A model generated the notes under the pieces. The model saw only the letters and a list, made by a program, of their open reading frames with translations, was not told where the DNA came from and searched no databases. Position numbers and translations under genes: made by a program. From assembly GCF_000422505.1 (NCBI RefSeq), contig NZ_AULX01000024.1, forward strand, positions 62,001-126,000: 64,000 nt of DNA, in the 5' to 3' direction. Origin of the DNA: Paenibacillus pinihumi DSM 23905 = JCM 16419. Lineage in GTDB: Bacteria; Bacillota; Bacilli; Paenibacillales; Paenibacillaceae. Of this stretch, positions 1-64,000 are shown in pieces (position 1 is the stretch's first letter; the number at the start of each line of letters is the position of its first letter).

Positions 1-1
1 C

Positions 2-913
2 AACCGCACCATCGCCATGATTGACAAATATTTTGAAGGCGTAATTCCGGCTTATGCAGATCAGGTAACACCGTTCGATGCGTCTCTTGAAAGTCTGGCA
101 GCCGATACCGTACAAGTTGTAGAAGATGCGATGGAGAAGATGGAATTCTCCGTGGCACTCAGCTCGATCTGGCAGCTTGTGAGCCGCACAAATAAATATA
201 TTGATGAGACCCAGCCATGGGTACTGGCCAAGTCGGATGAAAAGCAAGGCGAACTGGCCTCTGTTATGTACCATCTGGCAGAATCGCTTCGAATTGTATC
301 CATTTTGCTTCAACCATTCTTGACCAATGCCCCGCATGCCATTTGGACGCAGCTTGGGATCGGGCAAGGCGAGCTGACAAGCTGGGAGAGTACCAAGACT
401 TTTGGCAGACTGCCTGAAGGAACGAAAGTCGCGAAGGGTGATCCGATCTTCCCGCGTCTTGAGGCGGCAGACGAGGTAGCTTTCATTGCTTCTTCAATGG
501 CTGCAACGGCTCCGGCGGCTGCTCCAGCAGCAGAAAGCGCATCTGCATCCGGTAATGCGGAGCAGGCGATTGAGGAAGTAGAACGTTTGCCGGAGATTGG
601 TATTGACGAGTTTGCCAAGGTAGAGCTGCGCGTCGCCCAGGTGCTGTCTGCCGAGCCGGTCAAGAAGGCGGATAAGCTGCTCAAGCTCCAGCTTGATCTG
701 GGCTTTGAGAAGCGCCAGGTCGTATCCGGCATTGCCAAGCACTACAAGCCGGAGGAACTTGTGGGACGCAAGCTGATCTGCGTGACCAACCTCAAGCCGG
801 TCAAGTTGCGCGGCGAGTTGTCCCAGGGCATGATTCTGGCGGCTTCGCAGGGCGACCAGTTGACACTTGCTTCCGTCCCTGACAACATGCCTAACGGCGC
901 CATTGTCAAATAA
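2..913 (+). CDS. metG: methionine--tRNA ligase, C-terminal part (5' end outside window)
   Basis: The open frame enters from the left edge (first whole codon at 2) and ends at TAA 911-913, so only the last ~303 residues are present. The opening residues NRTIAMIDKYF and the helical segment with ETQPWVLAK match the anticodon-binding helical domain of class I MetRS, which charges tRNA-Met in the cytoplasm. An Ala/Ser-rich linker (about 505-570) leads into a C-terminal tRNA-binding (EMAP/Trbp111-like) domain from about 595, with IDEFAKVELRVAQV, VVSGIAKHY and the LRGELSQGMILAAS end typical of dimeric Gram-positive MetG. The catalytic HIGH and KMSKS motifs lie upstream and cannot be checked. A strong terminator follows immediately. 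Confidence 0.95.
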   Translation, partial: NRTIAMIDKYFEGVIPAYADQVTPFDASLESLAADTVQVVEDAMEKMEFSVALSSIWQLVSRTNKYIDETQPWVLAKSDEKQGELASVMYHLAESLRIVSILLQPFLTNAPHAIWTQLGIGQGELTSWESTKTFGRLPEGTKVAKGDPIFPRLEAADEVAFIASSMAATAPAAAPAAESASASGNAEQAIEEVERLPEIGIDEFAKVELRVAQVLSAEPVKKADKLLKLQLDLGFEKRQVVSGIAKHYKPEELVGRKLICVTNLKPVKLRGELSQGMILAASQGDQLTLASVPDNMPNGAIVK

Positions 914-929
914 GATTTGGCATCTTTTT

Positions 930-976
930 AGCCCATCCGGTGCAAGCTGCATCGGATGGGCTTTTTGCTTTTTTGT
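930..976 (+). terminator. rho-independent terminator of metG
   Basis: A perfect 10-bp stem (AGCCCATCCG at 930-939 with CGGATGGGCT at 953-962) is followed by a T-rich tract, 17 nt after the metG stop. It separates metG from the zinc transporter operon. Confidence 0.9.
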
Positions 977-1019
977 CAGTTATCCACGCTTCATTACTCA
1001 CAATAAAGCGATGTCACGT

Positions 1020-1048
1020 TTGACAGACCTGCTGCTTGCCTATATAAT
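1020..1048 (+). promoter_or_regulatory. sigma-A promoter of the znu operon
   Basis: TTGACA at 1020-1025 and TATAAT at 1043-1048 with a 17-bp spacer form a full consensus housekeeping promoter. The expected transcription start, near 1055, falls inside the Zur-like palindrome, a layout suited to repression. Confidence 0.85.
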
Positions 1049-1053
1049 TTTCA

Positions 1054-1066
1054 CGTAATAGTTACG
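1054..1066 (+). promoter_or_regulatory. Zur box (zinc repressor operator)
   Basis: CGTAATAGTTACG has arms CGTAA/TTACG with a 3-bp centre. It differs by one base from the CGTAATNATTACG core I recall for Bacillus Zur operators. It lies directly behind the -10 element of the znuA promoter. That Zur binds here is inferred from the match and from the zinc-uptake genes downstream; no zur gene lies in the window. Confidence 0.8.
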
Positions 1067-1096
1067 ATTATGAATGCAATAGATAGGAGCATCACA

Positions 1097-2104
1097 ATGA
1101 AACGAACCTTGAGCAATACCTTCAGAATACTTAAAAAACGTCATTTCACCATTATCATAACAGCGCTCTGCCTGCTGTTTCTTTCCGCATGTGGAAGCAC
1201 AACTGCCCCGTCCGTAGAGGAGAGCAAGGCTGCAAACGGGAGAATCAGTGTCGTCACCAGCTTTTATCCGATCTATTATTTGGCCGGGGAGATTGGCGGA
1301 GATCACGCCAACGTCATTAACCTTATTCCTGCTGGCGTAGAGCCTCACGACTGGAGTCCGAAGAGCAGAGAGCTCAATGAGGCGTCCAAGGCAAGCCTGT
1401 TTCTCTATAATGGAGCCGGCCTGGAAGGATGGGTCGATGGATTCCTGAAGGGACTCGGCAAAGACAAGGCGGTCAAGCCCGTACAGGTGAGCACTGGAAT
1501 TGCACTGATTGAGGCTGACGGAAGTGAGCATGAGCACGACGGTCATGAGGACGGGGAAGAACATCATGATCATGGTTCACTGACCACCGACCCGCATACT
1601 TGGGTCAGTCCCAAGTCCGCTATGGTAATGGCCGGCAATATTAAGAATGCCCTTATTGAGGTTGATCCGGCTTATACGGCCGATTATGAGGCAAACTATG
1701 AAAAGCTGAAAGACAAACTGACCCGGCTTGATAGCAAATTCCAGGCCGAGATTGGTCAAGCCCCGCGCAAGGATATCGTTGTCTCTCACCAAGCCTTTGG
1801 TTATCTGGCCCGTGATTATGGCTTGAATCAGGTAGCAATTATGGGTTTATCGCCAGATGCAGAGCCGAGGGCGCAGGATCTTTTGCGGATTTCCAAGTTT
1901 GTCAAGGAAAATGATGTGCGTTATATTTTCTTTGAGGAGCTGGTAACCAGTACACTGGCTGATACACTGGCAAGAGAAGCAGGCGTTGAAACGCTGGTGC
2001 TCAATCCGATCGAAGGGCTGACACCAAAGCAGGAACAGGCTGGAGAGAACTTTATTTCCCTGATGGAAGCGAATCTGCAAAATCTTGTGAAAGCCTTGCA
2101 ATAG
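1097..2104 (+). CDS. znuA: zinc ABC transporter substrate-binding lipoprotein
   Basis: This is a 335-residue cluster-A-I solute-binding protein that captures Zn(II) outside the membrane and delivers it to ZnuB. It has a lipoprotein signal (hydrophobic stretch, then LFLSACGS, Cys anchor), SFYPIYYLAGEIGGD, VEPHDWSPKSREL with the first metal His, and DPHTWVSP with the second. VVSHQAFGYLA and FFEELV supply the remaining ligands. A His/Asp/Glu-rich loop (HEHDGHEDGEEHHDHG, about residues 145-165) is typical of zinc rather than manganese binders. An ATG at 1070 sits just behind the Zur box with no ribosome site, so the ATG at 1097, with ATAGGAGC upstream, was chosen. It heads the operon with znuC and znuB. 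Confidence 0.93.
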   Translation: MKRTLSNTFRILKKRHFTIIITALCLLFLSACGSTTAPSVEESKAANGRISVVTSFYPIYYLAGEIGGDHANVINLIPAGVEPHDWSPKSRELNEASKASLFLYNGAGLEGWVDGFLKGLGKDKAVKPVQVSTGIALIEADGSEHEHDGHEDGEEHHDHGSLTTDPHTWVSPKSAMVMAGNIKNALIEVDPAYTADYEANYEKLKDKLTRLDSKFQAEIGQAPRKDIVVSHQAFGYLARDYGLNQVAIMGLSPDAEPRAQDLLRISKFVKENDVRYIFFEELVTSTLADTLAREAGVETLVLNPIEGLTPKQEQAGENFISLMEANLQNLVKALQ

Positions 2105-2157
2105 AGGCAATTTATAATAAGGACCTTGGACAATAAATGAAGAAAGGGGAGAATGCT

Positions 2158-2949
2158 GTGACTATACAAACAGCAGCATGCCATCGGGATATTGTTACGG
2201 TAGAAAATGTATCGTTTTCTTATGAGCAGCAGCAAGTAATCAACGGCTTGAATTTTTCCATCAAGGAAAGGGATTTTGTCGGCCTGATTGGTTCCAACGG
2301 TGCAGGCAAGACGACGCTGCTGCGGATGATTGTCGGTCTGCTGAAGCCGGAGCAGGGGAAGATTTCACTGTTCGGGGAGCCGGTATCGCGATTCAAAAAC
2401 TGGGAGCGCATCGGATACGTACCGCAAAAAAACTCCTTTAACCCGTTATTTCCTGCTACTGTCCGCGAGGTAGTGCTGTCCGGGCTGTATGGACGCAGCA
2501 AGCTGTTCTCCCGTATTACAAAAGCGGAGGCTGCCAAAGCCGAGGATGCGATGCATGCCATGAGCATTGAGGATCTCGCCGGCAAGCGCATCGGCCAGCT
2601 GTCCGGCGGCCAGCAGCAGCGTGTGTTTTTGGCCAAAGCGCTCATTAACAATCCGGCGCTGCTTATTCTGGATGAGCCGACAGTGGGGATTGATGCGGAG
2701 ACGCAGGAGGGCTTTTTTCATATGATTCGGCATATGCATCAGCATCATAATATTACGTTCCTTATGGTCTCCCATGATATGGACTGGATTCGTTCCTACC
2801 TTGGGCAGGAGCCAGTCCAAATGAACGGCAAGCTCAAGTTTTATGTGAAGCATTCCCATGAGCTGGAAGACTGTGTGGAGAATGATTTGACGCATTCGCT
2901 GAAGGATTTGCGCAAGTCTATGGACCGCCGCGCTTCATTCGTCGTCTGA
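2158..2949 (+). CDS. znuC: zinc ABC transporter ATP-binding protein
   Basis: This 263-residue ABC ATPase powers zinc import through ZnuB. It shows Walker A GSNGAGKTT, Q-loop VPQKNSFNPLFPATV (characteristic of metal-type importers), signature LSGGQQQR, Walker B LLILDEPTVGID and an H-loop SHD. The C-terminal ~45 residues extend past the core fold, as in Firmicute AdcC/ZnuC proteins. GTG at 2158 is preferred because AAAGGGGAG lies 6 nt upstream. An in-frame ATG at 2137 would add seven residues and has poorer spacing. It lies 53 nt after znuA and 32 nt before znuB. Confidence 0.92.
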   Translation: MTIQTAACHRDIVTVENVSFSYEQQQVINGLNFSIKERDFVGLIGSNGAGKTTLLRMIVGLLKPEQGKISLFGEPVSRFKNWERIGYVPQKNSFNPLFPATVREVVLSGLYGRSKLFSRITKAEAAKAEDAMHAMSIEDLAGKRIGQLSGGQQQRVFLAKALINNPALLILDEPTVGIDAETQEGFFHMIRHMHQHHNITFLMVSHDMDWIRSYLGQEPVQMNGKLKFYVKHSHELEDCVENDLTHSLKDLRKSMDRRASFVV

Positions 2950-2981
2950 TTGGCTGCAACAAGAAAGGAAGGGTATCGGGC

Positions 2982-3785
2982 TTGGAAATTATCACAACTG
3001 AATTTTTTCAAAGGGCGCTAATCGGCGGCCTTTTGATCGGCATTACGGCTCCGCTTATGGGGCTGTTTCTCGTCTTGCGCAGATTGTCCATGATTGGGGA
3101 TACATTGGCGCATGTTTCAATTGCGGGTGTTGCGCTTGGTTTTCTGATTAATGTATTTCCGATCGGGGTCGGTTTGTTGTTCGCCCTGGCAGCCTCCTTC
3201 GCAATCGAGAAGCTGCGGAAGGCTTACAAGACCTATGCGGAGCTGTCGATCGCTATCATTATGTCAGGCGGTGTAGCGCTGGCTTCGCTGCTGTTTACAA
3301 TGGGACGCGGCTTTAATGTGAACGTATCCAGCTATCTGTTTGGCAGTATTTATACGCTGGGCAATGAAGATTTGCTGGTTATTGCGATTGTGACGATTAT
3401 TGTGCTGGTTGCGGTGAAAATTCATTTCAAGGAGCTGTTCCTGCTCACATTTGACGAGGACGCCGCCGCTGTAAACGGTTTGCCAGTAAAGTATTTTAAT
3501 ATTATGATTAGTATATTGACCGCACTTGTCATTAGCGCCTCCATTAAAATTGTCGGTGCGCTGCTTGTATCTGCGCTCCTGACCATTCCTGCAGCCTGCA
3601 GTCTGATCATTGCCCGCAGCTTCAGACAGACGATCATTACGGTTATTGTTATAGCGGAGCTTGCCGTTATAGCTGGATTAGTCATGGCTGGTGTATGGAA
3701 TCTGGCGCCAGGCGGAACGATTGTTATGCTTTTGATTTGCATGCTGATCTTGCTTCTGCTTGTCAAACGCGGCTTCAAAATATGA
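2982..3785 (+). CDS. znuB: zinc ABC transporter permease
   Basis: This 267-residue integral membrane protein of the ABC-3 family forms the zinc channel. It has about eight hydrophobic segments and the family motifs APLMGLFLVLRRLSMIGDTLAH near the N-terminus. The cytoplasmic coupling region around FDEDAAAVNGLPVKYFN contacts the ATPase. It begins with TTG at 2982, preceded by GAAAGGAAGG. It is the last gene of the znuA-znuC-znuB operon; ccdA follows 22 nt later and may share the transcript. Confidence 0.92.
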   Translation: MEIITTEFFQRALIGGLLIGITAPLMGLFLVLRRLSMIGDTLAHVSIAGVALGFLINVFPIGVGLLFALAASFAIEKLRKAYKTYAELSIAIIMSGGVALASLLFTMGRGFNVNVSSYLFGSIYTLGNEDLLVIAIVTIIVLVAVKIHFKELFLLTFDEDAAAVNGLPVKYFNIMISILTALVISASIKIVGALLVSALLTIPAACSLIIARSFRQTIITVIVIAELAVIAGLVMAGVWNLAPGGTIVMLLICMLILLLLVKRGFKI

Positions 3786-3807
3786 ATTGAAGGAAGGCGC
3801 TTGAGCT

Positions 3808-4515
3808 ATGGACGTTAATATTTGGCTGGCCTTCGCCGGGGGTGTCGCTTCTTTTGTATCCCCATGCTGCCTGCCGTTGTATCCATCCTATTTGTCGTAC
3901 ATAACAGGAATTTCGGTCAAAGATTTGAAGGCGGATCACCGTACCTCAGAAGTGCGCATCCGCACGATGACCCATACCTTCTTCTTTATGCTTGGCTTTT
4001 CATTCGTCTTCTTCTCATTGGGCTACGGAACAAATCTCTTTGCAGATTTCTTCCGTGATTATCAAGAACTGATTCGTCAGATTTCAGCAATTCTGATCGT
4101 CCTGCTTGGTTTGTTCCTGATTGGCGTATTCAAACCGCAGCTTTTGATGAGGGAACGCAAGTTTGATTTTAAAATGAAAAAATCCGGTTATGCCGCTTCC
4201 TTCGTGTTCGGTGTCGGTTTTTCTGCCGGCTGGTCACCTTGTGTAGGACCGATCCTTGCTGCAATTCTGCTGCTTGGAACTTCGAATCCGGGAACATGGT
4301 TTCAATTAACTGCCGCTTATTCTCTCGGCTTTGCGATCCCGTTCTTCGTTTTGGCCTTTTTCATCGGGTCCACCAGATGGATGCTGAAATATTCCAATAC
4401 GATTATGAAAATTGGCGGCGCATTGATGATTGTAATGGGAATATTGCTGTTTACCGATCAAATGACCAAAATTACAATTTGGCTAAACCAGTTTGCTCCT
4501 GCAAATTTGGGCTAG
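3808..4515 (+). CDS. ccdA: cytochrome c biogenesis / thiol-disulfide transporter CcdA
   Basis: This 235-residue polytopic protein of the CcdA/DsbD transmembrane family passes electrons from cytoplasmic thioredoxin across the membrane to extracytoplasmic thiol proteins. They serve cytochrome c maturation and, in spore formers, spore cortex/coat redox proteins. Six hydrophobic segments are visible. The conserved Cys-Pro motifs are SPCCLPLYPSY in helix 1 and GWSPCVGP in helix 4, the pair that cycles. It ends 9 nt before the convergent stop of splB. Confidence 0.93.
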   Translation: MDVNIWLAFAGGVASFVSPCCLPLYPSYLSYITGISVKDLKADHRTSEVRIRTMTHTFFFMLGFSFVFFSLGYGTNLFADFFRDYQELIRQISAILIVLLGLFLIGVFKPQLLMRERKFDFKMKKSGYAASFVFGVGFSAGWSPCVGPILAAILLLGTSNPGTWFQLTAAYSLGFAIPFFVLAFFIGSTRWMLKYSNTIMKIGGALMIVMGILLFTDQMTKITIWLNQFAPANLG

Positions 4516-4523
4516 TCCAACTG

Positions 4524-5597
4524 CTAGGTGAAATAGTCAATTGTAGCATCAGGGAAATGCTCAAAGATGCGCTCCGACAAAAACAGGCGGAGCGCATCGG
4601 CTTTTTCATCCGGATAGACATATTTGCCCTGTCCCCAACGTCCCCATTTGTATTTGCGCTTTTCAATATCCATCTCCAGCTTTGTGCGGGGGTAACGCTT
4701 CTCAATAACGTTTTTGGCTGTTTTGGTAAAGCGGTGCTGTATCAGTTCAAACGTTAATTTTTTGGCTGCCTCTGGAGGCAATGTTTTGGCCAGTTCTTCG
4801 ATAAGTTCGCTGTATCCCTGCTCCCAGTCATCATGCCAGATAATCGGTGCAATAATAAAACCAAGCGGATAACCGGCACGCGCTACCTTGCCGGCAGCCT
4901 CGATGCGCTCCTCAAACCGGGAAGTGGCTGGCTCAAAATGTTTAATGACATATTTGCTGTTCACACTAAACCGGATACGGGTATGTTCATTATGCTCAAG
5001 GCCAAGCAATGAATCGACATGATGGAATTTGGTGACAAAGCGCAGTCTCCCGTATTCCTGATCCGCCATAAACGTAATCAGTTCCGCCAGGCTTCCGGTA
5101 ATCGGTTCAAGTCCGACGGGATCGGACGTACAGGCGGCTTCAAAGCGGGTAATTTCAGGCTTGCGCTCGTCGATATAGCCTTGGGCGGCCTCCATAATTT
5201 CTTTGGTATTCACGTATACACGAATATATGGTTTGGCACCCAATGTAGTTTGCAAATAGCAGTAATGGCAGTGGCCCATACAACCTGTGGCAATGGGGAT
5301 TGCGTACTCCGCTGAGGGCTTGGAAGTATCGAATTTTAAGGTTTTGCGTACACCGACGACAAGTGTCCGCTTAGCAATTTTATACTGCTCCAGCTCACTG
5401 TCTCCGGGCAGATTGGTGATGCGGTTGTGCGAAGTAGTCATTCGCAGCGGAATACCTTGCTCCTGCACCCATTTGTAAATCCGCTGCCCTTTCTCATAGT
5501 CCAATGCTCCCGGCTCGAAATAAACGAGCTCGGGCACAAAGGAAGGACGGGAGGGCGGTTTGCGTTTTACAGGGGGATGCTCGGTGGAAGTAGCCAT
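4524..5597 (-). CDS. splB: spore photoproduct lyase
   Basis: This 357-residue radical SAM enzyme repairs 5-thyminyl-5,6-dihydrothymine dimers in spore DNA during germination. The 4Fe-4S binding motif is CMGHCHYC (CX3CX2C) followed by YLQT, and the EAACTSDPVG segment carries the Cys that I recall as the hydrogen-atom donor in the Bacillus enzyme. The length is usual for the family; the first ~20 residues are basic and Pro-rich. AGGAGG sits a few bases upstream of the ATG. It points toward ccdA, so the two genes are convergent with almost no spacer. B. subtilis splB is a forespore (sigma-G) gene. Confidence 0.93.
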   Translation of the reverse strand: MATSTEHPPVKRKPPSRPSFVPELVYFEPGALDYEKGQRIYKWVQEQGIPLRMTTSHNRITNLPGDSELEQYKIAKRTLVVGVRKTLKFDTSKPSAEYAIPIATGCMGHCHYCYLQTTLGAKPYIRVYVNTKEIMEAAQGYIDERKPEITRFEAACTSDPVGLEPITGSLAELITFMADQEYGRLRFVTKFHHVDSLLGLEHNEHTRIRFSVNSKYVIKHFEPATSRFEERIEAAGKVARAGYPLGFIIAPIIWHDDWEQGYSELIEELAKTLPPEAAKKLTFELIQHRFTKTAKNVIEKRYPRTKLEMDIEKRKYKWGRWGQGKYVYPDEKADALRLFLSERIFEHFPDATIDYFT

Positions 5598-5634
5598 GCC
5601 GATGCCTCCTATGAATGAGTTTTTACATGCTCTT

Positions 5635-5661
5635 TAGTGTGTGCAGAATTGCTCAGAATCA
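5635..5661 (-). promoter_or_regulatory. possible forespore (sigma-G/F-like) promoter of splB
   Basis: On the minus strand, CACACTA (5641-5635) resembles the CATACTA-type -10 of sigma-F/G promoters. It lies 15 bp after TGATT (5661-5657), a weak -35. The position, about 40 nt upstream of splB, is suitable and the regulon fits, but the match is only partial. Confidence 0.3.
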
Positions 5662-5887
5662 ATGCTTCAATTTCGTGGAAACAATCAGAAGCAAACCGCT
5701 GATTAATACAGTGAGAGGCTGTATTCACGGGCGATTAATCCGCAAAATCAGCATTCTGGCGGGAAAAAACAATAGAAAAAGCCGCATCAAGTTGCGGTAA
5801 GGGTACAAGTCATTGTATGATAACTAAGACAACTAAGAAGAAACAGCCTATAACAGGAAGAATGAAGCAGGTTAGGGGGAGCTTTCA

Positions 5888-6316
5888 TTGCCTACACCGA
5901 GCATGGAAGATTATTTGGAGAGGATTTACAAACTTATCGACGAGAAAGGGTACGCCCGCGTCTCTGACATCGCCGAAGGCTTGGAGGTACATCCCTCATC
6001 CGTAACGAAAATGATCCAGAAGCTGGACAAGGATAATTATCTCATTTATGAAAAATATCGCGGTCTTGTGCTCACCAACAAAGGTAAAAAAATGGGTAAG
6101 CGCCTTGTTGACCGCCACCACCTGCTCGAACAATTTCTGACTGTAATTGGCGTTCAGGATGAGAACATTTATCAGGATGTAGAAGGAATCGAGCACCACT
6201 TGAGTTGGGATTCGATTACTTGTATCGAGACGCTTGTCGAGTATTTCCGCAGGGATGAGAACCGGATTAAGGAGCTTGCCCAGGTGCGCTCCGAACTGGA
6301 AAGTGATATAACGTAA
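5888..6316 (+). CDS. mntR: manganese transport regulator MntR
   Basis: This 142-residue DtxR-family, Mn(II)-responsive repressor of manganese uptake genes is nearly superimposable on B. subtilis MntR as I recall it. It opens [20 protein letters not shown], then has the winged-helix recognition segment [16 protein letters not shown] and the metal-site residues in [11 protein letters not shown] and [11 protein letters not shown]. It starts at TTG 5888, with AGGGGGAG about 8 nt upstream. It stands alone between splB (divergent, 290-nt gap) and a terminator. The placement next to a zinc importer and CcdA makes this end of the window a metal/redox cluster. Confidence 0.95.
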
Positions 6317-6344
6317 CCGAAGCAGACAGCCATAAGGCAGAACT

Positions 6345-6387
6345 AAAAGGCAGCGATCATGCATATAAGCGTGGTCGCTGCCTTTTT
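6345..6387 (+). terminator. terminator of mntR
   Basis: A 17-bp stem pairs AAAGGCAGCGATCATGC (from 6346) with GCGTGGTCGCTGCCTTT (from 6369). The mismatch-looking positions are G-U pairs, and T residues follow. It ends mntR transcription, so the phospholipase gene downstream needs its own promoter. Confidence 0.85.
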
Positions 6388-6537
6388 ATGTACGGCTTGG
6401 ATGTGGTATACGATTACATTCAGCCGGCACTGCCTCGGGTGGAGCATATCCATGAACACTCGATAACAGTAATCTTTAACGTGCTTAATCACGATAATGC
6501 TGCATATAGTGGGGGATATCATTCAAGTCGAAGGAAT

Positions 6538-7494
6538 ATGAGAGGGGGAATCTCCCTGAAAGTCAATGCCGTATTTGAGGGCGGCGGAATGAAGGGTATT
6601 TCGCTGGTTGGTGCTGTCCAGGTCATGCAGCAGAGAGGGTATGAATTTCACCGTGTTGCCGGAACCTCCTCCGGAGGCATTGTAGCTTCACTGCTGGCAG
6701 CAGGCTATACGGCTGAGCAGATGAAGCCCATCATTCAATCCACCTCGTTTGCCTCCTTAATGAAGCGGTCTCCGATTTTCAATATTAAGCTGATTGGTTC
6801 TGCTGTACGTCTGCTGCTGCGCAAGGGGCTATATTCAGGAGATGCGCTTGAGGAATGGATCTGGACGCTGCTTGGCAGCAGGGGAGTCTACACGTTTGCA
6901 GATCTGCCTCCGGGCAAGCTGAAGCTGGTTGCCTCGGACATTACAAATGGCAAGCTGCTCGTACTGCCTGATGATATAGCTTATTACGGAATACAGCCTT
7001 CCAGGCTGGAAATTGCCAAAGCGGTGCGGATGAGCGCCAGTATTCCTTATTTTTTTGACCCTGTTACGATAAAAGATAAAGAGTTTAACAGCCGGATCAA
7101 AGGCTTGCGGCTGCATCGCAGAAGCGCGTATATCGTCGATGGAGGTCTGCTGAGCAACTTTCCGCTTTGGCTGTTTGATGAAAAGCAAAATACACAGATC
7201 AAAGAAGCGCGGCTGCCTGTGGTGGGGTTTCAGATGGTCGGTAAAAATAAAACCGAGCCGCGAACAATTCGCGGCCCGGTTTCCATGTTTCAAGCGATGA
7301 TGGAGACGATGATGCTGGCGCATGACCAGCGTTATATTGAGAAGGATGATTGGGAACGCACAATCAAAATTCCGACGCTCGGCATCCGGACTACACAATT
7401 TCACTTATCCCACGAAACGAGCGAGAAGCTGTTCGCGTCCGGGGCCGCCGCCGCCGAGAAGTTTTTGCGGAAGTCAGCTCCGTTTAAGCCTTAA
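6538..7494 (+). CDS. yqhO: patatin-like phospholipase (YqhO family)
   Basis: This protein of about 318 residues has the patatin/NTE lipid-hydrolase fold. An oxyanion-loop glycine block, FEGGGMKGISLVGA, is followed by the nucleophile elbow GTSSG (Ser) and the DGG motif (VDGGLLSNFPLW) that supplies the catalytic Asp. A mid-domain LVASDITNGKLLVLP is typical. The open frame extends back to 6388, but that stretch abuts the mntR terminator. ATG 6538 (GAAGGA upstream) is chosen; CTG 6556, with AGAGGGGG before it, is a realistic alternative. The substrate is unknown. The gene order mntR-yqhO-yqhP-yqhQ matches B. subtilis. Confidence 0.85.
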   Translation: MRGGISLKVNAVFEGGGMKGISLVGAVQVMQQRGYEFHRVAGTSSGGIVASLLAAGYTAEQMKPIIQSTSFASLMKRSPIFNIKLIGSAVRLLLRKGLYSGDALEEWIWTLLGSRGVYTFADLPPGKLKLVASDITNGKLLVLPDDIAYYGIQPSRLEIAKAVRMSASIPYFFDPVTIKDKEFNSRIKGLRLHRRSAYIVDGGLLSNFPLWLFDEKQNTQIKEARLPVVGFQMVGKNKTEPRTIRGPVSMFQAMMETMMLAHDQRYIEKDDWERTIKIPTLGIRTTQFHLSHETSEKLFASGAAAAEKFLRKSAPFKP

Positions 7495-7499
7495 CCAGA

Positions 7500-7796
7500 T
7501 TAATGATATTTCGGCACATCATCATCATGATCATCCTTGCCTCCCTCAATGACTCGGAAGGGGATGTTTTTGCGTGTAGACTTTGATTTGGCGGACTGCT
7601 GCGATGTTCGGGATTTGACGGCTGTTTTTTTTGTGTTGTATCTGCTCGGATTTTTGCGATAGACTCCCACGTAGTACAGCAGGAAAATCAGGCCCAGCAC
7701 AACGACCGGAATCAAATAATTTTGCACATTCGCGGCGATGCCGATGACGGCCAGAGCGATAATCACAATTAAAGCAGGACTCATCTTTCTTCTCAC
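7500..7796 (-). CDS. yqhP: small membrane protein, YqhP-like
   Basis: This 98-residue protein has two closely spaced hydrophobic segments (about residues 6-24 and 27-46). A basic, Ser/Thr-rich cytoplasmic tail and an acidic/His end (DDHDDDVPKYH) follow. It starts at GTG 7796 with AAAGGAGG 9 nt upstream, and lies 15 nt downstream of yqhQ in the same orientation, so the two form a small operon. I assign YqhP by position; the function is not known to me. Confidence 0.65.
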   Translation of the reverse strand: MRRKMSPALIVIIALAVIGIAANVQNYLIPVVVLGLIFLLYYVGVYRKNPSRYNTKKTAVKSRTSQQSAKSKSTRKNIPFRVIEGGKDDHDDDVPKYH

Positions 7797-7811
7797 AGCA
7801 AATTTCCTCCT

Positions 7812-8795
7812 TTAGCTTGCCGAACGTTTGCTGATTGCTTGAGCGGCGATTTGGCTGTCAAGCTCCCTCATCCGGTTGAAGGAAGCGATGGACACTTCCA
7901 CTTGCTCGTCAGTCGGTTCTTTCGTAGTCAGCTTTTGCAGCCACAGACCCGGATAGCCCAGCATTCGAAGTACAGGCGTGTCTCTTAGCATATTTGTGAG
8001 GCGCAGCGCCTCATAGGATGCTCCGAGTACAACCGGCAGAAGCAGAATACGGATGTATACCCGCTCCCATAAGCTGTCCCATTGAAAGAACGAATAAATA
8101 ATGACGCCGATAATGACGGACAACACAATAAAGCTGCTGCCGCATCTGTAATGCAGCGTATTGAATTTTTGTACATTCTTAACCGTAAGCTCAAGTCCGG
8201 CCTCATACGCGCTGATGACCTTATGCTCTGCGCCATGATATTGGAAGAGCCGCTTGATAATCGGGGTCATCGAAATAATGTACAGGTAGACCAGCAAAAA
8301 TAAAATTTTAATGATTCCTTCGATCAGATTATGCAGAATGACATTGTCAAATGCATTCTGAAAAAGGAACTCCTCAACAATTGCAGGGGTCAGCGTGAAA
8401 ATAAGCTTGCCGAATATAAAGGAGATGATCCCGGCAATTGCTACTCCAAAAATCATAGTGAGGCTGAGTCCGGAGTTTTCCTTCTCCTTGGGTTGCTGCT
8501 TGACTTTCTCGGGATTCTTTTTAGCTTCTTCCTCAGTCTCGTCCTCCGCATAAGCTTCAAACGAAAAATTCAAATGCTGCGAGCCCTTGGCACTGGATTC
8601 AACAATCCCGACCACGCCTCTGACCAGTGGAATCTTCTTCAGCTTCTGCACCCACGGCTTGGTTGTTCTGGGCACTTCATAGTAGACAATTTCATTGTTC
8701 TTGCGCCGTACTGCGGTAACATTGACATGCTGCCCCGCAAACATTACGCCCTCGATTACGGCTTGTCCCCCGTAAATGCTTTTATTCTGCGACAA
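7812..8795 (-). CDS. yqhQ: DUF1385 membrane protein YqhQ
   Basis: This 327-residue protein begins with IYGGQAVIEGVMFAG, the hallmark of the DUF1385 family (YqhQ/YuaF-like metal-dependent-enzyme family). An acidic-basic linker follows, then four to five membrane segments, and the conserved YHGAEHKVISAYEAG and HYRCGSSFIVLS motifs rich in His and Cys. The biochemical role is unknown. TTG 8795 is used as the start because AAGGTGAGG is 5 nt upstream. It is transcribed with yqhP and away from yqhR. Confidence 0.85.
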   Translation of the reverse strand: MSQNKSIYGGQAVIEGVMFAGQHVNVTAVRRKNNEIVYYEVPRTTKPWVQKLKKIPLVRGVVGIVESSAKGSQHLNFSFEAYAEDETEEEAKKNPEKVKQQPKEKENSGLSLTMIFGVAIAGIISFIFGKLIFTLTPAIVEEFLFQNAFDNVILHNLIEGIIKILFLLVYLYIISMTPIIKRLFQYHGAEHKVISAYEAGLELTVKNVQKFNTLHYRCGSSFIVLSVIIGVIIYSFFQWDSLWERVYIRILLLPVVLGASYEALRLTNMLRDTPVLRMLGYPGLWLQKLTTKEPTDEQVEVSIASFNRMRELDSQIAAQAISKRSAS

Positions 8796-8986
8796 GGGTG
8801 CCTCACCTTCCTTGTATTATTGGCTGCTGACTCGCAGCAGCGGCTTTCTTACTATTGTACTTGATTCTCCAGCTCATTGCTAGGTGAACGCCATTGTCCC
8901 CTTACTATCCCTCCAGGAAAGGCATAGGACTGGAAACTGCATCGCATAATAAAGGTATCTATACTGAACTTGGAGGATCGACATCT

Positions 8987-9484
8987 ATGGTAAAAACAGG
9001 TGATTCCCCGTACCATGGGCATAAGACGAACCGCTGGCTTTATGGACTGAATACGGGCTTTTTTGCAGGCTTGATCTGGGGGTTGTTTCATTGGCTGCTG
9101 TACTCCATTAATTTTACAAGGGTTCTGCCCGGATTTTTGCTCGATTCGTTTATGCAGCGAAGCTTTCTGTTGTCCTACTGGGGGGTAGCTGCCGGTATCG
9201 GGGCCTATATTGTATTTTCTATCCTGGCCACTTATCTTTATATGCTCACGCTTGGTCAATACCGCGGACCATGGCCGGGCCTTTTTTATGGCATGTTCTG
9301 GTGGGCGGTTATATTTCTGGGCATTGGCCCGTTCTGGGGGATGGTCCTTCCCTTTAACAAGCTTGGATGGGATTCTATTACCACGGAGTTTTGCATCTTT
9401 TTGATATGGGGCATATTTATCGGCTATACAATTGCTTTCGAATTCCATGATGAAGCCTCCCGGGAGCCTGCAAACGCAGGGTAA
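8987..9484 (+). CDS. yqhR: YqhR family membrane protein
   Basis: This 165-residue protein has four predicted transmembrane helices and two aromatic, Gly-rich loops (GLIWGLFHWLLYSINF near residue 28; FYGMFWWAVIFLGIGPFWG near residue 103). ATG 8987 is chosen because TTGGAGG is about 10 nt upstream; the open frame to 8894 has no ribosome site. It sits between yqhQ (divergent) and aroQ, as yqhR does in Bacillus. No catalytic motif is visible and the function is unknown. Confidence 0.75.
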   Translation: MVKTGDSPYHGHKTNRWLYGLNTGFFAGLIWGLFHWLLYSINFTRVLPGFLLDSFMQRSFLLSYWGVAAGIGAYIVFSILATYLYMLTLGQYRGPWPGLFYGMFWWAVIFLGIGPFWGMVLPFNKLGWDSITTEFCIFLIWGIFIGYTIAFEFHDEASREPANAG

Positions 9485-9579
9485 GGAGGCACTTCTCAAA
9501 TGTCTTTGTTATGTGGTAAAATGTCTAGTGACTTTGCAAGCTTTGAGAAGGTTGTCTGAATGAAAGAAGGAGTTCACAT

Positions 9580-10026
9580 ATGGCGAATATGGCGAAAATC
9601 ATTGTCATCAATGGTCCGAATCTCAATATGCTGGGCATTCGGGAGCCTGAGGTGTATGGCTCGACAACGCTTAAGGATATTGAGCAATCCTTGAGAAAGG
9701 CTTCAGAAGATTGGGACGTAGAGCTGGATTTTTTTCAATCCAATCATGAGGGCGCACTGATTGACCGGATTCATGGTGCCTTCAAGCAGGCAGATGGGAT
9801 TCTGATTAATCCGGGTGCGTACACGCATTACAGTTACGCGCTGCGCGATGCGCTAAGCGCGGTTGATCTCCCGGTCGTGGAGGTTCATCTGTCGAATATA
9901 CATAAACGGGAAGAATTCCGCCATGTCTCTGTTATTGCGCCAATCGCAATTGGACAAATTGCCGGATTTGGCTATGCAGGCTACGAACTGGGACTCAGAG
10001 CTCTGCTCAATCATATTCGGAACTAA
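9580..10026 (+). CDS. aroQ: type II 3-dehydroquinate dehydratase
   Basis: This 148-residue enzyme of the shikimate pathway converts 3-dehydroquinate to 3-dehydroshikimate as a dodecamer. Family motifs are [15 protein letters not shown] with the catalytic Tyr on the lid loop, [11 protein letters not shown], the substrate-binding [16 protein letters not shown], and [15 protein letters not shown] with the general-acid His. AAGGAG lies 7 nt before ATG 9580. The Xaa-Pro peptidase gene follows 29 nt later, so aroQ, the peptidase and efp probably share a transcript, as in B. subtilis (yqhS-yqhT-efp). Confidence 0.95.
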
Positions 10027-10055
10027 CGAATAACAACGTTTAAGGGGATGGTAGG

Positions 10056-11129
10056 ATGGAACAACGCATTCAAAAGCTGCGGGAACATATGGAAAAGAAT
10101 GGCCTTGAGGCTTTCTTGATCAGTCATCCTGTCAATCGCCGTTATGTCAGTGGATTTACCGGTTCCTCCGGCTATCTGCTGGTCACCTCCAGCCATAGCT
10201 GGCTGCTTACGGATTTCCGCTACATGTCGCAGGCTCCGCAGCAGGCGCCGGCTTTCACAGTGGTCGAGCATGCTCCGCGGTTTATGGATACGGTCAAGGA
10301 GCTGCTGGATGGCCAAGGTATTTCCAAGGTCGGCTTCGAGCAGCATCAGGTCGTATTTGCTGATTATCAGTCTTGGTCCGAGGCGCTGGGCTCCATTGAG
10401 CTTGTGCCGGCTTCCACGATTGTTGAGCAGCTTCGCATCATTAAAGATGAGACTGAGATTGCAGTGATGCAAGAGGCAGCCCAGCTGGCTGACGATACGT
10501 TCAGCCATATTATCGGCATATTGAAGCCCGGCATTAAGGAATCCGATGTCGCGCTGGAGATGGAAGTATTCATGCGGAGCAGAGGGGCAACCTCTTCCTC
10601 CTTTGATACAATCGTAGCCTCGGGCGAGCGTTCTGCGCTCCCTCATGGCGTGGCAAGCGACCGGATTGTTCGGCAAAATGAGCTGGTCAAGCTGGATTTC
10701 GGCGCTTATTACCATGGCTATTGCTCTGATCTGACTCGTACCGTGTTTGTCGGCAACGAACCGACAGCCAAGCATAAAGAGATCTATGATATTGTGCTGG
10801 AAGCCCAACTCCATGCGCTTGAACATCTCAAGCCGGGAATGACGGGACGGGAGGCTGACGCCTTGACGAGAGATATCATCACAAGGTATGGTTATGGAGA
10901 TCATTTTGGACATGGTACAGGGCATGGACTGGGGATGGAGATCCATGAATCTCCCCGGCTTTCCAAGCTCAGTGACACTGTTTTAACACCCGGCATGACG
11001 GTGACGGTTGAACCCGGCATTTATCTCCCCGGTTTTGGGGGAGTACGTATCGAGGACGATGTTGTCATAACGGATAACGGGATTAAAATATTAACGGCTT
11101 CCCCCAAGCATTTTATGATGCTGGCTTAA
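10056..11129 (+). CDS. papA: Xaa-Pro aminopeptidase (M24B), YqhT-type
   Basis: This 357-residue cytoplasmic metallopeptidase removes an N-terminal residue before proline. The N-terminal creatinase-like domain (residues 1-125) is followed by the pita-bread domain. Its five metal ligands are visible: Asp in LDFGAYYHGYCSD and SDLTRT, His in GHGTGHGLGMEIHESP, Glu in TVEPGIYLP and Glu in GGVRIEDDV. It lies between aroQ and efp. A peptidase next to EF-P, which relieves ribosome stalling on polyproline, is a conserved Firmicute pairing. The symbol follows B. subtilis usage and is less certain than the enzyme class. Confidence 0.9.
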   Translation: MEQRIQKLREHMEKNGLEAFLISHPVNRRYVSGFTGSSGYLLVTSSHSWLLTDFRYMSQAPQQAPAFTVVEHAPRFMDTVKELLDGQGISKVGFEQHQVVFADYQSWSEALGSIELVPASTIVEQLRIIKDETEIAVMQEAAQLADDTFSHIIGILKPGIKESDVALEMEVFMRSRGATSSSFDTIVASGERSALPHGVASDRIVRQNELVKLDFGAYYHGYCSDLTRTVFVGNEPTAKHKEIYDIVLEAQLHALEHLKPGMTGREADALTRDIITRYGYGDHFGHGTGHGLGMEIHESPRLSKLSDTVLTPGMTVTVEPGIYLPGFGGVRIEDDVVITDNGIKILTASPKHFMMLA

Positions 11130-11162
11130 TAGCGGAAGACAAGTAAATGGAGGGCTTACCCA

Positions 11163-11720
11163 GTGATTTCAGTTAACGATTTTAAGACAGGTTTGACCGT
11201 CGAGGTAGACGGCGATATTTTTACAGTATTGGATTTCCAACACGTTAAACCAGGCAAAGGTGCCGCGTTTGTACGCTCCAAACTGAAAAACCTGCGCAAC
11301 GGCAACACGGTTGAAAGAACTTTCCGTGCAGGCGAGACAATTGGCCGTGCCATCATCGAAAACCGTGAGGTTCAATATCTGTACAACTCCGGTAACGAGT
11401 ATACGTTCATGGACAATGAATCGTATGACCAGTTCAACCTGGAAAAGAAACAGCTGGAGTGGGAAGTTAACTTTCTGAAAGAAAACATGAATGTTAACAT
11501 TGCCAGCTACCAAGGCGAAATCATCGGTATTACAATGCCAAACAGCGTTGAACTTAAAGTTGTAGAAACTGAGCCGGGCATTAAAGGAAATACGGCTACA
11601 GGTGCTACTAAAAATGCCAAAGTAGAAACTGGCCTGAACGTTCAGGTTCCGCTCTTCATCAATGAAGACGACGTGCTTCTGATTGACACCCGCGAAGGAA
11701 AATACATCTCCCGCGCATAG
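11163..11720 (+). CDS. efp: translation elongation factor P
   Basis: This 185-residue, three-domain protein stimulates peptide-bond formation at polyproline stretches on the ribosome. The modification loop reads [10 protein letters not shown] with Lys32 at the tip, the position that is 5-aminopentanolylated in B. subtilis EF-P. The C-terminal OB domain carries [19 protein letters not shown]. It starts at GTG 11163 with GGAGG 9 nt upstream. Codon usage is biased toward highly expressed codons (GTT, GAA, AAA) compared with its neighbours. A large hairpin terminator follows. Confidence 0.97.
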
Positions 11721-11778
11721 TTTTCTGCAAGGGAATTAAATCTCGGCCGGATTATTCAAATAGGCTTGTCGGGGACGG

Positions 11779-11861
11779 ACACCGTTCCTAATGAAGTGAC
11801 CTCAATGTTTAGACATGTTCTAACCGTAGAGCTTCCGTTCATTAGGGGCGGTGTTTTTTTG
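11779..11861 (+). terminator. long-stem terminator between efp and lysC
   Basis: ACACCGTTCCTAATGAA (11779-11795) pairs along its full 17 nt, with two G-U pairs, with TTCATTAGGGGCGGTGT (11838-11854), and seven T follow. The 42-nt loop holds a second small hairpin (TTAGA/TCTAA around 11810-11823). The stem is longer than needed for simple termination and the loop is branched, so a regulated form is conceivable. Confidence 0.75.
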
Positions 11862-11924
11862 TTGTTTTGAGTGCTTTTCCTCGCCCATTGAGGTTATCTT
11901 TTTAATGCCTGCTCAGGCCAGTTA

Positions 11925-11933
11925 TGATATAAT
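11925..11933 (+). promoter_or_regulatory. extended -10 promoter of the aspartokinase gene
   Basis: TGATATAAT gives a consensus -10 (TATAAT at 11928-11933) with a TG extension. No good -35 is seen at 17 bp. It lies 41 nt upstream of the TTG start. Confidence 0.55.
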
Positions 11934-11974
11934 GTATCATTGTATGTTAAAGTATAGGTTAGGAGTGAACTGCG

Positions 11975-13231
11975 TTGTCGTTAATAGTGATGAAATTCGG
12001 GGGAAGCTCCGTTGGCACGCCGGAGAGGATGCAGCGGGTTGCAAAGCGGATTATTGAAAGACAGCAAGAAGGACATCGAATTGTAGTTGTTGTCTCCGCT
12101 ATGGGAGATACAACCGATGATTTGATTGATCAATCCAAGCTGCTGAATCCGAATCCGCCGGCACGCGAGATGGATATGCTTCTGACGACCGGAGAACAGA
12201 TTTCTATTGCCTTATTATCCATGACCATTCATCAGCTGGGCGGAAAGGCGCTTTCCTACACAGGCTGGCAGGCTGGTTTTGTGACGGATGATAATCATGG
12301 CAAGGCGCGCATTCAGGATATCCGGCCGGAGCGTATTTTCAAAGCGCTGGATAAGGACAATATTGTCGTTGTAGCTGGTTTCCAGGCGATATCTGCTGAT
12401 GGAGAGATTACAACTCTTGGCCGCGGCGGCTCGGATACGACAGCGGTTGCTCTTGCGGCTGCTATCAAAGCTGACTTGTGTGAAATTTATACCGACGTGG
12501 ACGGCGTTTACTCGACGGACCCGCGTGTTGTAAAATGCGCTAGAAAAATTAATGAAATTTCGTATGATGAGATGCTTGAACTGGCTAACTTGGGTGCGGC
12601 AGTATTGCATCCGAGAGCGGTGGAATACGCCAAGCACAACAAGGTGTGCCTGGTTGTCCGTTCAAGCTTTACGTATAATGAAGGAACGTTCGTTAAGGAG
12701 GAAACGGTTATGGAGCAGGGCGTAGTTGTACGGGGCATTGCATTTGATAAAAACGTGGCAAGAATCAGTATTTTGGGCGTTGAAGATGTGCCGGGTGTTC
12801 TCGCGAACGTATTTGGTTCTTTAGCTCAAAACGGCATTAATGTGGATATTATTGTACAAAGCGGCGTGTCCGACGGTAAAACGGACTTCTCCTTCACTTT
12901 GTCTGCAAGCGACAAGGACAAAGCGATTCAAGTCATTGAAAGTGTCCGTGACGCAGTGCCTCACCGTGAGACTACCTCTGAGGACGGATTGGTTAAAGTA
13001 TCGATTGTTGGTGCAGGTATGGTAAGCAACCCGGGAGTTGCTGCAACCATGTTCGATGCGATCTCCAAATTGGGTGTCAGCATCAAAATGGTGAGCACCT
13101 CTGAAATTAAAGTATCCTGTGTGATCGCAGCAGAACCGCTTCAGGATGTAGTAAGAGCGCTGCATACCGCATATGGTCTGGACACAGCAGATCAGGTGTT
13201 TGTTGGCGGCCCGGAAGACCGTCGCGAATAG
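11975..13231 (+). CDS. lysC: aspartate kinase (class with two C-terminal ACT domains)
   Basis: This 418-residue enzyme phosphorylates L-aspartate, the first step toward lysine, threonine, methionine and diaminopimelate, the last of which is also needed for spore dipicolinate. The kinase domain starts MKFGGSSVGTPERM and has LGRGGSDTTAVALAAA and TDVDGVYSTDPR. Two ACT domains follow from about residue 265 (ISILGVEDVPGVLANVFG, then VSIVGAGMVSNPGVAATMF). TTG 11975 is used, with TTAGGAGTGAAC upstream. I saw no lysine riboswitch. The isoenzyme class cannot be settled from sequence alone, so the symbol is provisional. Confidence 0.9.
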   Translation: MSLIVMKFGGSSVGTPERMQRVAKRIIERQQEGHRIVVVVSAMGDTTDDLIDQSKLLNPNPPAREMDMLLTTGEQISIALLSMTIHQLGGKALSYTGWQAGFVTDDNHGKARIQDIRPERIFKALDKDNIVVVAGFQAISADGEITTLGRGGSDTTAVALAAAIKADLCEIYTDVDGVYSTDPRVVKCARKINEISYDEMLELANLGAAVLHPRAVEYAKHNKVCLVVRSSFTYNEGTFVKEETVMEQGVVVRGIAFDKNVARISILGVEDVPGVLANVFGSLAQNGINVDIIVQSGVSDGKTDFSFTLSASDKDKAIQVIESVRDAVPHRETTSEDGLVKVSIVGAGMVSNPGVAATMFDAISKLGVSIKMVSTSEIKVSCVIAAEPLQDVVRALHTAYGLDTADQVFVGGPEDRRE

Positions 13232-13263
13232 TAAGACAAGGCAATTTTATATATTCGAAATAC

Positions 13264-13296
13264 AAGCTGGCAGGGAAATTCCTTGCCGGCTTTTTT
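13264..13296 (+). terminator. terminator of the aspartokinase gene
   Basis: AAGCTGGCAGG pairs with CCTTGCCGGCTT (two G-U pairs) and is followed by six T, about 33 nt after the stop. Confidence 0.85.
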
Positions 13297-13373
13297 AATA
13301 TGAAAAGGATGTCTCGACGAAAAAGTCTGTCAGACATCCTGATTAGTGCTGTCAGCAATAGGGACCGCACAGA

Positions 13374-13838
13374 TTATCCAATCCGGTCGCTGATCAAAGT
13401 GAACAGCTTGAATAGAATAGCCGTAATGCCCGCTGCCATTAGCGGCCCGACGGGAACTCCGCGAAAGAAGAGAATGCCCAGAATGGAGCCGATTACCAGG
13501 CCGACTATCAACTGCGGATCAAGCTTGAGCAGATCGAGTCCCTTGCCGTTGACATAGGTGGCCAGCGCCCCTCCTGCGAGAGCGAGCCATCCCGGCCAGG
13601 AGCTTAGAGCACCGATGATTTCTTTCATCTGGACTCTGCCGGAAGCAAAAGGAACCAGAACGCTAAAGGTTAAAAACAGCAGTCCCAGCTCAAGACCCCG
13701 CCGCTCAATGGCTGGCAGGTACCGGTCAAGATGGACCAGCTTGACGACAAGCAGCACACACGCTGCAGTAGCGATAATCGGGGATCTGCCAGCTATTCCG
13801 ATTATGATAAGTGCGACAAGAATAATATCTCCGCTCAT
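13374..13838 (-). CDS. DUF441 family membrane protein (YtwI-like)
   Basis: This 154-residue protein consists mainly of hydrophobic segments. Family features are [20 protein letters not shown] at the N-terminus and the repeated [20 protein letters not shown] block near the C-terminus. ATG 13838 has GGGGAG 8 nt upstream; an upstream in-frame ATG at 13889 has none. Function unknown. It is transcribed against the direction of the aspartokinase and the spoIIIA genes, and lies 113 nt downstream of the phosphosulfolactate synthase gene on the same strand. Confidence 0.85.
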
Positions 13839-13951
13839 ACAGCATTCTCCCCGTTTCGCCCTTGTCTTAGGCGCGCAGCCTTGGTTCAATCTATGCGGCT
13901 GCTCTTCTGCTTATGCAGACAACCCCTCGCAAACGGCCCGGGAGGCGCTGG

Positions 13952-14812
13952 CTAGATCATATACACGATAGCTTCCTCGGATACCGAAGGGGAGGGGAAT
14001 GTATCAGAACGAAGTCCGCGTCTCATCGCCTCCAATGTAATGGCGTCTCCGGGTACGATGTTGCCCAGATTGACATTGGCACCGAAGGATGTAATGAGTT
14101 CTACCTGCTGAGATTTAAGCGGGGCTTCCCACAAAATATGCTGCTCCGGCAGACAGGCTGCAACACTCTCCAGCGTATCGCGGCGGCATTTGCCTTCGCG
14201 GTCGAACAAACCGACTCCCATCCCCGATTCTCTTGCTTCAATAGTCAGCAGCTCCGCTCCGGCTTCTCTGTCTTGTTCAAAGGTGCGTATCAGCTCGGGA
14301 ATTTGAATAAGCGAGCCTTCAAGTTTTTTTCCGTACTCCGTAAAGACACGCAGGCCGCGTCGTACCCCTTCTTTTATTAACTCCGTCCTTCTGTGGCGGG
14401 GAAGCTCAATAGTTCCGTCTGATACCTCCACCGCCGTAAATCCCAGTTTGCATATCGAATCAAAAAAAGAAGAGACAACCCCTTGCTGAACTGCCGTTTC
14501 AAGCAGGGTTCCGCCAGTCATGACAGCTATGCCGTGATTGCGGGCAAGTGCCGTCTTGCAAAGCAGAAGTTCGTCTGAATAGAGAACTGCCGTCCCGAAT
14601 CCGAACTTAATACAGTCTACATAAGGCGAGGCTGTCTCCAGAAAATCTGCATAAGCATTGCTGCCGATCCCTTTGTCGATGACCATCGTGATTCCGCCTG
14701 CTTTGGTCCGCTGTTCATGACCAAGCCGAGCTCTGTTGCGGTTCCTGGCGCTGCGATCGCCCTTAGGGTCGCTAAGCTGAGGGTGCCATAGCATCCCTTT
14801 CGTGAACTCCAT
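13952..14812 (-). CDS. phosphosulfolactate synthase (ComA/YitD family)
   Basis: This 286-residue TIM-barrel lyase family adds sulfite to phosphoenolpyruvate to give (R)-phosphosulfolactate. That product is the precursor of coenzyme M in methanogens and of 3-sulfolactate, a major small molecule of Bacillus spores. Motifs seen are GGITMVIDKGIGSNAYADFL with an active-site Lys, DCIKFGFGTAVLY, FTAVEVSDGTIELP and ARESGMGVGLFD. The frame stays open to 15274, but ATG 14812 has AAGTAAGGGG upstream and the homology starts there. It is convergent with the aspartokinase and divergent from yqhV. Sulfolactate in spores is an inference from the family. No phosphatase or dehydrogenase partner is adjacent. 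Confidence 0.88.
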   Translation of the reverse strand: MEFTKGMLWHPQLSDPKGDRSARNRNRARLGHEQRTKAGGITMVIDKGIGSNAYADFLETASPYVDCIKFGFGTAVLYSDELLLCKTALARNHGIAVMTGGTLLETAVQQGVVSSFFDSICKLGFTAVEVSDGTIELPRHRRTELIKEGVRRGLRVFTEYGKKLEGSLIQIPELIRTFEQDREAGAELLTIEARESGMGVGLFDREGKCRRDTLESVAACLPEQHILWEAPLKSQQVELITSFGANVNLGNIVPGDAITLEAMRRGLRSDTFPSPSVSEEAIVYMI

Positions 14813-14996
14813 GTGCCCATTCCCCTTACTTTGTAAGTGTTGAGGATGGAAAGCTTCCAACCATGAGCCCAGTATATGCATTGCCGTCCGGGCGGGTGCC
14901 GTTATGCCTAAAAACAGACAAGCCTGCATAGGATGTAACCAGGCAGCTTCAGCCAACGGGAGAAAAGCAGGCTGCTGGTCTTGGGGAGGGAAGCGG

Positions 14997-15263
14997 ATGT
15001 TAAATAAAATTGTACTAAGCATGGCGACACTACGTTTGATATCAGGGAGCCTGGAGATAATTGCAGCCATTATTATGCTCAGACTGAACCAGATTGACAA
15101 GGCACTTGTCGTTAATTCATCTCTTGCACTGGTAGGTCCGATTATACTGATTTCCACCACAACAATCGGATTGGTAGGGCTGTCAGACAAGCTTTCGCTG
15201 GACAAGTTCGTGTGGGTACTTGTTGGTATTACCTGCCTGATGATCGGGATATTAAAGAAATGA
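14997..15263 (+). CDS. yqhV: YqhV family membrane protein (DUF2619)
   Basis: This 88-residue protein has three hydrophobic helices (about residues 4-30, 38-58 and 68-86). It starts at ATG 14997 after GGGGAGGGAAG. It sits immediately 5' of spoIIIAA, where B. subtilis has yqhV. No catalytic residues are evident. The gene is too short to say more than small sporulation-linked membrane protein by position. Confidence 0.75.
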   Translation: MLNKIVLSMATLRLISGSLEIIAAIIMLRLNQIDKALVVNSSLALVGPIILISTTTIGLVGLSDKLSLDKFVWVLVGITCLMIGILKK

Positions 15264-15281
15264 TAATAGCCCAAAAGCTTG

Positions 15282-15310
15282 TCATATTCTATGAGGAAAT
15301 TTCATAGAAA
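15282..15310 (+). promoter_or_regulatory. sigma-E-like promoter of the spoIIIA operon
   Basis: TCATATT (15282-15288) matches the sigma-E -35 KMATATW fully. After exactly 14 bp, CATAGAAA (15303-15310) matches 6 of 8 positions of the -10 CATAYAHT. It lies 36 nt upstream of spoIIIAA. B. subtilis spoIIIA is transcribed by mother-cell sigma-E, so the assignment fits. Confidence 0.65.
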
Positions 15311-15345
15311 TGAGATAAGCAAGGACAAACATCCGGGAGGGGCTA

Positions 15346-16374
15346 ATGATGATGACCCGCATAATTCACCTGCTGCCGCAAGAGCTGCAGCAGGTGCTGA
15401 CAAAGCTGCCGGAACAGGTGAAGCAGGAACTTGAGGAAATCCGCATTCGGGAGGCGCGTCCGCTTGAAGTCAGCTTCGGCGGGGGCTTCCGTTTTGTGAC
15501 GCCTGACGGAGCATTGGACAGCCTGCCTGATTCAGCCTACAGACCTCATCATGCGGTCTGCCGCAAGCTTCTGGAACGGATAACGAACCATTCTTTGTAT
15601 GCGATGGAGGAAGAACTCAAAAGAGGATATATAACCGTAGACGGGGGACATCGGATAGGCTTGACAGGAAGGACAGTTCTGGAGAACGGAGCTGTGAAAG
15701 CGGTGCGGGATATTGGCGCCTTTAATATCCGAATTGCCAGAGAGGTAACAGGCGCCGCAAGCACTCTATTGCCGAAACTGCTGAACTGGCCGCGCAAATC
15801 GCTGCTTCCGTCCCTGATTATAGGAGCTCCGCAGACAGGCAAGACGACCATCATCCGGGAAATCGCCCGTTGTGTCAGCTATGGCAAATGGCAGCATCCC
15901 GCGGCGGCAGACTGGCCCGGGCGAAAGGTTGGCATCGTGGACGAGCGTTCAGAGATTGCCGCCAGCGTCAGAGGTGTTCCCTCCTTTGATATTGGTCCGA
16001 GAACGGATGTCATGGACGCTTGCCCGAAGGCGGAGGGGATGATGATGCTGCTTCGCTCGATGTCTCCAGAGGTGCTTATCGTAGATGAGATTGGAAGACA
16101 AGAGGATGCGGATGCCATTCGGGAAGCAGCTCATGGTGGTGTTACTGTGATTGCCACGGCTCACGCCTATGATTTGGAGGATGCCAGAGGGCGTCCGGTG
16201 CTGCGTTCACTGCTCGATGAGGGAGTGTTTGGTGCAGTAGCTGCCATTCGCAGAACAGCAGCCGGCACAACGGCCCATACGATTACGATGCAGAGGACGC
16301 TTGCGCCTGCAGCCAGGGAGCCGACAACAGATCAACAGCAGAACAGGCAGGCTATTGCCAGGGGGCAGCCATAA
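15346..16374 (+). CDS. spoIIIAA: stage III sporulation protein AA (secretion-type ATPase)
   Basis: This 342-residue ATPase of the SpoIIIA-SpoIIQ channel that joins mother cell and forespore is made in the mother cell. It shows Walker A GAPQTGKTTIIR, the Asp box IVDERSEI and Walker B VLIVDEIGRQEDADA; the VIATAHAYDLED region resembles type II/IV secretion ATPases. The ~30 C-terminal residues are a polar tail, making it somewhat longer than the B. subtilis protein. GGGAGGGG precedes a run of three in-frame ATG codons (15346, 15349, 15352); the first is given. The stop overlaps the spoIIIAB start (TAATG). Confidence 0.95.
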   Translation: MMMTRIIHLLPQELQQVLTKLPEQVKQELEEIRIREARPLEVSFGGGFRFVTPDGALDSLPDSAYRPHHAVCRKLLERITNHSLYAMEEELKRGYITVDGGHRIGLTGRTVLENGAVKAVRDIGAFNIRIAREVTGAASTLLPKLLNWPRKSLLPSLIIGAPQTGKTTIIREIARCVSYGKWQHPAAADWPGRKVGIVDERSEIAASVRGVPSFDIGPRTDVMDACPKAEGMMMLLRSMSPEVLIVDEIGRQEDADAIREAAHGGVTVIATAHAYDLEDARGRPVLRSLLDEGVFGAVAAIRRTAAGTTAHTITMQRTLAPAAREPTTDQQQNRQAIARGQP

Positions 16375-16892
16375 TGCTCAAAATCATTGGAGCGCTGCTG
16401 GTACTGTTTGCAGGGACGATGATTGGCTTTTACCAGGCGGGGCGCTTTGCTGCCAGGCCGCGCCAGCTTAGGCAGCTTGCACATGGACTGCAGCGGCTGG
16501 AGACAGAGATCAGCTACGGCTTTACACCGCTGCCTGAGGCGCTGGAGCGCTCAGCTGGAGCATCGGCAGAGCCGGTTGCAGGCTTGCTTCACAGAGCAGC
16601 AGCACTGCTATCGGAACAGCCGGATGAGCCGTTTCGCGACAGTTGGGAGACGGCAATTGCCGAGCATTGGCCGTACACCGCAATGCGGGACAATGAGAAA
16701 ACGATATTGATTCGCCTGGGCTCTGCACTTGGGATCAGCGACCGGGAGGATCAGATGAAGCATTTGCGACTGGCGCTGCTGCAGCTCAAATCGGAGGAAG
16801 ATGCGGCGCGGGAAGACCAGGCGAAGTACGAAAAGATGAGCAAAAGCCTGGGTCTGCTCTCTGCTGCGCTGATCGTCATTCTGATGATGTAA
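16374..16892 (+). CDS. spoIIIAB: stage III sporulation protein AB
   Basis: This 172-residue protein has an N-terminal membrane segment, then helices resembling a GspF-type secretion component (TEISYGFTPLPEAL, LGSALGISDREDQ), and a C-terminal hydrophobic helix. The usual length in B. subtilis is about 171. It overlaps spoIIIAA by one base, implying translational coupling within the channel operon. Confidence 0.93.
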   Translation: MLKIIGALLVLFAGTMIGFYQAGRFAARPRQLRQLAHGLQRLETEISYGFTPLPEALERSAGASAEPVAGLLHRAAALLSEQPDEPFRDSWETAIAEHWPYTAMRDNEKTILIRLGSALGISDREDQMKHLRLALLQLKSEEDAAREDQAKYEKMSKSLGLLSAALIVILMM

Positions 16893-16907
16893 TGGGGTGC
16901 CGGAAAA

Positions 16908-17111
16908 ATGAATATGGATATCAGCGCTATTTTTCAAATTGCAGGCATCGGAATCATGATTGCAATGATTCATACGGTGCTCAAGCAGATGGGCAAAGAG
17001 GATATGGCACATTGGGTGACGCTGATCGGTTTTGTAGTCGTGCTTTTTATGGTTGTGCGGCTGCTGAACGAATTATTTCAAGAGATCAAGACGATTTTTC
17101 TGTTTCAGTAG
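16908..17111 (+). CDS. spoIIIAC: stage III sporulation protein AC
   Basis: This 67-residue protein has two transmembrane segments (about 5-25 and 38-60) separated by KQMGKEDMAHW. Its length and pattern match the very conserved SpoIIIAC subunit. It lies between spoIIIAB and spoIIIAD in the canonical order. Confidence 0.93.
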   Translation: MNMDISAIFQIAGIGIMIAMIHTVLKQMGKEDMAHWVTLIGFVVVLFMVVRLLNELFQEIKTIFLFQ

Positions 17112-17154
17112 GCGGCTTAAATATCGGCCGTGAACCGTACCGGGGTGAGCCAGC

Positions 17155-17550
17155 ATGGAAATCATTCAAATTGTCGGCATAGGTCTAATCGCAACTATAC
17201 TCATTCTTGTCATCCGCGAGCAGAAGCCGATATTCGCTTTTGTGCTGGCTGCCTTTACCGGAATTTATCTGTTTTTGTTCCTGATTGGCAAGATTGATAC
17301 GGTTATCAAGGTACTGGAGAACCTTGCCAATCGTTCGGGCATACCAACTGTATACATGTCCACGATTTTAAAAATTATCGGCATCGCTTATATCGCAGAG
17401 TTCGGGGCGCAGATTATCCGTGATGCCGGACAGGACAGCATTGCCTCCAAAATCGAATTCGCCGGGAAGGTGCTCATTCTGGCGATGGCTGTGCCGATCA
17501 TCAGCATCATTGTCGAAACGGTGCTCAATCTTCTCCCGGCGGGAGGTTAG
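17155..17550 (+). CDS. spoIIIAD: stage III sporulation protein AD
   Basis: This 131-residue protein has four membrane helices. EIIQIVGIGLIATILILVIR opens it, and the GIPTVYMSTILKIIGIAYIAEFG block is characteristic. It is a component of the feeding-tube channel. The SpoIIIAE start is only 4 nt beyond its stop. Confidence 0.93.
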   Translation: MEIIQIVGIGLIATILILVIREQKPIFAFVLAAFTGIYLFLFLIGKIDTVIKVLENLANRSGIPTVYMSTILKIIGIAYIAEFGAQIIRDAGQDSIASKIEFAGKVLILAMAVPIISIIVETVLNLLPAGG

Positions 17551-17554
17551 ACGA

Positions 17555-18787
17555 ATGACCCGCTACGTTGTTTGGAGGCTTGCTGTCCTGACACTGCTTC
17601 TCCTGTTGGTGTCAGGCAGCTGCGCCGCAATGGTATACGGGAATGCCAATGCCTTGCCCGGGAAGGAAAGTCCGGAAGGCTCTCTCGAGCAGTCTGCCGA
17701 CCGGCTGGTGCAAGAGCAGCTGCGCATGATTGAGACAGGCTCGGTGGAGACTTACTGGACAGAGTTGATGAATGAATACGGCGGCTACTTTCCAGGCGGA
17801 AAGCTGCCTGGCTTTACAGATATGCTCAAGTCCGGAGGGGACGGGCTGAAGCTGATGGATATCCTGGCGGGGCTTGTCAAATACATTTTGCATGAGGTGC
17901 TCTATAACGGCAGGCTTCTCGTCACAATCGTCATGCTCACCGTATTCAGCATGATTCTGGAGACACTGCAAAATGCGTTTGAGCGCAAGGCGGTCAGCAA
18001 GGTTGCTTATGCGATTTCGTATATGGTGCTTATCATTTTGGCAGTCAACAGCTTCTATGTTGCCATCGGCTATGCCAAAGCGGCCATTAGCGGAATGATT
18101 CAGTTCATGATGGCGATGATTCCGCTGCTGCTTACACTGCTCGCTTCGATGGGCAGCATCGTTACCGTATCGGTTATGCACCCGCTCATTATTTTTATGA
18201 TTAATACGGTGGGCACACTCATTTATTCTGTAGTCTTCCCGCTCTTGTTCTTCTCAGCGGTGTTATACATCGCCAGCGCCATAAGCGACCGCTTCAAAGT
18301 CACGCAGCTTGCCGATTTGATCCGTAAATGTGCGGTCGGGTTGCTCGGCGTATTGCTGACAGTCTTCCTGGGCGTCATATCAGTGCAGGGGGCGACAGGG
18401 GGCGTTACAGACGGCGTTACAATGAAAACGGCAAAATTTATTACCGGCAATTTCGTTCCGGTGGTCGGACGGGCGTTCTCAGATGCGGCAGACACCGTCA
18501 TGTCCGCTTCACTGCTGGTCAAAAATGCGGTAGGCATAGCCGGTGTCGTCATCCTGATTTTCCTCTGCGTCTTTCCTGCGGTGAAAATTTTGGCACTGGC
18601 CTTTATCTACAATGTTTGTGCCGCTGTGCTGCAGCCACTGGGAGAAAGCCCGATAATAACATGCTTGGAGACCATTGGGAAAACGATGATTTATGTATTT
18701 GCCGCGCTTGCCGCCGTAGGACTGATGTTCTTCCTCGCGGTGACGATTATATTAACCGCAGGGAATGCCGCGATTATGGTTCGCTAG
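17555..18787 (+). CDS. spoIIIAE: stage III sporulation protein AE
   Basis: This 410-residue polytopic protein has an N-terminal signal-like segment, an extracytoplasmic region of about 90 residues (with LPGFTDMLKSGGDGLKL), then seven to eight membrane helices. The conserved loop GVISVQGATGGVTDGVTMKTAKF is near the middle. ATG 17555 has GGGAGG upstream; the longer in-frame extension overlaps spoIIIAD and was not used. Confidence 0.94.
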   Translation: MTRYVVWRLAVLTLLLLLVSGSCAAMVYGNANALPGKESPEGSLEQSADRLVQEQLRMIETGSVETYWTELMNEYGGYFPGGKLPGFTDMLKSGGDGLKLMDILAGLVKYILHEVLYNGRLLVTIVMLTVFSMILETLQNAFERKAVSKVAYAISYMVLIILAVNSFYVAIGYAKAAISGMIQFMMAMIPLLLTLLASMGSIVTVSVMHPLIIFMINTVGTLIYSVVFPLLFFSAVLYIASAISDRFKVTQLADLIRKCAVGLLGVLLTVFLGVISVQGATGGVTDGVTMKTAKFITGNFVPVVGRAFSDAADTVMSASLLVKNAVGIAGVVILIFLCVFPAVKILALAFIYNVCAAVLQPLGESPIITCLETIGKTMIYVFAALAAVGLMFFLAVTIILTAGNAAIMVR

Positions 18788-18815
18788 ACAAGCGGCATCG
18801 GGAGGTGACAGCGCT

Positions 18816-19541
18816 GTGGAATGGCTGACGGATTGGCTCAGGCAAATTATCGCCGTCATTCTGCTGGCGGGAATTATTGATCTTCTCGTCCCAAGCTCCT
18901 CCTATCAGCGGTATGTCAGACTGGTCATCGGTTTGTTGATTCTGCTGACACTGCTTTCCCCGGTATTGCGCTTGCTTCAGGGAGACTTTGAAACCCGTCT
19001 CACAGATACGCTGCACGGCTGGGGGAAAGACAAGTCTACGGCAGCATCAGGGATGCCGGGGTTGGAACAGATTCGTGAACAGGCCAATGACCTTCAGAAG
19101 CAGCGGCTGACCCAGGCATCAAGTCTGGCAGGCAGTCAACTTGCATCCGCGATGCAGGCGGAACTGGAGCAAAAGACAGGGCTGTCTATAGCGGAAATAA
19201 GCGTAAAACTGGAATCCGGAGGCAAAGCCGGGGAAGCGAACAGAATTGCCAAGGTCGATGTGGTATTGACTGGTCTGGACCAGGGAGAATCTGATGATGA
19301 GGGTATCCCGGGATCCGATCCGGTACAGCCGGTAGTCGTTCATATCGGCATTCCGGACATTGAAGCCTCTCAAGGGGAAGGACAGCAGGACAAAACAGCC
19401 ATGGTGAATACTGAACGAAGCGGCACGAAGCATCAGCTTCAGGCAGAAGACGGGAGGTATAAACAGGTCGCCCTGATTTTATCCCAGAGCTTTCAGGTGG
19501 AGCCTAAGGCTATCAACGTATTTGCTCCTGCATCCGGCTAA
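18816..19541 (+). CDS. spoIIIAF: stage III sporulation protein AF
   Basis: This 241-residue protein has two N-terminal membrane helices (about 5-25 and 33-53) and a polar domain that ends in QVALILSQSFQVEPKAINV, the ring-building-motif-like C-terminus of the family. It is longer than the ~206 residues of B. subtilis because of a Glu/Gln/Asp-rich insertion at about residues 155-205. GTG 18816 is preceded by GGGAGGTGA. Confidence 0.92.
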   Translation: MEWLTDWLRQIIAVILLAGIIDLLVPSSSYQRYVRLVIGLLILLTLLSPVLRLLQGDFETRLTDTLHGWGKDKSTAASGMPGLEQIREQANDLQKQRLTQASSLAGSQLASAMQAELEQKTGLSIAEISVKLESGGKAGEANRIAKVDVVLTGLDQGESDDEGIPGSDPVQPVVVHIGIPDIEASQGEGQQDKTAMVNTERSGTKHQLQAEDGRYKQVALILSQSFQVEPKAINVFAPASG

Positions 19542-19591
19542 GCGGACATGCGGCGGACTTAAAGATAGAGCTTCAAAGGAGGGAAGAGTCA

Positions 19592-20227
19592 TTGGCTAAA
19601 TGGCTGGGCTTAATTGAATCAGCGCTCGGGCAGGGGCCCTCAGGACCAAAACGCGTCCGGACAATGCGCTGGCTGCTTATCATTGGAGCCGTAGGCGCCT
19701 TGCTGATGATTGTCAATTCGTTCCTGTCCTTAAGGCAGGTCGAGCCTACAGCACAGTCCCGCACGGAGCCGCCTGCGGCCCAGGAGACACTGCTCGGGCA
19801 GCGCGATGATTCAGACTCTGTCTTTGAAGCTTTAGAGCGGCCGCTGGAAAACCGGCTGAAGGGTATGCTGGAGAAAATCGTAGGTGTCGGGACAGTGGAT
19901 GTGCTGATTACCATTGATTCAACCGAGGAATCCGTCATTGAGAAAAATGAGAAGCAAACCCAGCAGCTGACCGAGGAGACGGACAAGAACGGGGGCAAGC
20001 GTCACATCACTTCCTCTACCAAGGATGGTCAGGTTGTTCTGTATGAAGTATCAGGAGAGCAGACGCCGCTTGTCACCAAAAAAATCAAGCCTCATATCCG
20101 GGGGATTCTGATCGTAGCCAGAGGTGCGGAAAACCAGACGGTGCGGCAGTTGATCCTGGATGCTGTTAAAAAAGGCTACAGCGTACCCGCACACCGGATT
20201 TCGGTTGTGCCGAGCAAGCAGCCTTGA
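19592..20227 (+). CDS. spoIIIAG: stage III sporulation protein AG
   Basis: This 211-residue protein has one membrane anchor (about 28-45), a low-complexity linker and a ring-building domain (LKGMLEKIVGVGTVDVLITI through VLYEVSGEQTPLVTKKIKP and GILIVARGAEN). SpoIIIAG is reported to form a large ring in the intermembrane space. It starts at TTG 19592 after AAAGGAGGG. The B. subtilis homologue is slightly longer. Confidence 0.93.
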   Translation: MAKWLGLIESALGQGPSGPKRVRTMRWLLIIGAVGALLMIVNSFLSLRQVEPTAQSRTEPPAAQETLLGQRDDSDSVFEALERPLENRLKGMLEKIVGVGTVDVLITIDSTEESVIEKNEKQTQQLTEETDKNGGKRHITSSTKDGQVVLYEVSGEQTPLVTKKIKPHIRGILIVARGAENQTVRQLILDAVKKGYSVPAHRISVVPSKQP

Positions 20228-20287
20228 CCATAGAAGTGAAAATAAGTCCCGGAGCGGACATAAAATGATGAGAGGATGAATTATTCC

Positions 20288-20911
20288 ATGAATACAAAAA
20301 GACAAACCGTATGGCTCGTTTCCATGTTAAGTCTGATGGTCATTTTATCTGCCTATTATCTCTTTACAGAGGACAGCGGCCCTTCCAAGACAACAACCGC
20401 TAACAGCCATGAAACAGCGGCTGGTTTGACAGGTGAAGGAGACGGTGCAAATACGGAGAAAATTGTTGTGAATGACGTTGAACATAGTGATGGAAGCGTG
20501 TTGTCCGAGGCTGATAAGCAAATTATTGATAAATTCGAGGAAGAAAGCAAGGCAGCCTCCTTCAGTGACTATTTCACGGAACAGCAGTTCAAGAGAACAG
20601 AGACCGTTCAACAGGAATACGATCGTCTGATGGGAATTGTTTCGGATACAACGAATAAAGATTCCGAGGAAGCGAGCAGCGCGATGGACCAGGTGGGAGA
20701 GCTTGAGCAGCGTGAGGAGAAAATCAACGATCTGGAGGCCAGCCTGCGTGAAGAGTTCAAAAATGTAGTCGTCGCCCAGGAAAAGAACAGCTATAAAGTA
20801 GTTGTGGAAGGCGATAAGCTGGAGAGAAGCCAGGCCGACAGCATTATCCAGCTCGTCATGAACACACTAGAGGTATCGGCTGACCGGGTTTCGGTACAGC
20901 TTTATCATTAA
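20288..20911 (+). CDS. spoIIIAH: stage III sporulation protein AH
   Basis: This 207-residue, single-span mother-cell membrane protein binds forespore SpoIIQ across the intermembrane space. The sequence starts MNTKRQTVWLVSMLSLMVIL, like the B. subtilis protein. An acidic linker and the YscJ/FliF-like ring domain follow from about residue 105 (LEASLREEFKNVVVAQEKNS to SADRVSVQLYH). ATG 20288 is chosen by homology; ATG 20276, four codons upstream, is the alternative. It is the last gene of the operon, with a terminator 11 nt later. Confidence 0.93.
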   Translation: MNTKRQTVWLVSMLSLMVILSAYYLFTEDSGPSKTTTANSHETAAGLTGEGDGANTEKIVVNDVEHSDGSVLSEADKQIIDKFEEESKAASFSDYFTEQQFKRTETVQQEYDRLMGIVSDTTNKDSEEASSAMDQVGELEQREEKINDLEASLREEFKNVVVAQEKNSYKVVVEGDKLERSQADSIIQLVMNTLEVSADRVSVQLYH

Positions 20912-20921
20912 GCTCCTTCAT

Positions 20922-20965
20922 CGCCTGCCAGCAGCCGGATAACGGCTGACGGCGGGCGTTTTTTT
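20922..20965 (+). terminator. terminator of the spoIIIA operon
   Basis: CGCCTGCC (20922) pairs with GGCGGGCG (20951-20958), with an inner CAGCCG/CGGCTG stem and seven T after it. Confidence 0.85.
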
Positions 20966-21037
20966 CTTCAATAGGAACACAAAGTGCTTTATTTAAAGCA
21001 GTATCTTAAAATAGCGTTAGGATAAACTTTTCGATTA

Positions 21038-21046
21038 TGATATAAT
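21038..21046 (+). promoter_or_regulatory. extended -10 promoter of accBC
   Basis: TGATATAAT (TATAAT at 21041-21046) lies 63 nt upstream of accB and has the same form as the aspartokinase promoter. An inverted pair GGATAA (21020-21025) and TTATCC (21054-21059) brackets it, which could be an operator. Confidence 0.55.
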
Positions 21047-21109
21047 ACTAACGTTATCCAAATCGAGAATGAGACAAGGTTTACCAATGCTAAGGAGTGA
21101 ATAATATCC

Positions 21110-21604
21110 ATGTTCAAATTGAGCGAGATTAAAGAGCTGATTAAACTTGTTGATCAGACCTCTGTACAAGAGCTCGAAATTGAAAATGAAGGGGCTCGCC
21201 TGCTTATCCGTAAACCGGGCAAGACCGAAGTGGTGAATGTACAGACAGCCTCAGTTCCTCATACATATTCGCCTGTTGCTGTAACTCAGGCGCCACCAAC
21301 ATCTGCAGCGTCCGCGCCGACGCAGCCTGCTGTTGAGTCTGCTGCCACCCCGGCATCAAGCGGACTGCATCAGATCGTCTCCCCTATGGTTGGTACTTTC
21401 TACCATGCTTCTTCTCCGGACGCAGCGCCTTTTGTGAATACCGGAGACCGTGTAAACGAGAAGAGCGTTGTATGTATCCTTGAAGCAATGAAATTGATGA
21501 ACGAGCTTGAAGCCGATGTGCGCGGCGAAATTGTCGAGATTCTGGTCGAAAACGGACAGCTCGTAGATTTCGGACAGCCATTGTTCCTGGTCAGACCGGA
21601 ATAA
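21110..21604 (+). CDS. accB: acetyl-CoA carboxylase biotin carboxyl carrier protein
   Basis: This 164-residue carrier holds the biotin that is carboxylated by AccC and used by the AccAD carboxyltransferase to make malonyl-CoA. An N-terminal ~40-residue domain is followed by a Pro/Ala-rich linker. The biotinyl domain has [19 protein letters not shown] and the biotinylation motif EAMKLMNE, with the modified Lys in MKL. It is the first gene of accB-accC. The need for biotin connects it to the BioY/ECF locus at 60 kb. Confidence 0.97.
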
Positions 21605-21629
21605 CGGGTTTGCGAAAGGAGTTCAAAGA

Positions 21630-22988
21630 GTGAAATTTCATAAAATATTAATTGCCAACCGTGGAGAAATTGCGGTTCGCATTATTCGTGCGTGCAGTGA
21701 GCTGGGCATCCAGACAGTCGCGGTGTATTCTGAAGCGGACCGTGATTCGTTGCATGTAAAATTGGCTGATGAAGCCTACTGTATCGGTCCGGTTCTGTCC
21801 AAGGACAGCTATCTGAACCTGACCAACATTATGAGTGTAGCTACGCTTACCGGATGTGACGCCATTCACCCGGGGTACGGCTTCCTCGCTGAAAATGCTG
21901 ATTTTGCGGAGATTTGCGAATCCTGCAACATTACATTTATTGGTCCTTCCCCGTCTGCAATCAGCAAAATGGGTGATAAGGCAGTTGCGAAGCTGACCAT
22001 GAAGGAGGCCGATGTGCCTGTTATTCCAGGTTCTGACGGCCTGATTGAAGATTTGGACGCAGCGGTTCTGATTGCTCGCGATATTGGCTACCCTGTTATC
22101 ATTAAAGCGACCGCCGGGGGCGGAGGCAAGGGCATCCGGATTGCTGAGGATGAGGATTCCCTTATTCAGCAAATTACTACCGCGCAGCAGGAGGCACAAA
22201 AGGCTTTCGGCAATGCTGGTGTTTATTTAGAAAAATACCTGTCGGGCATGAAGCACGTTGAAATTCAAATTTTGGCGGACAAGCATGGTAATGCCGTTCA
22301 TTTGTTTGAGCGGGATTGCTCGGTACAGCGCCGCCGTCAGAAGCTTGTGGAAGAAGGGCCATGTCCGATTCTTACGCCGCAGCAGCGGGAGAGGATGGGG
22401 CAGGCGGCTGTCAGAGCGGCCTTGGCTGTTGAATATTCCGGTGCGGGTACGCTGGAGTTCCTGCTCGGTCCTGACGGACAGTTCTATTTCATGGAGATGA
22501 ATACCCGGATTCAAGTTGAACATCCGGTTACCGAAATGATTACCAATACGGACCTGATCAAGGAAATGATTTCGATCGCCGAGGGCAACCCGATGTCGTT
22601 CCGTCAGGAGGACCTGCAGATTAACGGCTGGTCAATTGAATGCCGCATCAATGCGGAGGACCCTGACCGGAATTTCATGCCATCTCCTGGTAATATCAGC
22701 TTCTATCTTCCTCCGGGTGGTATGGGAGTCCGTGTAGACAGTGCGGCTTACCCGGGCTACACGATTTCCCCGCATTATGATTCCATGATTGCGAAGCTTA
22801 TCGTATGGGGAAGAACCAGGGAAGAAGCGATTGCAAAGATGAAGCGGGCTTTGTCTGAATTTGCCATTGAGGGCATCAAGACGACGATTCCCTTCCATTT
22901 GAAGCTGCTTAATCATCACCGTTTCCTAAAAGGGGATTTTGACATTAAATTCCTGGAAGAGCATGATGTGAACGACCCTGAATCCTAG
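21630..22988 (+). CDS. accC: acetyl-CoA carboxylase, biotin carboxylase subunit
   Basis: This 452-residue ATP-grasp enzyme carboxylates the biotin on AccB. It has the N-terminal [33 protein letters not shown], the glycine-rich ATP lid [13 protein letters not shown], the ATP/Mg site [16 protein letters not shown], and the C-terminal domain with [15 protein letters not shown] 21630 follows GAAAGGAG at the proper distance; the gap from accB is 25 nt. Confidence 0.97.
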
Positions 22989-23020
22989 ACTTTATGCGGA
23001 AATCTAACAATTGTCCAAGT

Positions 23021-23049
23021 TTGTCATAAATCACGGCAAATGTTATAGT
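23021..23049 (+). promoter_or_regulatory. sigma-A promoter of yqhY
   Basis: TTGTCA (23021-23026), a 17-bp spacer and TATAGT (23044-23049) lie about 70 nt upstream of yqhY. Confidence 0.6.
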
Positions 23050-23126
23050 ATAGAAATAAGATTGCGGATAAGCATTCAGTCAGGCAGCCCGGAAAGTTCG
23101 CAACTTTATGGAGGTGAATGTTCAAT

Positions 23127-23540
23127 ATGAGCACAATTGCAGCGGATTATGAAAAAACAGACATGGGAACGATCCAGATTGCTCCTGAGGTCATTGAGGT
23201 TATCGCAGGACTGGCTACGATCGAGGTGCCAGGGGTTGCCGGCATGAGCGGCGGTCTGGCAGGCGGTATCGCAGAACTGCTTGGCCGGAAGAACCTTTCC
23301 AAAGGGGTAAAGGTTGAAGTCGGACAGCGTGAGGCAGCTGTTGATGTATCCATCATCGTGGAGTACGGCAACCGTATCCCCGAGATTGCTGCAGAGATTC
23401 AACGGAATGTTAAACGCTCTATCGAAATGATGACCGGATTGCATGTAGTGGAAGTGAATGTACACATTCATGACGTACACTTCAAAGCCAGTGAAAAACC
23501 GGGTGATGAAGAAGAATTGCAGTCCAATCGCGTGAAGTAA
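23127..23540 (+). CDS. yqhY: Asp23/Gls24 family envelope stress protein (YqhY)
   Basis: This 137-residue Asp23-domain protein has IQIAPEVIEVIAGLATIEVPGVAGMSGG and the C-terminal VVEVNVHIHDVHF. In B. subtilis YqhY is linked to acetyl-CoA carboxylase control and is co-conserved with accBC; that role here is inferred from position. GGAGGTGA lies directly before ATG 23118 and ATG 23127. The second fits spacing and the family N-terminus a little better, and the first would add three residues. A terminator follows. Confidence 0.88.
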   Translation: MSTIAADYEKTDMGTIQIAPEVIEVIAGLATIEVPGVAGMSGGLAGGIAELLGRKNLSKGVKVEVGQREAAVDVSIIVEYGNRIPEIAAEIQRNVKRSIEMMTGLHVVEVNVHIHDVHFKASEKPGDEEELQSNRVK

Positions 23541-23561
23541 TTCGGCAGCAGCCCAATAGAT

Positions 23562-23612
23562 GCTCCCCCTTAGCGAGGGCTTTGCGCTCTGCGGCCCAAG
23601 GGGGGCTTTTTA
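23562..23612 (+). terminator. terminator of yqhY
   Basis: GCTCCCCCTT (23562) pairs with AAGGGGGGC (23598), with internal GC pairing and five T after it. Confidence 0.75.
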
Positions 23613-23664
23613 CCGATTGAGAGGAAATAGCGTTTTGTGAAGGCCCGGGAAAGGAGACCTAACA

Positions 23665-24222
23665 GTGGTTAAAATTGTGGACAGGCTTCTGCTATTCTGT
23701 TTTAGTCTTATGGTCGGCATCTTATCCGTCACAGTGCTAGCCGTCGGAGCCGGCTGGGTTCCCGAGAAGATTGCAAGCCGGTGGATCGGGGACGTATACA
23801 ATGAACTCTGGTTGCAGATTACGGTAGTTGCCGCCTCTGTGGTGCTGTTCCTGATCAGTTTCCGTTTCTTTTATATCTCGGTTAGACGCGGAAACGCTTC
23901 GAGTCCTTCGATTGACCAGCGCAATGACTTTGGCGATATCCGGATCTCAATGGAAACAGTAGAGAATTTGGCGTTGAAAGCAGCCGGCAAGCAGCGTGGA
24001 GTCCGCGAACTGAAGGCACGCATCCGTATTCAGGAGTCTGGTCTTGAAATTATGATGCGCACCGTAGTGGATGGCGAGACTTCGATTCCTGCCCTTACAG
24101 AAGAAATTCAACGCGCTGTCAAAGAACATGTAGAGGAAGTTACAGGTATTCCTGTAGCATCCGTAACGGTATTTGTCGCGAACATTATCCAGACCCAAAC
24201 CTTCAAGAGTCGTGTGGAATAG
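23665..24222 (+). CDS. amaP: alkaline shock response membrane anchor protein AmaP
   Basis: This 185-residue protein has two N-terminal membrane helices (about 8-30 and 52-72) and a C-terminal Asp23-like domain (DIRISMETVENLALKAAGK through VTGIPVASVTVFVANI). AmaP tethers Asp23 to the membrane in Staphylococcus. GTG 23665 has AAAGGAG upstream. With yqhY before it and a DUF2273 gene after it, the three-gene envelope-stress set typical of Firmicutes is complete. Confidence 0.88.
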   Translation: MVKIVDRLLLFCFSLMVGILSVTVLAVGAGWVPEKIASRWIGDVYNELWLQITVVAASVVLFLISFRFFYISVRRGNASSPSIDQRNDFGDIRISMETVENLALKAAGKQRGVRELKARIRIQESGLEIMMRTVVDGETSIPALTEEIQRAVKEHVEEVTGIPVASVTVFVANIIQTQTFKSRVE

Positions 24223-24237
24223 AGGTGAATCAAACCG

Positions 24238-24468
24238 ATGTGGAGGGAGCTTTGGATCACGTATGGCGGACGTATCACAGGTGTTGTCACCGCTCTTTTT
24301 TTAGGTTTCATTTATCTTTTTGCCGGCTTTTGGGATATGTTGTTCTTTGCGCTGCTGCTGTGGATCGGTTATTTCTTTGGCAAGCAGCGGGATATTTCTG
24401 CCCCGCCATTTATCCCGTGGCAGCAAATTATGGCCTGGCTGCAGAGCCGTTGGCGGATTTTCAAATGA
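24238..24468 (+). CDS. DUF2273 family small membrane protein
   Basis: This 76-residue protein has two hydrophobic helices split by a short turn (RITGVVTALFLGFIYLFAGF and FALLLWIGYFFGKQ). DUF2273 proteins regularly accompany AmaP and Asp23 proteins. It starts 15 nt after amaP with GAGGTGAATC upstream. The molecular role is not known. Confidence 0.85.
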   Translation: MWRELWITYGGRITGVVTALFLGFIYLFAGFWDMLFFALLLWIGYFFGKQRDISAPPFIPWQQIMAWLQSRWRIFK

Positions 24469-24469
24469 C

Positions 24470-24542
24470 CCTGTGATTTCCTCCGTTCGCCGGACATCGG
24501 CAGGCCGCTGTTCGGGGCAGGGAGGAAATCATAGGTTTTTTT
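24470..24542 (+). terminator. terminator of amaP-DUF2273
   Basis: CCTGTGATTTCCTCC (24470-24484) pairs with GGAGGAAATCATAGG (24521-24535) with one mismatch, then seven T. The loop has a further GC-rich hairpin. Confidence 0.8.
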
Positions 24543-24624
24543 CTAAACGAGTAACTGATACTATTGCCCAGTGATTTTTACACGGCAAGCTTGAAAATAG
24601 AATGTCGACCGACTAGGAGGATTC

Positions 24625-25074
24625 ATGAAACGTAGACTGGCACGAGAGATTGCAATACAGAGCTTGTACCAAATGGAAATGAATGAGGTTTCTGCAGAAG
24701 AAGCGGTAAACATGCTGCTGGAGGAAGCCAGAGAGGAAAACGAAATTGACGCGGCGCAGGATGACATCAAAGGAATTGATACGTTTGTCAGACAGTTGAC
24801 CCTTGGGGTTGCCGAGCATCGTCAAGCAATCGATGATATGCTTCAGCAGTATTTGACCGGCTGGCAGGTTGACCGCTTGTCACGGGTAGACCGCCAGGTA
24901 CTCAGACTTGCTTGTTATGAGCTGGTGTATACAAGTGATGTGCCGCCCAAAGCGATTATTAATGAAGCGATTGAACTGGCCAAGCATTTTGGAACTGAGG
25001 AATCAGGTAAGTTCGTCAATGGTGTGCTTGGCAGATTGCTCAAAGCATTAAATGAACTCAACAATAAGGTATAA
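24625..25074 (+). CDS. nusB: transcription antitermination factor NusB
   Basis: This 149-residue all-helical protein binds NusE/S10 and boxA RNA and supports rRNA antitermination. Features are RRLAREIAIQSLYQMEMNE at the N-terminus, WQVDRLSRVDRQVLRLACYEL in the middle and INEAIELAKHFGTEESGKFVNGVLG near the C-terminus. TAGGAGG lies 9 nt before the ATG. It is followed 23 nt later by folD, as in Bacillus. Confidence 0.95.
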   Translation: MKRRLAREIAIQSLYQMEMNEVSAEEAVNMLLEEAREENEIDAAQDDIKGIDTFVRQLTLGVAEHRQAIDDMLQQYLTGWQVDRLSRVDRQVLRLACYELVYTSDVPPKAIINEAIELAKHFGTEESGKFVNGVLGRLLKALNELNNKV

Positions 25075-25097
25075 TCACCCGATAGGAGAGGATCACG

Positions 25098-25958
25098 ATG
25101 ACAGCACAGCGTATAGACGGTAAGCATATTTCAGAAATCATTCGCCAGGAGGTTAGCGAGCAGACCAGACAGCTGAAAGAAAAGGGAGTTGTTCCAGGAC
25201 TTGCGGTTGTTCTGGTTGGTGAAGATCCCGCTTCCAAAGTTTATGTAGGCAGCAAAGAGAAGGCCTGCCAGCAAATGGGCTTCTACTCAGAAGTTCACCG
25301 TTTGCCTGAGAACACTACGGAAGAAGAATTGCTTGCTCTAATCGACCGCTTGAATAACCAGAGCACCATTCATGGCATTCTGGTGCAGCTGCCGCTGCCT
25401 GCTCATATTCAAGAGAAAGCTGTTATCGATGCCATTAGTGTGGACAAGGATGTTGACGGCTTCCATCCTGTGAGCACAGGGAATCTGGTTATTGGTGATG
25501 ACAGTCTGCTCCCTTGCACCCCAGCTGGCTGTATTGAATTAATTAAGAGAACAGGAACAGAAATTTCCGGCAAGCATGCGGTTGTCATCGGCCGCAGCAA
25601 TATTGTCGGCAAACCTGTAGCGATGCTTCTTCTTAGAGAGAATGCGACCGTAACCATTTGCCACTCCAGAACCGCGAATATGAAAGAGCTGACCAAACAG
25701 GCTGACATTCTCGTTGTGGCCATTGGCAAAGCGAACGCAATTGACAGCAGTTATGTGAAGCCAGGCGCAGTCGTTATTGATGTGGGCATCAACAGGCTTG
25801 ACACAGGCAAGCTTGCAGGAGACGTTCATTTTGACAGTGTGCAGGAAGTTGCCGGACATATTACCCCTGTTCCAGGCGGTGTTGGACCAATGACAATTTC
25901 CATGCTGATGCAAAATACGCTGATTGCCGCAAAACGGATCAACGGAATCAAGGAGTGA
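25098..25958 (+). CDS. folD: bifunctional methylene-THF dehydrogenase / methenyl-THF cyclohydrolase
   Basis: This 286-residue enzyme interconverts methylene-, methenyl- and 10-formyl-tetrahydrofolate with NADP. It has [14 protein letters not shown] with the catalytic Lys region, [25 protein letters not shown], the NADP-binding [14 protein letters not shown] and [19 protein letters not shown]. The stop overlaps the potential starts of xseA. Confidence 0.96.
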
Positions 25959-25963
25959 TGGAG

Positions 25964-27310
25964 ATGGCGGACGGGCCGCGCATTTTTTCCATCAAGGAAG
26001 TTAACCGGTATATTAAAATGAAGCTGGAGTCAGACCATGTGTTGTCTGATATTTGGCTTCGCGGGGAAATCTCGAACTTTATTCATCATTCCAGCGGACA
26101 TATGTATTTTACACTTAAGGACGCTTCAAGCCGTCTGAAATGTGTTATGTTTGCTTCCCATAACCAGCGCCTGCCCTTCATTCCCAAAGAGGGAATGAAG
26201 GTGATGGCAAGAGGAAGTATATCTGTCTACGAACGTGACGGAAACTATCAATTTTATGTGAACGCTATGCAGCCTGACGGGATTGGCAGCCTCTATCTTG
26301 CATTCGAGCAGCTTAAGCAGAAGCTGGAGGCAGAAGGCTTGTTCGCTCCGGAGCGTAAAAAGCCTATTCCGCTTTATCCAAAAGCGGTCGGCGTTGTCAC
26401 ATCCCCCACGGGAGCTGCTGTGAGGGATATTTTAATTACACTCGAAAGACGCTTTCCCTCCGTCCCTGTCCTCGTTGTACCTGTGCTTGTCCAGGGTACC
26501 CAAGCAGCCCCGTCCATTGTACGTGCCATAAAGCTTATGAATCGTTTAATGGAAGTTGACGTATTAATTGTTGGAAGAGGCGGCGGATCGCTGGAGGAAC
26601 TGTGGGCTTTTAATGAGGAAGCGGTTGCGAGGAGCATTGCGGAATCCAAGATTCCGGTCATTTCAGCCGTTGGGCATGAGACAGATTATACGATCGCCGA
26701 TTTTGTAGCCGACCTGAGGGCGGCCACGCCTACTGCGGCTGCCGAACTTGCCGTCCAGCACAGTCATGAGCTAAGACGGCAAATTGGACGGTTTGAGCAG
26801 CGGCTTAACCAGGCCTTAAAAGGGCAACTGCAGGACAGAAAGCAAAGGCTGGAGCGGATCAAGCGTTCTCCGCTGTTCCAGCAGCCAAGGCGTTTCCTGA
26901 TGGAGCCTGCGCAGCGTGCTGACCGGCTGCATGAGCGGCTTAATTCACAGATGATTCGCTTCAAAGAGCGCAAGGAACAACAATATTCACATCTACTAAC
27001 CCGGCTTGAGGCCGCCCATCCGGGCGAACAGTTAAAATATGCTGCAACCCGCCGGCATACAGCTCAGCAGCGGCTGGAACAGGTCATGAACGGGATTATG
27101 CGAGCCAGGAAGCTGGAGCTGCACAGCAGCATCCGTTCTCTTGATGCGCTTAGCCCGCTAAAAGTCATGTCACGCGGCTACAGCTTGCTGTATGCGGAAG
27201 ATGAGCAGGTGCTCGTCAAGTCTGTCGATGATATTGGAATCGGAGACAGGATTAAAGTGAAGCTGGCCGACGGAAGGCTGGATTGTCAGGTTTTAGATAA
27301 GGAAGGGTGA
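25964..27310 (+). CDS. xseA: exodeoxyribonuclease VII large subunit
   Basis: This 448-residue nuclease subunit degrades single-stranded DNA with XseB. It has an N-terminal OB fold (VLSDIWLRGEISNFIHHSSG), the catalytic core (VVTSPTGAAVRDI, VGRGGGSLEELWAFNEE, SAVGHETDYTIADFVADLRA) and a long coiled-coil segment (residues ~265-390). The C-terminus has SPLKVMSRGYSLLY. ATG 25964 is chosen because AAGGAG is 8 nt upstream; GTG 25955 and ATG 25958 overlap the folD stop. xseB follows after 6 nt. Confidence 0.95.
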   Translation: MADGPRIFSIKEVNRYIKMKLESDHVLSDIWLRGEISNFIHHSSGHMYFTLKDASSRLKCVMFASHNQRLPFIPKEGMKVMARGSISVYERDGNYQFYVNAMQPDGIGSLYLAFEQLKQKLEAEGLFAPERKKPIPLYPKAVGVVTSPTGAAVRDILITLERRFPSVPVLVVPVLVQGTQAAPSIVRAIKLMNRLMEVDVLIVGRGGGSLEELWAFNEEAVARSIAESKIPVISAVGHETDYTIADFVADLRAATPTAAAELAVQHSHELRRQIGRFEQRLNQALKGQLQDRKQRLERIKRSPLFQQPRRFLMEPAQRADRLHERLNSQMIRFKERKEQQYSHLLTRLEAAHPGEQLKYAATRRHTAQQRLEQVMNGIMRARKLELHSSIRSLDALSPLKVMSRGYSLLYAEDEQVLVKSVDDIGIGDRIKVKLADGRLDCQVLDKEG

Positions 27311-27316
27311 GGCGGT

Positions 27317-27568
27317 ATGGAAACGACAGATCAGGTTCTGAGCTTTGAGCAGGCTATGGAGAAGCTCGAAGACATTGTATCCCGTCTTGAGAATGGCGAT
27401 GTCCCGCTGGAAACTGCAATCGAGCTGTTCCAGGAGGGAATGAGGCTCTCACAACTTTGCGGCAGCAAACTCGACCAGGTAGAGCGTAAAATCGAGCTGC
27501 TGATTGAGACCGAACAGGGTCTTCAAAGAAACAATTTTCATCCTGTTAATGAGGATAAAGGAGAATAA
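27317..27568 (+). CDS. xseB: exodeoxyribonuclease VII small subunit
   Basis: This 83-residue helical-hairpin protein coats the XseA coiled coil. The typical SFEQAMEKLEDIVSRLENGD and LETAIELFQEGMRL motifs are complete. It is packed between xseA and ispA with 6-nt and 2-nt spacers, indicating one transcript. Confidence 0.95.
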   Translation: METTDQVLSFEQAMEKLEDIVSRLENGDVPLETAIELFQEGMRLSQLCGSKLDQVERKIELLIETEQGLQRNNFHPVNEDKGE

Positions 27569-27570
27569 GC

Positions 27571-28488
27571 ATGGCGGAAGCCCGGCAAGAAATTCAGCAC
27601 TATTTAAAAGAACAGGCGCAGCATGTGGAAGAGACGCTGCGCCATATCATACCCGAAGAGTGGGATTTTCCCGTCAAGTTGCGCGAAGCGGTGCATTACT
27701 CTCTGGAAGCAGGCGGCAAAAGAATCCGTCCGATTATGGTTCTGGCTGCTGCAGAAGCGATTTCCAATGATCCGGCCGATGTGGATGCTGCTTACCCGGT
27801 AGCCGCTGCTATCGAGCTGATTCATACGTATTCCTTAGTTCATGATGACTTGCCTGCTATGGATGACGATGATTTCCGCAGAGGCAAGCCGACTAACCAC
27901 AAAGTATTTGGTGAGGCTGTGGCTATTCTAGCAGGAGATGCAATGCTGACACATGCCTTCTATTGTATTGCGCTTGTTGCAAAGCAAAAGCGGGTCAGTG
28001 CAGAAACTGCGCTTGCTATTGTTGAGGATCTGTCCGTTCTTGCCGGCGCTGCCGGAATGGTGGGAGGCCAGGCGGCGGATATATTGGGCGAGCAGGGCAG
28101 TACATCATTAGCTGAGTTGAACTATATTCATTTGCATAAAACGAGCGATCTGATCACATTCTCGCTCAAAGCGGGCGGACGGATTGCCGGTGCACAGCCG
28201 CATCAGATTGAGGCTCTGGAAGGCTTCGGACAGAGAATCGGCCTGGCATTCCAGATACAGGATGATATTCTTGATCTGATTGGTGATGAAGAGAAGATTG
28301 GCAAAAAGACAAACAGTGATGTCAACCAGAATAAAGTGACCTATCCATACTTGATTGGTATGGATGAGAGCAAGGCTGAAATCAAGCGGCTTACGGATGA
28401 GGCGAAGCAGCTCCTGTTGTCGGCCAATCTTGTGAACCCGCAGCGCTTGCTGGAGTTGGCGGATTATTTGGTTAACCGTGACCGCTAA
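27571..28488 (+). CDS. ispA: farnesyl diphosphate synthase (polyprenyl synthetase family)
   Basis: This 305-residue enzyme condenses IPP with DMAPP and GPP to farnesyl-PP. Basic residues bind IPP in GGKRIRP. The first Asp-rich motif is HDDLPAMDDDDFRRGKP and the second is QIQDDILD; the FQ/KT elements (HLHKTSDLI) are present. The small Tyr-Ser pair before the first motif (HTYSLVHDD) suggests C15 product length, an inference from chain-length rules. AAAGGAGAA precedes the ATG. It lies upstream of dxs. Confidence 0.94.
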   Translation: MAEARQEIQHYLKEQAQHVEETLRHIIPEEWDFPVKLREAVHYSLEAGGKRIRPIMVLAAAEAISNDPADVDAAYPVAAAIELIHTYSLVHDDLPAMDDDDFRRGKPTNHKVFGEAVAILAGDAMLTHAFYCIALVAKQKRVSAETALAIVEDLSVLAGAAGMVGGQAADILGEQGSTSLAELNYIHLHKTSDLITFSLKAGGRIAGAQPHQIEALEGFGQRIGLAFQIQDDILDLIGDEEKIGKKTNSDVNQNKVTYPYLIGMDESKAEIKRLTDEAKQLLLSANLVNPQRLLELADYLVNRDR

Positions 28489-28508
28489 AATGAGAAATTC
28501 AAGATTGC

Positions 28509-28537
28509 TTGGGATTATTTGAGCGGCGTGCTATAAT
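28509..28537 (+). promoter_or_regulatory. sigma-A promoter of dxs
   Basis: TTGGGA (28509-28514), a 17-bp spacer and TATAAT (28532-28537) lie 63 nt upstream of the dxs GTG, so dxs-tlyA can be expressed apart from ispA. Confidence 0.65.
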
Positions 28538-28600
28538 GAAAAAAACGTTTTGACGTTATTGGACAACAGTGTTTTCAGTCCAAGAAAGTGAGGAAAACAC

Positions 28601-30502
28601 GTGCTGATTGAAAAGATTAACGACCCGAAGGATTTAAAGCAGCTTCATCTGGAGCAATTGCCGCAGCTTGCCGAGGAAATCAGAGAATTTCTGATCGGGA
28701 ATCTGTCCATGACCGGAGGACATCTTGCCCCCAATCTGGGGGTCGTGGAGCTGACGCTGATCCTCCACTATCTATATGACAGCCCTAACGACAAAATTAT
28801 ATTTGATGTCGGACATCAGTCCTACGTCCATAAAATTCTAACCGGCCGCAAGGATCGGTTCGATACTCTGCGCAAATATAAAGGGTTGTGCGGCTTTGTC
28901 AAGCGCTCCGAGAGTGAGCATGACGTATGGGAGGCAGGTCACAGCAGCACTTCGCTGTCTGCTGCAATGGGTATGGCACTCGCCCGTGACTTCAAAGGCG
29001 AGAACAATAAAGTCATCGCTGTTATCGGGGACGGGGCTCTGACAGGCGGAATGGCATTGGAAGCGCTCAACCATATCGGACATGAAAAGCGCAATCTGAT
29101 CGTTGTGCTGAATGACAATGAGATGTCTATTGCTCCTAATGTCGGTGCGCTTCACAATTATTTGGGAAGAATCCGTTCCGATAAGCATTATCAGAAAGCC
29201 AAGGACGAATTCCAGCAGTTTCTGAACAAAATCCCGGCTATTGGCGGCAAGCTGGCGAAAACGGCAGAAAGGCTGAAAGACAGTCTGAAATATATGGTTG
29301 TATCCGGCATGCTGTTTGAAGAGTTCGGCCTTACGTATCTGGGGCCGGTGGATGGCCATGATATCGAGAAGCTGGCTGATGTATTCCAGCAGGCGAACAA
29401 TGTAAGCGGACCTGTGCTTGTACACGTGCTGACTACAAAGGGGAAAGGCTATCAGCCTGCTGAAGCGGATTCCCATAAGTGGCACGGCATCACCCCGTAC
29501 AAGATTGAATCCGGACAGCTGCTCAAAGCGGTTGGGCCTCCGATGTACACGGAGATTTTCAGCCAGGCATTGATTGAGCTGGCTGGGCAAGATGAGAGGA
29601 TTGTTGCAGTAACGCCTGCTATGCCGGGCGGCTCCGGCCTCGTGAAGTTTGGGGAGCTGTTTCCAGGACGGATGATTGATGTCGGTATTGCCGAGCAACA
29701 TGCGGCGACAATGTCGGCTGCGCTGGCAATAGAAGGGTTGAAGCCGGTTTTTGCGGTTTATTCAACTTTCCTGCAACGTGCTTATGATCAGGTCGTTCAT
29801 GATATTTGCCGTCAAAATCTGAATGTCATTTTTGCGATTGACCGTGCAGGGTTTGTTGGTGCGGATGGTGAGACTCACCACGGTGTTTATGATATCCCGT
29901 TCCTCAGACATGTACCGAATCTGGTACTGATGATGCCGAAGGATGAAAATGAGCTCCGCAATATGATGAAGACGGCAGTTGATTACAACGACGGCCCGAT
30001 TGCAGTTCGCTATCCGCGGGTAAACGGACGTGGAGTCGAGCTTGATCCGGAAATGACGGCCATCCCGATCGGATCATGGGAGACCTTACGCGAGGGAGAA
30101 TCGGCCGTAATTATTACCCAGGGCCCAATGATTCAGGTTGCCGAGGAAGCAGCTGAGCTGCTGAAGCGGGAAGGGTTGTCCATTCAGATCGTAAATGCCC
30201 GCTTTATCAAGCCGCTCGATGAAGAGTTGCTGCTCAAGCTTGCGGCGGAAAACCCGCATATGATAGTGCTCGAGGAAAGTGCGGTTATGGGCGGTTTGGG
30301 AGGCGCAGTACTGGAGTTCTACGCCCAGCGCGGTATTGACGGGCTTTCCGTTCGCTTAATGGGGATTCCTGATTGCTTTGTGGAGCATGGTTCTATCAAA
30401 GAGCAGAGACAGGAAATCGGACTTACCCCGGATCATGTGGCTGCCCAGGTTATCAGCCTGATGTCAGGCCGCCTGCAGAATGTAAAAAGACAAAGAGGGT
30501 AA
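28601..30502 (+). CDS. dxs: 1-deoxy-D-xylulose-5-phosphate synthase
   Basis: This 633-residue thiamine-diphosphate enzyme joins pyruvate and glyceraldehyde-3-phosphate, the first step of the MEP isoprenoid route. It has [14 protein letters not shown], the ThDP motif [16 protein letters not shown]...[15 protein letters not shown], and the transketolase pyrimidine domain with [16 protein letters not shown] and [18 protein letters not shown]. It starts at GTG 28601 with GTGAGGAAAAC upstream. tlyA follows after 6 nt. Confidence 0.96.
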
Positions 30503-30508
30503 GGACAC

Positions 30509-31333
30509 ATGAGTGCAGCAAGCAAGGAACGTATTGATGTGCTTCTCGTGGAGCAAGGCTACTATGAGAGCCGTGAAAAAGCCAAGGCTGCTATTATGGC
30601 CGGGCTTGTCATCGCTGACGGGGAGAGAATAGAAAAAAGCGGCACCAAAATCCCCAGAACCGCCAGCATTACTGTAAAGGGTGCGCCTCATCCTTATGTA
30701 AGCCGCGGCGGATTGAAGCTGGAGAAGGCTATTGGTTTTTTTGGACTGAAAATGGAGGGGCTTGTCATGCTGGATATCGGAGCGTCTACGGGCGGATTTA
30801 CCGATTGCGCTCTCCAGCATGGGGCGTCTTACGTCTATGCTGTTGATGTGGGCTACAACCAGCTTGACTGGTCCATTCGTCAGGACCCAAGAGTCAATGT
30901 CATGGAAAGAACCAATTTCCGATATACAAAGCCTGAGGATTTGAGTGGTCCGGTTCCGGATTTTGCAACCATCGATGTATCCTTCATTTCCTTGCGGATC
31001 ATTCTGCCTGCACTGGCAGGATTGCTAAGGGAAAGAGCCGGGGTTGTGGCGCTCATCAAGCCGCAATTCGAGGCTGGCAGGGAGAAGGTGGGCAAATCCG
31101 GAGTCGTCAGGGAAGCGTCCGTGCATCGGGAGGTACTGTCTCAGGTACTGAACTTTGCAGTTGAACTGGGATTCAGGGTGGAAGGCTTGACCTATTCCCC
31201 GATCACCGGAGGCGAGGGAAATATTGAATTTTTGGCTTATCTGAACTGGGTTCCGGGAGAAGAGCGGGATGCTCCAGGCCCTGAGCAGATTCATGAAATT
31301 GTAGCCCAGGCCGGCAGCAATTTTACGGGCTAA
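30509..31333 (+). CDS. tlyA: TlyA-family rRNA (cytidine-2'-O)-methyltransferase
   Basis: This 274-residue protein has an N-terminal S4 RNA-binding domain (RIDVLLVEQGYYESREKAKA) and an FtsJ-like Rossmann methyltransferase with LDIGASTGGFTDCALQHGA as the SAM site and IDVSFISLRIILPA. TlyA methylates C1409 of 16S and C1920 of 23S rRNA in mycobacteria. The B. subtilis homologue at this place is YqxC. Which sites it modifies here is unknown. Confidence 0.9.
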   Translation: MSAASKERIDVLLVEQGYYESREKAKAAIMAGLVIADGERIEKSGTKIPRTASITVKGAPHPYVSRGGLKLEKAIGFFGLKMEGLVMLDIGASTGGFTDCALQHGASYVYAVDVGYNQLDWSIRQDPRVNVMERTNFRYTKPEDLSGPVPDFATIDVSFISLRIILPALAGLLRERAGVVALIKPQFEAGREKVGKSGVVREASVHREVLSQVLNFAVELGFRVEGLTYSPITGGEGNIEFLAYLNWVPGEERDAPGPEQIHEIVAQAGSNFTG

Positions 31334-31635
31334 AAGAAGCAGATAGGATACAAATCAAAGAGTAAACTTTCAGCGGCAGTATGCTGACGTTGCCCGGGGA
31401 AATTCCCAGGAACACCAGCCTTGTCTGAAATGTTTGCTCTTTTTTTTAATTTTCCTGTAGCCATTTGGAAAACTTTTTGGTAAACTGTTCTTAGTTAAGC
31501 AAACAAATGTTCGCTTCACGTGGAGAGTTCCTTTCCCTATTGATTTCCTTGGCTGTCTGAACAGGAAAATTAAAGTCTCCTGCCGAATTAAAGGGTATGA
31601 TGCCTGCATTATGCGGACAGGAGGGATAGGTACAA
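31334..31635. other. 302-nt intergenic region between tlyA and the hypothetical gene
   Basis: No convincing small open frame with a ribosome site was found. It holds a T-run at 31439-31448 without a strong stem, the LexA-like site at 31500-31513, and an AAGGGTATGATG / GGACAGGAGG leader just before the TTG start at 31636. The A/T-rich middle may hold a promoter but no clear consensus pair was seen. Confidence 0.5.
31500..31513 (+). promoter_or_regulatory. LexA (SOS)-like box upstream of the argR-recN cluster
   Basis: CAAACAAATGTTCG fits 12 of 14 positions of CGAACRNRYGTTYC, the Bacillus LexA/DinR consensus as I recall it. It is 122 nt upstream of a hypothetical gene that is followed by argR and recN. 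The right half GTTCG is exact and the left half has one change. Confidence 0.4.
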
Positions 31636-32106
31636 TTGGGTAAATACGGAGACTTATTTATCATGATTGTTGCCGGTGTTCTGCTGCTGATTTGGATGTA
31701 CCGCGGCTTTTACCGCTGGCTTCACAGTCCTGCAGCGAGTCGTCGCCGTTCCTTATTGCTGCATCGCGGTCAGGAGCTTGATGCGGATGATGAATGCGTC
31801 AATTTTCTGGAATCTGAAGGTTATGCGGTACAATCTGGCAAGCATCGTGTTCCCGTCACGATAAACCTCGATGGCGAGCCGCTTAAGAGCCGACTGTATA
31901 TAGAATACATCGCGGAGAAGGACGGCAGAACCTATGTGGTCAAGACGGCGAGGGAACGTATGCCTGTTGAATGGACAGGTTCAGGAATCAGAGACCGTTT
32001 TTTAGTCTTTGCTTTGCTGGTACCTTATTGTGAGGGCATATTATATGTAGATGTCAAGGCCAGATCTATCCGGACAATCTTGTTCACAGTTGCTGAAGAG
32101 GCATAA
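31636..32106 (+). CDS. hypothetical membrane-anchored protein
   Basis: This 156-residue protein has one N-terminal hydrophobic helix (about residues 8-27), a basic stretch (SPAASRRRSLLLHR) and a mixed alpha/beta cytoplasmic part. The motifs CVNFLESEGYAV, VPVTINLDGEPLKSRLYIEY and DGRTYVVKTARER look like a compact restriction-fold or sensor-like domain, but I do not recognise the family. It starts at TTG 31636 after GGAGGGATAGG and ends 22 nt before argR, so it is probably co-transcribed with argR and recN. The function is open. Confidence 0.75.
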   Translation: MGKYGDLFIMIVAGVLLLIWMYRGFYRWLHSPAASRRRSLLLHRGQELDADDECVNFLESEGYAVQSGKHRVPVTINLDGEPLKSRLYIEYIAEKDGRTYVVKTARERMPVEWTGSGIRDRFLVFALLVPYCEGILYVDVKARSIRTILFTVAEEA

Positions 32107-32128
32107 TGGGAAAACAATAGGAGGTTTT

Positions 32129-32578
32129 ATGAAAGGAATTCGTCATATCAAGATAAGAGAAATTATTACCAATGATATAGTGGAAACCCAAGAGGATCTG
32201 GTTGAATCACTGCGCCAGGCTGGATTGCAGGTTACGCAGGCAACAGTATCCCGTGATATCCGGGAGCTGCAGTTGATTAAGGTCCAGACAGAGGACGGAC
32301 GTTATAAATATGCGCTGCCAACCGAGCAGCGTTACAATCCGATTCATAAGCTGCGGCGTGCGATGCTTGATCATTATGTGCATATTGACTTTACGGATAA
32401 TCTGGTGGTTATGAAATGTCTGCCGGGTACTGCTAACGCCATATGTGTACTTCTTGACAATATGGAATGGAATGAAGTTATGGGTACGATTTGCGGTGAC
32501 GACACCATTTTAATTATTTGCCGTACCAAACAGAACAGTGAAGATATTGTATCAAGACTAACATCATTGCTTAATTAA
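32129..32578 (+). CDS. argR: arginine repressor ArgR/AhrC
   Basis: This 149-residue hexameric regulator represses arginine synthesis and activates catabolism when arginine is bound. The winged-helix domain has LVESLRQAGLQVTQATVSRDIREL. The C-terminal oligomerisation/arginine domain has GTANAICVLLDN and GDDTILIICRT. ATG 32129 has AGGAGG 4 nt upstream; a longer frame overlapping the preceding gene was not used. argR before recN is the Bacillus order. Confidence 0.96.
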   Translation: MKGIRHIKIREIITNDIVETQEDLVESLRQAGLQVTQATVSRDIRELQLIKVQTEDGRYKYALPTEQRYNPIHKLRRAMLDHYVHIDFTDNLVVMKCLPGTANAICVLLDNMEWNEVMGTICGDDTILIICRTKQNSEDIVSRLTSLLN

Positions 32579-32596
32579 TGAGGAGGTAAATCGAAC

Positions 32597-34300
32597 ATGC
32601 TTCGAGAGCTGTCTATTCGCAATTTGGCTGTCATTGAATCCACCGTAGTTCACTTTAATAAAGGTTTTCATGTTTTGACGGGGGAGACTGGAGCGGGGAA
32701 ATCGATTTTGATCGATGCTTTGGGTCTGGTCATTGGTGCTCGTGGAGCAGCCGATATGATACGCCATGGTTGTGACCGTGCAGAAATTGAAGCCATGTTT
32801 GATTTGCCTTCCTCTCATCCGGTGTGGGGGAAGCTGTCCCAGTATGGCATTAACGGAAAATCCGATGAACTGCTTGTCATCAGGCGGGAGTTGTCCAATC
32901 AGGGCAAAAGCATGAGCCGTATCAACGGCCAAATGGTTAATTTGACGATTCTTCGTGAAGTGGGCGAGCATCTTGTCAACCTGCACGGCCAGCACGAGCA
33001 TCAGTCGCTTCTCAAGCCAGAGCAGCATCTTGAGTGGCTGGATGTCTATGCAGGTGCCCCTCTAATGGAGAAGAAGTCACAATACCGGCAGATTTTCCGC
33101 CGTTATCAGCAGGTTCGTGTAAAGCTTAGAGAACTGGAAGAAAATTCGCGGCAAAATATGCAAATGCTTGATTTATATAAATTTCAGGTTGAGGAAATTC
33201 AGACAGCCAATCTCAAGCCTGGTGAGGATGAATGGCTCGTTGAGGAAAAACGCAAACTAACTCATGCAGGCCGGAGGATGGATTATGCATCCGAGGCATA
33301 TTCCTTGCTGTATAACGGCGGCGGTTTGGACTCCATCAGCAGAGCTATTAACAAACTGGAGGAAATTCAAGCTTATGATCCTGCCGAGCTTGATCCGCTG
33401 CTTGAGCAGTTGCGTTCAGCCTTTTACCAGGCAGAGGATGCTGTATTTCAACTCCGCAATTACCGCGATATGATTGAATCCAATCCGGATCAATTGGAGG
33501 AGATTGAAGAACGTCTCAATCTGATTCATACGTTGAAACGCAAATACGGAGAGACTATTCCTGATATCATCAATTACCATCATAAGATTATGTATGAGGT
33601 AGACAAGCTTGAAAACCGGGATGAACATTTGGGCAAGCTTCGTGAAGAAGAAGTGGCCCTTCATAAAAAAGCGATGGAATTAGCGTTCTCATTATCCGAG
33701 CTTCGCCGTCATGCTGCAAGCAAGCTGTCAGAAGCGGTTGAAGCGGAGTTGAGACAGCTTCATATGGAACGCACGATATTCCGTATTGAACTGAATCAGC
33801 ATCGGGAAGGTGAGGATGGTTACCGCTTGGCTCCACAAGGCATGGACGATGCAGTCTTCGTCATATCCCCGAATCCAGGGGAGCCGTTAAAACCAATCAA
33901 CAAAATTGCTTCCGGTGGTGAGATGTCAAGGATTATGCTTGCCCTCAAAGCAATATTCGCCCAGCTCGATCAGGTTCCCGTACTCATTTTTGATGAGGTG
34001 GATACCGGCGTGAGCGGCAGGGCTGCGCAAGCGATTGCCGAGAAAATGTCGCAGTTGTCCAAGCAATGCCAGGTATTCTCCATTACTCATTTGCCTCAAG
34101 TTGCTTGTATGGCTGATCATCATTATGAAATTAAAAAGCAGGTTAAAAATGAAAGAACAGCTACTTCTGTGACCCCTCTTCAGCAAAAAAGCCGGATAGA
34201 AGAGCTTGCCCGCATGCTGGGAGGCGTGGAAGTGACGGAAAAAACAAGACATCATGCACAAGAAATGCTTGACCTGGCGGATCGCCAGAAAGGAGCGTAA
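32597..34300 (+). CDS. recN: DNA repair protein RecN
   Basis: This 567-residue SMC-like ATPase acts in early double-strand-break repair. It has Walker A TGETGAGKSILIDALGLV, two coiled-coil arms (about 150-210 and 300-370), the signature-like IASGGEMSRIMLALK and Walker B VLIFDEVDTGVSGRAA, then HLPQVACMADHHY. GGAGGTAAATC precedes the ATG. A LexA-like box far upstream may place the cluster in the SOS response. Confidence 0.95.
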   Translation: MLRELSIRNLAVIESTVVHFNKGFHVLTGETGAGKSILIDALGLVIGARGAADMIRHGCDRAEIEAMFDLPSSHPVWGKLSQYGINGKSDELLVIRRELSNQGKSMSRINGQMVNLTILREVGEHLVNLHGQHEHQSLLKPEQHLEWLDVYAGAPLMEKKSQYRQIFRRYQQVRVKLRELEENSRQNMQMLDLYKFQVEEIQTANLKPGEDEWLVEEKRKLTHAGRRMDYASEAYSLLYNGGGLDSISRAINKLEEIQAYDPAELDPLLEQLRSAFYQAEDAVFQLRNYRDMIESNPDQLEEIEERLNLIHTLKRKYGETIPDIINYHHKIMYEVDKLENRDEHLGKLREEEVALHKKAMELAFSLSELRRHAASKLSEAVEAELRQLHMERTIFRIELNQHREGEDGYRLAPQGMDDAVFVISPNPGEPLKPINKIASGGEMSRIMLALKAIFAQLDQVPVLIFDEVDTGVSGRAAQAIAEKMSQLSKQCQVFSITHLPQVACMADHHYEIKKQVKNERTATSVTPLQQKSRIEELARMLGGVEVTEKTRHHAQEMLDLADRQKGA

Positions 34301-34347
34301 TTCAAACCATACAGGGAATGTTTTATAAGTCATAAAAGCAAGGGGAC

Positions 34348-34384
34348 ACGGTTACCTTATAGGTACGCCATTGGCGATAACCGT
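34348..34384 (+). other. predicted three-way RNA junction in the spoIVB leader
   Basis: ACGGTT (34348-34353) pairs with AACCGT (34379-34384) and encloses two small hairpins, ACCT/AGGT (34354-34364) and CGCC/GGCG (34366-34376). It ends 31 nt before the spoIVB TTG. No known riboswitch consensus was recognised, and there is no T-run after it. Confidence 0.4.
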
Positions 34385-34415
34385 CGGATGATGGACCTAG
34401 GGAGCGTGAAAATCA

Positions 34416-35735
34416 TTGAATAATCGTAAACGATGGTTCGGTCTTATTCTCACACTCATCGTATGCATGATTGGTGTATCCTCCCCTTTTCAACATTTTG
34501 CTGCAATCCCGAGCGAGCTTCGTCTGTTCTCCGGACAGCAGAAGCACTTGAATTACGACATGCCGGTACACGCCAAACTATCCTTTAACTCAGAGGTTAT
34601 GCGTGTTAACGGCTCCTTAAACAATACGGTAGATGTAGATCTGAACAAGCCGATCTCACTTGACCCGCTTCAAAGCGGACAAACCAAAATGACAATGAAG
34701 TTGTTTGGCTCCATTCCCTTCAAGACGGTCAAAGTACATGTGGTACCTGATCTGAAGGTTATCCCCGGAGGACAAACAATTGGAGTCAAGGTTAAATCCG
34801 CGGGCATTATGGTAGTTGGTCATCATGAGGTGATTACAGGGAAGGACTCCAAGCAGTCTCCCGGTGAGCAAGCTGAAATCAAGCTCGGTGATCTGATCGT
34901 TCGCATTAACGGCACTCATATTAATGAAGTTGCCAAAGTTTCCCCAATTGTAGAACAAGCCGGGAAGTCCGGTCAGCTACTACAGTTGTCGATCAAACGT
35001 AATGGTCAAATTGTAGACAAACAGCTTAAGCCCGCATTTGATGTAGAAGATCAAGCTTGGAGACTGGGGCTTTACATTCGCGACTCGGCTGCAGGCGTAG
35101 GAACATTAACTTTTTACGCTCCTGAGCAGGGGGTGTATGGGGCATTAGGCCATGTTATTACAGATATGGACACCCAGACTGCAATCGAAGTTGAAGATGG
35201 TCAGGTGCTTCAATCCAGTGTCACTTCAATTAACAAAAGTCAGCACGGGGAGCCAGGCGAGAAAAGAGCTCATTTTCTTAAAGAGGGCAAAATTCTTGGC
35301 AATGTCGTGCGTAATACGCCTTTTGGTATCTTTGGCAAGATGAAGAATGTACCTACTCACGGATATGACAGCAAGCCTTTGCCTGTTGCTTTCGCTGAAG
35401 AAGTAAAGGAAGGTCCGGCAGAAATTCTGACGGTAATTGGCGGGCAAAAAGTGGAGAAGTTCAAAATCGATATCGTTCATGTGACGAAACAGTCTTCTCC
35501 GGCGACTAAAGGCATGGTTATCAAAATTACCGATAAGCGTCTTATTGAGAATACTGGCGGTATAGTCCAAGGTATGTCGGGCAGTCCGATTATTCAAAAT
35601 GGCAAGCTTGTTGGTGCAGTAACACATGTATTCGTAAATGATCCGACCTCCGGTTATGGCTGCTTTATTGAATGGATGCTCCAGGACGCCGGTGTGTTAA
35701 TGAAAAGGACAAGTCCAAATCTTAAGGCGAGCTAA
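34416..35735 (+). CDS. spoIVB: SpoIVB serine peptidase
   Basis: This 439-residue forespore protease (S55 family) crosses the inner forespore membrane and triggers pro-sigma-K processing by cleaving SpoIVFA. It shows an N-terminal signal anchor, a PDZ domain (about residues 115-205, with AEIKLGDLIVRINGTHI), the catalytic His in the GALGHVITD segment and the nucleophile in GMSGSPIIQNGK. It starts at TTG 34416 with TAGGGAGCG upstream. Its stop codon lies in the loop of its own terminator. It precedes spo0A as in Bacillus. Confidence 0.95.
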   Translation: MNNRKRWFGLILTLIVCMIGVSSPFQHFAAIPSELRLFSGQQKHLNYDMPVHAKLSFNSEVMRVNGSLNNTVDVDLNKPISLDPLQSGQTKMTMKLFGSIPFKTVKVHVVPDLKVIPGGQTIGVKVKSAGIMVVGHHEVITGKDSKQSPGEQAEIKLGDLIVRINGTHINEVAKVSPIVEQAGKSGQLLQLSIKRNGQIVDKQLKPAFDVEDQAWRLGLYIRDSAAGVGTLTFYAPEQGVYGALGHVITDMDTQTAIEVEDGQVLQSSVTSINKSQHGEPGEKRAHFLKEGKILGNVVRNTPFGIFGKMKNVPTHGYDSKPLPVAFAEEVKEGPAEILTVIGGQKVEKFKIDIVHVTKQSSPATKGMVIKITDKRLIENTGGIVQGMSGSPIIQNGKLVGAVTHVFVNDPTSGYGCFIEWMLQDAGVLMKRTSPNLKAS

Positions 35736-35757
35736 AGCGCCTTAAGATTTTTTTGTC
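35717..35757 (+). terminator. terminator overlapping the 3' end of spoIVB
   Basis: A perfect 13-bp stem pairs AAATCTTAAGGCG (35717-35729) with CGCCTTAAGATTT (35738-35750), followed by T residues. The left arm is coding sequence and the spoIVB stop codon is in the loop. It isolates spo0A from spoIVB transcription. Confidence 0.9.
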
Positions 35758-35881
35758 GAATGAGTTCGAAAACATTCGAAGAGTGATGGTTGTTGTAGTA
35801 AAATTTTTATTATAAAGGAAGTTAGAAAAAAAATAAAGAAAAATAATTTTCGACAGAAGGATTTTATAAGTCGGTGTCGAA
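35754..35881 (+). promoter_or_regulatory. three exact 0A boxes upstream of spo0A
   Basis: The Spo0A recognition heptamer TGTCGAA occurs exactly at 35754-35760 (+), as TTCGACA at 35849-35855 (minus strand) and again at 35875-35881 (+). The last overlaps the -10 of the sigma-H-like promoter. Autoregulation of spo0A through 0A boxes is established in B. subtilis; use of these copies is inferred. Confidence 0.8.
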
Positions 35882-35882
35882 A
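35856..35882 (+). promoter_or_regulatory. sigma-H-like promoter of spo0A
   Basis: GAAGGATTT (35856-35864) fits the sigma-H -35 RWAGGAXXT. After 13 bp, CGAAA (35878-35882) fits 4 of 5 of HGAAT. The spacing equals that of the spoVS candidate at 49867. The sigma-H promoter of spo0A is known in B. subtilis. Confidence 0.6.
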
Positions 35883-35947
35883 ATGTTATGACAGGAAAAG
35901 GAATTACATATTAAACGGAGATTCAAAATCAAGGGAGGACCAGAACA

Positions 35948-36760
35948 TTGCAAAAAGTTGAAGTTTTATTAGCTGACGACAACAGAGAGTTCACGAATCT
36001 TTTATCCGAGTACATTTCTGAGCAGAGTGATATGGAAGTCATTGGGGTTGCTTATAATGGTGAAGAAGTGCTTCGTCACCTGGAAGAATCCCGCAAAGTG
36101 CCAGATGTATTGATTCTGGACATTATTATGCCTCATCTCGATGGACTTGGCGTATTGGAGCGGTTGCGGGAAATGAATCTGTCCCCTATGCCCAAAATTA
36201 TTATGCTGACTGCTTTCGGCCAGGAAAACATCACTCAAAAAGCAGTGCAGCTTGGTGCTTCCTATTATATTTTAAAACCGTTTGATATGGAAATTCTGGC
36301 TAATCGTATTCGCCAACTGGTAGGCAATTCTGTCGTGACCTCTTCGTCAACGTATACCGGCTCCGCAGTAAGTGTGAAATCCAATGTTGTACCGATTGCC
36401 AAAGGTAAAAATCTTGACGCGAATATTACCAGCATCATTCATGAAATTGGTGTTCCGGCACATATTAAAGGATATCAGTATTTGCGCGAAGCAATTACAA
36501 TGGTGTATAACAACATCGAAATTTTGGGTGCGATTACAAAAACGCTGTATCCGGCAATCGCCGAAAAATTCAAAACGACACCATCCCGCGTCGAGCGCGC
36601 CATTCGCCATGCGATCGAAGTCGCCTGGACACGCGGCAATATCGACAGTATCAGCCATCTTTTTGGCTACACCATTAATATTAGTAAATCAAAACCCACC
36701 AACAGCGAGTTTATAGCGATGGTAGCAGATAAGCTGCGCATTGAGCATAAGGTTTCTTGA
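35948..36760 (+). CDS. spo0A: sporulation master regulator Spo0A
   Basis: This 270-residue response regulator is phosphorylated by the phosphorelay to commit cells to sporulation. The receiver domain has ADDNREF (acidic pocket), Asp58 in [12 protein letters not shown] as phosphoacceptor, TAFGQ and the LKPFD Lys. The C-terminal Spo0A DNA-binding domain has [15 protein letters not shown] and the recognition helix [19 protein letters not shown]. It starts at TTG 35948 after GGGAGGACC. It is preceded by 0A boxes and a sigma-H-like promoter and followed by a terminator. Confidence 0.98.
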
Positions 36761-36830
36761 GAGGGTAAGAATCAATAAGGTTAGGAAATGAACTGTCTCC
36801 ATACCTTATGCATCGTTTATATACAAGTGA

Positions 36831-36877
36831 AGACCGCTTCTTTGCTACCCTACAGGGTGAGTGGGGAGGCGGTTTTT
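36831..36877 (+). terminator. terminator of spo0A
   Basis: GACCGCTTC (from 36832) pairs with GAGGCGGT and an inner ACCC/GGGT stem sits between them; five T follow. Confidence 0.7.
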
Positions 36878-36994
36878 GATTCAATTCCGATAATATTTAG
36901 CTAGCATCTGAAAAATTTACATGATCATAAAAAAAGATGGATGGCTTCTTCATACAGAGCCCTCCATCTATGTACTCTTTTCTGTATCAACATC

Positions 36995-37294
36995 TTACTG
37001 AATATTCTGTCTCTCTGGTCTTGGTCTTTTTTTTCTGAAACGGGGGGCAACATAGTTCCGTTTGCGGTCACGGAAGAAAATCCAGCCGCCTATAAATCCA
37101 ACCCCGGCAATAAACAAAATGACACCAAGCAGGAACTGGCCCCACGCAAAACTATGGACAACTCCATCATCATTTCCGAATCCTGAAAAATAATCAAAAA
37201 CGGAATCTTTCATTTTCAAAAAACCCACAGTAGCAGCTGCTCCCGGAATTACAAGCAGCAGCACAGCAATAAATCTGACAAGAACAACTCCCAT
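36995..37294 (-). CDS. yqzF: DUF2627 small membrane protein (YqzF-like)
   Basis: This 99-residue protein has an N-terminal helix (about 4-25), a second helix (about 52-72) and a strongly basic C-terminus (RDRKRNYVAPRFRKKRPRP). The family is found next to spo0A and the bkd genes in Bacillus. It is the only minus-strand gene between spo0A and lipB, and its function is unknown. Confidence 0.8.
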   Translation of the reverse strand: MGVVLVRFIAVLLLVIPGAAATVGFLKMKDSVFDYFSGFGNDDGVVHSFAWGQFLLGVILFIAGVGFIGGWIFFRDRKRNYVAPRFRKKRPRPERQNIQ

Positions 37295-37466
37295 TTCATG
37301 CTTCCTCCAGACAGCAACGGCAACGTTATACGCTTATGATTATCCTTATGATACCTTGTTCGCTTCCTTCTGTCCACGTTAAACGGTGCAATGCGGTTTA
37401 CGATACCCGGTAAAAACAGTTACAATAGCAGTAGGTAGCAAGGTTATACCAATTGGAGGTTATCGG

Positions 37467-38891
37467 ATGACGATTGAAGTAGATATTGCTGTTTTGGGCG
37501 GTGGTCCTGGCGGCTACACGGCAGCGATACGTGCTGCACAACTTGGAAAAAAAGTAGCTATTATTGAAATGGACAAGCTTGGCGGGACTTGTTTGCATAG
37601 AGGCTGTATACCTAGCAAAGCGCTTTTGCGCAGCGCGGAAGTGTATCATACGGTGAAAGAGTCGGGGGCTTTCGGGGTTACCGTAGGTGAGGTTGGGCTG
37701 CGTTATGGCGCGGTTCAGGAACGCAAGAATAAGACGGTCAGTGAACTGTTCACAGGTTTGCAATATTTAATGCGCAAGCATGGCATTCAAGTGATCAATG
37801 GCAAGGGCCGTATTATCGGGCCATCGATATTTTCCCCCCGTAGCGGTGCCGTGGCTGTGGAGCTTGCAGACGGAGAGATGGAGACAGTTGTCTCAACCAA
37901 TCTGATTATTGCTACCGGCTCCAGAACACGGCATTTGCCGGGTCTTGCCCCCGACGGGAAATCAATTTTATCAAGTGATGATGCGCTTGAACTGGATGCT
38001 CTCCCATCTTCGTTATTGATAATCGGCGGGGGTGTCATCGGGGTAGAATGGGCTTCGATGATGAATGATTTCGGCGTTGACGTTACGCTGGTGGAAGCGG
38101 CAGCGCGGCTGCTCCCCGGGGAGGATTTGGACATCTCGGTTGAACTGGAGCGAATTCTTCGCAAACGCGGGGTAAGGGTATTGACCAGCGTCAAGCTTGA
38201 CCTGAATTCTTGCAGTTACACTGATAATTCAACTGTTAGCCTATCTGCGGAGACAACAGATGGCGCTGTTTTGCTTGAGGCGGAGAAAATGCTCGTATCC
38301 GTTGGAAGAGAAGCTAATGCCGACCAGATCGGTCTTGAGAATACAGATATCCAGCTCGTGAATGGATTCGTTAAAATAAACGGGATGATGCAAACAACGG
38401 AACCGCATATTTACGCTATTGGAGATGTCGTCGGCGGGCTTCAGCTTGCCCATGCAGCAGCTCATGAAGGTATTATTGCAGTAGAGCATGCCTGTGGACA
38501 GAAGCCTTCTCCATTAGCAGCGACTCGTGTGCCAAGATGTGTATATTCCCGCCCTGAAATTGCATCTGTCGGTCTGACTGAGCATGAAGCACGCAAGCAA
38601 GGGTTCAATGTTCGTATCGGAAAGATTCCTTTCTCCGCGCTTGGAAAAGCCAGAGTGCTGGGCGCAAGCGATGGTTTTGTAAAAGTGGTAGCTGATGAAG
38701 TGACGAACGATGTGCTGGGTGTTCATATGATTGGTCCTCATGCTACAGATATGATCGCAGAAGCGGTGCTTGCCCAGGTACTGGAAGCAACCCCGTGGGA
38801 AATTGGGCAGGCTATTCATCCGCACCCGACGCTCTCGGAAGCGCTTGGTGAAGCTGCACTTGCTGTGGATGGCGGATCATTCGTTTTCTAA
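37467..38891 (+). CDS. lpdV: dihydrolipoyl dehydrogenase (E3) of the branched-chain 2-oxoacid complex
   Basis: This 474-residue flavoprotein reoxidises the lipoyl groups of the E2 subunit with NAD. It has FAD motif LGGGPGGYTAAIRAA, the redox disulfide GGTCLHRGCIPSKALL, NAD site IGGGVIGVEWASMM, YAIGDVVGGLQLAH and the C-terminal HPHPTLSEALGEAAL with the catalytic His-Glu pair. ATG 37467 follows TTGGAGG; the frame upstream of it lacks a start signal. It leads the bkd cluster, but a promoter-operator region lies between it and E1alpha. Confidence 0.93.
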   Translation: MTIEVDIAVLGGGPGGYTAAIRAAQLGKKVAIIEMDKLGGTCLHRGCIPSKALLRSAEVYHTVKESGAFGVTVGEVGLRYGAVQERKNKTVSELFTGLQYLMRKHGIQVINGKGRIIGPSIFSPRSGAVAVELADGEMETVVSTNLIIATGSRTRHLPGLAPDGKSILSSDDALELDALPSSLLIIGGGVIGVEWASMMNDFGVDVTLVEAAARLLPGEDLDISVELERILRKRGVRVLTSVKLDLNSCSYTDNSTVSLSAETTDGAVLLEAEKMLVSVGREANADQIGLENTDIQLVNGFVKINGMMQTTEPHIYAIGDVVGGLQLAHAAAHEGIIAVEHACGQKPSPLAATRVPRCVYSRPEIASVGLTEHEARKQGFNVRIGKIPFSALGKARVLGASDGFVKVVADEVTNDVLGVHMIGPHATDMIAEAVLAQVLEATPWEIGQAIHPHPTLSEALGEAALAVDGGSFVF

Positions 38892-38941
38892 AACCTGCAA
38901 ACCGGCATCCTTTTGAAGTCAAAAGAGGCTATGTTTCTTTT

Positions 38942-38971
38942 TTGCGACAAACGCGTTATAATTGATATAAC
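38942..38971 (+). promoter_or_regulatory. promoter of bkdAA-bkdAB
   Basis: TTGCGA (38942-38947) and TATAAC (38966-38971) are 18 bp apart, about 95 nt upstream of the E1alpha gene. A palindrome begins 3 nt after the -10. Confidence 0.5.
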
Positions 38972-38974
38972 CAA

Positions 38975-39011
38975 GTCTTAGTACCAGGTTATAACACCTG
39001 ACTTATAAGAC
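38975..39011 (+). promoter_or_regulatory. 37-bp imperfect palindrome behind the bkd promoter (operator candidate)
   Basis: The outer arms GTCTTA/TAAGAC and inner arms CAGGT/ACCTG flank TATAAC. The left part contains TTAGTACCAGG, close to the TTAGTACCTGG half of the FapR operator as I recall it. A further GAGACG/CGTCTC hairpin is at 39018-39039. Binding by FapR or another repressor is speculative. Confidence 0.4.
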
Positions 39012-39063
39012 GATTCTGAGACGGTGAAGCTTTCGTCTCTTACTACGGATAGGAGGTTGCTCC

Positions 39064-40095
39064 ATGACATATTCCGGATCAGTAGGTCAAACCTTCAAAC
39101 ATCATGAACTTGGACTAAGCGATTCGCAAGTTATAGAGATGTACACCATGATGCAGATGGCCCGAGTATTCGATGAACGGTGCATGCTGCTGCAACGTGC
39201 AGGCAAAATTAATTTCCACGTTTCCGGTATCGGACAGGAAGCGGCGCAGGTAGGTGCAGCTTTTGCGCTTGACCGGGAGCAGGATTATTTCTTACCTTAT
39301 TACCGGGATTACGGATTCGTGCTTTCGGTGGGCATGACGCTTCGTGAGCTGATGCTTTCTGTATTTGCTAAGGCAGAGGACCCTAACAGCGGGGGCCGCC
39401 AGATGCCGGGGCATTTCGGCAGCAAGAAGCTGCGCATTGTGACAGGCTCAAGTCCGGTTACGACCCAGGTTCCACATGCTGTCGGACTGGCGCTTGCAGC
39501 GAAGATGAAGAAGAAGCCGTTTGTTTCATTCGTCACATTCGGGGATGGATCGAGCAACCAGGGAGATTTCCATGAAGGCTGCAACTTTGCTGGGGTACAT
39601 AATCTCCCGGTTATTTTCATGTGCGAAAATAACCGTTATGCCATTTCCACCCCGTTTCATAAACAAAGTGCAGGCAAAATCAGCGACCGTGCCCTCGGAT
39701 ACGGATTCCCGGGCGTTGAAGTCGACGGCAATGATGTGCTGGAGGTATATCGTGTCGTGAAGGAAGCGCGTGAGCGTGCGATGCGCGGAGAAGGCCCAAC
39801 TTTAATTGATGCGCTGACTTACCGGATTTCTCCGCATTCCACTTCCGATAATGATTTGGCATACCGTACGAAGGAAGAGGTTGATGAGCATCGCAGCAAG
39901 GACGGGATTTTGTTCTTCAAGCAATATTTGATGGATTGCGGTATTTGGGATGAGGAGCAAAACCAGGCCTTGTTGAAGCAGCTTCGCGAGCAGCTTGATG
40001 ATGCGACCTCCTATGGCGATAAAGCGTCGTTCCCTGCTCCTGAAGATACTCTACTCCATGTCTATGCCGACTCTGAAGGTCAAGGGGGACAGTAA
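39064..40095 (+). CDS. bkdAA: branched-chain 2-oxoacid dehydrogenase E1 alpha subunit
   Basis: This 343-residue ThDP-dependent subunit decarboxylates 2-oxo acids of Val, Leu and Ile. Its E1alpha hallmarks are GIGQEAAQVGAAFAL, YYRDYGFVL, QMPGHFGSKKL, the ThDP motif GDGSSNQGDFHEGCNF...CENNRYAIST and the phosphorylation-loop-like TYRISPHSTSDND. It is separated by 2 nt from the E1beta gene. The products, branched acyl-CoAs, prime iso/anteiso fatty acids, the main membrane lipids of this group. Confidence 0.94.
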   Translation: MTYSGSVGQTFKHHELGLSDSQVIEMYTMMQMARVFDERCMLLQRAGKINFHVSGIGQEAAQVGAAFALDREQDYFLPYYRDYGFVLSVGMTLRELMLSVFAKAEDPNSGGRQMPGHFGSKKLRIVTGSSPVTTQVPHAVGLALAAKMKKKPFVSFVTFGDGSSNQGDFHEGCNFAGVHNLPVIFMCENNRYAISTPFHKQSAGKISDRALGYGFPGVEVDGNDVLEVYRVVKEARERAMRGEGPTLIDALTYRISPHSTSDNDLAYRTKEEVDEHRSKDGILFFKQYLMDCGIWDEEQNQALLKQLREQLDDATSYGDKASFPAPEDTLLHVYADSEGQGGQ

Positions 40096-40097
40096 GA

Positions 40098-41084
40098 ATG
40101 CCGGTAATGGAATATATTGATGCTATTCGATTGGCGATGAAGGAAGAAATGCAGCGTGACGAAGATGTCTTTGTACTTGGGGAGGATGTCGGCCGCAAGG
40201 GCGGTGTATTTACAACAACCAAGGGCTTGATGGAGCAGTTCGGAGAGCTTCGTGTACTCGATACGCCGCTCGCTGAGTCTGCGATTGCTGGTGTAGCTAT
40301 TGGCGCGGCCATGTATGGAATGAAGCCAATTGCCGAAATGCAATATTCGGATTTTATGTTCCCGGCTACAAACCAGATTATTAGTGAAGCGGCCAAAATC
40401 CGCTATCGTTCCAACAATGACTGGTCCTGTCCGGTTGTTATCCGCGCTCCGATTGGCGGCGGGATCTTCGGGGGGCTCTATCATTCGCAATGTACAGAAT
40501 CTGTATTTTTCGGAACACCCGGACTTAAAATTGTAGCTCCATATTCCGCTTATGATGCCAAAGGGCTATTAAAAGCGGCAGTGCGGGACCCTGATCCGGT
40601 TCTGTTCTTTGAACATAAAAAATGCTATAAGCTTGTAACAGGCGAAGTGCCGGACGACGATTATATCGTTCCGATCGGCAAGGCAAATGTATTGCGTGAG
40701 GGTGACGATATTACGGTCATCGGATACAGTCTCCCGCTTCATTATGTAATGGAAGCCGCAGCGGAGCTGGAGCAGGAGGAGGGCATTTTCGCCCATGTGC
40801 TTGATTTGCGCACACTTCAGCCGCTTGACAAGGATGCCATTCGCGAAGCAGTGAAAAAGACTGGCAAGGTGCTTATTGTTCATGAGGATAATAAAACAGG
40901 CGGTGTCGGAGCGGAAGTATCGGCTATTATTGCTGAGGAACTGCTGTACGAACTGGACGCTCCGATTATGCGGCTTTGCGGTCCGGATGTACCGGCCATG
41001 CCAATTAATCCGCCGAGCGAGAAATTTTTCATGCTTAATAAAGAAAAAGCAAAAGAAGCCATGCGCAATTTGGCAATGTACTAA
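40098..41084 (+). CDS. bkdAB: branched-chain 2-oxoacid dehydrogenase E1 beta subunit
   Basis: This 328-residue transketolase-like subunit pairs with BkdAA. It has the pyrimidine-binding domain with VFVLGEDVGRKGGVF, DTPLAESAIAGVAIGAA and IRAPIGGGIFGGLYHSQ. The C-terminal domain has DLRTLQPLDKDAI and HEDNKTGGVGAEV. It starts 2 nt after bkdAA. A 183-nt gap with a hairpin separates it from the E2 gene. Confidence 0.94.
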   Translation: MPVMEYIDAIRLAMKEEMQRDEDVFVLGEDVGRKGGVFTTTKGLMEQFGELRVLDTPLAESAIAGVAIGAAMYGMKPIAEMQYSDFMFPATNQIISEAAKIRYRSNNDWSCPVVIRAPIGGGIFGGLYHSQCTESVFFGTPGLKIVAPYSAYDAKGLLKAAVRDPDPVLFFEHKKCYKLVTGEVPDDDYIVPIGKANVLREGDDITVIGYSLPLHYVMEAAAELEQEEGIFAHVLDLRTLQPLDKDAIREAVKKTGKVLIVHEDNKTGGVGAEVSAIIAEELLYELDAPIMRLCGPDVPAMPINPPSEKFFMLNKEKAKEAMRNLAMY

Positions 41085-41178
41085 AACAGTTTAAGGCTGC
41101 GCATACTCCATTAATGGAAATTCCGGGCATATACAGCCGCTTCAAGAGCTGTACAAGTCTTGAATTTCACTGCGATAC

Positions 41179-41211
41179 GCTTGTCTTGTTGTAACTGATG
41201 CAAAGACAAGC
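41179..41211 (+). other. intra-operon hairpin between bkdAB and bkdB
   Basis: GCTTGTCTT (41179-41187) pairs perfectly with AAGACAAGC (41203-41211) across a 15-nt loop. No T-run follows, so it is not a standard terminator. It may be an RNA-processing or stability element in the 183-nt gap. Confidence 0.45.
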
Positions 41212-41267
41212 AGGCGATTTCGCATTATCCGGGGCCATGCGTGTCTTCCAGCTGAAGGTTAGGAGAT

Positions 41268-42587
41268 GTGAAGGTTTTGAGTAAATTAACGGAAATCGTA
41301 ATGCCGCAACTGGCGGAATCACTTGTGTCAGCCACAATTGACAAGTGGCTCAAGCAGCCGGGCGACGAAGTGGAAGTATACGAGCCGATTTGTGAAATTT
41401 TGACCGATAAAGTCAATGCGGAGCTGCCTTCAACGGTTGCAGGCAAACTGGTTAAAATTTTGGTTGGGAACGGGGAGAAGGTTGATGTAGGCACCCCCGT
41501 CTGTATCATTGAGACGGCTGGCAGCGATGAGGACGTTCCACAGATCGTTGCGGATACCATTCAACAATCAAGCAGCAATCATGCTTCGGGTAGCCCCGAC
41601 GGTGATTCATCTGCTGATCGCAGCATGCGCAACCGTCTTTCTCCTGCTGTTCAGCAGCTTGCTGCCGAGCACGGGGTGGATTTGACTCAGGTTCCGGGCA
41701 GCGGTCTGGGTGGAAGAATTACCCGCAAGGATATTCTGGCTTATGTAGAATCTGTCAAAAAATCGGGGGTTGTATCAGTTCCCCAGTCTGTAAATATGGA
41801 CCCGAAACTGGCTGTTCGGACATCTGGTTTGCATTTGGCTGAAACGCCAAAAATACCGAAAATTGAGATTGAGCAAACGATTCCGGGACGCGGTGAATAT
41901 TTCATCGATGTTACTCCGATGCGTAACGCAATTGCACGGAATATGCGTCAGAGCGTCACAGAAATCCCCCATGCCTGGACGACGATCGAAGTTGACGTGA
42001 CGAACATTGTTGTATTGCGCAACAAGCTCAAGGATGAATTTGTGAAGCGTGAAGGTGTAAACTTGACGTACCTGGCTTTCCTGATGAAGGCTGTCGTCAA
42101 CGCGATCAAGGACTTCCCGATGATGAACTCCGTCTGGGCAGTGGACAAGATCATCGTGAAGCGGGACATCAACATTTCTCTCGCAGTAGGTACCGAAGAT
42201 TCTGTCTTGACGCCGGTCATCAAAAATGCAGATCAGAAGAATATCGCTGGCCTGGCCCGGGAAATCGACGATCTTGCCCGCAAGACTCGTGAAGGCAAAC
42301 TGACGCTCAATGATATGCAAGGCGGAACTTTTACCGTTAATAATACCGGTTCCTTCGGTTCCATTTTGTCTTATCCAATTATTAATTATCCGCAGGCAGC
42401 GATTCTGACCTTCGAATCGATTGTGAAGCGTCCTGTCGTTATTAACGATATGATTGCAGTGCGGTCGATGGCGAACATTTGCCTCTCACTGGATCACCGG
42501 ATTTTGGACGGTGTTATTTGCGGCCGTTTCCTGCAGCGTGTGAAGGATAATCTGGAGAGCTATAATTCAGAAACAACTTTGTACTAA
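41268..42587 (+). CDS. bkdB: dihydrolipoamide acyltransferase (E2) of the branched-chain complex
   Basis: This 439-residue E2 core has a lipoyl domain (residues ~4-80) with the lipoylated Lys in EILTDKVNAELPS. A flexible linker leads to a peripheral subunit-binding domain (SPAVQQLAAEHGVDLTQVPG, about 125-160). The trimeric acyltransferase domain has the catalytic SLDHRILDGVICGRF. GTG 41268 is given; TTG 41277 would give the conserved SKLTEIVMPQL start, and neither has ideal spacing to AGGAG at 41261. lipB follows 28 nt later, which would supply the lipoyl group. Confidence 0.93.
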   Translation: MKVLSKLTEIVMPQLAESLVSATIDKWLKQPGDEVEVYEPICEILTDKVNAELPSTVAGKLVKILVGNGEKVDVGTPVCIIETAGSDEDVPQIVADTIQQSSSNHASGSPDGDSSADRSMRNRLSPAVQQLAAEHGVDLTQVPGSGLGGRITRKDILAYVESVKKSGVVSVPQSVNMDPKLAVRTSGLHLAETPKIPKIEIEQTIPGRGEYFIDVTPMRNAIARNMRQSVTEIPHAWTTIEVDVTNIVVLRNKLKDEFVKREGVNLTYLAFLMKAVVNAIKDFPMMNSVWAVDKIIVKRDINISLAVGTEDSVLTPVIKNADQKNIAGLAREIDDLARKTREGKLTLNDMQGGTFTVNNTGSFGSILSYPIINYPQAAILTFESIVKRPVVINDMIAVRSMANICLSLDHRILDGVICGRFLQRVKDNLESYNSETTLY

Positions 42588-42615
42588 CATAAAGCCGAAA
42601 AAGGACGGGACAGCC

Positions 42616-43308
42616 ATGGAAGAGATGAAATCGCTGGATGCAAGGTTCATTCCGTTCCTGGATTATGGGGAAGCCTGGCAGCTCCAAAAAGGGATCGTCA
42701 AAAGTATAGACAAAGGGGAGAGCAGCGACAGACTGCTGTTGCTCGAGCATCCGCCGACATATACAATGGGCTCCCAGCAGCATCCCGAGCATCTTCTGTT
42801 AAGCAAGGAAGAGTTGGAGAAGCAGGGCATTGCATTGTATCAAATTGACCGGGGCGGCGATATTACTTATCACGGTCCCGGTCAACTGGTTGGCTACCCG
42901 CTGCTTTATCTGGATGCTGTAGGCTTGGATTTGCATGCTTATTTGCGGACGCTAGAGCAGGTCATTATTGACTGGTTGTCCGATTACGGCATTGAGGGCA
43001 GCCGGAAGCAGGAATACACCGGTGTATGGGTTGGAGATTTGAAAATTGCCGCCATTGGCGTCAAATTCAACAAGTGCAGGCAGCGCCGCGGCTTTGTGAC
43101 AAGTCATGGTTTTGCACTAAATCTGAAGGCAGGCATATCTTCAGAAGGCTTTGCGGGTATTATTCCTTGTGGAATCCAGACCTACGGTGTCACTTCATTT
43201 GCCGATCTGTCAGGGCAGGAGATGCCCCTGGAACGGGCGGCGGGGGAACTGCTCCCCCATTTTTGCCGGAATTTCGGTTTTGCGCTGCCGGAGCTTGTGA
43301 AAGCTTGA
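42616..43308 (+). CDS. lipB: lipoyl(octanoyl) transferase LipB
   Basis: This 230-residue enzyme transfers octanoate from ACP to lipoyl domains. Typical LipB motifs are LLLLEHPPTYTMGSQ, DRGGDITYHGPGQLVGYPL, the catalytic Lys in IAAIGVKF and the catalytic Cys in GIIPCGI. B. subtilis lacks LipB and uses LipM/LipL, so this is a different solution. Its place 28 nt after the E2 gene couples cofactor attachment to its main substrate. Confidence 0.93.
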   Translation: MEEMKSLDARFIPFLDYGEAWQLQKGIVKSIDKGESSDRLLLLEHPPTYTMGSQQHPEHLLLSKEELEKQGIALYQIDRGGDITYHGPGQLVGYPLLYLDAVGLDLHAYLRTLEQVIIDWLSDYGIEGSRKQEYTGVWVGDLKIAAIGVKFNKCRQRRGFVTSHGFALNLKAGISSEGFAGIIPCGIQTYGVTSFADLSGQEMPLERAAGELLPHFCRNFGFALPELVKA

Positions 43309-43318
43309 AAACCCGCGA

Positions 43319-43417
43319 TTAGTAAAACAGCATTCCAAGGCTCATGACCAATGTAGATAACAGCATGGAAGCAATGATCAGGTAGACCACTACTTTCACC
43401 CATTTGTTGTTTTGCAT
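43319..43417 (-). CDS. prli42: Prli42-like stressosome-associated miniprotein
   Basis: This 32-residue frame reads MQNNKWVKVVVYLIIASM, then LLSTLVMSLGMLFY. It has a short basic N-terminus and a single membrane helix, the pattern of Prli42, a conserved Firmicute miniprotein that in Listeria anchors the stressosome. AAAGGAG lies 9 nt upstream of the ATG on the minus strand. It is convergent with lipB (10 nt) and divergent from the peptidase. The match rests on my memory of the family (KVVVYLM..SM.LST) and on the ideal ribosome site. Confidence 0.75.
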   Translation of the reverse strand: MQNNKWVKVVVYLIIASMLLSTLVMSLGMLFY

Positions 43418-43495
43418 TGCTGCGGTCTCCTTTCGGTTATAATAAGGACAACTATTTTACTATTGTATACGATGTACACGGACGGAGGAAAGTCG

Positions 43496-44629
43496 ATGAT
43501 TATAGAAAAACGTTTGGTAGAAGAATTCATGGAGCTGGTACGCGTCGACAGCGAGACGCTTCATGAACAGGAAATTTGTCGGGTGCTTAAAGAAAAGTTC
43601 GGTGCGCTCGGTCTTCAGGTCGAGGAAGACGATACTGCAGCCGTAACCGGCCACGGGGCCGGCAATCTGATCATTAAACTTGCAGCGAACGGCGTAGAGG
43701 GCGCTCCGCCGATCTTCTTTACGTCGCATATGGATACCGTAACGCCTGGTAACGGCATCAAGCCGCAGTTGGATGCCGACGGCTATATCCGCAGCGACGG
43801 CACAACCATTTTGGGCAGTGATGACAAAGCTGGCATTGCAGCGATGCTTGAGGCAATCAGAGTGATTCAGGAGCAGAAGCTTTCGCACGGTCAGGTGCAG
43901 TTTGTTATTACGGTCGGTGAGGAAGCGGGACTGTATGGTGCAAGAGCAATGGACCCTGCCCGTCTTGAAGCGGTCTTCGGCTATGCGCTGGACTCCAACG
44001 GCAAGATCGGTGACATCGCAGTTGCCGCGCCAACCCAGGCGAAGATCACGATGCAGGTCATCGGCAAATCCGCACACGCCGGCGTCAATCCGGAAGACGG
44101 CATCAGCGCGATTCAGGTAGCGGCTAAAGCTATCTCGCGCATGTCGCTTGGCCGGATCGATAAAGAGACGACTGCCAATATCGGACGCTTTGAGGGCGGT
44201 GGTGCAACCAATATCGTATGTGATCATGTACGTCTCGACGCTGAGGCGCGCAGCATCGTTCAGGATAAGCTGGACAGACAGATTGAGTCCATGAAGCAGG
44301 CGCTGGAGAGCGCAGCGAAGGACTATGGCGCGGAATCGGTATTTGAGAGCGAAATTATATATCCGGCGTTTAATTTCTCTGACGGGGACCAGGTTGTCGA
44401 AGTCGCTAAAAAAGCGATTTCCCAAATCGGGGAAACACCTCGCCTGTTCCCGTCCGGCGGAGGCAGCGATGCCAATATTTTCAACGGGTTTGGCGTTCCT
44501 ACTGTAAATTTGGCTGTCGGCTATGAGCATATTCACACAACGAAGGAGCAGATCAAGGTCGAGGATCTTGTTAAAACCTCCCGTCTTGTTGTCGAGCTCA
44601 TCACTGAAGCAGGCAAGCTGAAGGCATAA
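43496..44629 (+). CDS. M20 family peptidase (peptidase T-like, YqjE)
   Basis: This 377-residue zinc aminopeptidase of the PepT/YqjE type cleaves small peptides. It has the metal site FFTSHMDTVTPG (His, Asp), TILGSDDKAGIAAMLEA (bridging Asp) and VGEEAGLYGA (catalytic Glu pair); the dimerisation domain has GKSAHAGVNPEDGISAI. The C-terminal metal His is in GYEHIHTTKEQI. ATG 43496 has GGAGGAAAG upstream; the 28-residue extension before it has no ribosome site. The bkd-yqjE proximity matches Bacillus. Confidence 0.9.
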   Translation: MIIEKRLVEEFMELVRVDSETLHEQEICRVLKEKFGALGLQVEEDDTAAVTGHGAGNLIIKLAANGVEGAPPIFFTSHMDTVTPGNGIKPQLDADGYIRSDGTTILGSDDKAGIAAMLEAIRVIQEQKLSHGQVQFVITVGEEAGLYGARAMDPARLEAVFGYALDSNGKIGDIAVAAPTQAKITMQVIGKSAHAGVNPEDGISAIQVAAKAISRMSLGRIDKETTANIGRFEGGGATNIVCDHVRLDAEARSIVQDKLDRQIESMKQALESAAKDYGAESVFESEIIYPAFNFSDGDQVVEVAKKAISQIGETPRLFPSGGGSDANIFNGFGVPTVNLAVGYEHIHTTKEQIKVEDLVKTSRLVVELITEAGKLKA

Positions 44630-44679
44630 CGGGATTGCGTCAATGCTTGGTTTTGATGTACAATTGAATCAGTCGGAAG

Positions 44680-44715
44680 AACCGCAGTGAAGCCTTGCTT
44701 TGCTGCGGTTTTTCG
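44680..44715 (+). terminator. terminator of the M20 peptidase gene
   Basis: AACCGCAG (44680-44687) pairs with CTGCGGTT (44703-44710), followed by T residues. Confidence 0.8.
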
Positions 44716-44744
44716 CGTTCCGGAGGAGGCCGGAACAAAAAAAA

Positions 44745-44758
44745 CGAATGTATGTTCG
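44745..44758 (+). promoter_or_regulatory. LexA (SOS) box of recA
   Basis: CGAATGTATGTTCG is palindromic at its ends. It matches the recA SOS box of B. subtilis in form (CGAAT....GTTCG) and lies 10 bp upstream of the recA -35. Confidence 0.85.
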
Positions 44759-44767
44759 AAAAAAAGC

Positions 44768-44796
44768 TTGGCAAAGGGGAACAAACAAGGTAAAAT
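44768..44796 (+). promoter_or_regulatory. sigma-A promoter of recA
   Basis: TTGGCA (44768-44773), a 17-bp spacer and TAAAAT (44791-44796) lie just downstream of the LexA box. Confidence 0.75.
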
Positions 44797-44827
44797 TAGA
44801 TTATAAATCGTGAAGGGTGTGAGTTGT

Positions 44828-45886
44828 TTGTCAGATCGTCGCGCAGCTCTTGAGATGGCACTACGCCAAATAGAGAAACAATTCGGTAAAGGCTCCATTA
44901 TGAAATTGGGCGAGAACGCCGGCATGCAGGTCGAGACTGTGCCGAGCGGTTCACTTGCTTTAGATATTGCACTAGGAATTGGCGGATATCCCCGCGGCAG
45001 AATTATTGAAGTTTATGGACCGGAATCTTCCGGTAAGACAACAGTCGCGCTTCATGCGATTGCAGAGGTTCAGCGTATTGGCGGACAAGCTGCCTTTATC
45101 GACGCCGAGCATGCGCTTGACCCGCTCTATGCGAGAAAGCTTGGCATTAATATTGACGAGCTCCTGCTGTCCCAGCCGGATACAGGTGAGCAGGCGCTGG
45201 AGATTGCTGAGGCGTTGGTTCGCAGTGGTGCGGTCGACATCATCGTCGTTGACTCCGTAGCAGCACTCGTTCCGAAGGCGGAAATCGAAGGCGAGATGGG
45301 GGATTCACACGTTGGTCTGCAGGCTCGTCTGATGTCTCAGGCACTTCGCAAGCTGTCTGGAGCTATTAATAAGTCCAAGACGATTGCGATCTTCATTAAC
45401 CAGCTTCGTGAGAAGGTCGGCGTCATGTTTGGTAACCCGGAGACGACACCGGGCGGACGCGCGCTCAAGTTCTACTCCAGTGTCAGACTGGATGTACGGC
45501 GGATTGAGACGCTCAAGCAGGGCAATGACATGGTAGGTAACCGGACACGGATTAAAGTCGTGAAGAACAAGGTGGCGCCTCCATTCAAGCAGGCGGAGAT
45601 CGACATTATGTACGGGGAAGGGATTTCCCGTGAGGGCAGTCTGATTGATATCGGGACGGATATGGATATTGTTCAGAAGAGCGGTGCATGGTTCTCCTAT
45701 AATGGGGAGCGTCTCGGACAAGGACGCGAGAATGCCAAGCAGTATTTGAAGGATCATCCTGATGTTGCTGAAGTGATTGAGCGCGAGGTGCGCAATGCGA
45801 GCTCGCTGTCAGAGGCTGCTGTTACTGCCGCATCGCTCGGTGGCGAACAGGAAGACGATGAAGATATTGAAAAAGAATTGTTTTAA
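44828..45886 (+). CDS. recA: recombinase RecA
   Basis: This 352-residue protein performs strand exchange and LexA cleavage. The sequence begins [20 protein letters not shown], like other Firmicute RecA proteins, with Walker [10 protein letters not shown], Walker [13 protein letters not shown], the loop L2 region [20 protein letters not shown] and an acidic C-terminus. TTG 44828 is selected because it gives the conserved N-terminus; GTG 44810 would add six residues that do not resemble RecA. An SOS box controls it and recX follows. Confidence 0.97.
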
Positions 45887-45945
45887 TCATGACACGGAAG
45901 CAGTAATTTTATAATCTGTTATTGGCAATAGAATACTATCATTTG

Positions 45946-45976
45946 AGAAAAGCACCTTAACCGGGTGCTTTTCTAT
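45946..45976 (+). terminator. terminator of recA
   Basis: AGAAAAGCACC (45946-45956) pairs perfectly with GGTGCTTTTCT (45964-45974), U-rich on the 3' side. It separates recA from recX. Confidence 0.8.
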
Positions 45977-46088
45977 TCATCCGGAGGTGGATGAAGATAT
46001 ACATAGGAAAAGATGGCTGGTTTGAGCATGACTTTGCCTATTAACGGACAGAGGGAGCCATTTTGTTCATAGCAAGGAGATGAGAATC

Positions 46089-46790
46089 GTGAAGCCAAGT
46101 GGTAAAAGTGAACAGGAGGTCTACCAAATTGATGCCGTCCGCAAGGATGTCCTGCAAAAGGGGCGTTTTCTGATTTGCACGGCAGACCGTGAGGAGCCGC
46201 TGCTCTCTGTTCACGAAGATGTGCTGGTCCAGTACCGCTTGATGAAGGGGCGCACGCTTACTGAGGCTGAGCTCGAAGAAGTTGGACGGGGGGACCAGAA
46301 GCAGAGCGCCTACGCGCTGGCAATTGCCTATCTGGGCACCAAGCCGCGTACACGCAAGGAAATTGAGCGTTATTTGAATCGCAAGCAGCTCGAGCCGGAG
46401 CTGATTGAGCAGGTTGCCGACCGGCTGGAGGCGGAGAAGACGATTGATGACGGGGAATATGCCCGGAGGTATGCAAGTCAGCGCTTGCGCAACAATGCGA
46501 AGGGCAGGCTGGCGATCAAGCAGGAGCTGCAGCAGCGGGGTGTTTCGAAGGCAGCTGCGTCCCAGGCTGTCTCTGAGCTTGATGAGGAGACGGAGCTGGC
46601 AGCGGCGGTCAGAGCCGCCAGCAGAAAATGGGGGTTTCTTAAGGGAGAATTCCGTGACAGGAAGAGGAAACTGGCGATGTTTCTCATGCGCAAAGGATAC
46701 CCGTCCGGGGTCGTCAGAGAAGCCGTTAAGGCAGCTGCAACAGAGCCGCTGAACGAGGAAGACGAATATGAAGAGGAATGGACGGATTAA
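46089..46790 (+). CDS. recX: regulatory protein RecX
   Basis: This 233-residue, three-helix-repeat protein modulates RecA filaments. Motifs are ALAIAYLGTKPRTRKEIERYL, YARRYASQRLRNNAKGRLAI, QELQQRGVSKA and MFLMRKGYPSGVVREAV. GTG 46089 has AAGGAG 9 nt upstream; ATG 46080 is too close to it. It ends in an acidic tail (NEEDEYEEEW). recX next to recA is common. Confidence 0.9.
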   Translation: MKPSGKSEQEVYQIDAVRKDVLQKGRFLICTADREEPLLSVHEDVLVQYRLMKGRTLTEAELEEVGRGDQKQSAYALAIAYLGTKPRTRKEIERYLNRKQLEPELIEQVADRLEAEKTIDDGEYARRYASQRLRNNAKGRLAIKQELQQRGVSKAAASQAVSELDEETELAAAVRAASRKWGFLKGEFRDRKRKLAMFLMRKGYPSGVVREAVKAAATEPLNEEDEYEEEWTD

Positions 46791-47140
46791 GTGAAAGCCT
46801 GTGCTGCGGAAGCATAGTACGGAATCTGAAACGGATCATCAGGACAATAGGCTTATTGTTTCCCGGCTGCATAGAATTTGCATTTGCACCATTCTTTAGA
46901 GCGATACGGGGCAAATCCCCGTCTGAAGTCGGGGTAATGCTTGACAATTGAATTTATCAAAAGATAAAATAAGCTTGTATTCCTTTCTAATTTAAATCAG
47001 TTTTCCTTCCAAAAATTGATTTGAATGGATTATTTCGTCAATACCTTATGTATGTCGATGAACGGTGTGAACACCGGCTTTGAAAACCCAATAACATCCC
47101 AAGCGTTTGCCTTGGTGAATGCAACGAGGAGGTGAGAAAG
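46791..47140. other. 350-nt intergenic region between recX and rny
   Basis: It contains two mutually exclusive GC hairpins, ACGGGG/CCCCGT (46906-46922) and CCCCG/CGGGG (46917-46934). The rny promoter at 46941 follows. Two small leader hairpins come next: CGGTG/CACCG around 47063-47075 and CCAAG/CTTGG around 47101-47117. No small gene with a ribosome site was seen. Confidence 0.5.
46941..46970 (+). promoter_or_regulatory. sigma-A promoter of rny
   Basis: TTGACA (46941-46946), an 18-bp spacer and TAAAAT (46965-46970) give a leader of about 165 nt before rny. Confidence 0.7.
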
Positions 47141-48685
47141 ATGGGGGATATCTTGATCACGATCGTTCTCGTTGTTGGCGCAATATTCTTAGGGGTTGCG
47201 ATTGGTTATTTTATTCGAAAGTCAATTGCCGAGGCCAAGATTTCAAGCGCTGAGCAAGCTGCTGTTCAAATCGTTGAAAATGCGAAGAAGGAAGCGGAAG
47301 CGCAAAAGAAAGAAACGGTACTTGAGGCAAAAGACGAGGTCCACAAACTCCGGTCCGAAGCTGAAAAAGACATTCGTGAGCGTCGTAATGAAATACAACG
47401 TTTAGAAAGACGTCTGTTGCAGAAAGAGGAGTCGCTGGATAAGAAGATAGAAGCGCTGGAACGCAAGGAAGAACAAGTTGCCAACAAAGAGAAACGAATC
47501 GAGGAAACCCAAGATCAGATTGACTCGATTTACAAGCAGCAAATTTCTGAATTAGAGCGTATTTCCAGCCTCACAATGGAGGATGCCAAACAGTTAATCC
47601 TGACGAATGTGGAGCAGGAAGTGCGGCATGAAACAGCGCAATTGATCAAGGAAATTGAGCAGCAGGCCAAAGAGGAAGCTGACAAGAAGGCACGCGACAT
47701 TATCTCGTTGGCCATTCAGCGTTGTGCAGCTGATCATGTTGCAGAGACGACTGTCTCCGTCGTTTCTCTGCCGAATGAGGAAATGAAGGGCCGGATTATC
47801 GGCCGTGAAGGACGCAACATCCGAGCACTGGAAACATTGACCGGTATCGATCTGATTATTGACGATACACCGGAAGCGGTCATTTTGTCTGGCTTCGACC
47901 CGATCCGCCGTGAAATTGCCCGTACTTCATTGGAGAAGCTGGTTGCTGACGGTCGGATTCATCCGGCCCGTATCGAAGAGATGGTGGAGAAATCCCGCAG
48001 AGAAGTGGACGAGCGTATCCGTGAATACGGTGAGCAGGCTACCTTTGAAGTTGGTGTACATGGACTCCATCCGGATCTTATCAAGATTCTGGGTCGTCTG
48101 AAGTACCGTACAAGCTATGGCCAGAATGTTCTGAAGCACTCCATGGAGGTTGCTTACTTGACAGGCCTCATGGCTGCAGAGCTGGGTGAGGACATTACGC
48201 TAGCCAGACGTGCAGGATTGTTGCATGATATCGGCAAAGCGCTGGACCATGAGGTTGAGGGCTCTCACGTTGAGATTGGCGTGGAGCTCGCGAAGAAGTA
48301 TAAGGAACATCCGGTTGTTATCAATAGTATTGCTTCCCACCATGGTGATTGTGAAGCCACCTCCGTTATTGCAATGTTGGTTGGCGCGGCTGACGCCTTG
48401 TCCGCTGCTCGTCCCGGGGCAAGAAGAGAGACACTGGAGACGTACATCAAACGTCTGGAGAAGCTGGAAGAAATTTCGGAATCGTTTGAAGGTGTGGAAA
48501 AATCCTATGCGATTCAAGCAGGCCGCGAGGTTCGCGTAATGGTTCAGCCAGAAAAAATTGATGATACGGAAGCCTTCCGTTTGGCTCGCGACATTACGAA
48601 GAAAATCGAAGGCGAGCTTGATTATCCGGGTCATATCAAAGTGACGGTCATCCGGGAAACCAGGGCTGTTGAATACGCCAAATAA
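47141..48685 (+). CDS. rny: ribonuclease Y
   Basis: This 514-residue, membrane-anchored endoribonuclease initiates mRNA decay. It has an N-terminal helix (about 5-25), a long charged coiled coil (about 30-200), a KH domain ([21 protein letters not shown]) and an HD domain ([27 protein letters not shown]). ATG 47141 has GAGGAGGTG 8 nt upstream. ymdB follows as in B. subtilis. Confidence 0.97.
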
Positions 48686-48833
48686 TGAACATCTGACAGG
48701 TTGTTTGACTGTCTTTTCAACAAGATACAGAATGTACGAGCTGCTGTCGCTAACGCGGCGGCAGCCACAATCTAACAAAGAGATATAAGCAACGGATGCA
48801 GCATGAACAACTATACAACTTATATTTCTTGAG

Positions 48834-48864
48834 AAAGTGGCTGATCATCAGCCACTTTTTAAAT
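48834..48864 (+). terminator. terminator of rny
   Basis: AAAGTGGCTGA and TCAGCCACTTT form an 11-bp perfect stem with a 3-nt loop, then a T/A-rich tail. Confidence 0.85.
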
Positions 48865-48937
48865 TTTTAGCCGAAATTGCTGAAGCATGCTGCATACCAG
48901 CATACCGTGAAGGTACAGAGTAGAAAGAAGGTACGGA

Positions 48938-49732
48938 ATGAAGGTTTTGTTTATCGGAGATATTGTTGGCAATGCAGGCAGGAATGCATTAAAGAAAGTG
49001 CTTCCTGCTTTGAAATCCAAGTATAACCCTGACATTATTATTGCCAACGGTGAGAATGCTGCAGGGGGCCGCGGAATTACGGGCGCCATTGCCAGAGATT
49101 TTTTTAGCTGGGGCGTTCATGGCATTACAATGGGTAATCATACATGGGATAACAAGGATATATTCGAATGGATTGATGATGAGCCGAGGCTGATTCGTCC
49201 TGCTAATTACGCGCCGGAGGCGCCTGGCCTTGGGTACACCATCATTAAGGCAAATGGCAAGGAGCTTGGTCTGGTCAACTTGCAGGGCCGTGTATTTTTG
49301 CCTCCGATCGACTGTCCGTTCCGCAAAGCGGATGAAATTTTGGATCAGTTGAAGACGAAGACCAAACATATTCTTGTCGATTTTCATGCGGAGGCTACCT
49401 CGGAGAAGATTGCCATGGGATGGTATCTGGATGGCAGAGCGTCCATCGTCGTTGGTACACATACGCATGTTCAGACGAATGATGATACGATTTTGCCGCA
49501 GGGTACTGCATATTTGACGGATGTGGGCATGGTGGGCTCCCGTGAGGGTGTGCTCGGTATGGAGCGCCAAGCGGTTGAGTACAAGTTTTTAACCCAGATG
49601 CCAAGCCGTTTCGTTGCGGATGAGGGCCACTGGCACTTCCATGCGGTATTGGCCGATCTGGATGACGCGACAGGCAGAGCCAAAGCTTTCAGCAAGATCA
49701 GATGGGTGGAAGAAGATTTGCTGATGCTCTAG
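48938..49732 (+). CDS. ymdB: YmdB metallophosphoesterase
   Basis: This 264-residue binuclear-metal phosphodiesterase (TIGR00282 type) has FIGDIVGNAGRNAL, NGENAAGGRGIT, MGNHTWDNKD, VDFHAEATSEK and VGTHTHVQTNDD. In B. subtilis YmdB influences biofilm and motility bistability and has cyclic-nucleotide phosphodiesterase activity. It lies between rny and spoVS with a terminator on each side. Confidence 0.95.
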   Translation: MKVLFIGDIVGNAGRNALKKVLPALKSKYNPDIIIANGENAAGGRGITGAIARDFFSWGVHGITMGNHTWDNKDIFEWIDDEPRLIRPANYAPEAPGLGYTIIKANGKELGLVNLQGRVFLPPIDCPFRKADEILDQLKTKTKHILVDFHAEATSEKIAMGWYLDGRASIVVGTHTHVQTNDDTILPQGTAYLTDVGMVGSREGVLGMERQAVEYKFLTQMPSRFVADEGHWHFHAVLADLDDATGRAKAFSKIRWVEEDLLML

Positions 49733-49756
49733 TCTATATGGGCACTGAATATACTC

Positions 49757-49796
49757 GTCCGTTTCCTGGGCTATGCCACGGGAGACGGACTTTTTT
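49757..49796 (+). terminator. terminator of ymdB
   Basis: GTCCGTTTCC (49757) pairs with GGAGACGGAC (49781-49790) with one mismatch, followed by six T. Confidence 0.8.
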
Positions 49797-49866
49797 AGTA
49801 CTAGCCGGATATTGATCTCTGAATCGTCCAAAAATTCAGAACAGTTTGAAAGGTTCGCCGTGAAAA

Positions 49867-49893
49867 GAAGGAATTTTTCCTCCTCTCTCGAAT
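49867..49893 (+). promoter_or_regulatory. sigma-H-like promoter of spoVS
   Basis: GAAGGAATT (49867-49875) fits RWAGGAXXT completely. After 13 bp, CGAAT (49889-49893) fits HGAAT completely. It lies about 50 nt upstream of spoVS, a known sigma-H gene in B. subtilis. Confidence 0.75.
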
Positions 49894-49941
49894 AGAAATA
49901 AGTAGTGGAATTCATCCATCATTCCCGAGGAGGTACTTTTC

Positions 49942-50202
49942 ATGGAAGTATTAAAAGTTTCAGCAAAGTCCAATCCAAATTCTGTTGCTGGTGCGCTGGC
50001 TGGCGTATTACGTGAACGCGGCGCTGCTGAATTGCAGGCAATCGGGGCTGGTGCATTGAATCAAGCAATTAAAGCGGTAGCTATTGCCCGGGGATTTGTG
50101 GCTCCAAGCGGAGTGGACCTGATTTGTGTCCCTGCGTTTACGGACATTGTGATCGACGGGGAAGACCGTACCGCAATCAAGCTGATTGTCGAGCCGCGAT
50201 AG
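49942..50202 (+). CDS. spoVS: stage V sporulation protein S
   Basis: This 86-residue Alba-like protein is highly conserved in spore formers: EVLKVSAKSNPNSVAGALAG, GAGALNQAIKAVAIARGF, PSGVDLICVPAFTDI, and the end IDGEDRTAIKLIVEPR. GAGGAGGTACTTTTC precedes the ATG. Loss in B. subtilis affects spore coat and septation. It has its own sigma-H-like promoter and terminator. Confidence 0.97.
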   Translation: MEVLKVSAKSNPNSVAGALAGVLRERGAAELQAIGAGALNQAIKAVAIARGFVAPSGVDLICVPAFTDIVIDGEDRTAIKLIVEPR

Positions 50203-50321
50203 AGTTGGTAGATCGGCTTGCTATGCATGCAAACATAAAATTGATCATGATAGAGGCTTATATTTCTGTGCGCGGGCGAAGTCGTGACTATGACGGCTGC
50301 AATCGTTATGCAGGGGATGCG

Positions 50322-50354
50322 AACCTGTTTACATTTCCGTAGGCAGGTTTTTTT
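50322..50354 (+). terminator. terminator of spoVS
   Basis: AACCTG (50322-50327) pairs with CAGGTT (50344-50349), followed by T residues. The stem is short. Confidence 0.6.
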
Positions 50355-50434
50355 GTGTGGTTTGAATGTGCTGGAAGATAGGATTCTCCTGCCTGAAGCG
50401 AGGTGTATTCATTTCATGTATGAGGAGGATTTAA

Positions 50435-51382
50435 ATGAAACCTTACCCGCTGGTTGATTTTCATTGTGATGTGCTCAGCAAGCTTCTGGAGGACGAGAGC
50501 CTGTCCTTTAACAATGACCCGGCCGGAAAGCTGGATGTTACCTATGAGCGCCTGACGCAGGCAGGGGCGCTTATTCAGGCTTTTGCGATCTACATACCGG
50601 AGCGGATGGAGCGCGGTCTGCGTCCTGTGCTGCGCAGTGTCGATCTGTTCTACCGCTGTATTCTTTCGCATCCTGAAATCAAGTTGATTCGCAGTCCTCA
50701 AGATGTGCAGGAGATAGGGCAATCGGGAAAACTCGGAGCATTGCTCACACTGGAAGGGCTGGACGGTCTGCAGGAAGACTTCAGCGCGCTTCGGATACTA
50801 TTCCATCTTGGTGTCCGTTCGGTAGGGCTAACCTGGAATCATGCAAACTGGGCAGCTGACGGAGTTATGGAGCCGCGGCAGGGCGGATTGACCGCCAAAG
50901 GACGCCGGCTCATCAGGCTGTGCAACGAGCTTGGGATGCTGCTTGATGTTTCTCATTTGACGGATAAAGGGTTCTGGGAACTTGCAGATTTGAGTACAAA
51001 GCCGTTTATCGCCTCGCACTCCAATTCCCGGTCCATATGCGACCATCCCCGCAATCTGACAGATGAACAGATCAGGGCGATTATTGCCGTGGACGGAAGG
51101 ATCGGAATTACATTTGTGCCGTGGTTTGTGAAAAAGTCAGGGGAGGCCGTGGTGTCAGATGTCATCTCTCATATTGAAAAAGTATGTGAACTGGGAGGTG
51201 TGTCCAATCTGATGTTGGGCTCGGATTATGACGGCATCGATTCCCATATTGCCGGACTGGCCCATCCGGGGGAGACGCCAAGACTTGCTGAAGCGCTTCA
51301 ACCCTACTACACGAATGAACAGATTGCCGGATTTTTCGGGGAAAACGCGCTGCAATTTCTGAAAGACAATCTGCCCGGATAG
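50435..51382 (+). CDS. membrane dipeptidase (peptidase M19)
   Basis: This 315-residue zinc dipeptidase of the renal-dipeptidase family has VDFHCDVLSKLLE (His-x-Asp), LTLEGLDGL (bridging Glu), DVSHLTDKGFWEL and IASHSNSRSICDHPRNLTD (two His) and MLGSDYDGID. There is no signal peptide, so it is probably cytoplasmic. The substrate is unknown; D-Ala or mixed dipeptides are possible. TGAGGAGGATTTAA precedes the ATG. It stands alone between spoVS and korA. Confidence 0.9.
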   Translation: MKPYPLVDFHCDVLSKLLEDESLSFNNDPAGKLDVTYERLTQAGALIQAFAIYIPERMERGLRPVLRSVDLFYRCILSHPEIKLIRSPQDVQEIGQSGKLGALLTLEGLDGLQEDFSALRILFHLGVRSVGLTWNHANWAADGVMEPRQGGLTAKGRRLIRLCNELGMLLDVSHLTDKGFWELADLSTKPFIASHSNSRSICDHPRNLTDEQIRAIIAVDGRIGITFVPWFVKKSGEAVVSDVISHIEKVCELGGVSNLMLGSDYDGIDSHIAGLAHPGETPRLAEALQPYYTNEQIAGFFGENALQFLKDNLPG

Positions 51383-51745
51383 ACTTTTAGGCATCAATCT
51401 GTTTGCAGAATCAATTTCATCTAAAAGTTCTATACGAAATACGCTGAAAAGCCTTGCATTTTACTGGAAGGGGACATAAAATTTTATGTGACCATTAAGA
51501 AGTGTGATTTATTCAAAACGCGAACTTTATTTGGAAAGAAAACCGGCAGGCATCACATCCGGCACTCATTCAGTTATGCAGTTATGGTTTTGTTGGAAAA
51601 ATGGGCTGCAGCGTGGTGTGGAGAGAGGTCAAGTTGATAGAGGCTGGCAGGAAATACGATCATGACTATGAGAGTAAAACGCCGCATCTGAAATTATGAA
51701 GCAAAATTACCAGTGAATGTTGACCAAAAAGAGGAGTTGGGCATT
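51383..51745. other. 363-nt intergenic region upstream of korA
   Basis: It contains a perfect 16-bp palindrome, ACATAAAATTTTATGT (51474-51489). No terminator for the dipeptidase gene, consensus promoter or riboswitch was recognised. The A/T-rich half (51400-51560) may contain the korAB promoter. Confidence 0.5.
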
Positions 51746-53494
51746 TTGATTAGTCAATTGTCTTGGAAGATTGGGGGACAACAAGGGGAGGGGGTTGAAA
51801 GTACCGACCGTATTTTTTCAACCGCGTTGAACCGGCTGGGCTATTATCTATATGGCTACCGTCACTTTTCCTCCCGTATTAAAGGCGGACATACGAACAA
51901 TAAAATCCGGATTAGCACGACCCCTCAAAGAGCGATATCCGATGATCTGGATATTCTGGTCGCTTTCGACCAGGAAAGCATCGATCTGAATGCCCATGAG
52001 CTTCGTTGCGGCGGTGTCGTAGTTGCGGATGCTAAGTTCAATCCCGCATTGCCGGAGGGCGTAAATGCAAGACTGTTCCCGGTTCCGATTACTTCGATTG
52101 CCGAGGAGCTTGGAACTTCGCTTATGAAGAATATGGTTGCTTCCGGGGCATCCTGGGCCTTGCTGGGCTTGCCGCTGGAAGTATTCAATAAAGCGGTGGA
52201 AGAAGAATTCGGACGCAAAGGCCCTGCGATTGTAGAGAAAAACGTAGAGGCAGTCAAGCGCGGATCGGAATTCGTGCTGGAGCTGGCAGGAGGACCGCTT
52301 GAGGAATTCAGGCTGGAGGCGGCTGACGGTAAGCAAAAACTGTTCATGATCGGAAATGAAGCGATCGGCCTCGGCTGTGTTGCCGCAGGCTGCCGACTGA
52401 TGTCGGCATACCCGATTACTCCTGCTTCAGAAATTATGGAATATCTGATCAAGAAGCTGCCGAAATTTGGCGGTACCGTTGTACAAACGGAGGATGAAAT
52501 TGCTGCTGCTACTATGGCAATCGGTGCTAACTATGCAGGTGTCCGTACAATGACCGCATCAGCCGGGCCGGGCTTGTCTCTGATGATGGAGGCGATTGGT
52601 CTGGCAGGCATGACCGAGACTCCGCTAGTTATCGTCGACACCCAGCGCGGCGGGCCGTCTACAGGACTGCCAACCAAACAGGAACAGTCCGACCTGAACG
52701 CTATGGTTTACGGGACACATGGTGAAATTCCGAAGGTTGTCATTGCACCGGCTACGATCGAGGACTGCTTCCATGATACCGTGGAAGCCTTCAACGTATC
52801 CGAACAATATCAGGTGCCGGTCATCGTCATGACGGACCTTCAGCTCTCGCTCGGCAAGCAGTCATGCGAACCGCTGGATTATGAATCGGTGAAGATTGAG
52901 CGCGGGAAGCTTGTCAAGGATGCTCCGGAGCTGGCTCCGAATGAGTTGTTCAAGCGCTATGAATTTACTGAGGATGGCGTATCGCCGCGTGTGCTGCCGG
53001 GTGAGAAGTATGGTCTGCATCACGTTACCGGTGTGGAGCATGATGAGACAGGACGCCCGTCAGAGAACTCTGTCAACCGCCAGAAGATGATGGATAAACG
53101 TCTGGGCAAACTCAAGGAACTATATATTCGCGATGCTATCCGAGCAGATGTGCCGCATGAGACACCAGATTTGCTCCTGATCGGCATGGGCTCGACCGGA
53201 GGTACGATTGAAGAGGCGAGACAGCGTCTGGAACAGGAGGGTGTAAAAACCGGCCATGTGACGATCCGCCAGATTCATCCGTTCCCGACAAGTCTGCTTG
53301 CTCCATATCTGGACAAGGCCAAGAAAGTGATTGTGATCGAAAATAACGCAACGGCCCAGCTTGCTTCACAAATTAAAATGAATGCAGGCTACGGGGAGAA
53401 AATTCATCATTTGCTCAAATATGACGGGAATCCGTTCCTGCCTTTGGAAGTCTACACTGCCTGCAAGGAGTTGAACGAAGATGGCTACATTTAA
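51746..53494 (+). CDS. korA: 2-oxoacid:ferredoxin oxidoreductase, gamma-alpha fusion subunit
   Basis: This 582-residue protein has an N-terminal gamma domain (LSWKIGGQQGEGVESTDRIF, about 1-190) and an alpha/pyrimidine-ThDP domain (GNEAIGLGCVAAGCRLMSAYPITPASEIMEYL, TMTASAGPGLSLMMEA, GPSTGLPTKQEQSDL). With KorB it oxidatively decarboxylates 2-oxoglutarate or a related 2-oxoacid and reduces ferredoxin. TTG 51746 is chosen: GAGGAG is 9 nt upstream and the family starts at ISQLSWKIGG. GTG 51713 is in frame but less likely. It overlaps korB by 14 nt. Confidence 0.92.
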   Translation: MISQLSWKIGGQQGEGVESTDRIFSTALNRLGYYLYGYRHFSSRIKGGHTNNKIRISTTPQRAISDDLDILVAFDQESIDLNAHELRCGGVVVADAKFNPALPEGVNARLFPVPITSIAEELGTSLMKNMVASGASWALLGLPLEVFNKAVEEEFGRKGPAIVEKNVEAVKRGSEFVLELAGGPLEEFRLEAADGKQKLFMIGNEAIGLGCVAAGCRLMSAYPITPASEIMEYLIKKLPKFGGTVVQTEDEIAAATMAIGANYAGVRTMTASAGPGLSLMMEAIGLAGMTETPLVIVDTQRGGPSTGLPTKQEQSDLNAMVYGTHGEIPKVVIAPATIEDCFHDTVEAFNVSEQYQVPVIVMTDLQLSLGKQSCEPLDYESVKIERGKLVKDAPELAPNELFKRYEFTEDGVSPRVLPGEKYGLHHVTGVEHDETGRPSENSVNRQKMMDKRLGKLKELYIRDAIRADVPHETPDLLLIGMGSTGGTIEEARQRLEQEGVKTGHVTIRQIHPFPTSLLAPYLDKAKKVIVIENNATAQLASQIKMNAGYGEKIHHLLKYDGNPFLPLEVYTACKELNEDGYI

Positions 53495-54347
53495 AGAATT
53501 CAGAAATAATGTCAAGCCGAACTGGTGCCCGGGCTGCGGAGATTTTTCCATTCAGGCGGCCATACAGCGGGCGGCAGCCAATGTAGGTCTGGAGCCGGAG
53601 AATCTGGCTGTTATCTCCGGTATCGGCTGCTCGGGACGGATTTCTGGCTATATTAACGCTTACGGACTTCACGGCATCCATGGCCGTGCACTGCCGATTG
53701 CGCAGGGTGTCAAGCTGGCGAACCGTGAACTGACTGTTATTGCCTCAGGCGGTGACGGCGACGGATTTGCCATCGGAATGGGACATACCGTACATGCCAT
53801 CCGGCGTAACATTGACATTACGTATATAGTAATGGATAATCAGATTTATGGTCTGACAAAAGGCCAAACCTCGCCGCGAAGCGCAGAGGGCTTCAAGACC
53901 AAATCGACGCCGGAAGGCTCGATCGAATCTGTCCTCTCGCCGCTAGAGATTGCGCTCTCGGCAGGAGCGACCTTTGTAGCCCAATCGTTCTCCAGTGATT
54001 TAAAACAGCTTACGGCACTGATTGAGGCGGGTCTTAACCATAAAGGCTTCTCGCTGATTAACGTTTTTAGTCCATGCGTTACCTTCAACAAGGTGAATAC
54101 GTATGACTGGTTTAAGGAAAATGTCGTGAATCTGAGCCAGTTCCCGGACTATGATCCGTCTAACCGGATGCTGGCCATGAATAAGATTATGGAGACGAAC
54201 GGACTGCTCACAGGACTCATTTATCAAAATACCGAGCGCAAGCCTTACGAGGACCTGATAACCGGATTTAAGCCGGAGGGACTCGCCCAGCAGGATTTGA
54301 AACTGACCAGCGACGAGTTTGACAAGCTGCTGTCAGAATTCAAATAA
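53481..54347 (+). CDS. korB: 2-oxoacid:ferredoxin oxidoreductase, beta subunit
   Basis: This 288-residue ThDP-binding subunit has NWCPGCGDFSIQAAIQRAA with two Cys, GIGCSGRISGYINAYGLHGIHGRALPIAQG, the ThDP motif GDGDGFAIGMGH...MDNQIYGLTKGQ, and SPCVTFN. It reads in another frame across the end of korA, giving translational coupling. The terminator and a second hairpin follow. Confidence 0.93.
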   Translation: MATFKEFRNNVKPNWCPGCGDFSIQAAIQRAAANVGLEPENLAVISGIGCSGRISGYINAYGLHGIHGRALPIAQGVKLANRELTVIASGGDGDGFAIGMGHTVHAIRRNIDITYIVMDNQIYGLTKGQTSPRSAEGFKTKSTPEGSIESVLSPLEIALSAGATFVAQSFSSDLKQLTALIEAGLNHKGFSLINVFSPCVTFNKVNTYDWFKENVVNLSQFPDYDPSNRMLAMNKIMETNGLLTGLIYQNTERKPYEDLITGFKPEGLAQQDLKLTSDEFDKLLSEFK

Positions 54348-54370
54348 GGTCTTTTGTTCAGTCAAATTGA

Positions 54371-54404
54371 AGGTATACGGCTGTATAAGCCTGTATGCCT
54401 TTTT
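54371..54404 (+). terminator. terminator of korAB
   Basis: GGTATACGGC (54372-54381) pairs with GCCTGTATGCC (54389-54399) with one bulge, then T residues. Confidence 0.7.
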
Positions 54405-54438
54405 CCGCGGACTGAAGCATCCTGCTTCAATTCCGCGG
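54405..54438 (+). other. strong GC hairpin after the korAB terminator
   Basis: CCGCGGA-TGAAGCA pairs with TGCTTCA-TCCGCGG, about 15 bp with one mismatch and a 3-nt loop. It has no T-run, so it is either a second stop element or part of the pduL leader. Confidence 0.5.
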
Positions 54439-54509
54439 CGCAACGCCTTTCTTGATTTACCCGACCCATACTGTGAAATTACTTAGAGACAAAAGGAGAA
54501 AAACAAGCA

Positions 54510-55079
54510 ATGAAAACTGTACCTGTAGGTGTGTCAGCCCGTCATATTCATCTGTCCCAGGAGCATGTAGAGCAATTATTCGGTGCCGGATACCAATTGA
54601 CAGAGATGAAGCCTCTATCCCAGCCCGGACAATATGCCGCTAACGAAACCGTCGCTGTAGTCGGTTCCAAGGGCAGCTTCGGCAAGGTGCGTATTCTCGG
54701 ACCTGCACGCAAGCAGACCCAACTGGAGGTTTCCCGCACGGATGCATTCGCACTGGGTGTTAATCCTCCGGTTAGAGAATCCGGTTCGATTGCAGGAACA
54801 CCAGGCATTACAATCCAGGGGCCAGCCGGTGAGGTTGTACTGGAAGAGGGTGTAATCGTAGCTGCGCGCCATATCCATTTCCATACTTCCGATGCCGAGA
54901 AATGGGGCATTGCTGACAAGCAGCTTCTGCAAGTGAAGCTGGAAGGCGAGCGCGGATTGATTTTGGACAATGTAATTGCCCGTGTGTCTGCTGATTTTGC
55001 TCTGGATATGCATATTGATACCGACGAGGCTAACGCTGCAGGAGCGAAAACAGGAGATACGGCGATTATTCTGGACTAG
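54510..55079 (+). CDS. pduL: phosphate propanoyltransferase / phosphotransacylase, PduL type
   Basis: This 189-residue PduL-family enzyme interconverts acyl-CoA and acyl-phosphate and is unrelated in fold to Pta. It shows VSARHIHLSQEHVEQLFG and VIVAARHIHFHTSDAEKWG, the paired His motifs that bind two zinc ions, and LGPARKQTQLEVSRTDAF. There is no encapsulation peptide and no microcompartment genes around it, so it is free in the cytoplasm. Lying after korAB it may turn acyl-CoA into acyl-phosphate for ATP, an inference. AAAGGAGAAAAAC precedes the ATG. Confidence 0.9.
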   Translation: MKTVPVGVSARHIHLSQEHVEQLFGAGYQLTEMKPLSQPGQYAANETVAVVGSKGSFGKVRILGPARKQTQLEVSRTDAFALGVNPPVRESGSIAGTPGITIQGPAGEVVLEEGVIVAARHIHFHTSDAEKWGIADKQLLQVKLEGERGLILDNVIARVSADFALDMHIDTDEANAAGAKTGDTAIILD

Positions 55080-55116
55080 CCTTTTCCAAAATATGAAGTC
55101 CGGATTGCATAGCAGC

Positions 55117-55161
55117 AAAAAACCATGCTTTGCCCTTTGCGGGATGAAGCATGGTTTTTTT
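55117..55161 (+). terminator. terminator of pduL
   Basis: AAAAACCATGCTT pairs with AAGCATGGTTTTT and T residues follow; A residues on the other side make it usable in both directions. Confidence 0.85.
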
Positions 55162-55368
55162 GTCATGCAGCCAATAAAAGTTTATTCATATTTCACTCAA
55201 ATTGCTTTATTGCTATAATGGATAAGATATGGGCATCTATGTTATAATTTTTTAATGAAATATGGAAACAATTTGTTGCCGCTGTGTGCGTGACAAAAGG
55301 CTCGTGCTTTTGTTCTGTCTTCAGTGGTAACGTTTACGCTTGAGGCTTAAAGGGGATGTGTTATTGAC

Positions 55369-56958
55369 ATGGCAAAGGAGACACAAAATCCTGCAGTCCT
55401 GGCATCAGCCAAGACAGAGAAGGATTATTCCAAATATTTCGATTTCTCGAATGCCAAAGTATTGAGCGAGGATGAGAACGGCAAGCGGGTGCGGATTAAC
55501 GGCAGAGAGATTCAAATCAAGTCCCAGCCGGATTATAAGGAAGGCAAACGCCGCGGCAAGGAAGAAATTCAGGTTCACTCTGATTTCTCGATTCCGGAGG
55601 ATATGAGATCTTTCGGTGCAGGCAAGTATTATACAATTTACACCTATGGCTGCCAAATGAACGAACATGACACCGAAGTCATGCGTGGCATGTTCGAGCA
55701 GATGGGGTACACCGCGACAGAAGACCGGACGAAGTCCGATGTTATTCTGCTGAATACTTGCGCGATCCGGGAAAATGCAGAGGACAAGGTATTCGGAGAG
55801 CTGGGTCACTTGAAGACGCTCAAGACCGAAAAGCCGGGGCTGCTGCTCGGGGTATGCGGTTGTATGTCCCAGGAGGAATCGGTTGTCACCCGGATTTTGA
55901 ATAAGCATGCCTTTGTAGATATGATCTTTGGAACGCACAATATTCACCGTCTGCCGCATCTGCTCAAGGAAGCGGTGTTCAGCAGAGAACTGGTCGTCGA
56001 AGTCTGGTCCAAGGAAGGCGACATTATCGAGAACCTGCCGAAGAAGCGGGAGGGCTTGCGCGCATGGGTCAACATTATGTATGGTTGCGACAAGTTCTGT
56101 ACCTACTGCATTGTTCCGTATACACGGGGCAAGGAGCGCAGCCGCAGGCCGGACGATGTAATTGCTGAGGTTCGCGAGCTGGCACGCCAGGGCTTCCAGG
56201 AAATCACACTGCTCGGGCAAAATGTGAATGCCTACGGCAAAGACTTTGAGGATATCGAGTACAGATTTGGCGATCTGATGCATGATATTTCGAAGGTTGA
56301 TATTCCAAGAATCCGCTTCACAACCTCGCATCCACGTGATTTTGACGATCATCTGATCGAGGTGCTGGCAGGCCGCGGCAATCTGGTCGAGCATATTCAC
56401 CTTCCGGTGCAGTCCGGCAGCACAGAAGTGCTGAAGAAGATGAGCCGCAAATATACCCGTGAGCAGTTCCTGGAGCTGGTGCGGAAAATCAAACAGGCGA
56501 TTCCTGATGTCGTGCTGACTACAGACATTATTGTCGGTTTCCCTGGAGAGACGGAAGAACAATTCGAGGATACACTGTCCCTGGTGCGTGAAGTTGGCTT
56601 CCAAGCCGGATTTACATTTATCTACTCGCCACGCGCGGGTACGCCTGCTGCTGTGATGGAGGATAATGTACCTGCCGAAGTGAAGAAGGAACGCCTGCAG
56701 CGTCTCAATGATCTTATGGCGGAAACCGCCAAGAAAGCCAATGATCAGATGAAGGGCCGCATTGTTGAAGTGCTGGTTGAAGGCGAGAGCAAGACCCGGT
56801 CTGATGTGCTATCGGGACGTACCCGTACGAACAAGCTGATCTTATTTGAAGGGCAGAAGTCGCTGATCGGACAGATGGTGAGTGTAAAGATTACCGGACC
56901 GCAGACCTGGCTGCTGAAAGCAGAACTTGTGAATGAAGAGAATGTAAAAGCGGTATAA
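55369..56958 (+). CDS. miaB: tRNA-2-methylthio-N6-dimethylallyladenosine synthase MiaB
   Basis: This 529-residue radical-SAM methylthiotransferase adds the 2-methylthio group to i6A37 in tRNAs. A ~75-residue charged N-terminal extension is followed by the MTTase domain with three cluster Cys ([34 protein letters not shown]). The radical SAM core has [20 protein letters not shown] (CX3CX2C), and the C-terminal TRAM domain [20 protein letters not shown]. The extension is usual in Bacilli. It is followed directly by ricA, as in B. subtilis (miaB-ymcA). Confidence 0.96.
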
Positions 56959-56976
56959 GTGAGGGAGAAGATAGAG

Positions 56977-57477
56977 ATGACAACGAATCAGCATTCGGCT
57001 CAAACCCATAGCCATGACCATAACCACGGCCATTCCCATGATGGAATTTCAGGATGCACGGTCCCGAAATTTGATACACGCGACTTGATTGTGAAAGAAG
57101 ACATTATGTCCAAGGCAAAAGAACTGGCTCAAATGCTCTTCCAATCAGAGGAAATTCAGCATTATCAACGTGCTGAAAAACAAATCCAGAACAATGATCG
57201 GATTCAGGGCTTAATCAGCCAAATGAAAAAGAAGCAAAAAGAGATCGTGGCGTTCCAATCTTTTAACAATCCGTCGATGGTAGCAAAAATCGAGGGTGAG
57301 ATTGAATCGCTGCAGGACGAATTGGACGGTATCCCGATTGTGACGGAATTCCAGCAAAGCCAGTCCGACATTAACTATTTGCTGCAACTGGTTGTCTCGG
57401 TTATCCGGGATACAGTAGCTGAGAAGATTAATGTAGAGGATTCCGAAGCGGACGAGCCTGAGGAATGTATCGAATAA
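56977..57477 (+). CDS. ricA: RicA/YmcA family protein with His-rich N-terminus
   Basis: This 166-residue YlbF/YmcA-family helical protein has SKAKELAQMLFQSEEIQHYQRAE, QIQNNDRIQGLISQMKKKQKEIVAFQ and GIPIVTEFQQSQSDINYLLQLVV. In B. subtilis RicA with RicF and RicT forms the Fe-S-containing Y-complex that affects RNase Y, sporulation, biofilm and competence. Here the N-terminal ~30 residues carry HSHDHNHGHSHD and a Cys (GCTVPKFD), absent from the B. subtilis protein as I remember it. A C-terminal Cys (ECIE) is kept. ATG 56977 follows GAGGGAG by 9 nt; GTG 56959 is less likely. Confidence 0.88.
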   Translation: MTTNQHSAQTHSHDHNHGHSHDGISGCTVPKFDTRDLIVKEDIMSKAKELAQMLFQSEEIQHYQRAEKQIQNNDRIQGLISQMKKKQKEIVAFQSFNNPSMVAKIEGEIESLQDELDGIPIVTEFQQSQSDINYLLQLVVSVIRDTVAEKINVEDSEADEPEECIE

Positions 57478-57490
57478 TTGAACATTTTCG

Positions 57491-57525
57491 AATAAAGCGT
57501 GTCCTGAGGGCACGCTTTATTTATA
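57491..57525 (+). terminator. terminator of miaB-ricA
   Basis: AATAAAGCGTG (57491-57501) pairs perfectly with CACGCTTTATT (57511-57521), with a T/A tail. Confidence 0.8.
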
Positions 57526-57645
57526 ATAAAAGCAATTATACAACCGGTTTGCATATATTTTTATACTTCGAAACGGGACGCAGTTATTGTCAAGATTAGG
57601 CTGCTTTACATCTGTTCATGTCTTAAGCTTCGGGGAAGGAGATGG

Positions 57646-59670
57646 ATGATGCCTGACTGGTCTTATCATTCTTTATTCAAGCCTGTACTGTTCCGCCTGC
57701 CGCCGGAGCAGGCACGGAAGCTGACATTATCGGCAATTGGACTGCTGGGTCGTCTTCCTTTCGGTTCAGGACTGAAATTAATCGATTGGATGGGCCATAT
57801 GGCGCCCCCTGCCGCGCTCCAGAACCGTCTTGGTAAATTGGAGCTGAGTTCACCAGTGGGTCTGTCTGATGCTGTTGATCCCCTCCTTTTGGGGACGGAA
57901 TCATTTACCCGGTTCGGCTTCGGCTTTATTATGCTTGGAGCAGTTGCGCCGGAAATTGGCGGGCCGGATGACGGAACTGAATTGCGCAAGGTCTGGCAGG
58001 ACCGGGAGCGGGAGGCGCTATGTTATAACCGCCGCACGGAGCGGTCAGATACAGGTACGCTGCTTAACCGGCTGTCCAGACTGCCTGCTAAGCATGCCGA
58101 ACAGCCGAAGCGCGGACTTACCTGGCTTGCAGAGACTGCTCGGGAAGGGCAGCGGGCAGAAGATTGCAAACTTGTCCTCCGTTTGTCGCGTCACATCGAC
58201 TTCTGGACAGTGGATGCCTGCGGGCCGGACGGTAAAATCAACGAACCGGCGCTGCGCGAAGCTGTAGCCGTGCTGAAGCAGGCAGCCCCGGATCAGCCCT
58301 GGCTGCTGCATCTCTACCTGGATACACCTGCAGAAGAAACGGCGAGGCTCAGAGATTGGGCCAAGCAGCAAGGAGCGGCAGGAATATGGCTGGACGATAC
58401 AGCCGAGGAAGGGGCAGGTACATACGTATCCGGCCGCTGTAATCTGGAGCGTTTAATCAATAAAGTACGGCAATTAACGGTTACCGGAGAAGAAGGCTTG
58501 CCTGTAGCTGTATCGGGAGCTGCGACTGAACCGGAGGAAGGCCGGCTGCTGCTTCAAGCCGGGGCGAGCTGGCTGGCACTTCACAGTGGGATGGTGTACA
58601 GCGGGCCCGGCTTGCCAAAGCGGATCAATGAGATGTTGGCACAGGACGCGGATCAGCAAGGCCATTTGCTTCAAAGGCCCAACGGGGATTCAGCGGAGAA
58701 TGGCTGGTTCCGGGCCTTCATAAACTCACTCCGCAGCGGCTGGGGATTCATCATGCTGCTCGGAGTCGGAATGCTCATTGGGGGCCAGCTTGCCTGGCTG
58801 ATTGCCGCTACAACGATCGTGTTGCCCTATGATTTGCAATATATCGGCATGACCCGTCCGGAGCTGGAGCTGGTGAACGACCGTTTGCTGCCTTTTATGA
58901 TGCATGACCGCCTGACATTGGCTGGCACTATGATGGCTATCGGTATTCTATATATTGGGCTGGCCAGGTTCGGCATGAGACGCGGGCTACATTATGCCAG
59001 ACAGACAGTGCTCGCCTCGGCAGCTCCAGGCTTCCTCAGCTTCTTTCTCTTTTTAGGGTTTGAATATTTTGATCCGCTCCATGCGCTGGTTTCGGCATTG
59101 CTGTTCCCGTTTTTTATACTCGGTATCGCCATGCACCGGAAATACCGGTTTCACGTTCCCCCGGTTAACCGGCATAATGACTCGCGCTGGCGCGAGGGAC
59201 TGCGGGGGCAGCTTGCATTTGTTATTTTGGGATTTTCCTTGATTATTGGGGGCATTATCATCTCATTAATCGGAATGGGCAGTGTTTTTGTCCCGGAAGA
59301 TTTACTGTACCTCTGTACAACTTCAGAGGAGCTGGCTCAGCAAAATGAAAGACTTATCTCCCTTGTTGCCCATGACAGAGCCGGCTTCGGCGGTGCGCTG
59401 CTGAGTCTCGGTATCGGAGTGCTGCTGCTCAGCCTGTGGGGGTACCGGCAGGGAGAAAGCTGGATCTGGTGGACGCTTGCCATTTCCGGAATGTGTGGCC
59501 TATTTACCGGATTTGGGGTTCACATTGCAATTGGTTACGTGAATCAGTGGCATTTGTTCCCTGCGTATATTGTGTTGTTGCTCTATATTTTCGGCCTTAA
59601 GTATTCTTACCGGTATCTTCATGCCCGTCCGGCTTCAGCTTATGAACAGCCAGGAAATTTTACAGGCTGA
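57646..59670 (+). CDS. degenerate dihydroorotate-dehydrogenase-like domain fused to a duplicated membrane module
   Basis: This is a single 674-residue frame. Residues 1-350 follow class 2 DHODH (LFRLPPEQARKLTLSAIGLL; GFGFIMLGAVAPE; LLQAGASWLALHSGMVYSGPGL). Key positions are lost: the AAGxDKN FMN/substrate segment is SDAVDPLL, the core Lys of vlvKi is His (LLHLY), NTT is DDT, and the late GGI is SGA, so catalysis is doubtful. Residues ~366-510 and ~521-655 are two related membrane units. Both have a P-x-DL-x-Y helix start (LPYDLQYIG; VPEDLLYLC), an EL...N-x-RL stretch, a HDR motif (MMHDRLTLAG; VAHDRAGFGG) and a late conserved His before the last helix. AAGGAGATGG precedes ATG 57646. I do not know a function. 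Confidence 0.75.
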   Translation: MMPDWSYHSLFKPVLFRLPPEQARKLTLSAIGLLGRLPFGSGLKLIDWMGHMAPPAALQNRLGKLELSSPVGLSDAVDPLLLGTESFTRFGFGFIMLGAVAPEIGGPDDGTELRKVWQDREREALCYNRRTERSDTGTLLNRLSRLPAKHAEQPKRGLTWLAETAREGQRAEDCKLVLRLSRHIDFWTVDACGPDGKINEPALREAVAVLKQAAPDQPWLLHLYLDTPAEETARLRDWAKQQGAAGIWLDDTAEEGAGTYVSGRCNLERLINKVRQLTVTGEEGLPVAVSGAATEPEEGRLLLQAGASWLALHSGMVYSGPGLPKRINEMLAQDADQQGHLLQRPNGDSAENGWFRAFINSLRSGWGFIMLLGVGMLIGGQLAWLIAATTIVLPYDLQYIGMTRPELELVNDRLLPFMMHDRLTLAGTMMAIGILYIGLARFGMRRGLHYARQTVLASAAPGFLSFFLFLGFEYFDPLHALVSALLFPFFILGIAMHRKYRFHVPPVNRHNDSRWREGLRGQLAFVILGFSLIIGGIIISLIGMGSVFVPEDLLYLCTTSEELAQQNERLISLVAHDRAGFGGALLSLGIGVLLLSLWGYRQGESWIWWTLAISGMCGLFTGFGVHIAIGYVNQWHLFPAYIVLLLYIFGLKYSYRYLHARPASAYEQPGNFTG

Positions 59671-59779
59671 TCGATTACAAATTCGCATAGACGTTTAACT
59701 GGCAGCCAAGGTGGTAAAGGATATGCGGTTGCAAACCTCAAGGATTCCATAGATATTAATAGGCTGTGAAGCCGAAAGC

Positions 59780-59824
59780 AAAGAACCTCTGCTCGCGTAA
59801 AAGCAACGGGATCAGAGGTTCTTT
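59780..59824 (-). terminator. probable terminator of bioY (also readable on the + strand)
   Basis: AAAGAACCTCTG (59780-59791) pairs perfectly with CAGAGGTTCTTT (59813-59824). It lies between the convergent fusion gene and bioY; the minus-strand side continues as TTTGCTTTC. Confidence 0.6.
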
Positions 59825-59858
59825 GGGCTGACTTTGACTCACAGACCTTCGGCATGCG

Positions 59859-60473
59859 TCAACGCGCCTTGTGATTTGCTTGTGCAGCAGGAGCAACGCT
59901 CCTGGTACTGTGAAGACTTGGCATATAAGCGTACAATGCTGATGTCACAATGGCCGCGACAACAGATTTGATGAGATCACCTGGCAGGAACGGGAACATG
60001 CCGACTGTCATTGCCTTACCAATGGATAAATTCGCTGCATGGGCAAGCCATGGAACACCGCCGACATACGAGAGCAGGGAGCCGAAGACCATAAAGACAA
60101 CAAATAAAACGGCCAATCTCAATTGTTTGCTCCGCCCGATAGCTGGTGAAGCAAACACCTTGCGGGTGAAGTAGCCAACAACGAGCGCACATAACGGGAA
60201 CATCCAGATGAAGCCGCCAGTCGGGCCAAATACAACGGCCAAACCACCTTGACCGCCAAGCAGCGGCAAGCCAAGTGTTGTCAGTATACAGACGAACAGG
60301 ATGCTCAAAAAGCCGTAGCGTGCGCCTAAGAAAGCTCCGGCCAGCATAAGCGCAAGATTTTGCAGTGTAATCGGCACCGGGGAAAATCCAAGCGGAAGCT
60401 TGATCGCACTCATCACAATAAATAAAGCGGAGAATAGCGCGGTGTACACGATGCTGCGAATGGGACTGGACAT
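59859..60473 (-). CDS. bioY: biotin transporter substrate-binding (S) component BioY
   Basis: This 204-residue ECF S-component has six membrane helices and the BioY motifs LPLGFSPVPITLQNLALMLAG and GGFIWMFPLCALVVGY with the intervening LLGGQGGLAVVFGPTG. It captures biotin in the membrane. AAAGGAGAGATTACAT precedes the ATG on the minus strand. A BirA-type operator lies 24 nt upstream, and the fused ECF energy-coupling gene is divergent on the other side, so regulation may be shared. Biotin is needed for AccB. Confidence 0.95.
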   Translation of the reverse strand: MSSPIRSIVYTALFSALFIVMSAIKLPLGFSPVPITLQNLALMLAGAFLGARYGFLSILFVCILTTLGLPLLGGQGGLAVVFGPTGGFIWMFPLCALVVGYFTRKVFASPAIGRSKQLRLAVLFVVFMVFGSLLSYVGGVPWLAHAANLSIGKAMTVGMFPFLPGDLIKSVVAAIVTSALYAYMPSLHSTRSVAPAAQANHKAR

Positions 60474-60496
60474 TATGTAATCTCTCCTTTATTCTA

Positions 60497-60529
60497 TTGT
60501 TAACCATAAATATTTTATTTGGTTAACAA
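60497..60529. promoter_or_regulatory. BirA operator between bioY and the ECF fusion gene
   Basis: TTGTTAACC (60497-60505), a 15-nt A/T spacer and GGTTAACAA (60521-60529) form a perfect inverted repeat, matching the biotin operator of Firmicute BirA repressors in sequence and spacing. It is in the 84-nt divergent intergenic region. Confidence 0.92.
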
Positions 60530-60557
60530 AAAAGATCGTATCACAGGTTGATCGGGA

Positions 60558-62966
60558 ATGGAAGAGGTAGATGCTGTTTTGCAGAAAAAAATTTTAATAG
60601 ACTTCAATCAAGTAACTGTAACCGCAGTGGCAGATCAGGAAGCCATACAGATTCTTCATGCAGAAGAGCTTACTATCTGTTCTGGCGAATGGATACATAT
60701 CGTCGGAGATAACGGCAGCGGGAAAAGCACCTTTGTCAAACTCATTGCCAATCAGCTAGGTATGGGCTGCCATGTAGACGGGCAGGTGCGCCGCTCATCC
60801 GAGCTGGAGCGGCCGTTTCCATATGTAAGGCAGAATCCCGAGGCAGCTATTATCGGAACGACAGCATGGGAGGACCTGCTGATCGGGCTTGAGCAGGCTG
60901 GTGTGGATGCAGAGCAGATTCAGCCGAGAATTGCAGCAGCGCTTGAGACTGTAAGGCTGCTGGATAGGCAGCATCAGCCCGTATCGACCATGTCCGGCGG
61001 GCAAAAGCAGCTGGTAGCGATCGCCGGATGTCTGGCTGCAGATGCGCCGCTGCTTATTCTGGATGAAGCTGCCTCCATGCTGGACACCGCTTCGCGTGAG
61101 CTTGTCCTGCGGGCGGTACGGGAGCAGCACCGCCGGGGGATGACCGTTATCTGGGTTACGCACAGTATGGAAGGGCGGCAGCCTCAGGACCGTCTTATTG
61201 TCTTCGACAAGGGACGGATTACGCATGACGGAACTATTGCAGAAGACGCTGAACTGCACTGCGGACGGCAGCTCACCGTTGATGCCGTAAATGTCAATGC
61301 TCTTTCGTCCAAGACAAATCCCGAGCATTATTTGGGAGAAAGCCAGCCTACCGGCAATAAGAGAATGGAAAGAGACAGAGGACCAGAAGGAGCTTTGGCG
61401 GAAGGATGGAAGCTGGAAAGTGTGAGTATCAGGCGCGATGCTTCACACGGCAAGCCGTTATTGAATATCCCACGACTGCAAATCCCCACGGGGGGACTGA
61501 CGCTAATTGCCGGCAGCAATGGTGCAGGCAAAACAACACTGCTGGAGACGATTGCAGGGCTTAGGCGTCCCTCCGCCGGAGATATCAGCCTTGGCGGTGA
61601 ACCTCTTTGGAACGGCCGCAAGCTAAACAGGGAGGTGCTGCTAAAGTTTGGCTTATCGCTTCAGCATAGTGAATCACAATGGTTTCTCCCTCAAGTGAAG
61701 GATGAAATTGTCTATTCCCTCCGTCCTTACTCCCTTGGCCCGGATGATCAGGAAGCGAGGACAACTAGCGCGATGGAACTGGCAGGACTAGGCATTGATA
61801 TGGCCGCCCGCAACCCTTGGTCCTTGAGTGGCGGGCAGCAGCGGCGGCTGGCATGGGCATGCCTGCTCGCAGCTCAGCCTGCGTGGCTGCTGCTGGATGA
61901 ACCTACGGCAGGTCTGGATGCCAAAGGGACAGCCGATTTGCTCTATGGTTTGTCCCGGCATGTGGAGCAAGGGGGAAGCGCGATAGTCGTCACCCACGAT
62001 ATTGGGTTGTTCCGTGAACTTGCAGACCGGATTCTATTGGTTCAAGACGGGGAACTGACAGCTTCATTTTCGGCAGAAGAATGGTTTGAAGATGGTCGCA
62101 TACCTGCTTCTAATTGGCTGCTTGATGAACAAGCTTCGTTGAAGCAGGTGCAGCAGCGCCGTGAGCCTGCCGGAGAACGGCAGAACCATTCGTCCCGCTC
62201 CCCGGAGCAAAGCCCGCAGCCTGGCAATCAGGAACGAAAAGGGTTGCAGTGGAGCGGGTATGACCCGCGGGCATTATGGCTGTCCTATGTGCTGCTGGCT
62301 GCGGGAATTTTGCTTCAGCACGATTGGCAGGGTATGATAGTATCAGGGCTGATAACAATCGCAGCTCTTTGGAGCGGCAAGGCTGATCTTCGTCCATGGT
62401 TCCGGTTAATCGGCTTATATGTCTTCATGTTTATCTTTTTTTCGTTTTTTTCCGGACTCAGCATGTATCCGTCAGGATTTGATTTTAATGCTGCGGGCAA
62501 GACTCTGTTTTACTTTTGCAAGCTGCTTATGGTCATGCTGCTTGGTCTGGGGATGGCTGCGGCCATCACTCCATTCAGGCTGCAGCGTGCATTGGAGCAG
62601 GCAATCAGGCCGCTGGAGCGGCTAAGGATGCCGGTACAGCGTATTGCCCTGACACTGTCACTCATATTCCGCTTCATTCCGCTGCTTCTGTCAGAATGGT
62701 CGAAGCTGTCCCGGATTGTCCAGGCAAGAGGCAAACGGGCATCTGCTGCTGGCAGGGTTCCTGCCGGTGATCTGCACCGTGTCGTGCTGCCTTATATCGT
62801 GCTTTTGCTCAGGATGGCGGAACAGATGTCCGAGGCGCTGGAGGCGAGAGGCTTCGGCAAGCAGGGAGTGAGGGTGACCAGGGCTTGGACGCTAAGGCTG
62901 GAGCCGGCTGATTATTTCTTAACTGTTGGAGCCGCAGCTTTGCTTCTGCTGCTTATTTTGCTGTAG
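60558..62966 (+). CDS. fused ECF transporter energy-coupling module (EcfA-EcfA'-EcfT in one chain)
   Basis: This is one 802-residue frame with three modules. ATPase 1: Walker A GDNGSGKS (~51), VRQNPEAAIIGTTAWEDL, MSGGQKQL (~145), LLILDEAASMLD, THS. ATPase 2 from ~295: GSNGAGKTT (~319), QHSESQWFLPQVKDEI, LSGGQQRR (~422), LLLDEPTAGLD, THD. From ~567 an EcfT-like permease with four to five helices and the two Ala-Arg-Gly coupling motifs VQARGKRA (~721) and LEARGFGK (~761). Normally these are three genes. Linkers are hydrophilic (residues ~245-290 and ~530-565). ATG 60558 is given; TTG 60579, with GAAGAGGT upstream, is an alternative. It is divergent from bioY across a BirA box, so biotin is the likely substrate. 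There is no sign of frameshift or internal stop. Confidence 0.88.
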   Translation: MEEVDAVLQKKILIDFNQVTVTAVADQEAIQILHAEELTICSGEWIHIVGDNGSGKSTFVKLIANQLGMGCHVDGQVRRSSELERPFPYVRQNPEAAIIGTTAWEDLLIGLEQAGVDAEQIQPRIAAALETVRLLDRQHQPVSTMSGGQKQLVAIAGCLAADAPLLILDEAASMLDTASRELVLRAVREQHRRGMTVIWVTHSMEGRQPQDRLIVFDKGRITHDGTIAEDAELHCGRQLTVDAVNVNALSSKTNPEHYLGESQPTGNKRMERDRGPEGALAEGWKLESVSIRRDASHGKPLLNIPRLQIPTGGLTLIAGSNGAGKTTLLETIAGLRRPSAGDISLGGEPLWNGRKLNREVLLKFGLSLQHSESQWFLPQVKDEIVYSLRPYSLGPDDQEARTTSAMELAGLGIDMAARNPWSLSGGQQRRLAWACLLAAQPAWLLLDEPTAGLDAKGTADLLYGLSRHVEQGGSAIVVTHDIGLFRELADRILLVQDGELTASFSAEEWFEDGRIPASNWLLDEQASLKQVQQRREPAGERQNHSSRSPEQSPQPGNQERKGLQWSGYDPRALWLSYVLLAAGILLQHDWQGMIVSGLITIAALWSGKADLRPWFRLIGLYVFMFIFFSFFSGLSMYPSGFDFNAAGKTLFYFCKLLMVMLLGLGMAAAITPFRLQRALEQAIRPLERLRMPVQRIALTLSLIFRFIPLLLSEWSKLSRIVQARGKRASAAGRVPAGDLHRVVLPYIVLLLRMAEQMSEALEARGFGKQGVRVTRAWTLRLEPADYFLTVGAAALLLLLILL

Positions 62967-63000
62967 TGTGCGCCTGCAAAAAAACGAAACTTTACTTTAA

Positions 63001-63029
63001 TTGGCACGTAATAAATTTGTAATTATAAT
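63001..63029 (+). promoter_or_regulatory. sigma-A promoter of lepB
   Basis: TTGGCA (63001-63006), a 17-bp spacer and TATAAT (63024-63029). The start of transcription falls near 63036, so the in-frame ATG at 63035 cannot be the start codon. Confidence 0.75.
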
Positions 63030-63076
63030 AGGCTATGATAGAGAAATTCGATAATTGGCTGGAGAGGAGAGCAGAA

Positions 63077-63598
63077 ATGAACAAAGGTTGGAAGAAGGAA
63101 ATACGGGACTGGACTTTAACAATAGCAGGGGCGTTTGGGATCTCCCTATTGATTCAAAGCTACGCATTTGCACAGACAGAAGTCCAGAACATTTCCATGG
63201 AGGGCACACTAATCGAGGGTCAGCGTCTGATCGAAGATAAGGTTTCCTATGCACTGACCGAGCCCAAGCGTGGAGATATTGTTATCATTAACGGACCGGA
63301 GAGTGATCTGCGGCTGATCAAAAGGCTGATAGGCCTTCCCGGAGACACTATAGATATGAAGGACGGTAAGCTTTATTTGAACGGCAAGCAGATTGAAGAG
63401 TCGTATACCAGAGGGTTGACGGAGCCTCTCGGCCTTACTCTGCCTTATGTCGTCCCGGAAGATAAAGTGTTTGTCATGGGAGATAACCGTGAGCACAGCA
63501 AGGACAGCCGGGAAATCGGACCAATTGCATTTTCAAGCCTTGAGGGCAAAGCAGTATTCCGCCTGTGGCCGCTTGACAAGTTTGGTAATTTGCATTAG
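63077..63598 (+). CDS. lepB: signal peptidase I
   Basis: This 173-residue membrane protease removes signal peptides from exported proteins. It has an N-terminal anchor (WTLTIAGAFGISLLIQSYAF), the catalytic Ser in QNISMEGTL, the catalytic Lys in LIKRLIGLPGDTI, and the family box D/E motifs VFVMGDNREHSKDSREIG. GAGAGGAG lies 7 nt before ATG 63077. The residue after Glu in the Ser motif is Gly where Pro is commoner. It has its own promoter. Confidence 0.94.
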   Translation: MNKGWKKEIRDWTLTIAGAFGISLLIQSYAFAQTEVQNISMEGTLIEGQRLIEDKVSYALTEPKRGDIVIINGPESDLRLIKRLIGLPGDTIDMKDGKLYLNGKQIEESYTRGLTEPLGLTLPYVVPEDKVFVMGDNREHSKDSREIGPIAFSSLEGKAVFRLWPLDKFGNLH

Positions 63599-63604
63599 CT
63601 TGAT

Positions 63605-63638
63605 CAGCGGCCCGGGCAGACTAATGCCCGGGCTGCTG
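63605..63638 (+). terminator. GC-rich hairpin after lepB
   Basis: CAGC-GGCCCGGGCA pairs with TGCCCGGGC-TGCTG around a 6-nt loop. No T-run follows, so termination may be partial and the next gene may share the transcript. Confidence 0.5.
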
Positions 63639-63657
63639 TCTGGAGAGGAGGCATAAT

Positions 63658-64000
63658 TTGCCCTATACGCTAGCCCATCCGCTGTATGCCGTCCCGCTGA
63701 AGCATTTGGCACCCCGGTACCTGTGTACGACAGGTCTTTTGCTCGGGAGCATGGCACCGGATTTGGAATACTTTGTCGCTTTTGAATCCAATAAGACGAT
63801 TGGTCATTCCGTGACCGGCTTCTTTTTGCTCGGATTGCCGCTATGCACGGCTTTTGCAATTGCATTTCACAGGCTGATGAAGCCCGCCCTTGTCCAACTG
63901 CTACCCTCTACGCTAGGGTTGAACAAATTTGCCCGTGATCATTCTGCCCCCTGGGGCCTGAAGACCGGCAGGGATTGGGTTGTGTTTCTCGTATCGCTAT
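63658..64000 (+). CDS. DUF4184 family membrane protein, N-terminal part (runs off window)
   Basis: From TTG 63658, with GAGAGGAGG 7 nt upstream, an open frame runs to the window end (114 codons). It begins MPYTLAHPLYAVPLKHLAP, then LLLGSMAPDLEYFVAFE and IGHSVTGFFLLGLPLC, the layout of DUF4184 proteins (His and Asp in the first loop, then hydrophobic helices). Function unknown. The C-terminal half is outside. Confidence 0.8.
   Translation, partial: MPYTLAHPLYAVPLKHLAPRYLCTTGLLLGSMAPDLEYFVAFESNKTIGHSVTGFFLLGLPLCTAFAIAFHRLMKPALVQLLPSTLGLNKFARDHSAPWGLKTGRDWVVFLVSL

Follow-up and report, generated by a model that had tools for sequence, protein, structure and literature searches.

Can the entire energy-coupling module of an ECF transporter be encoded by one gene, and would such a module serve only the S component encoded beside it? 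A locus of Paenibacillus pinihumi DSM 23905 raises this question. It lies in the window, i.e. the whole stretch of 64,000 nucleotides that was analysed (contig NZ_AULX01000024.1, positions 62,001 to 126,000). The first-pass annotation, made from the letters alone, had described there a single-polypeptide module (ATPase, ATPase, EcfT) paired with bioY. Arguing from sequence, we consider that the locus very probably encodes a dedicated biotin ECF importer of the group I type, repressed by BirA, whose motor has been turned into one chain. The features concerned are the following.

59859 to 60473, minus strand: bioY, biotin S component, 204 aa (PF02632, E 2.3e-36; solved BioY 4dve, E 1.1e-22)
60474 to 60557, unstranded: gap of 84 nt between the divergent start codons
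60497 to 60529, unstranded: putative BirA-type operator, 33 bp, perfect TTGTTAACC-N15-GGTTAACAA
60558 to 62966, plus strand: fused ecfA-ecfA'-ecfT, 802 aa in one frame, with ABC_tran twice and CbiQ; fusion also in P. roseus and G006
60558 to 61259, plus strand: ATPase domain 1 (EcfA type), residues about 1-234, with GDNGSGKST, MSGGQK, LLILDEAASMLD and VTHSM
61260 to 61397, plus strand: linker 1, residues 235-280, predicted disordered (pLDDT <50)
61404 to 62105, plus strand: ATPase domain 2 (EcfA' type), residues about 283-516, with GSNGAGKTT, LSGGQQ, WLLLDEPTAGLD and VTHDI
62106 to 62240, plus strand: linker 2, residues 517-561, low model confidence (pLDDT <50)
62250 to 62963, plus strand: EcfT domain, residues about 565-802, with two Ala-Arg-Gly motifs

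The fused gene spans 802 codons without any interruption of the frame, and its product contains two ABC_tran domains and one CbiQ domain, all above the curated Pfam cut-offs. This confirms the uninterrupted frame, the two ABC ATPase cores and the EcfT-like part described at first reading. The ATPases match the EcfA1 and EcfA2 chains of solved structures; domain 1 is matched by solved EcfA1 chains, and domain 2 reaches Z values of 28-30 against solved EcfA/CbiO chains. Walker A, signature, Walker B with its Glu and the switch His are present in both. The membrane domain matches PF02361 above the cut-off (E 1.9e-14) and solved EcfT chains (E about 3e-12). As is typical of EcfT/CbiQ proteins, it has two Arg-containing motifs, and both are the Ala-Arg-Gly motifs that had been noticed. 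By the features examined, the 802-aa protein belongs to ECF modules. On the opposite strand, across the 84 nt, whose coordinates proved exact, the 204-aa protein has a BioY domain above the curated Pfam cut-off and is the only PF02632 match in the genome. No Rfam match was found in the window at gathering thresholds. Elsewhere in the window, a 674-aa frame (57646-59670, plus strand) gives no Pfam match at 1e-4; by eye, its N-terminal part recalls a dihydroorotate dehydrogenase and the remainder looks like membrane helices.

We then considered whether an assembly or sequencing error joined two genes into a single frame. Most relatives examined do have two overlapping genes, and two loci inside fused clades (G029 and G295) are broken in or after ATPase 2. 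A further locus (G013) has stops inside the T match, so errors or decay do occur. However, the fusion is also continuous in P. roseus (L004, over 785 aa) and in G006, a one-contig genome (over 846 aa), which group with the window in a single clade (SH-aLRT 100), and it is uninterrupted in other clades too. An error at the origin of the frame is therefore extremely improbable, and we rejected it. The first-pass annotation had also envisaged a missed stop or a frameshift between modules; none interrupts the frame in P. roseus or G006 either. Between the window and P. roseus, most changes in the three domains are at the third position of the codon. This bias is absent from the linkers, where residues are alike at 15 of 37 and at 13 of 46 aligned positions, and in both strains the frame remains open across these two poorly conserved segments. 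At the G295 locus (L112), the frame enters a long Ala-Pro-rich repeat after ATPase 2 and T lies in another frame; this break is either a changing repeat or an assembly fault.

To place the fusion among relatives, we used the T part by itself as a query against the window's GTDB family (394 genomes). The full-protein query, run across the order with 4 candidates out of up to about 200 scored per listed genome, recovered only the window's own genome and was not used, while the T-part query worked. A T match at E 1e-12 was obtained in 274 family genomes and a bioY match at E 1e-8 in 302. All 185 genomes in which T matched with an E value of at most 1e-20 also contain bioY, vs. 117 of the 209 others (hypergeometric 2e-31, a value that ignores relatedness and comes from lists copied by hand). 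Among the 123 genomes common to both lists, bioY and T are divergent and at most 5 kb apart in 115, the matches being on different contigs in the remaining 8.

We dissected 66 loci, 62 from this family and 4 from named Paenibacillus records (L004, L005, L008, L010). Copies were left out (L006, L007, L009 and L014, of L083, L058, L054 and L055, respectively), as were a partial copy of the window (L003) and two loci with T past the contig end (L011, L013). One locus cut at the contig start (L056, from G004) was never counted, and L115 and L127 were later removed as copies of L012 and L015. In 43 loci, ecfA is followed by an overlapping ecfA'-ecfT gene; in 21, which include G013, all three are fused; the last 2 are the broken fusions of G295 and G029, where A1 and A2 are joined and T is out of frame. 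As the loci were partly picked for long frames, 21 out of 66 is not a frequency. The bioY gene is divergent in all 66 (most picked by T, three by bioY). In other families of the order, ecfA, ecfA'-ecfT and a divergent bioY were present at 19 loci out of 19. An S component gene adjoining A and T genes, the mark of group I systems, is thus found at every one of the 66 and 19 loci. From the T-match table, 150 genomes were taken, of which 21 have a frame of at least 800 aa; 20 of these frames are A-A'-T, and that of G005 is A'-T with a long linker. The order search gave no frame of at least 800 aa outside the window's family among the matches listed, and in a phylum sample of 71 genomes, frames above 450 aa appeared in two rows (526 and 941) among the matches listed, which do not include diverged T domains such as that of the window itself. 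The first-pass annotation had proposed searching genomes for the A-A'-T architecture and its association with bioY: the 21 fused loci, always with a divergent bioY, bear out a single-polypeptide module paired with BioY, together with its domains and its divergent adjacency.

Judged from these loci, a two-gene system with A' already joined to T extends across the order, and the triple fusion is a state that recurs within it. When 85 loci are placed on a tree, those with the fused state make up 10 separate clades and at least 10 changes are required, with G295 and G029 scored as fused (also 10 without them); a smaller tree without the other families needs 9. Both trees are quick builds without bootstrap, with several weak forks and an unsure root, and rows of other families are scattered among family rows in the larger one, so that the about ten fusion events suggested here are an estimate. 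Some fused clades have two-gene sisters: G391/G392 beside G283 (support 100), the g13 group beside G289 (97), and G308 beside the fused G316 (96). Every one of the 19 loci from other families is of the two-gene type, which makes repeated gain of the fusion the simpler explanation. Counted from the first possible start codon, the frames of the 43 two-gene loci overlap by 4-133 bases (by 4-16 bases in 26 of them), and a small indel could therefore join them. The single chain would have been made by joining ecfA to an already fused ecfA'-ecfT. Linker length was also tried as a mark of separate fusions and rejected, since it varies within clades as well as between them.

We also compared the two ATP sites. 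ATPase 1 of the window protein has DEAA after Walker B, in which the first-pass annotation had seen a hint of unequal sites. DEAA is indeed present, but the hint did not survive comparison: DEAA is better seen as near to DEAT, the common form of EcfA here, than as deviating from DEPT. The majority sequence is DEATSMLD in ATPase 1 and DEPTAGLD in ATPase 2, i.e. the usual difference between EcfA and EcfA' here; the separate EcfA and EcfA' of another cluster of the same genome (C2) show the same pair. DEAA as the sign of an inactive site was rejected as well: the Walker B Glu is present in all 66 ATPase 1 domains, DEAA occurs in 7 of them, and another EcfA encoded in this genome has DEATSMLD. A different substitution is widespread. 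Gln takes the place of the ATPase 1 switch His in 59 of the 85 loci (48/66 and 11/19; e.g. L063, L083, L090, L144), including 16 of the 21 fused loci, 30 of the 43 two-gene loci and both broken ones. The corresponding position of ATPase 2 is His in 85 out of 85, G029 changing frame close by. Only three changes between His and Gln are needed on the 85-locus tree, and His is kept in the window and its six nearest relatives on that tree. Since the window protein keeps this His, unequal catalysis is not indicated for it. Overall, the ATPase motifs are intact in nearly all of the 66 loci.

The single-chain model of the 802-aa protein has a mean pLDDT of 85.6 and a pTM of 0.83, with low values in the two linkers. 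The alignment behind it had 56 rows, made up of the window, 19 fused proteins and 36 of the 43 A'-T proteins; no separate ATPase-1 protein, of which there are 43, was among them. DppD, the tandem ATPase chain of ATP-bound DppABCD, can be superposed on residues 11-522, with 466 residues at 3.4 A by VIA and, by Foldseek, with 5.1 A over 549 columns. Coverage by VIA was mainly of ATPase 2 (residues 280-523), and the T domain was assessed from its sequence. The model is consistent with an ATPase dimer formed in cis within one chain. The chain might also be cut after translation within its linkers, yielding the usual separate subunits. Residues 235-280 and 517-561 would suit such a process, with their pLDDT below 50 and their poor conservation, but the fusion has been retained in whole clades, which weighs little against it. 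We regard this cleavage as rather improbable.

The perfect 9-15-9 box announced by the first-pass annotation is indeed present as an exact match. TTGTTAACC-N15-GGTTAACAA occurs once in the window, where 0 occurrences are expected, and in none of 100 shuffles. Genome-wide, GTTAAC-N15..23-GTTAAC is not enriched (6 sites vs. 12 for the reversed control pattern), and the case for the box therefore depends on its flanks, position and conservation. An exact GTTAAC pair lies within 120 nt of the bioY/ecf gap in 58 of the 66 dissected loci. Seven of the other eight have 2-4 of 18 positions changed and G314 has 5; in shuffled 300-base regions, at most 4 changes were reached in 1 case out of 200 and at most 5 in 9 out of 200. 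In the other families of the order, the pair at the gap is exact in 9 of the 19 loci and has 2-3 changes in 6, while the remaining 4, with 5-8 of 18 positions changed, have no recognisable box. A promoter scan of positions 59650-63100 gave 3 sites vs. 2.4 expected, with no excess over chance; one of them (60467-60495, plus strand, 9 of 12) abuts the 33-bp box.

The genome also encodes a BirA with HTH_11, ligase (BPL) and C-terminal domains; HTH_11 and BPL exceed their Pfam cut-offs, and the match to TIGR00122 scores below the cut-off of that model. Two similar boxes with GTTAAC pairs are located upstream of bioB. Both elements of a BirA regulon are hence present, namely a BirA-type operator in the control region and a BirA with a DNA-binding domain. 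We take the box to belong to BirA on the basis of the operator motif known from the literature and of this genomic context, and the 33-bp box is likely a BirA-type operator. Another box, TTGTTAAC-N18-GTTAACAA (L062:4625, G000:C6:5624-5653), directly precedes a DUF1284 gene (PF06935, E 3.8e-25). This gene is possibly BirA-regulated; the bare pattern being unenriched genome-wide, chance may explain the box. About 3.4 kb from bioB, parts of a group II intron were detected by Rfam (L061:10092-11890, minus strand), holding a frame that is a reverse transcriptase by eye.

Does the module serve only BioY? Three other ECF modules are encoded in the genome. C2 has an S component of the CD3073 type with A, A' and T; C6 has a PF12822 S component, a double ATPase and a protein that resembles T but is missed by PF02361; C4 has T, a double ATPase and a protein taken by reading for an S component, with neither a Pfam nor an NCBIfam match. 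The fused module could energise other S components too, or BioY could use one of these other sets, as in group II systems, where S components compete for one module (PMC7755397). Moreover, as PF02361 missed one T-like gene of the genome, a shared module could also have escaped detection. However, every S component found adjoins its own A and T genes (that of C4 by reading only), and no solitary one was found in the genome for the families searched (PF02632, PF12822, PF07155). In addition, bioY is present in 185 of the 185 genomes with a strong T match, and the two genes are usually adjacent. Sharing is accordingly unlikely in our opinion, and an S component beside its own module supports a dedicated one. 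With S components adjoining their own modules and a confident single-chain model, it is reasonable to infer both a dedicated module and a heterodimer formed in cis. The frame at L110:1602-2507 (plus strand) is likely an EcfT, by eye and from its position in an ECF cluster, and has no PF02361 match.

Comparison with known systems helps to situate this module. In BioMNY, BioY has a dedicated A/T module whose T carries an Ala-Arg-Ser and an Ala-Arg-Gly motif (PMC3246461). The P. pinihumi system would share this dedication and has two Arg-containing motifs as well, but BioMNY has a single kind of ATPase (BioM) and a separate BioN, whereas two different ATPases and T are here in one chain, divergent from bioY. 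The same three domain types form the group II modules EcfA-EcfA'-EcfT, whose solved EcfA1, EcfA2 and EcfT chains are matched; those subunits are separate and serve many S components, unlike a fused module located beside one. The adjacent BioY places the system with group I systems such as BioMNY (PMC3246461, PMC5037267). A natural A-A fusion exists in YkoEDC, a dedicated ECF system in which YkoD consists of two fused ATPases (PMC5037267), but its T (YkoC) is separate; a fused A1-A2 is also mentioned in PMC6828968. CbiQ-CbiO fusions (G568, L139) likewise join T to an ATPase, but there T comes first and only one ATPase is fused. A chain of 928 aa from another Bacillota family (G527, L138:3233-6019, minus strand) combines two ABC_tran domains with CbiQ and adjoins a PF09819 (YkoE-like) S component; the A-A'-T chain would therefore not be confined to biotin. 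Our literature search returned no description of a BioY-linked A-A'-T fusion; older ECF papers outside it may mention such fusions.

The importer could work as follows. BioY would bind biotin, and the 802-aa protein would be the whole energy-coupling module, with its EcfT domain in the membrane and a stoichiometry presumably set by the chain. The two ATPase domains of one chain would form a head-to-tail heterodimer driving the docking and release of BioY. When biotin is plentiful, BirA with biotinyl-AMP would occupy the 33-bp box and repress both divergent genes. Solitary BioY proteins are in some cases able to transport without a module (PMC11109136), and BioY could similarly import biotin alone here, the fused module having acquired a different function under the shared operator. 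The conserved adjacency, the box common to most loci and the ATPase motifs intact in nearly all of the 66 loci argue against this, and we consider it very improbable; transport by BioY with its fused motor is the reading retained.

The feature is real; it seems to be a modest variation, in which a known transporter mechanism is associated with an unusual gene architecture that seemingly evolved repeatedly. Group II S components leave and rejoin their module under ATP (PMC12075633). Some ten fusions from A'-T two-gene systems might point to selection for a permanently assembled motor that only BioY leaves, and with the ATPase 1 His lost in so many loci, single-chain ones included, many motors might have mainly one catalytic site; we propose this tentatively, with more doubt than conviction. 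As a guide to annotation, a protein of about 560-950 aa that combines ATPase and CbiQ domains and is encoded beside bioY in a member of this order would likely be a biotin ECF motor. Relatives that have the switch His in ATPase 1, compared with those that lack it, would offer a test of the need for both ATP sites. Finally, a natural A-A'-T chain beside close relatives with two genes would provide a direct comparison with a motor in which only the S component is able to leave.
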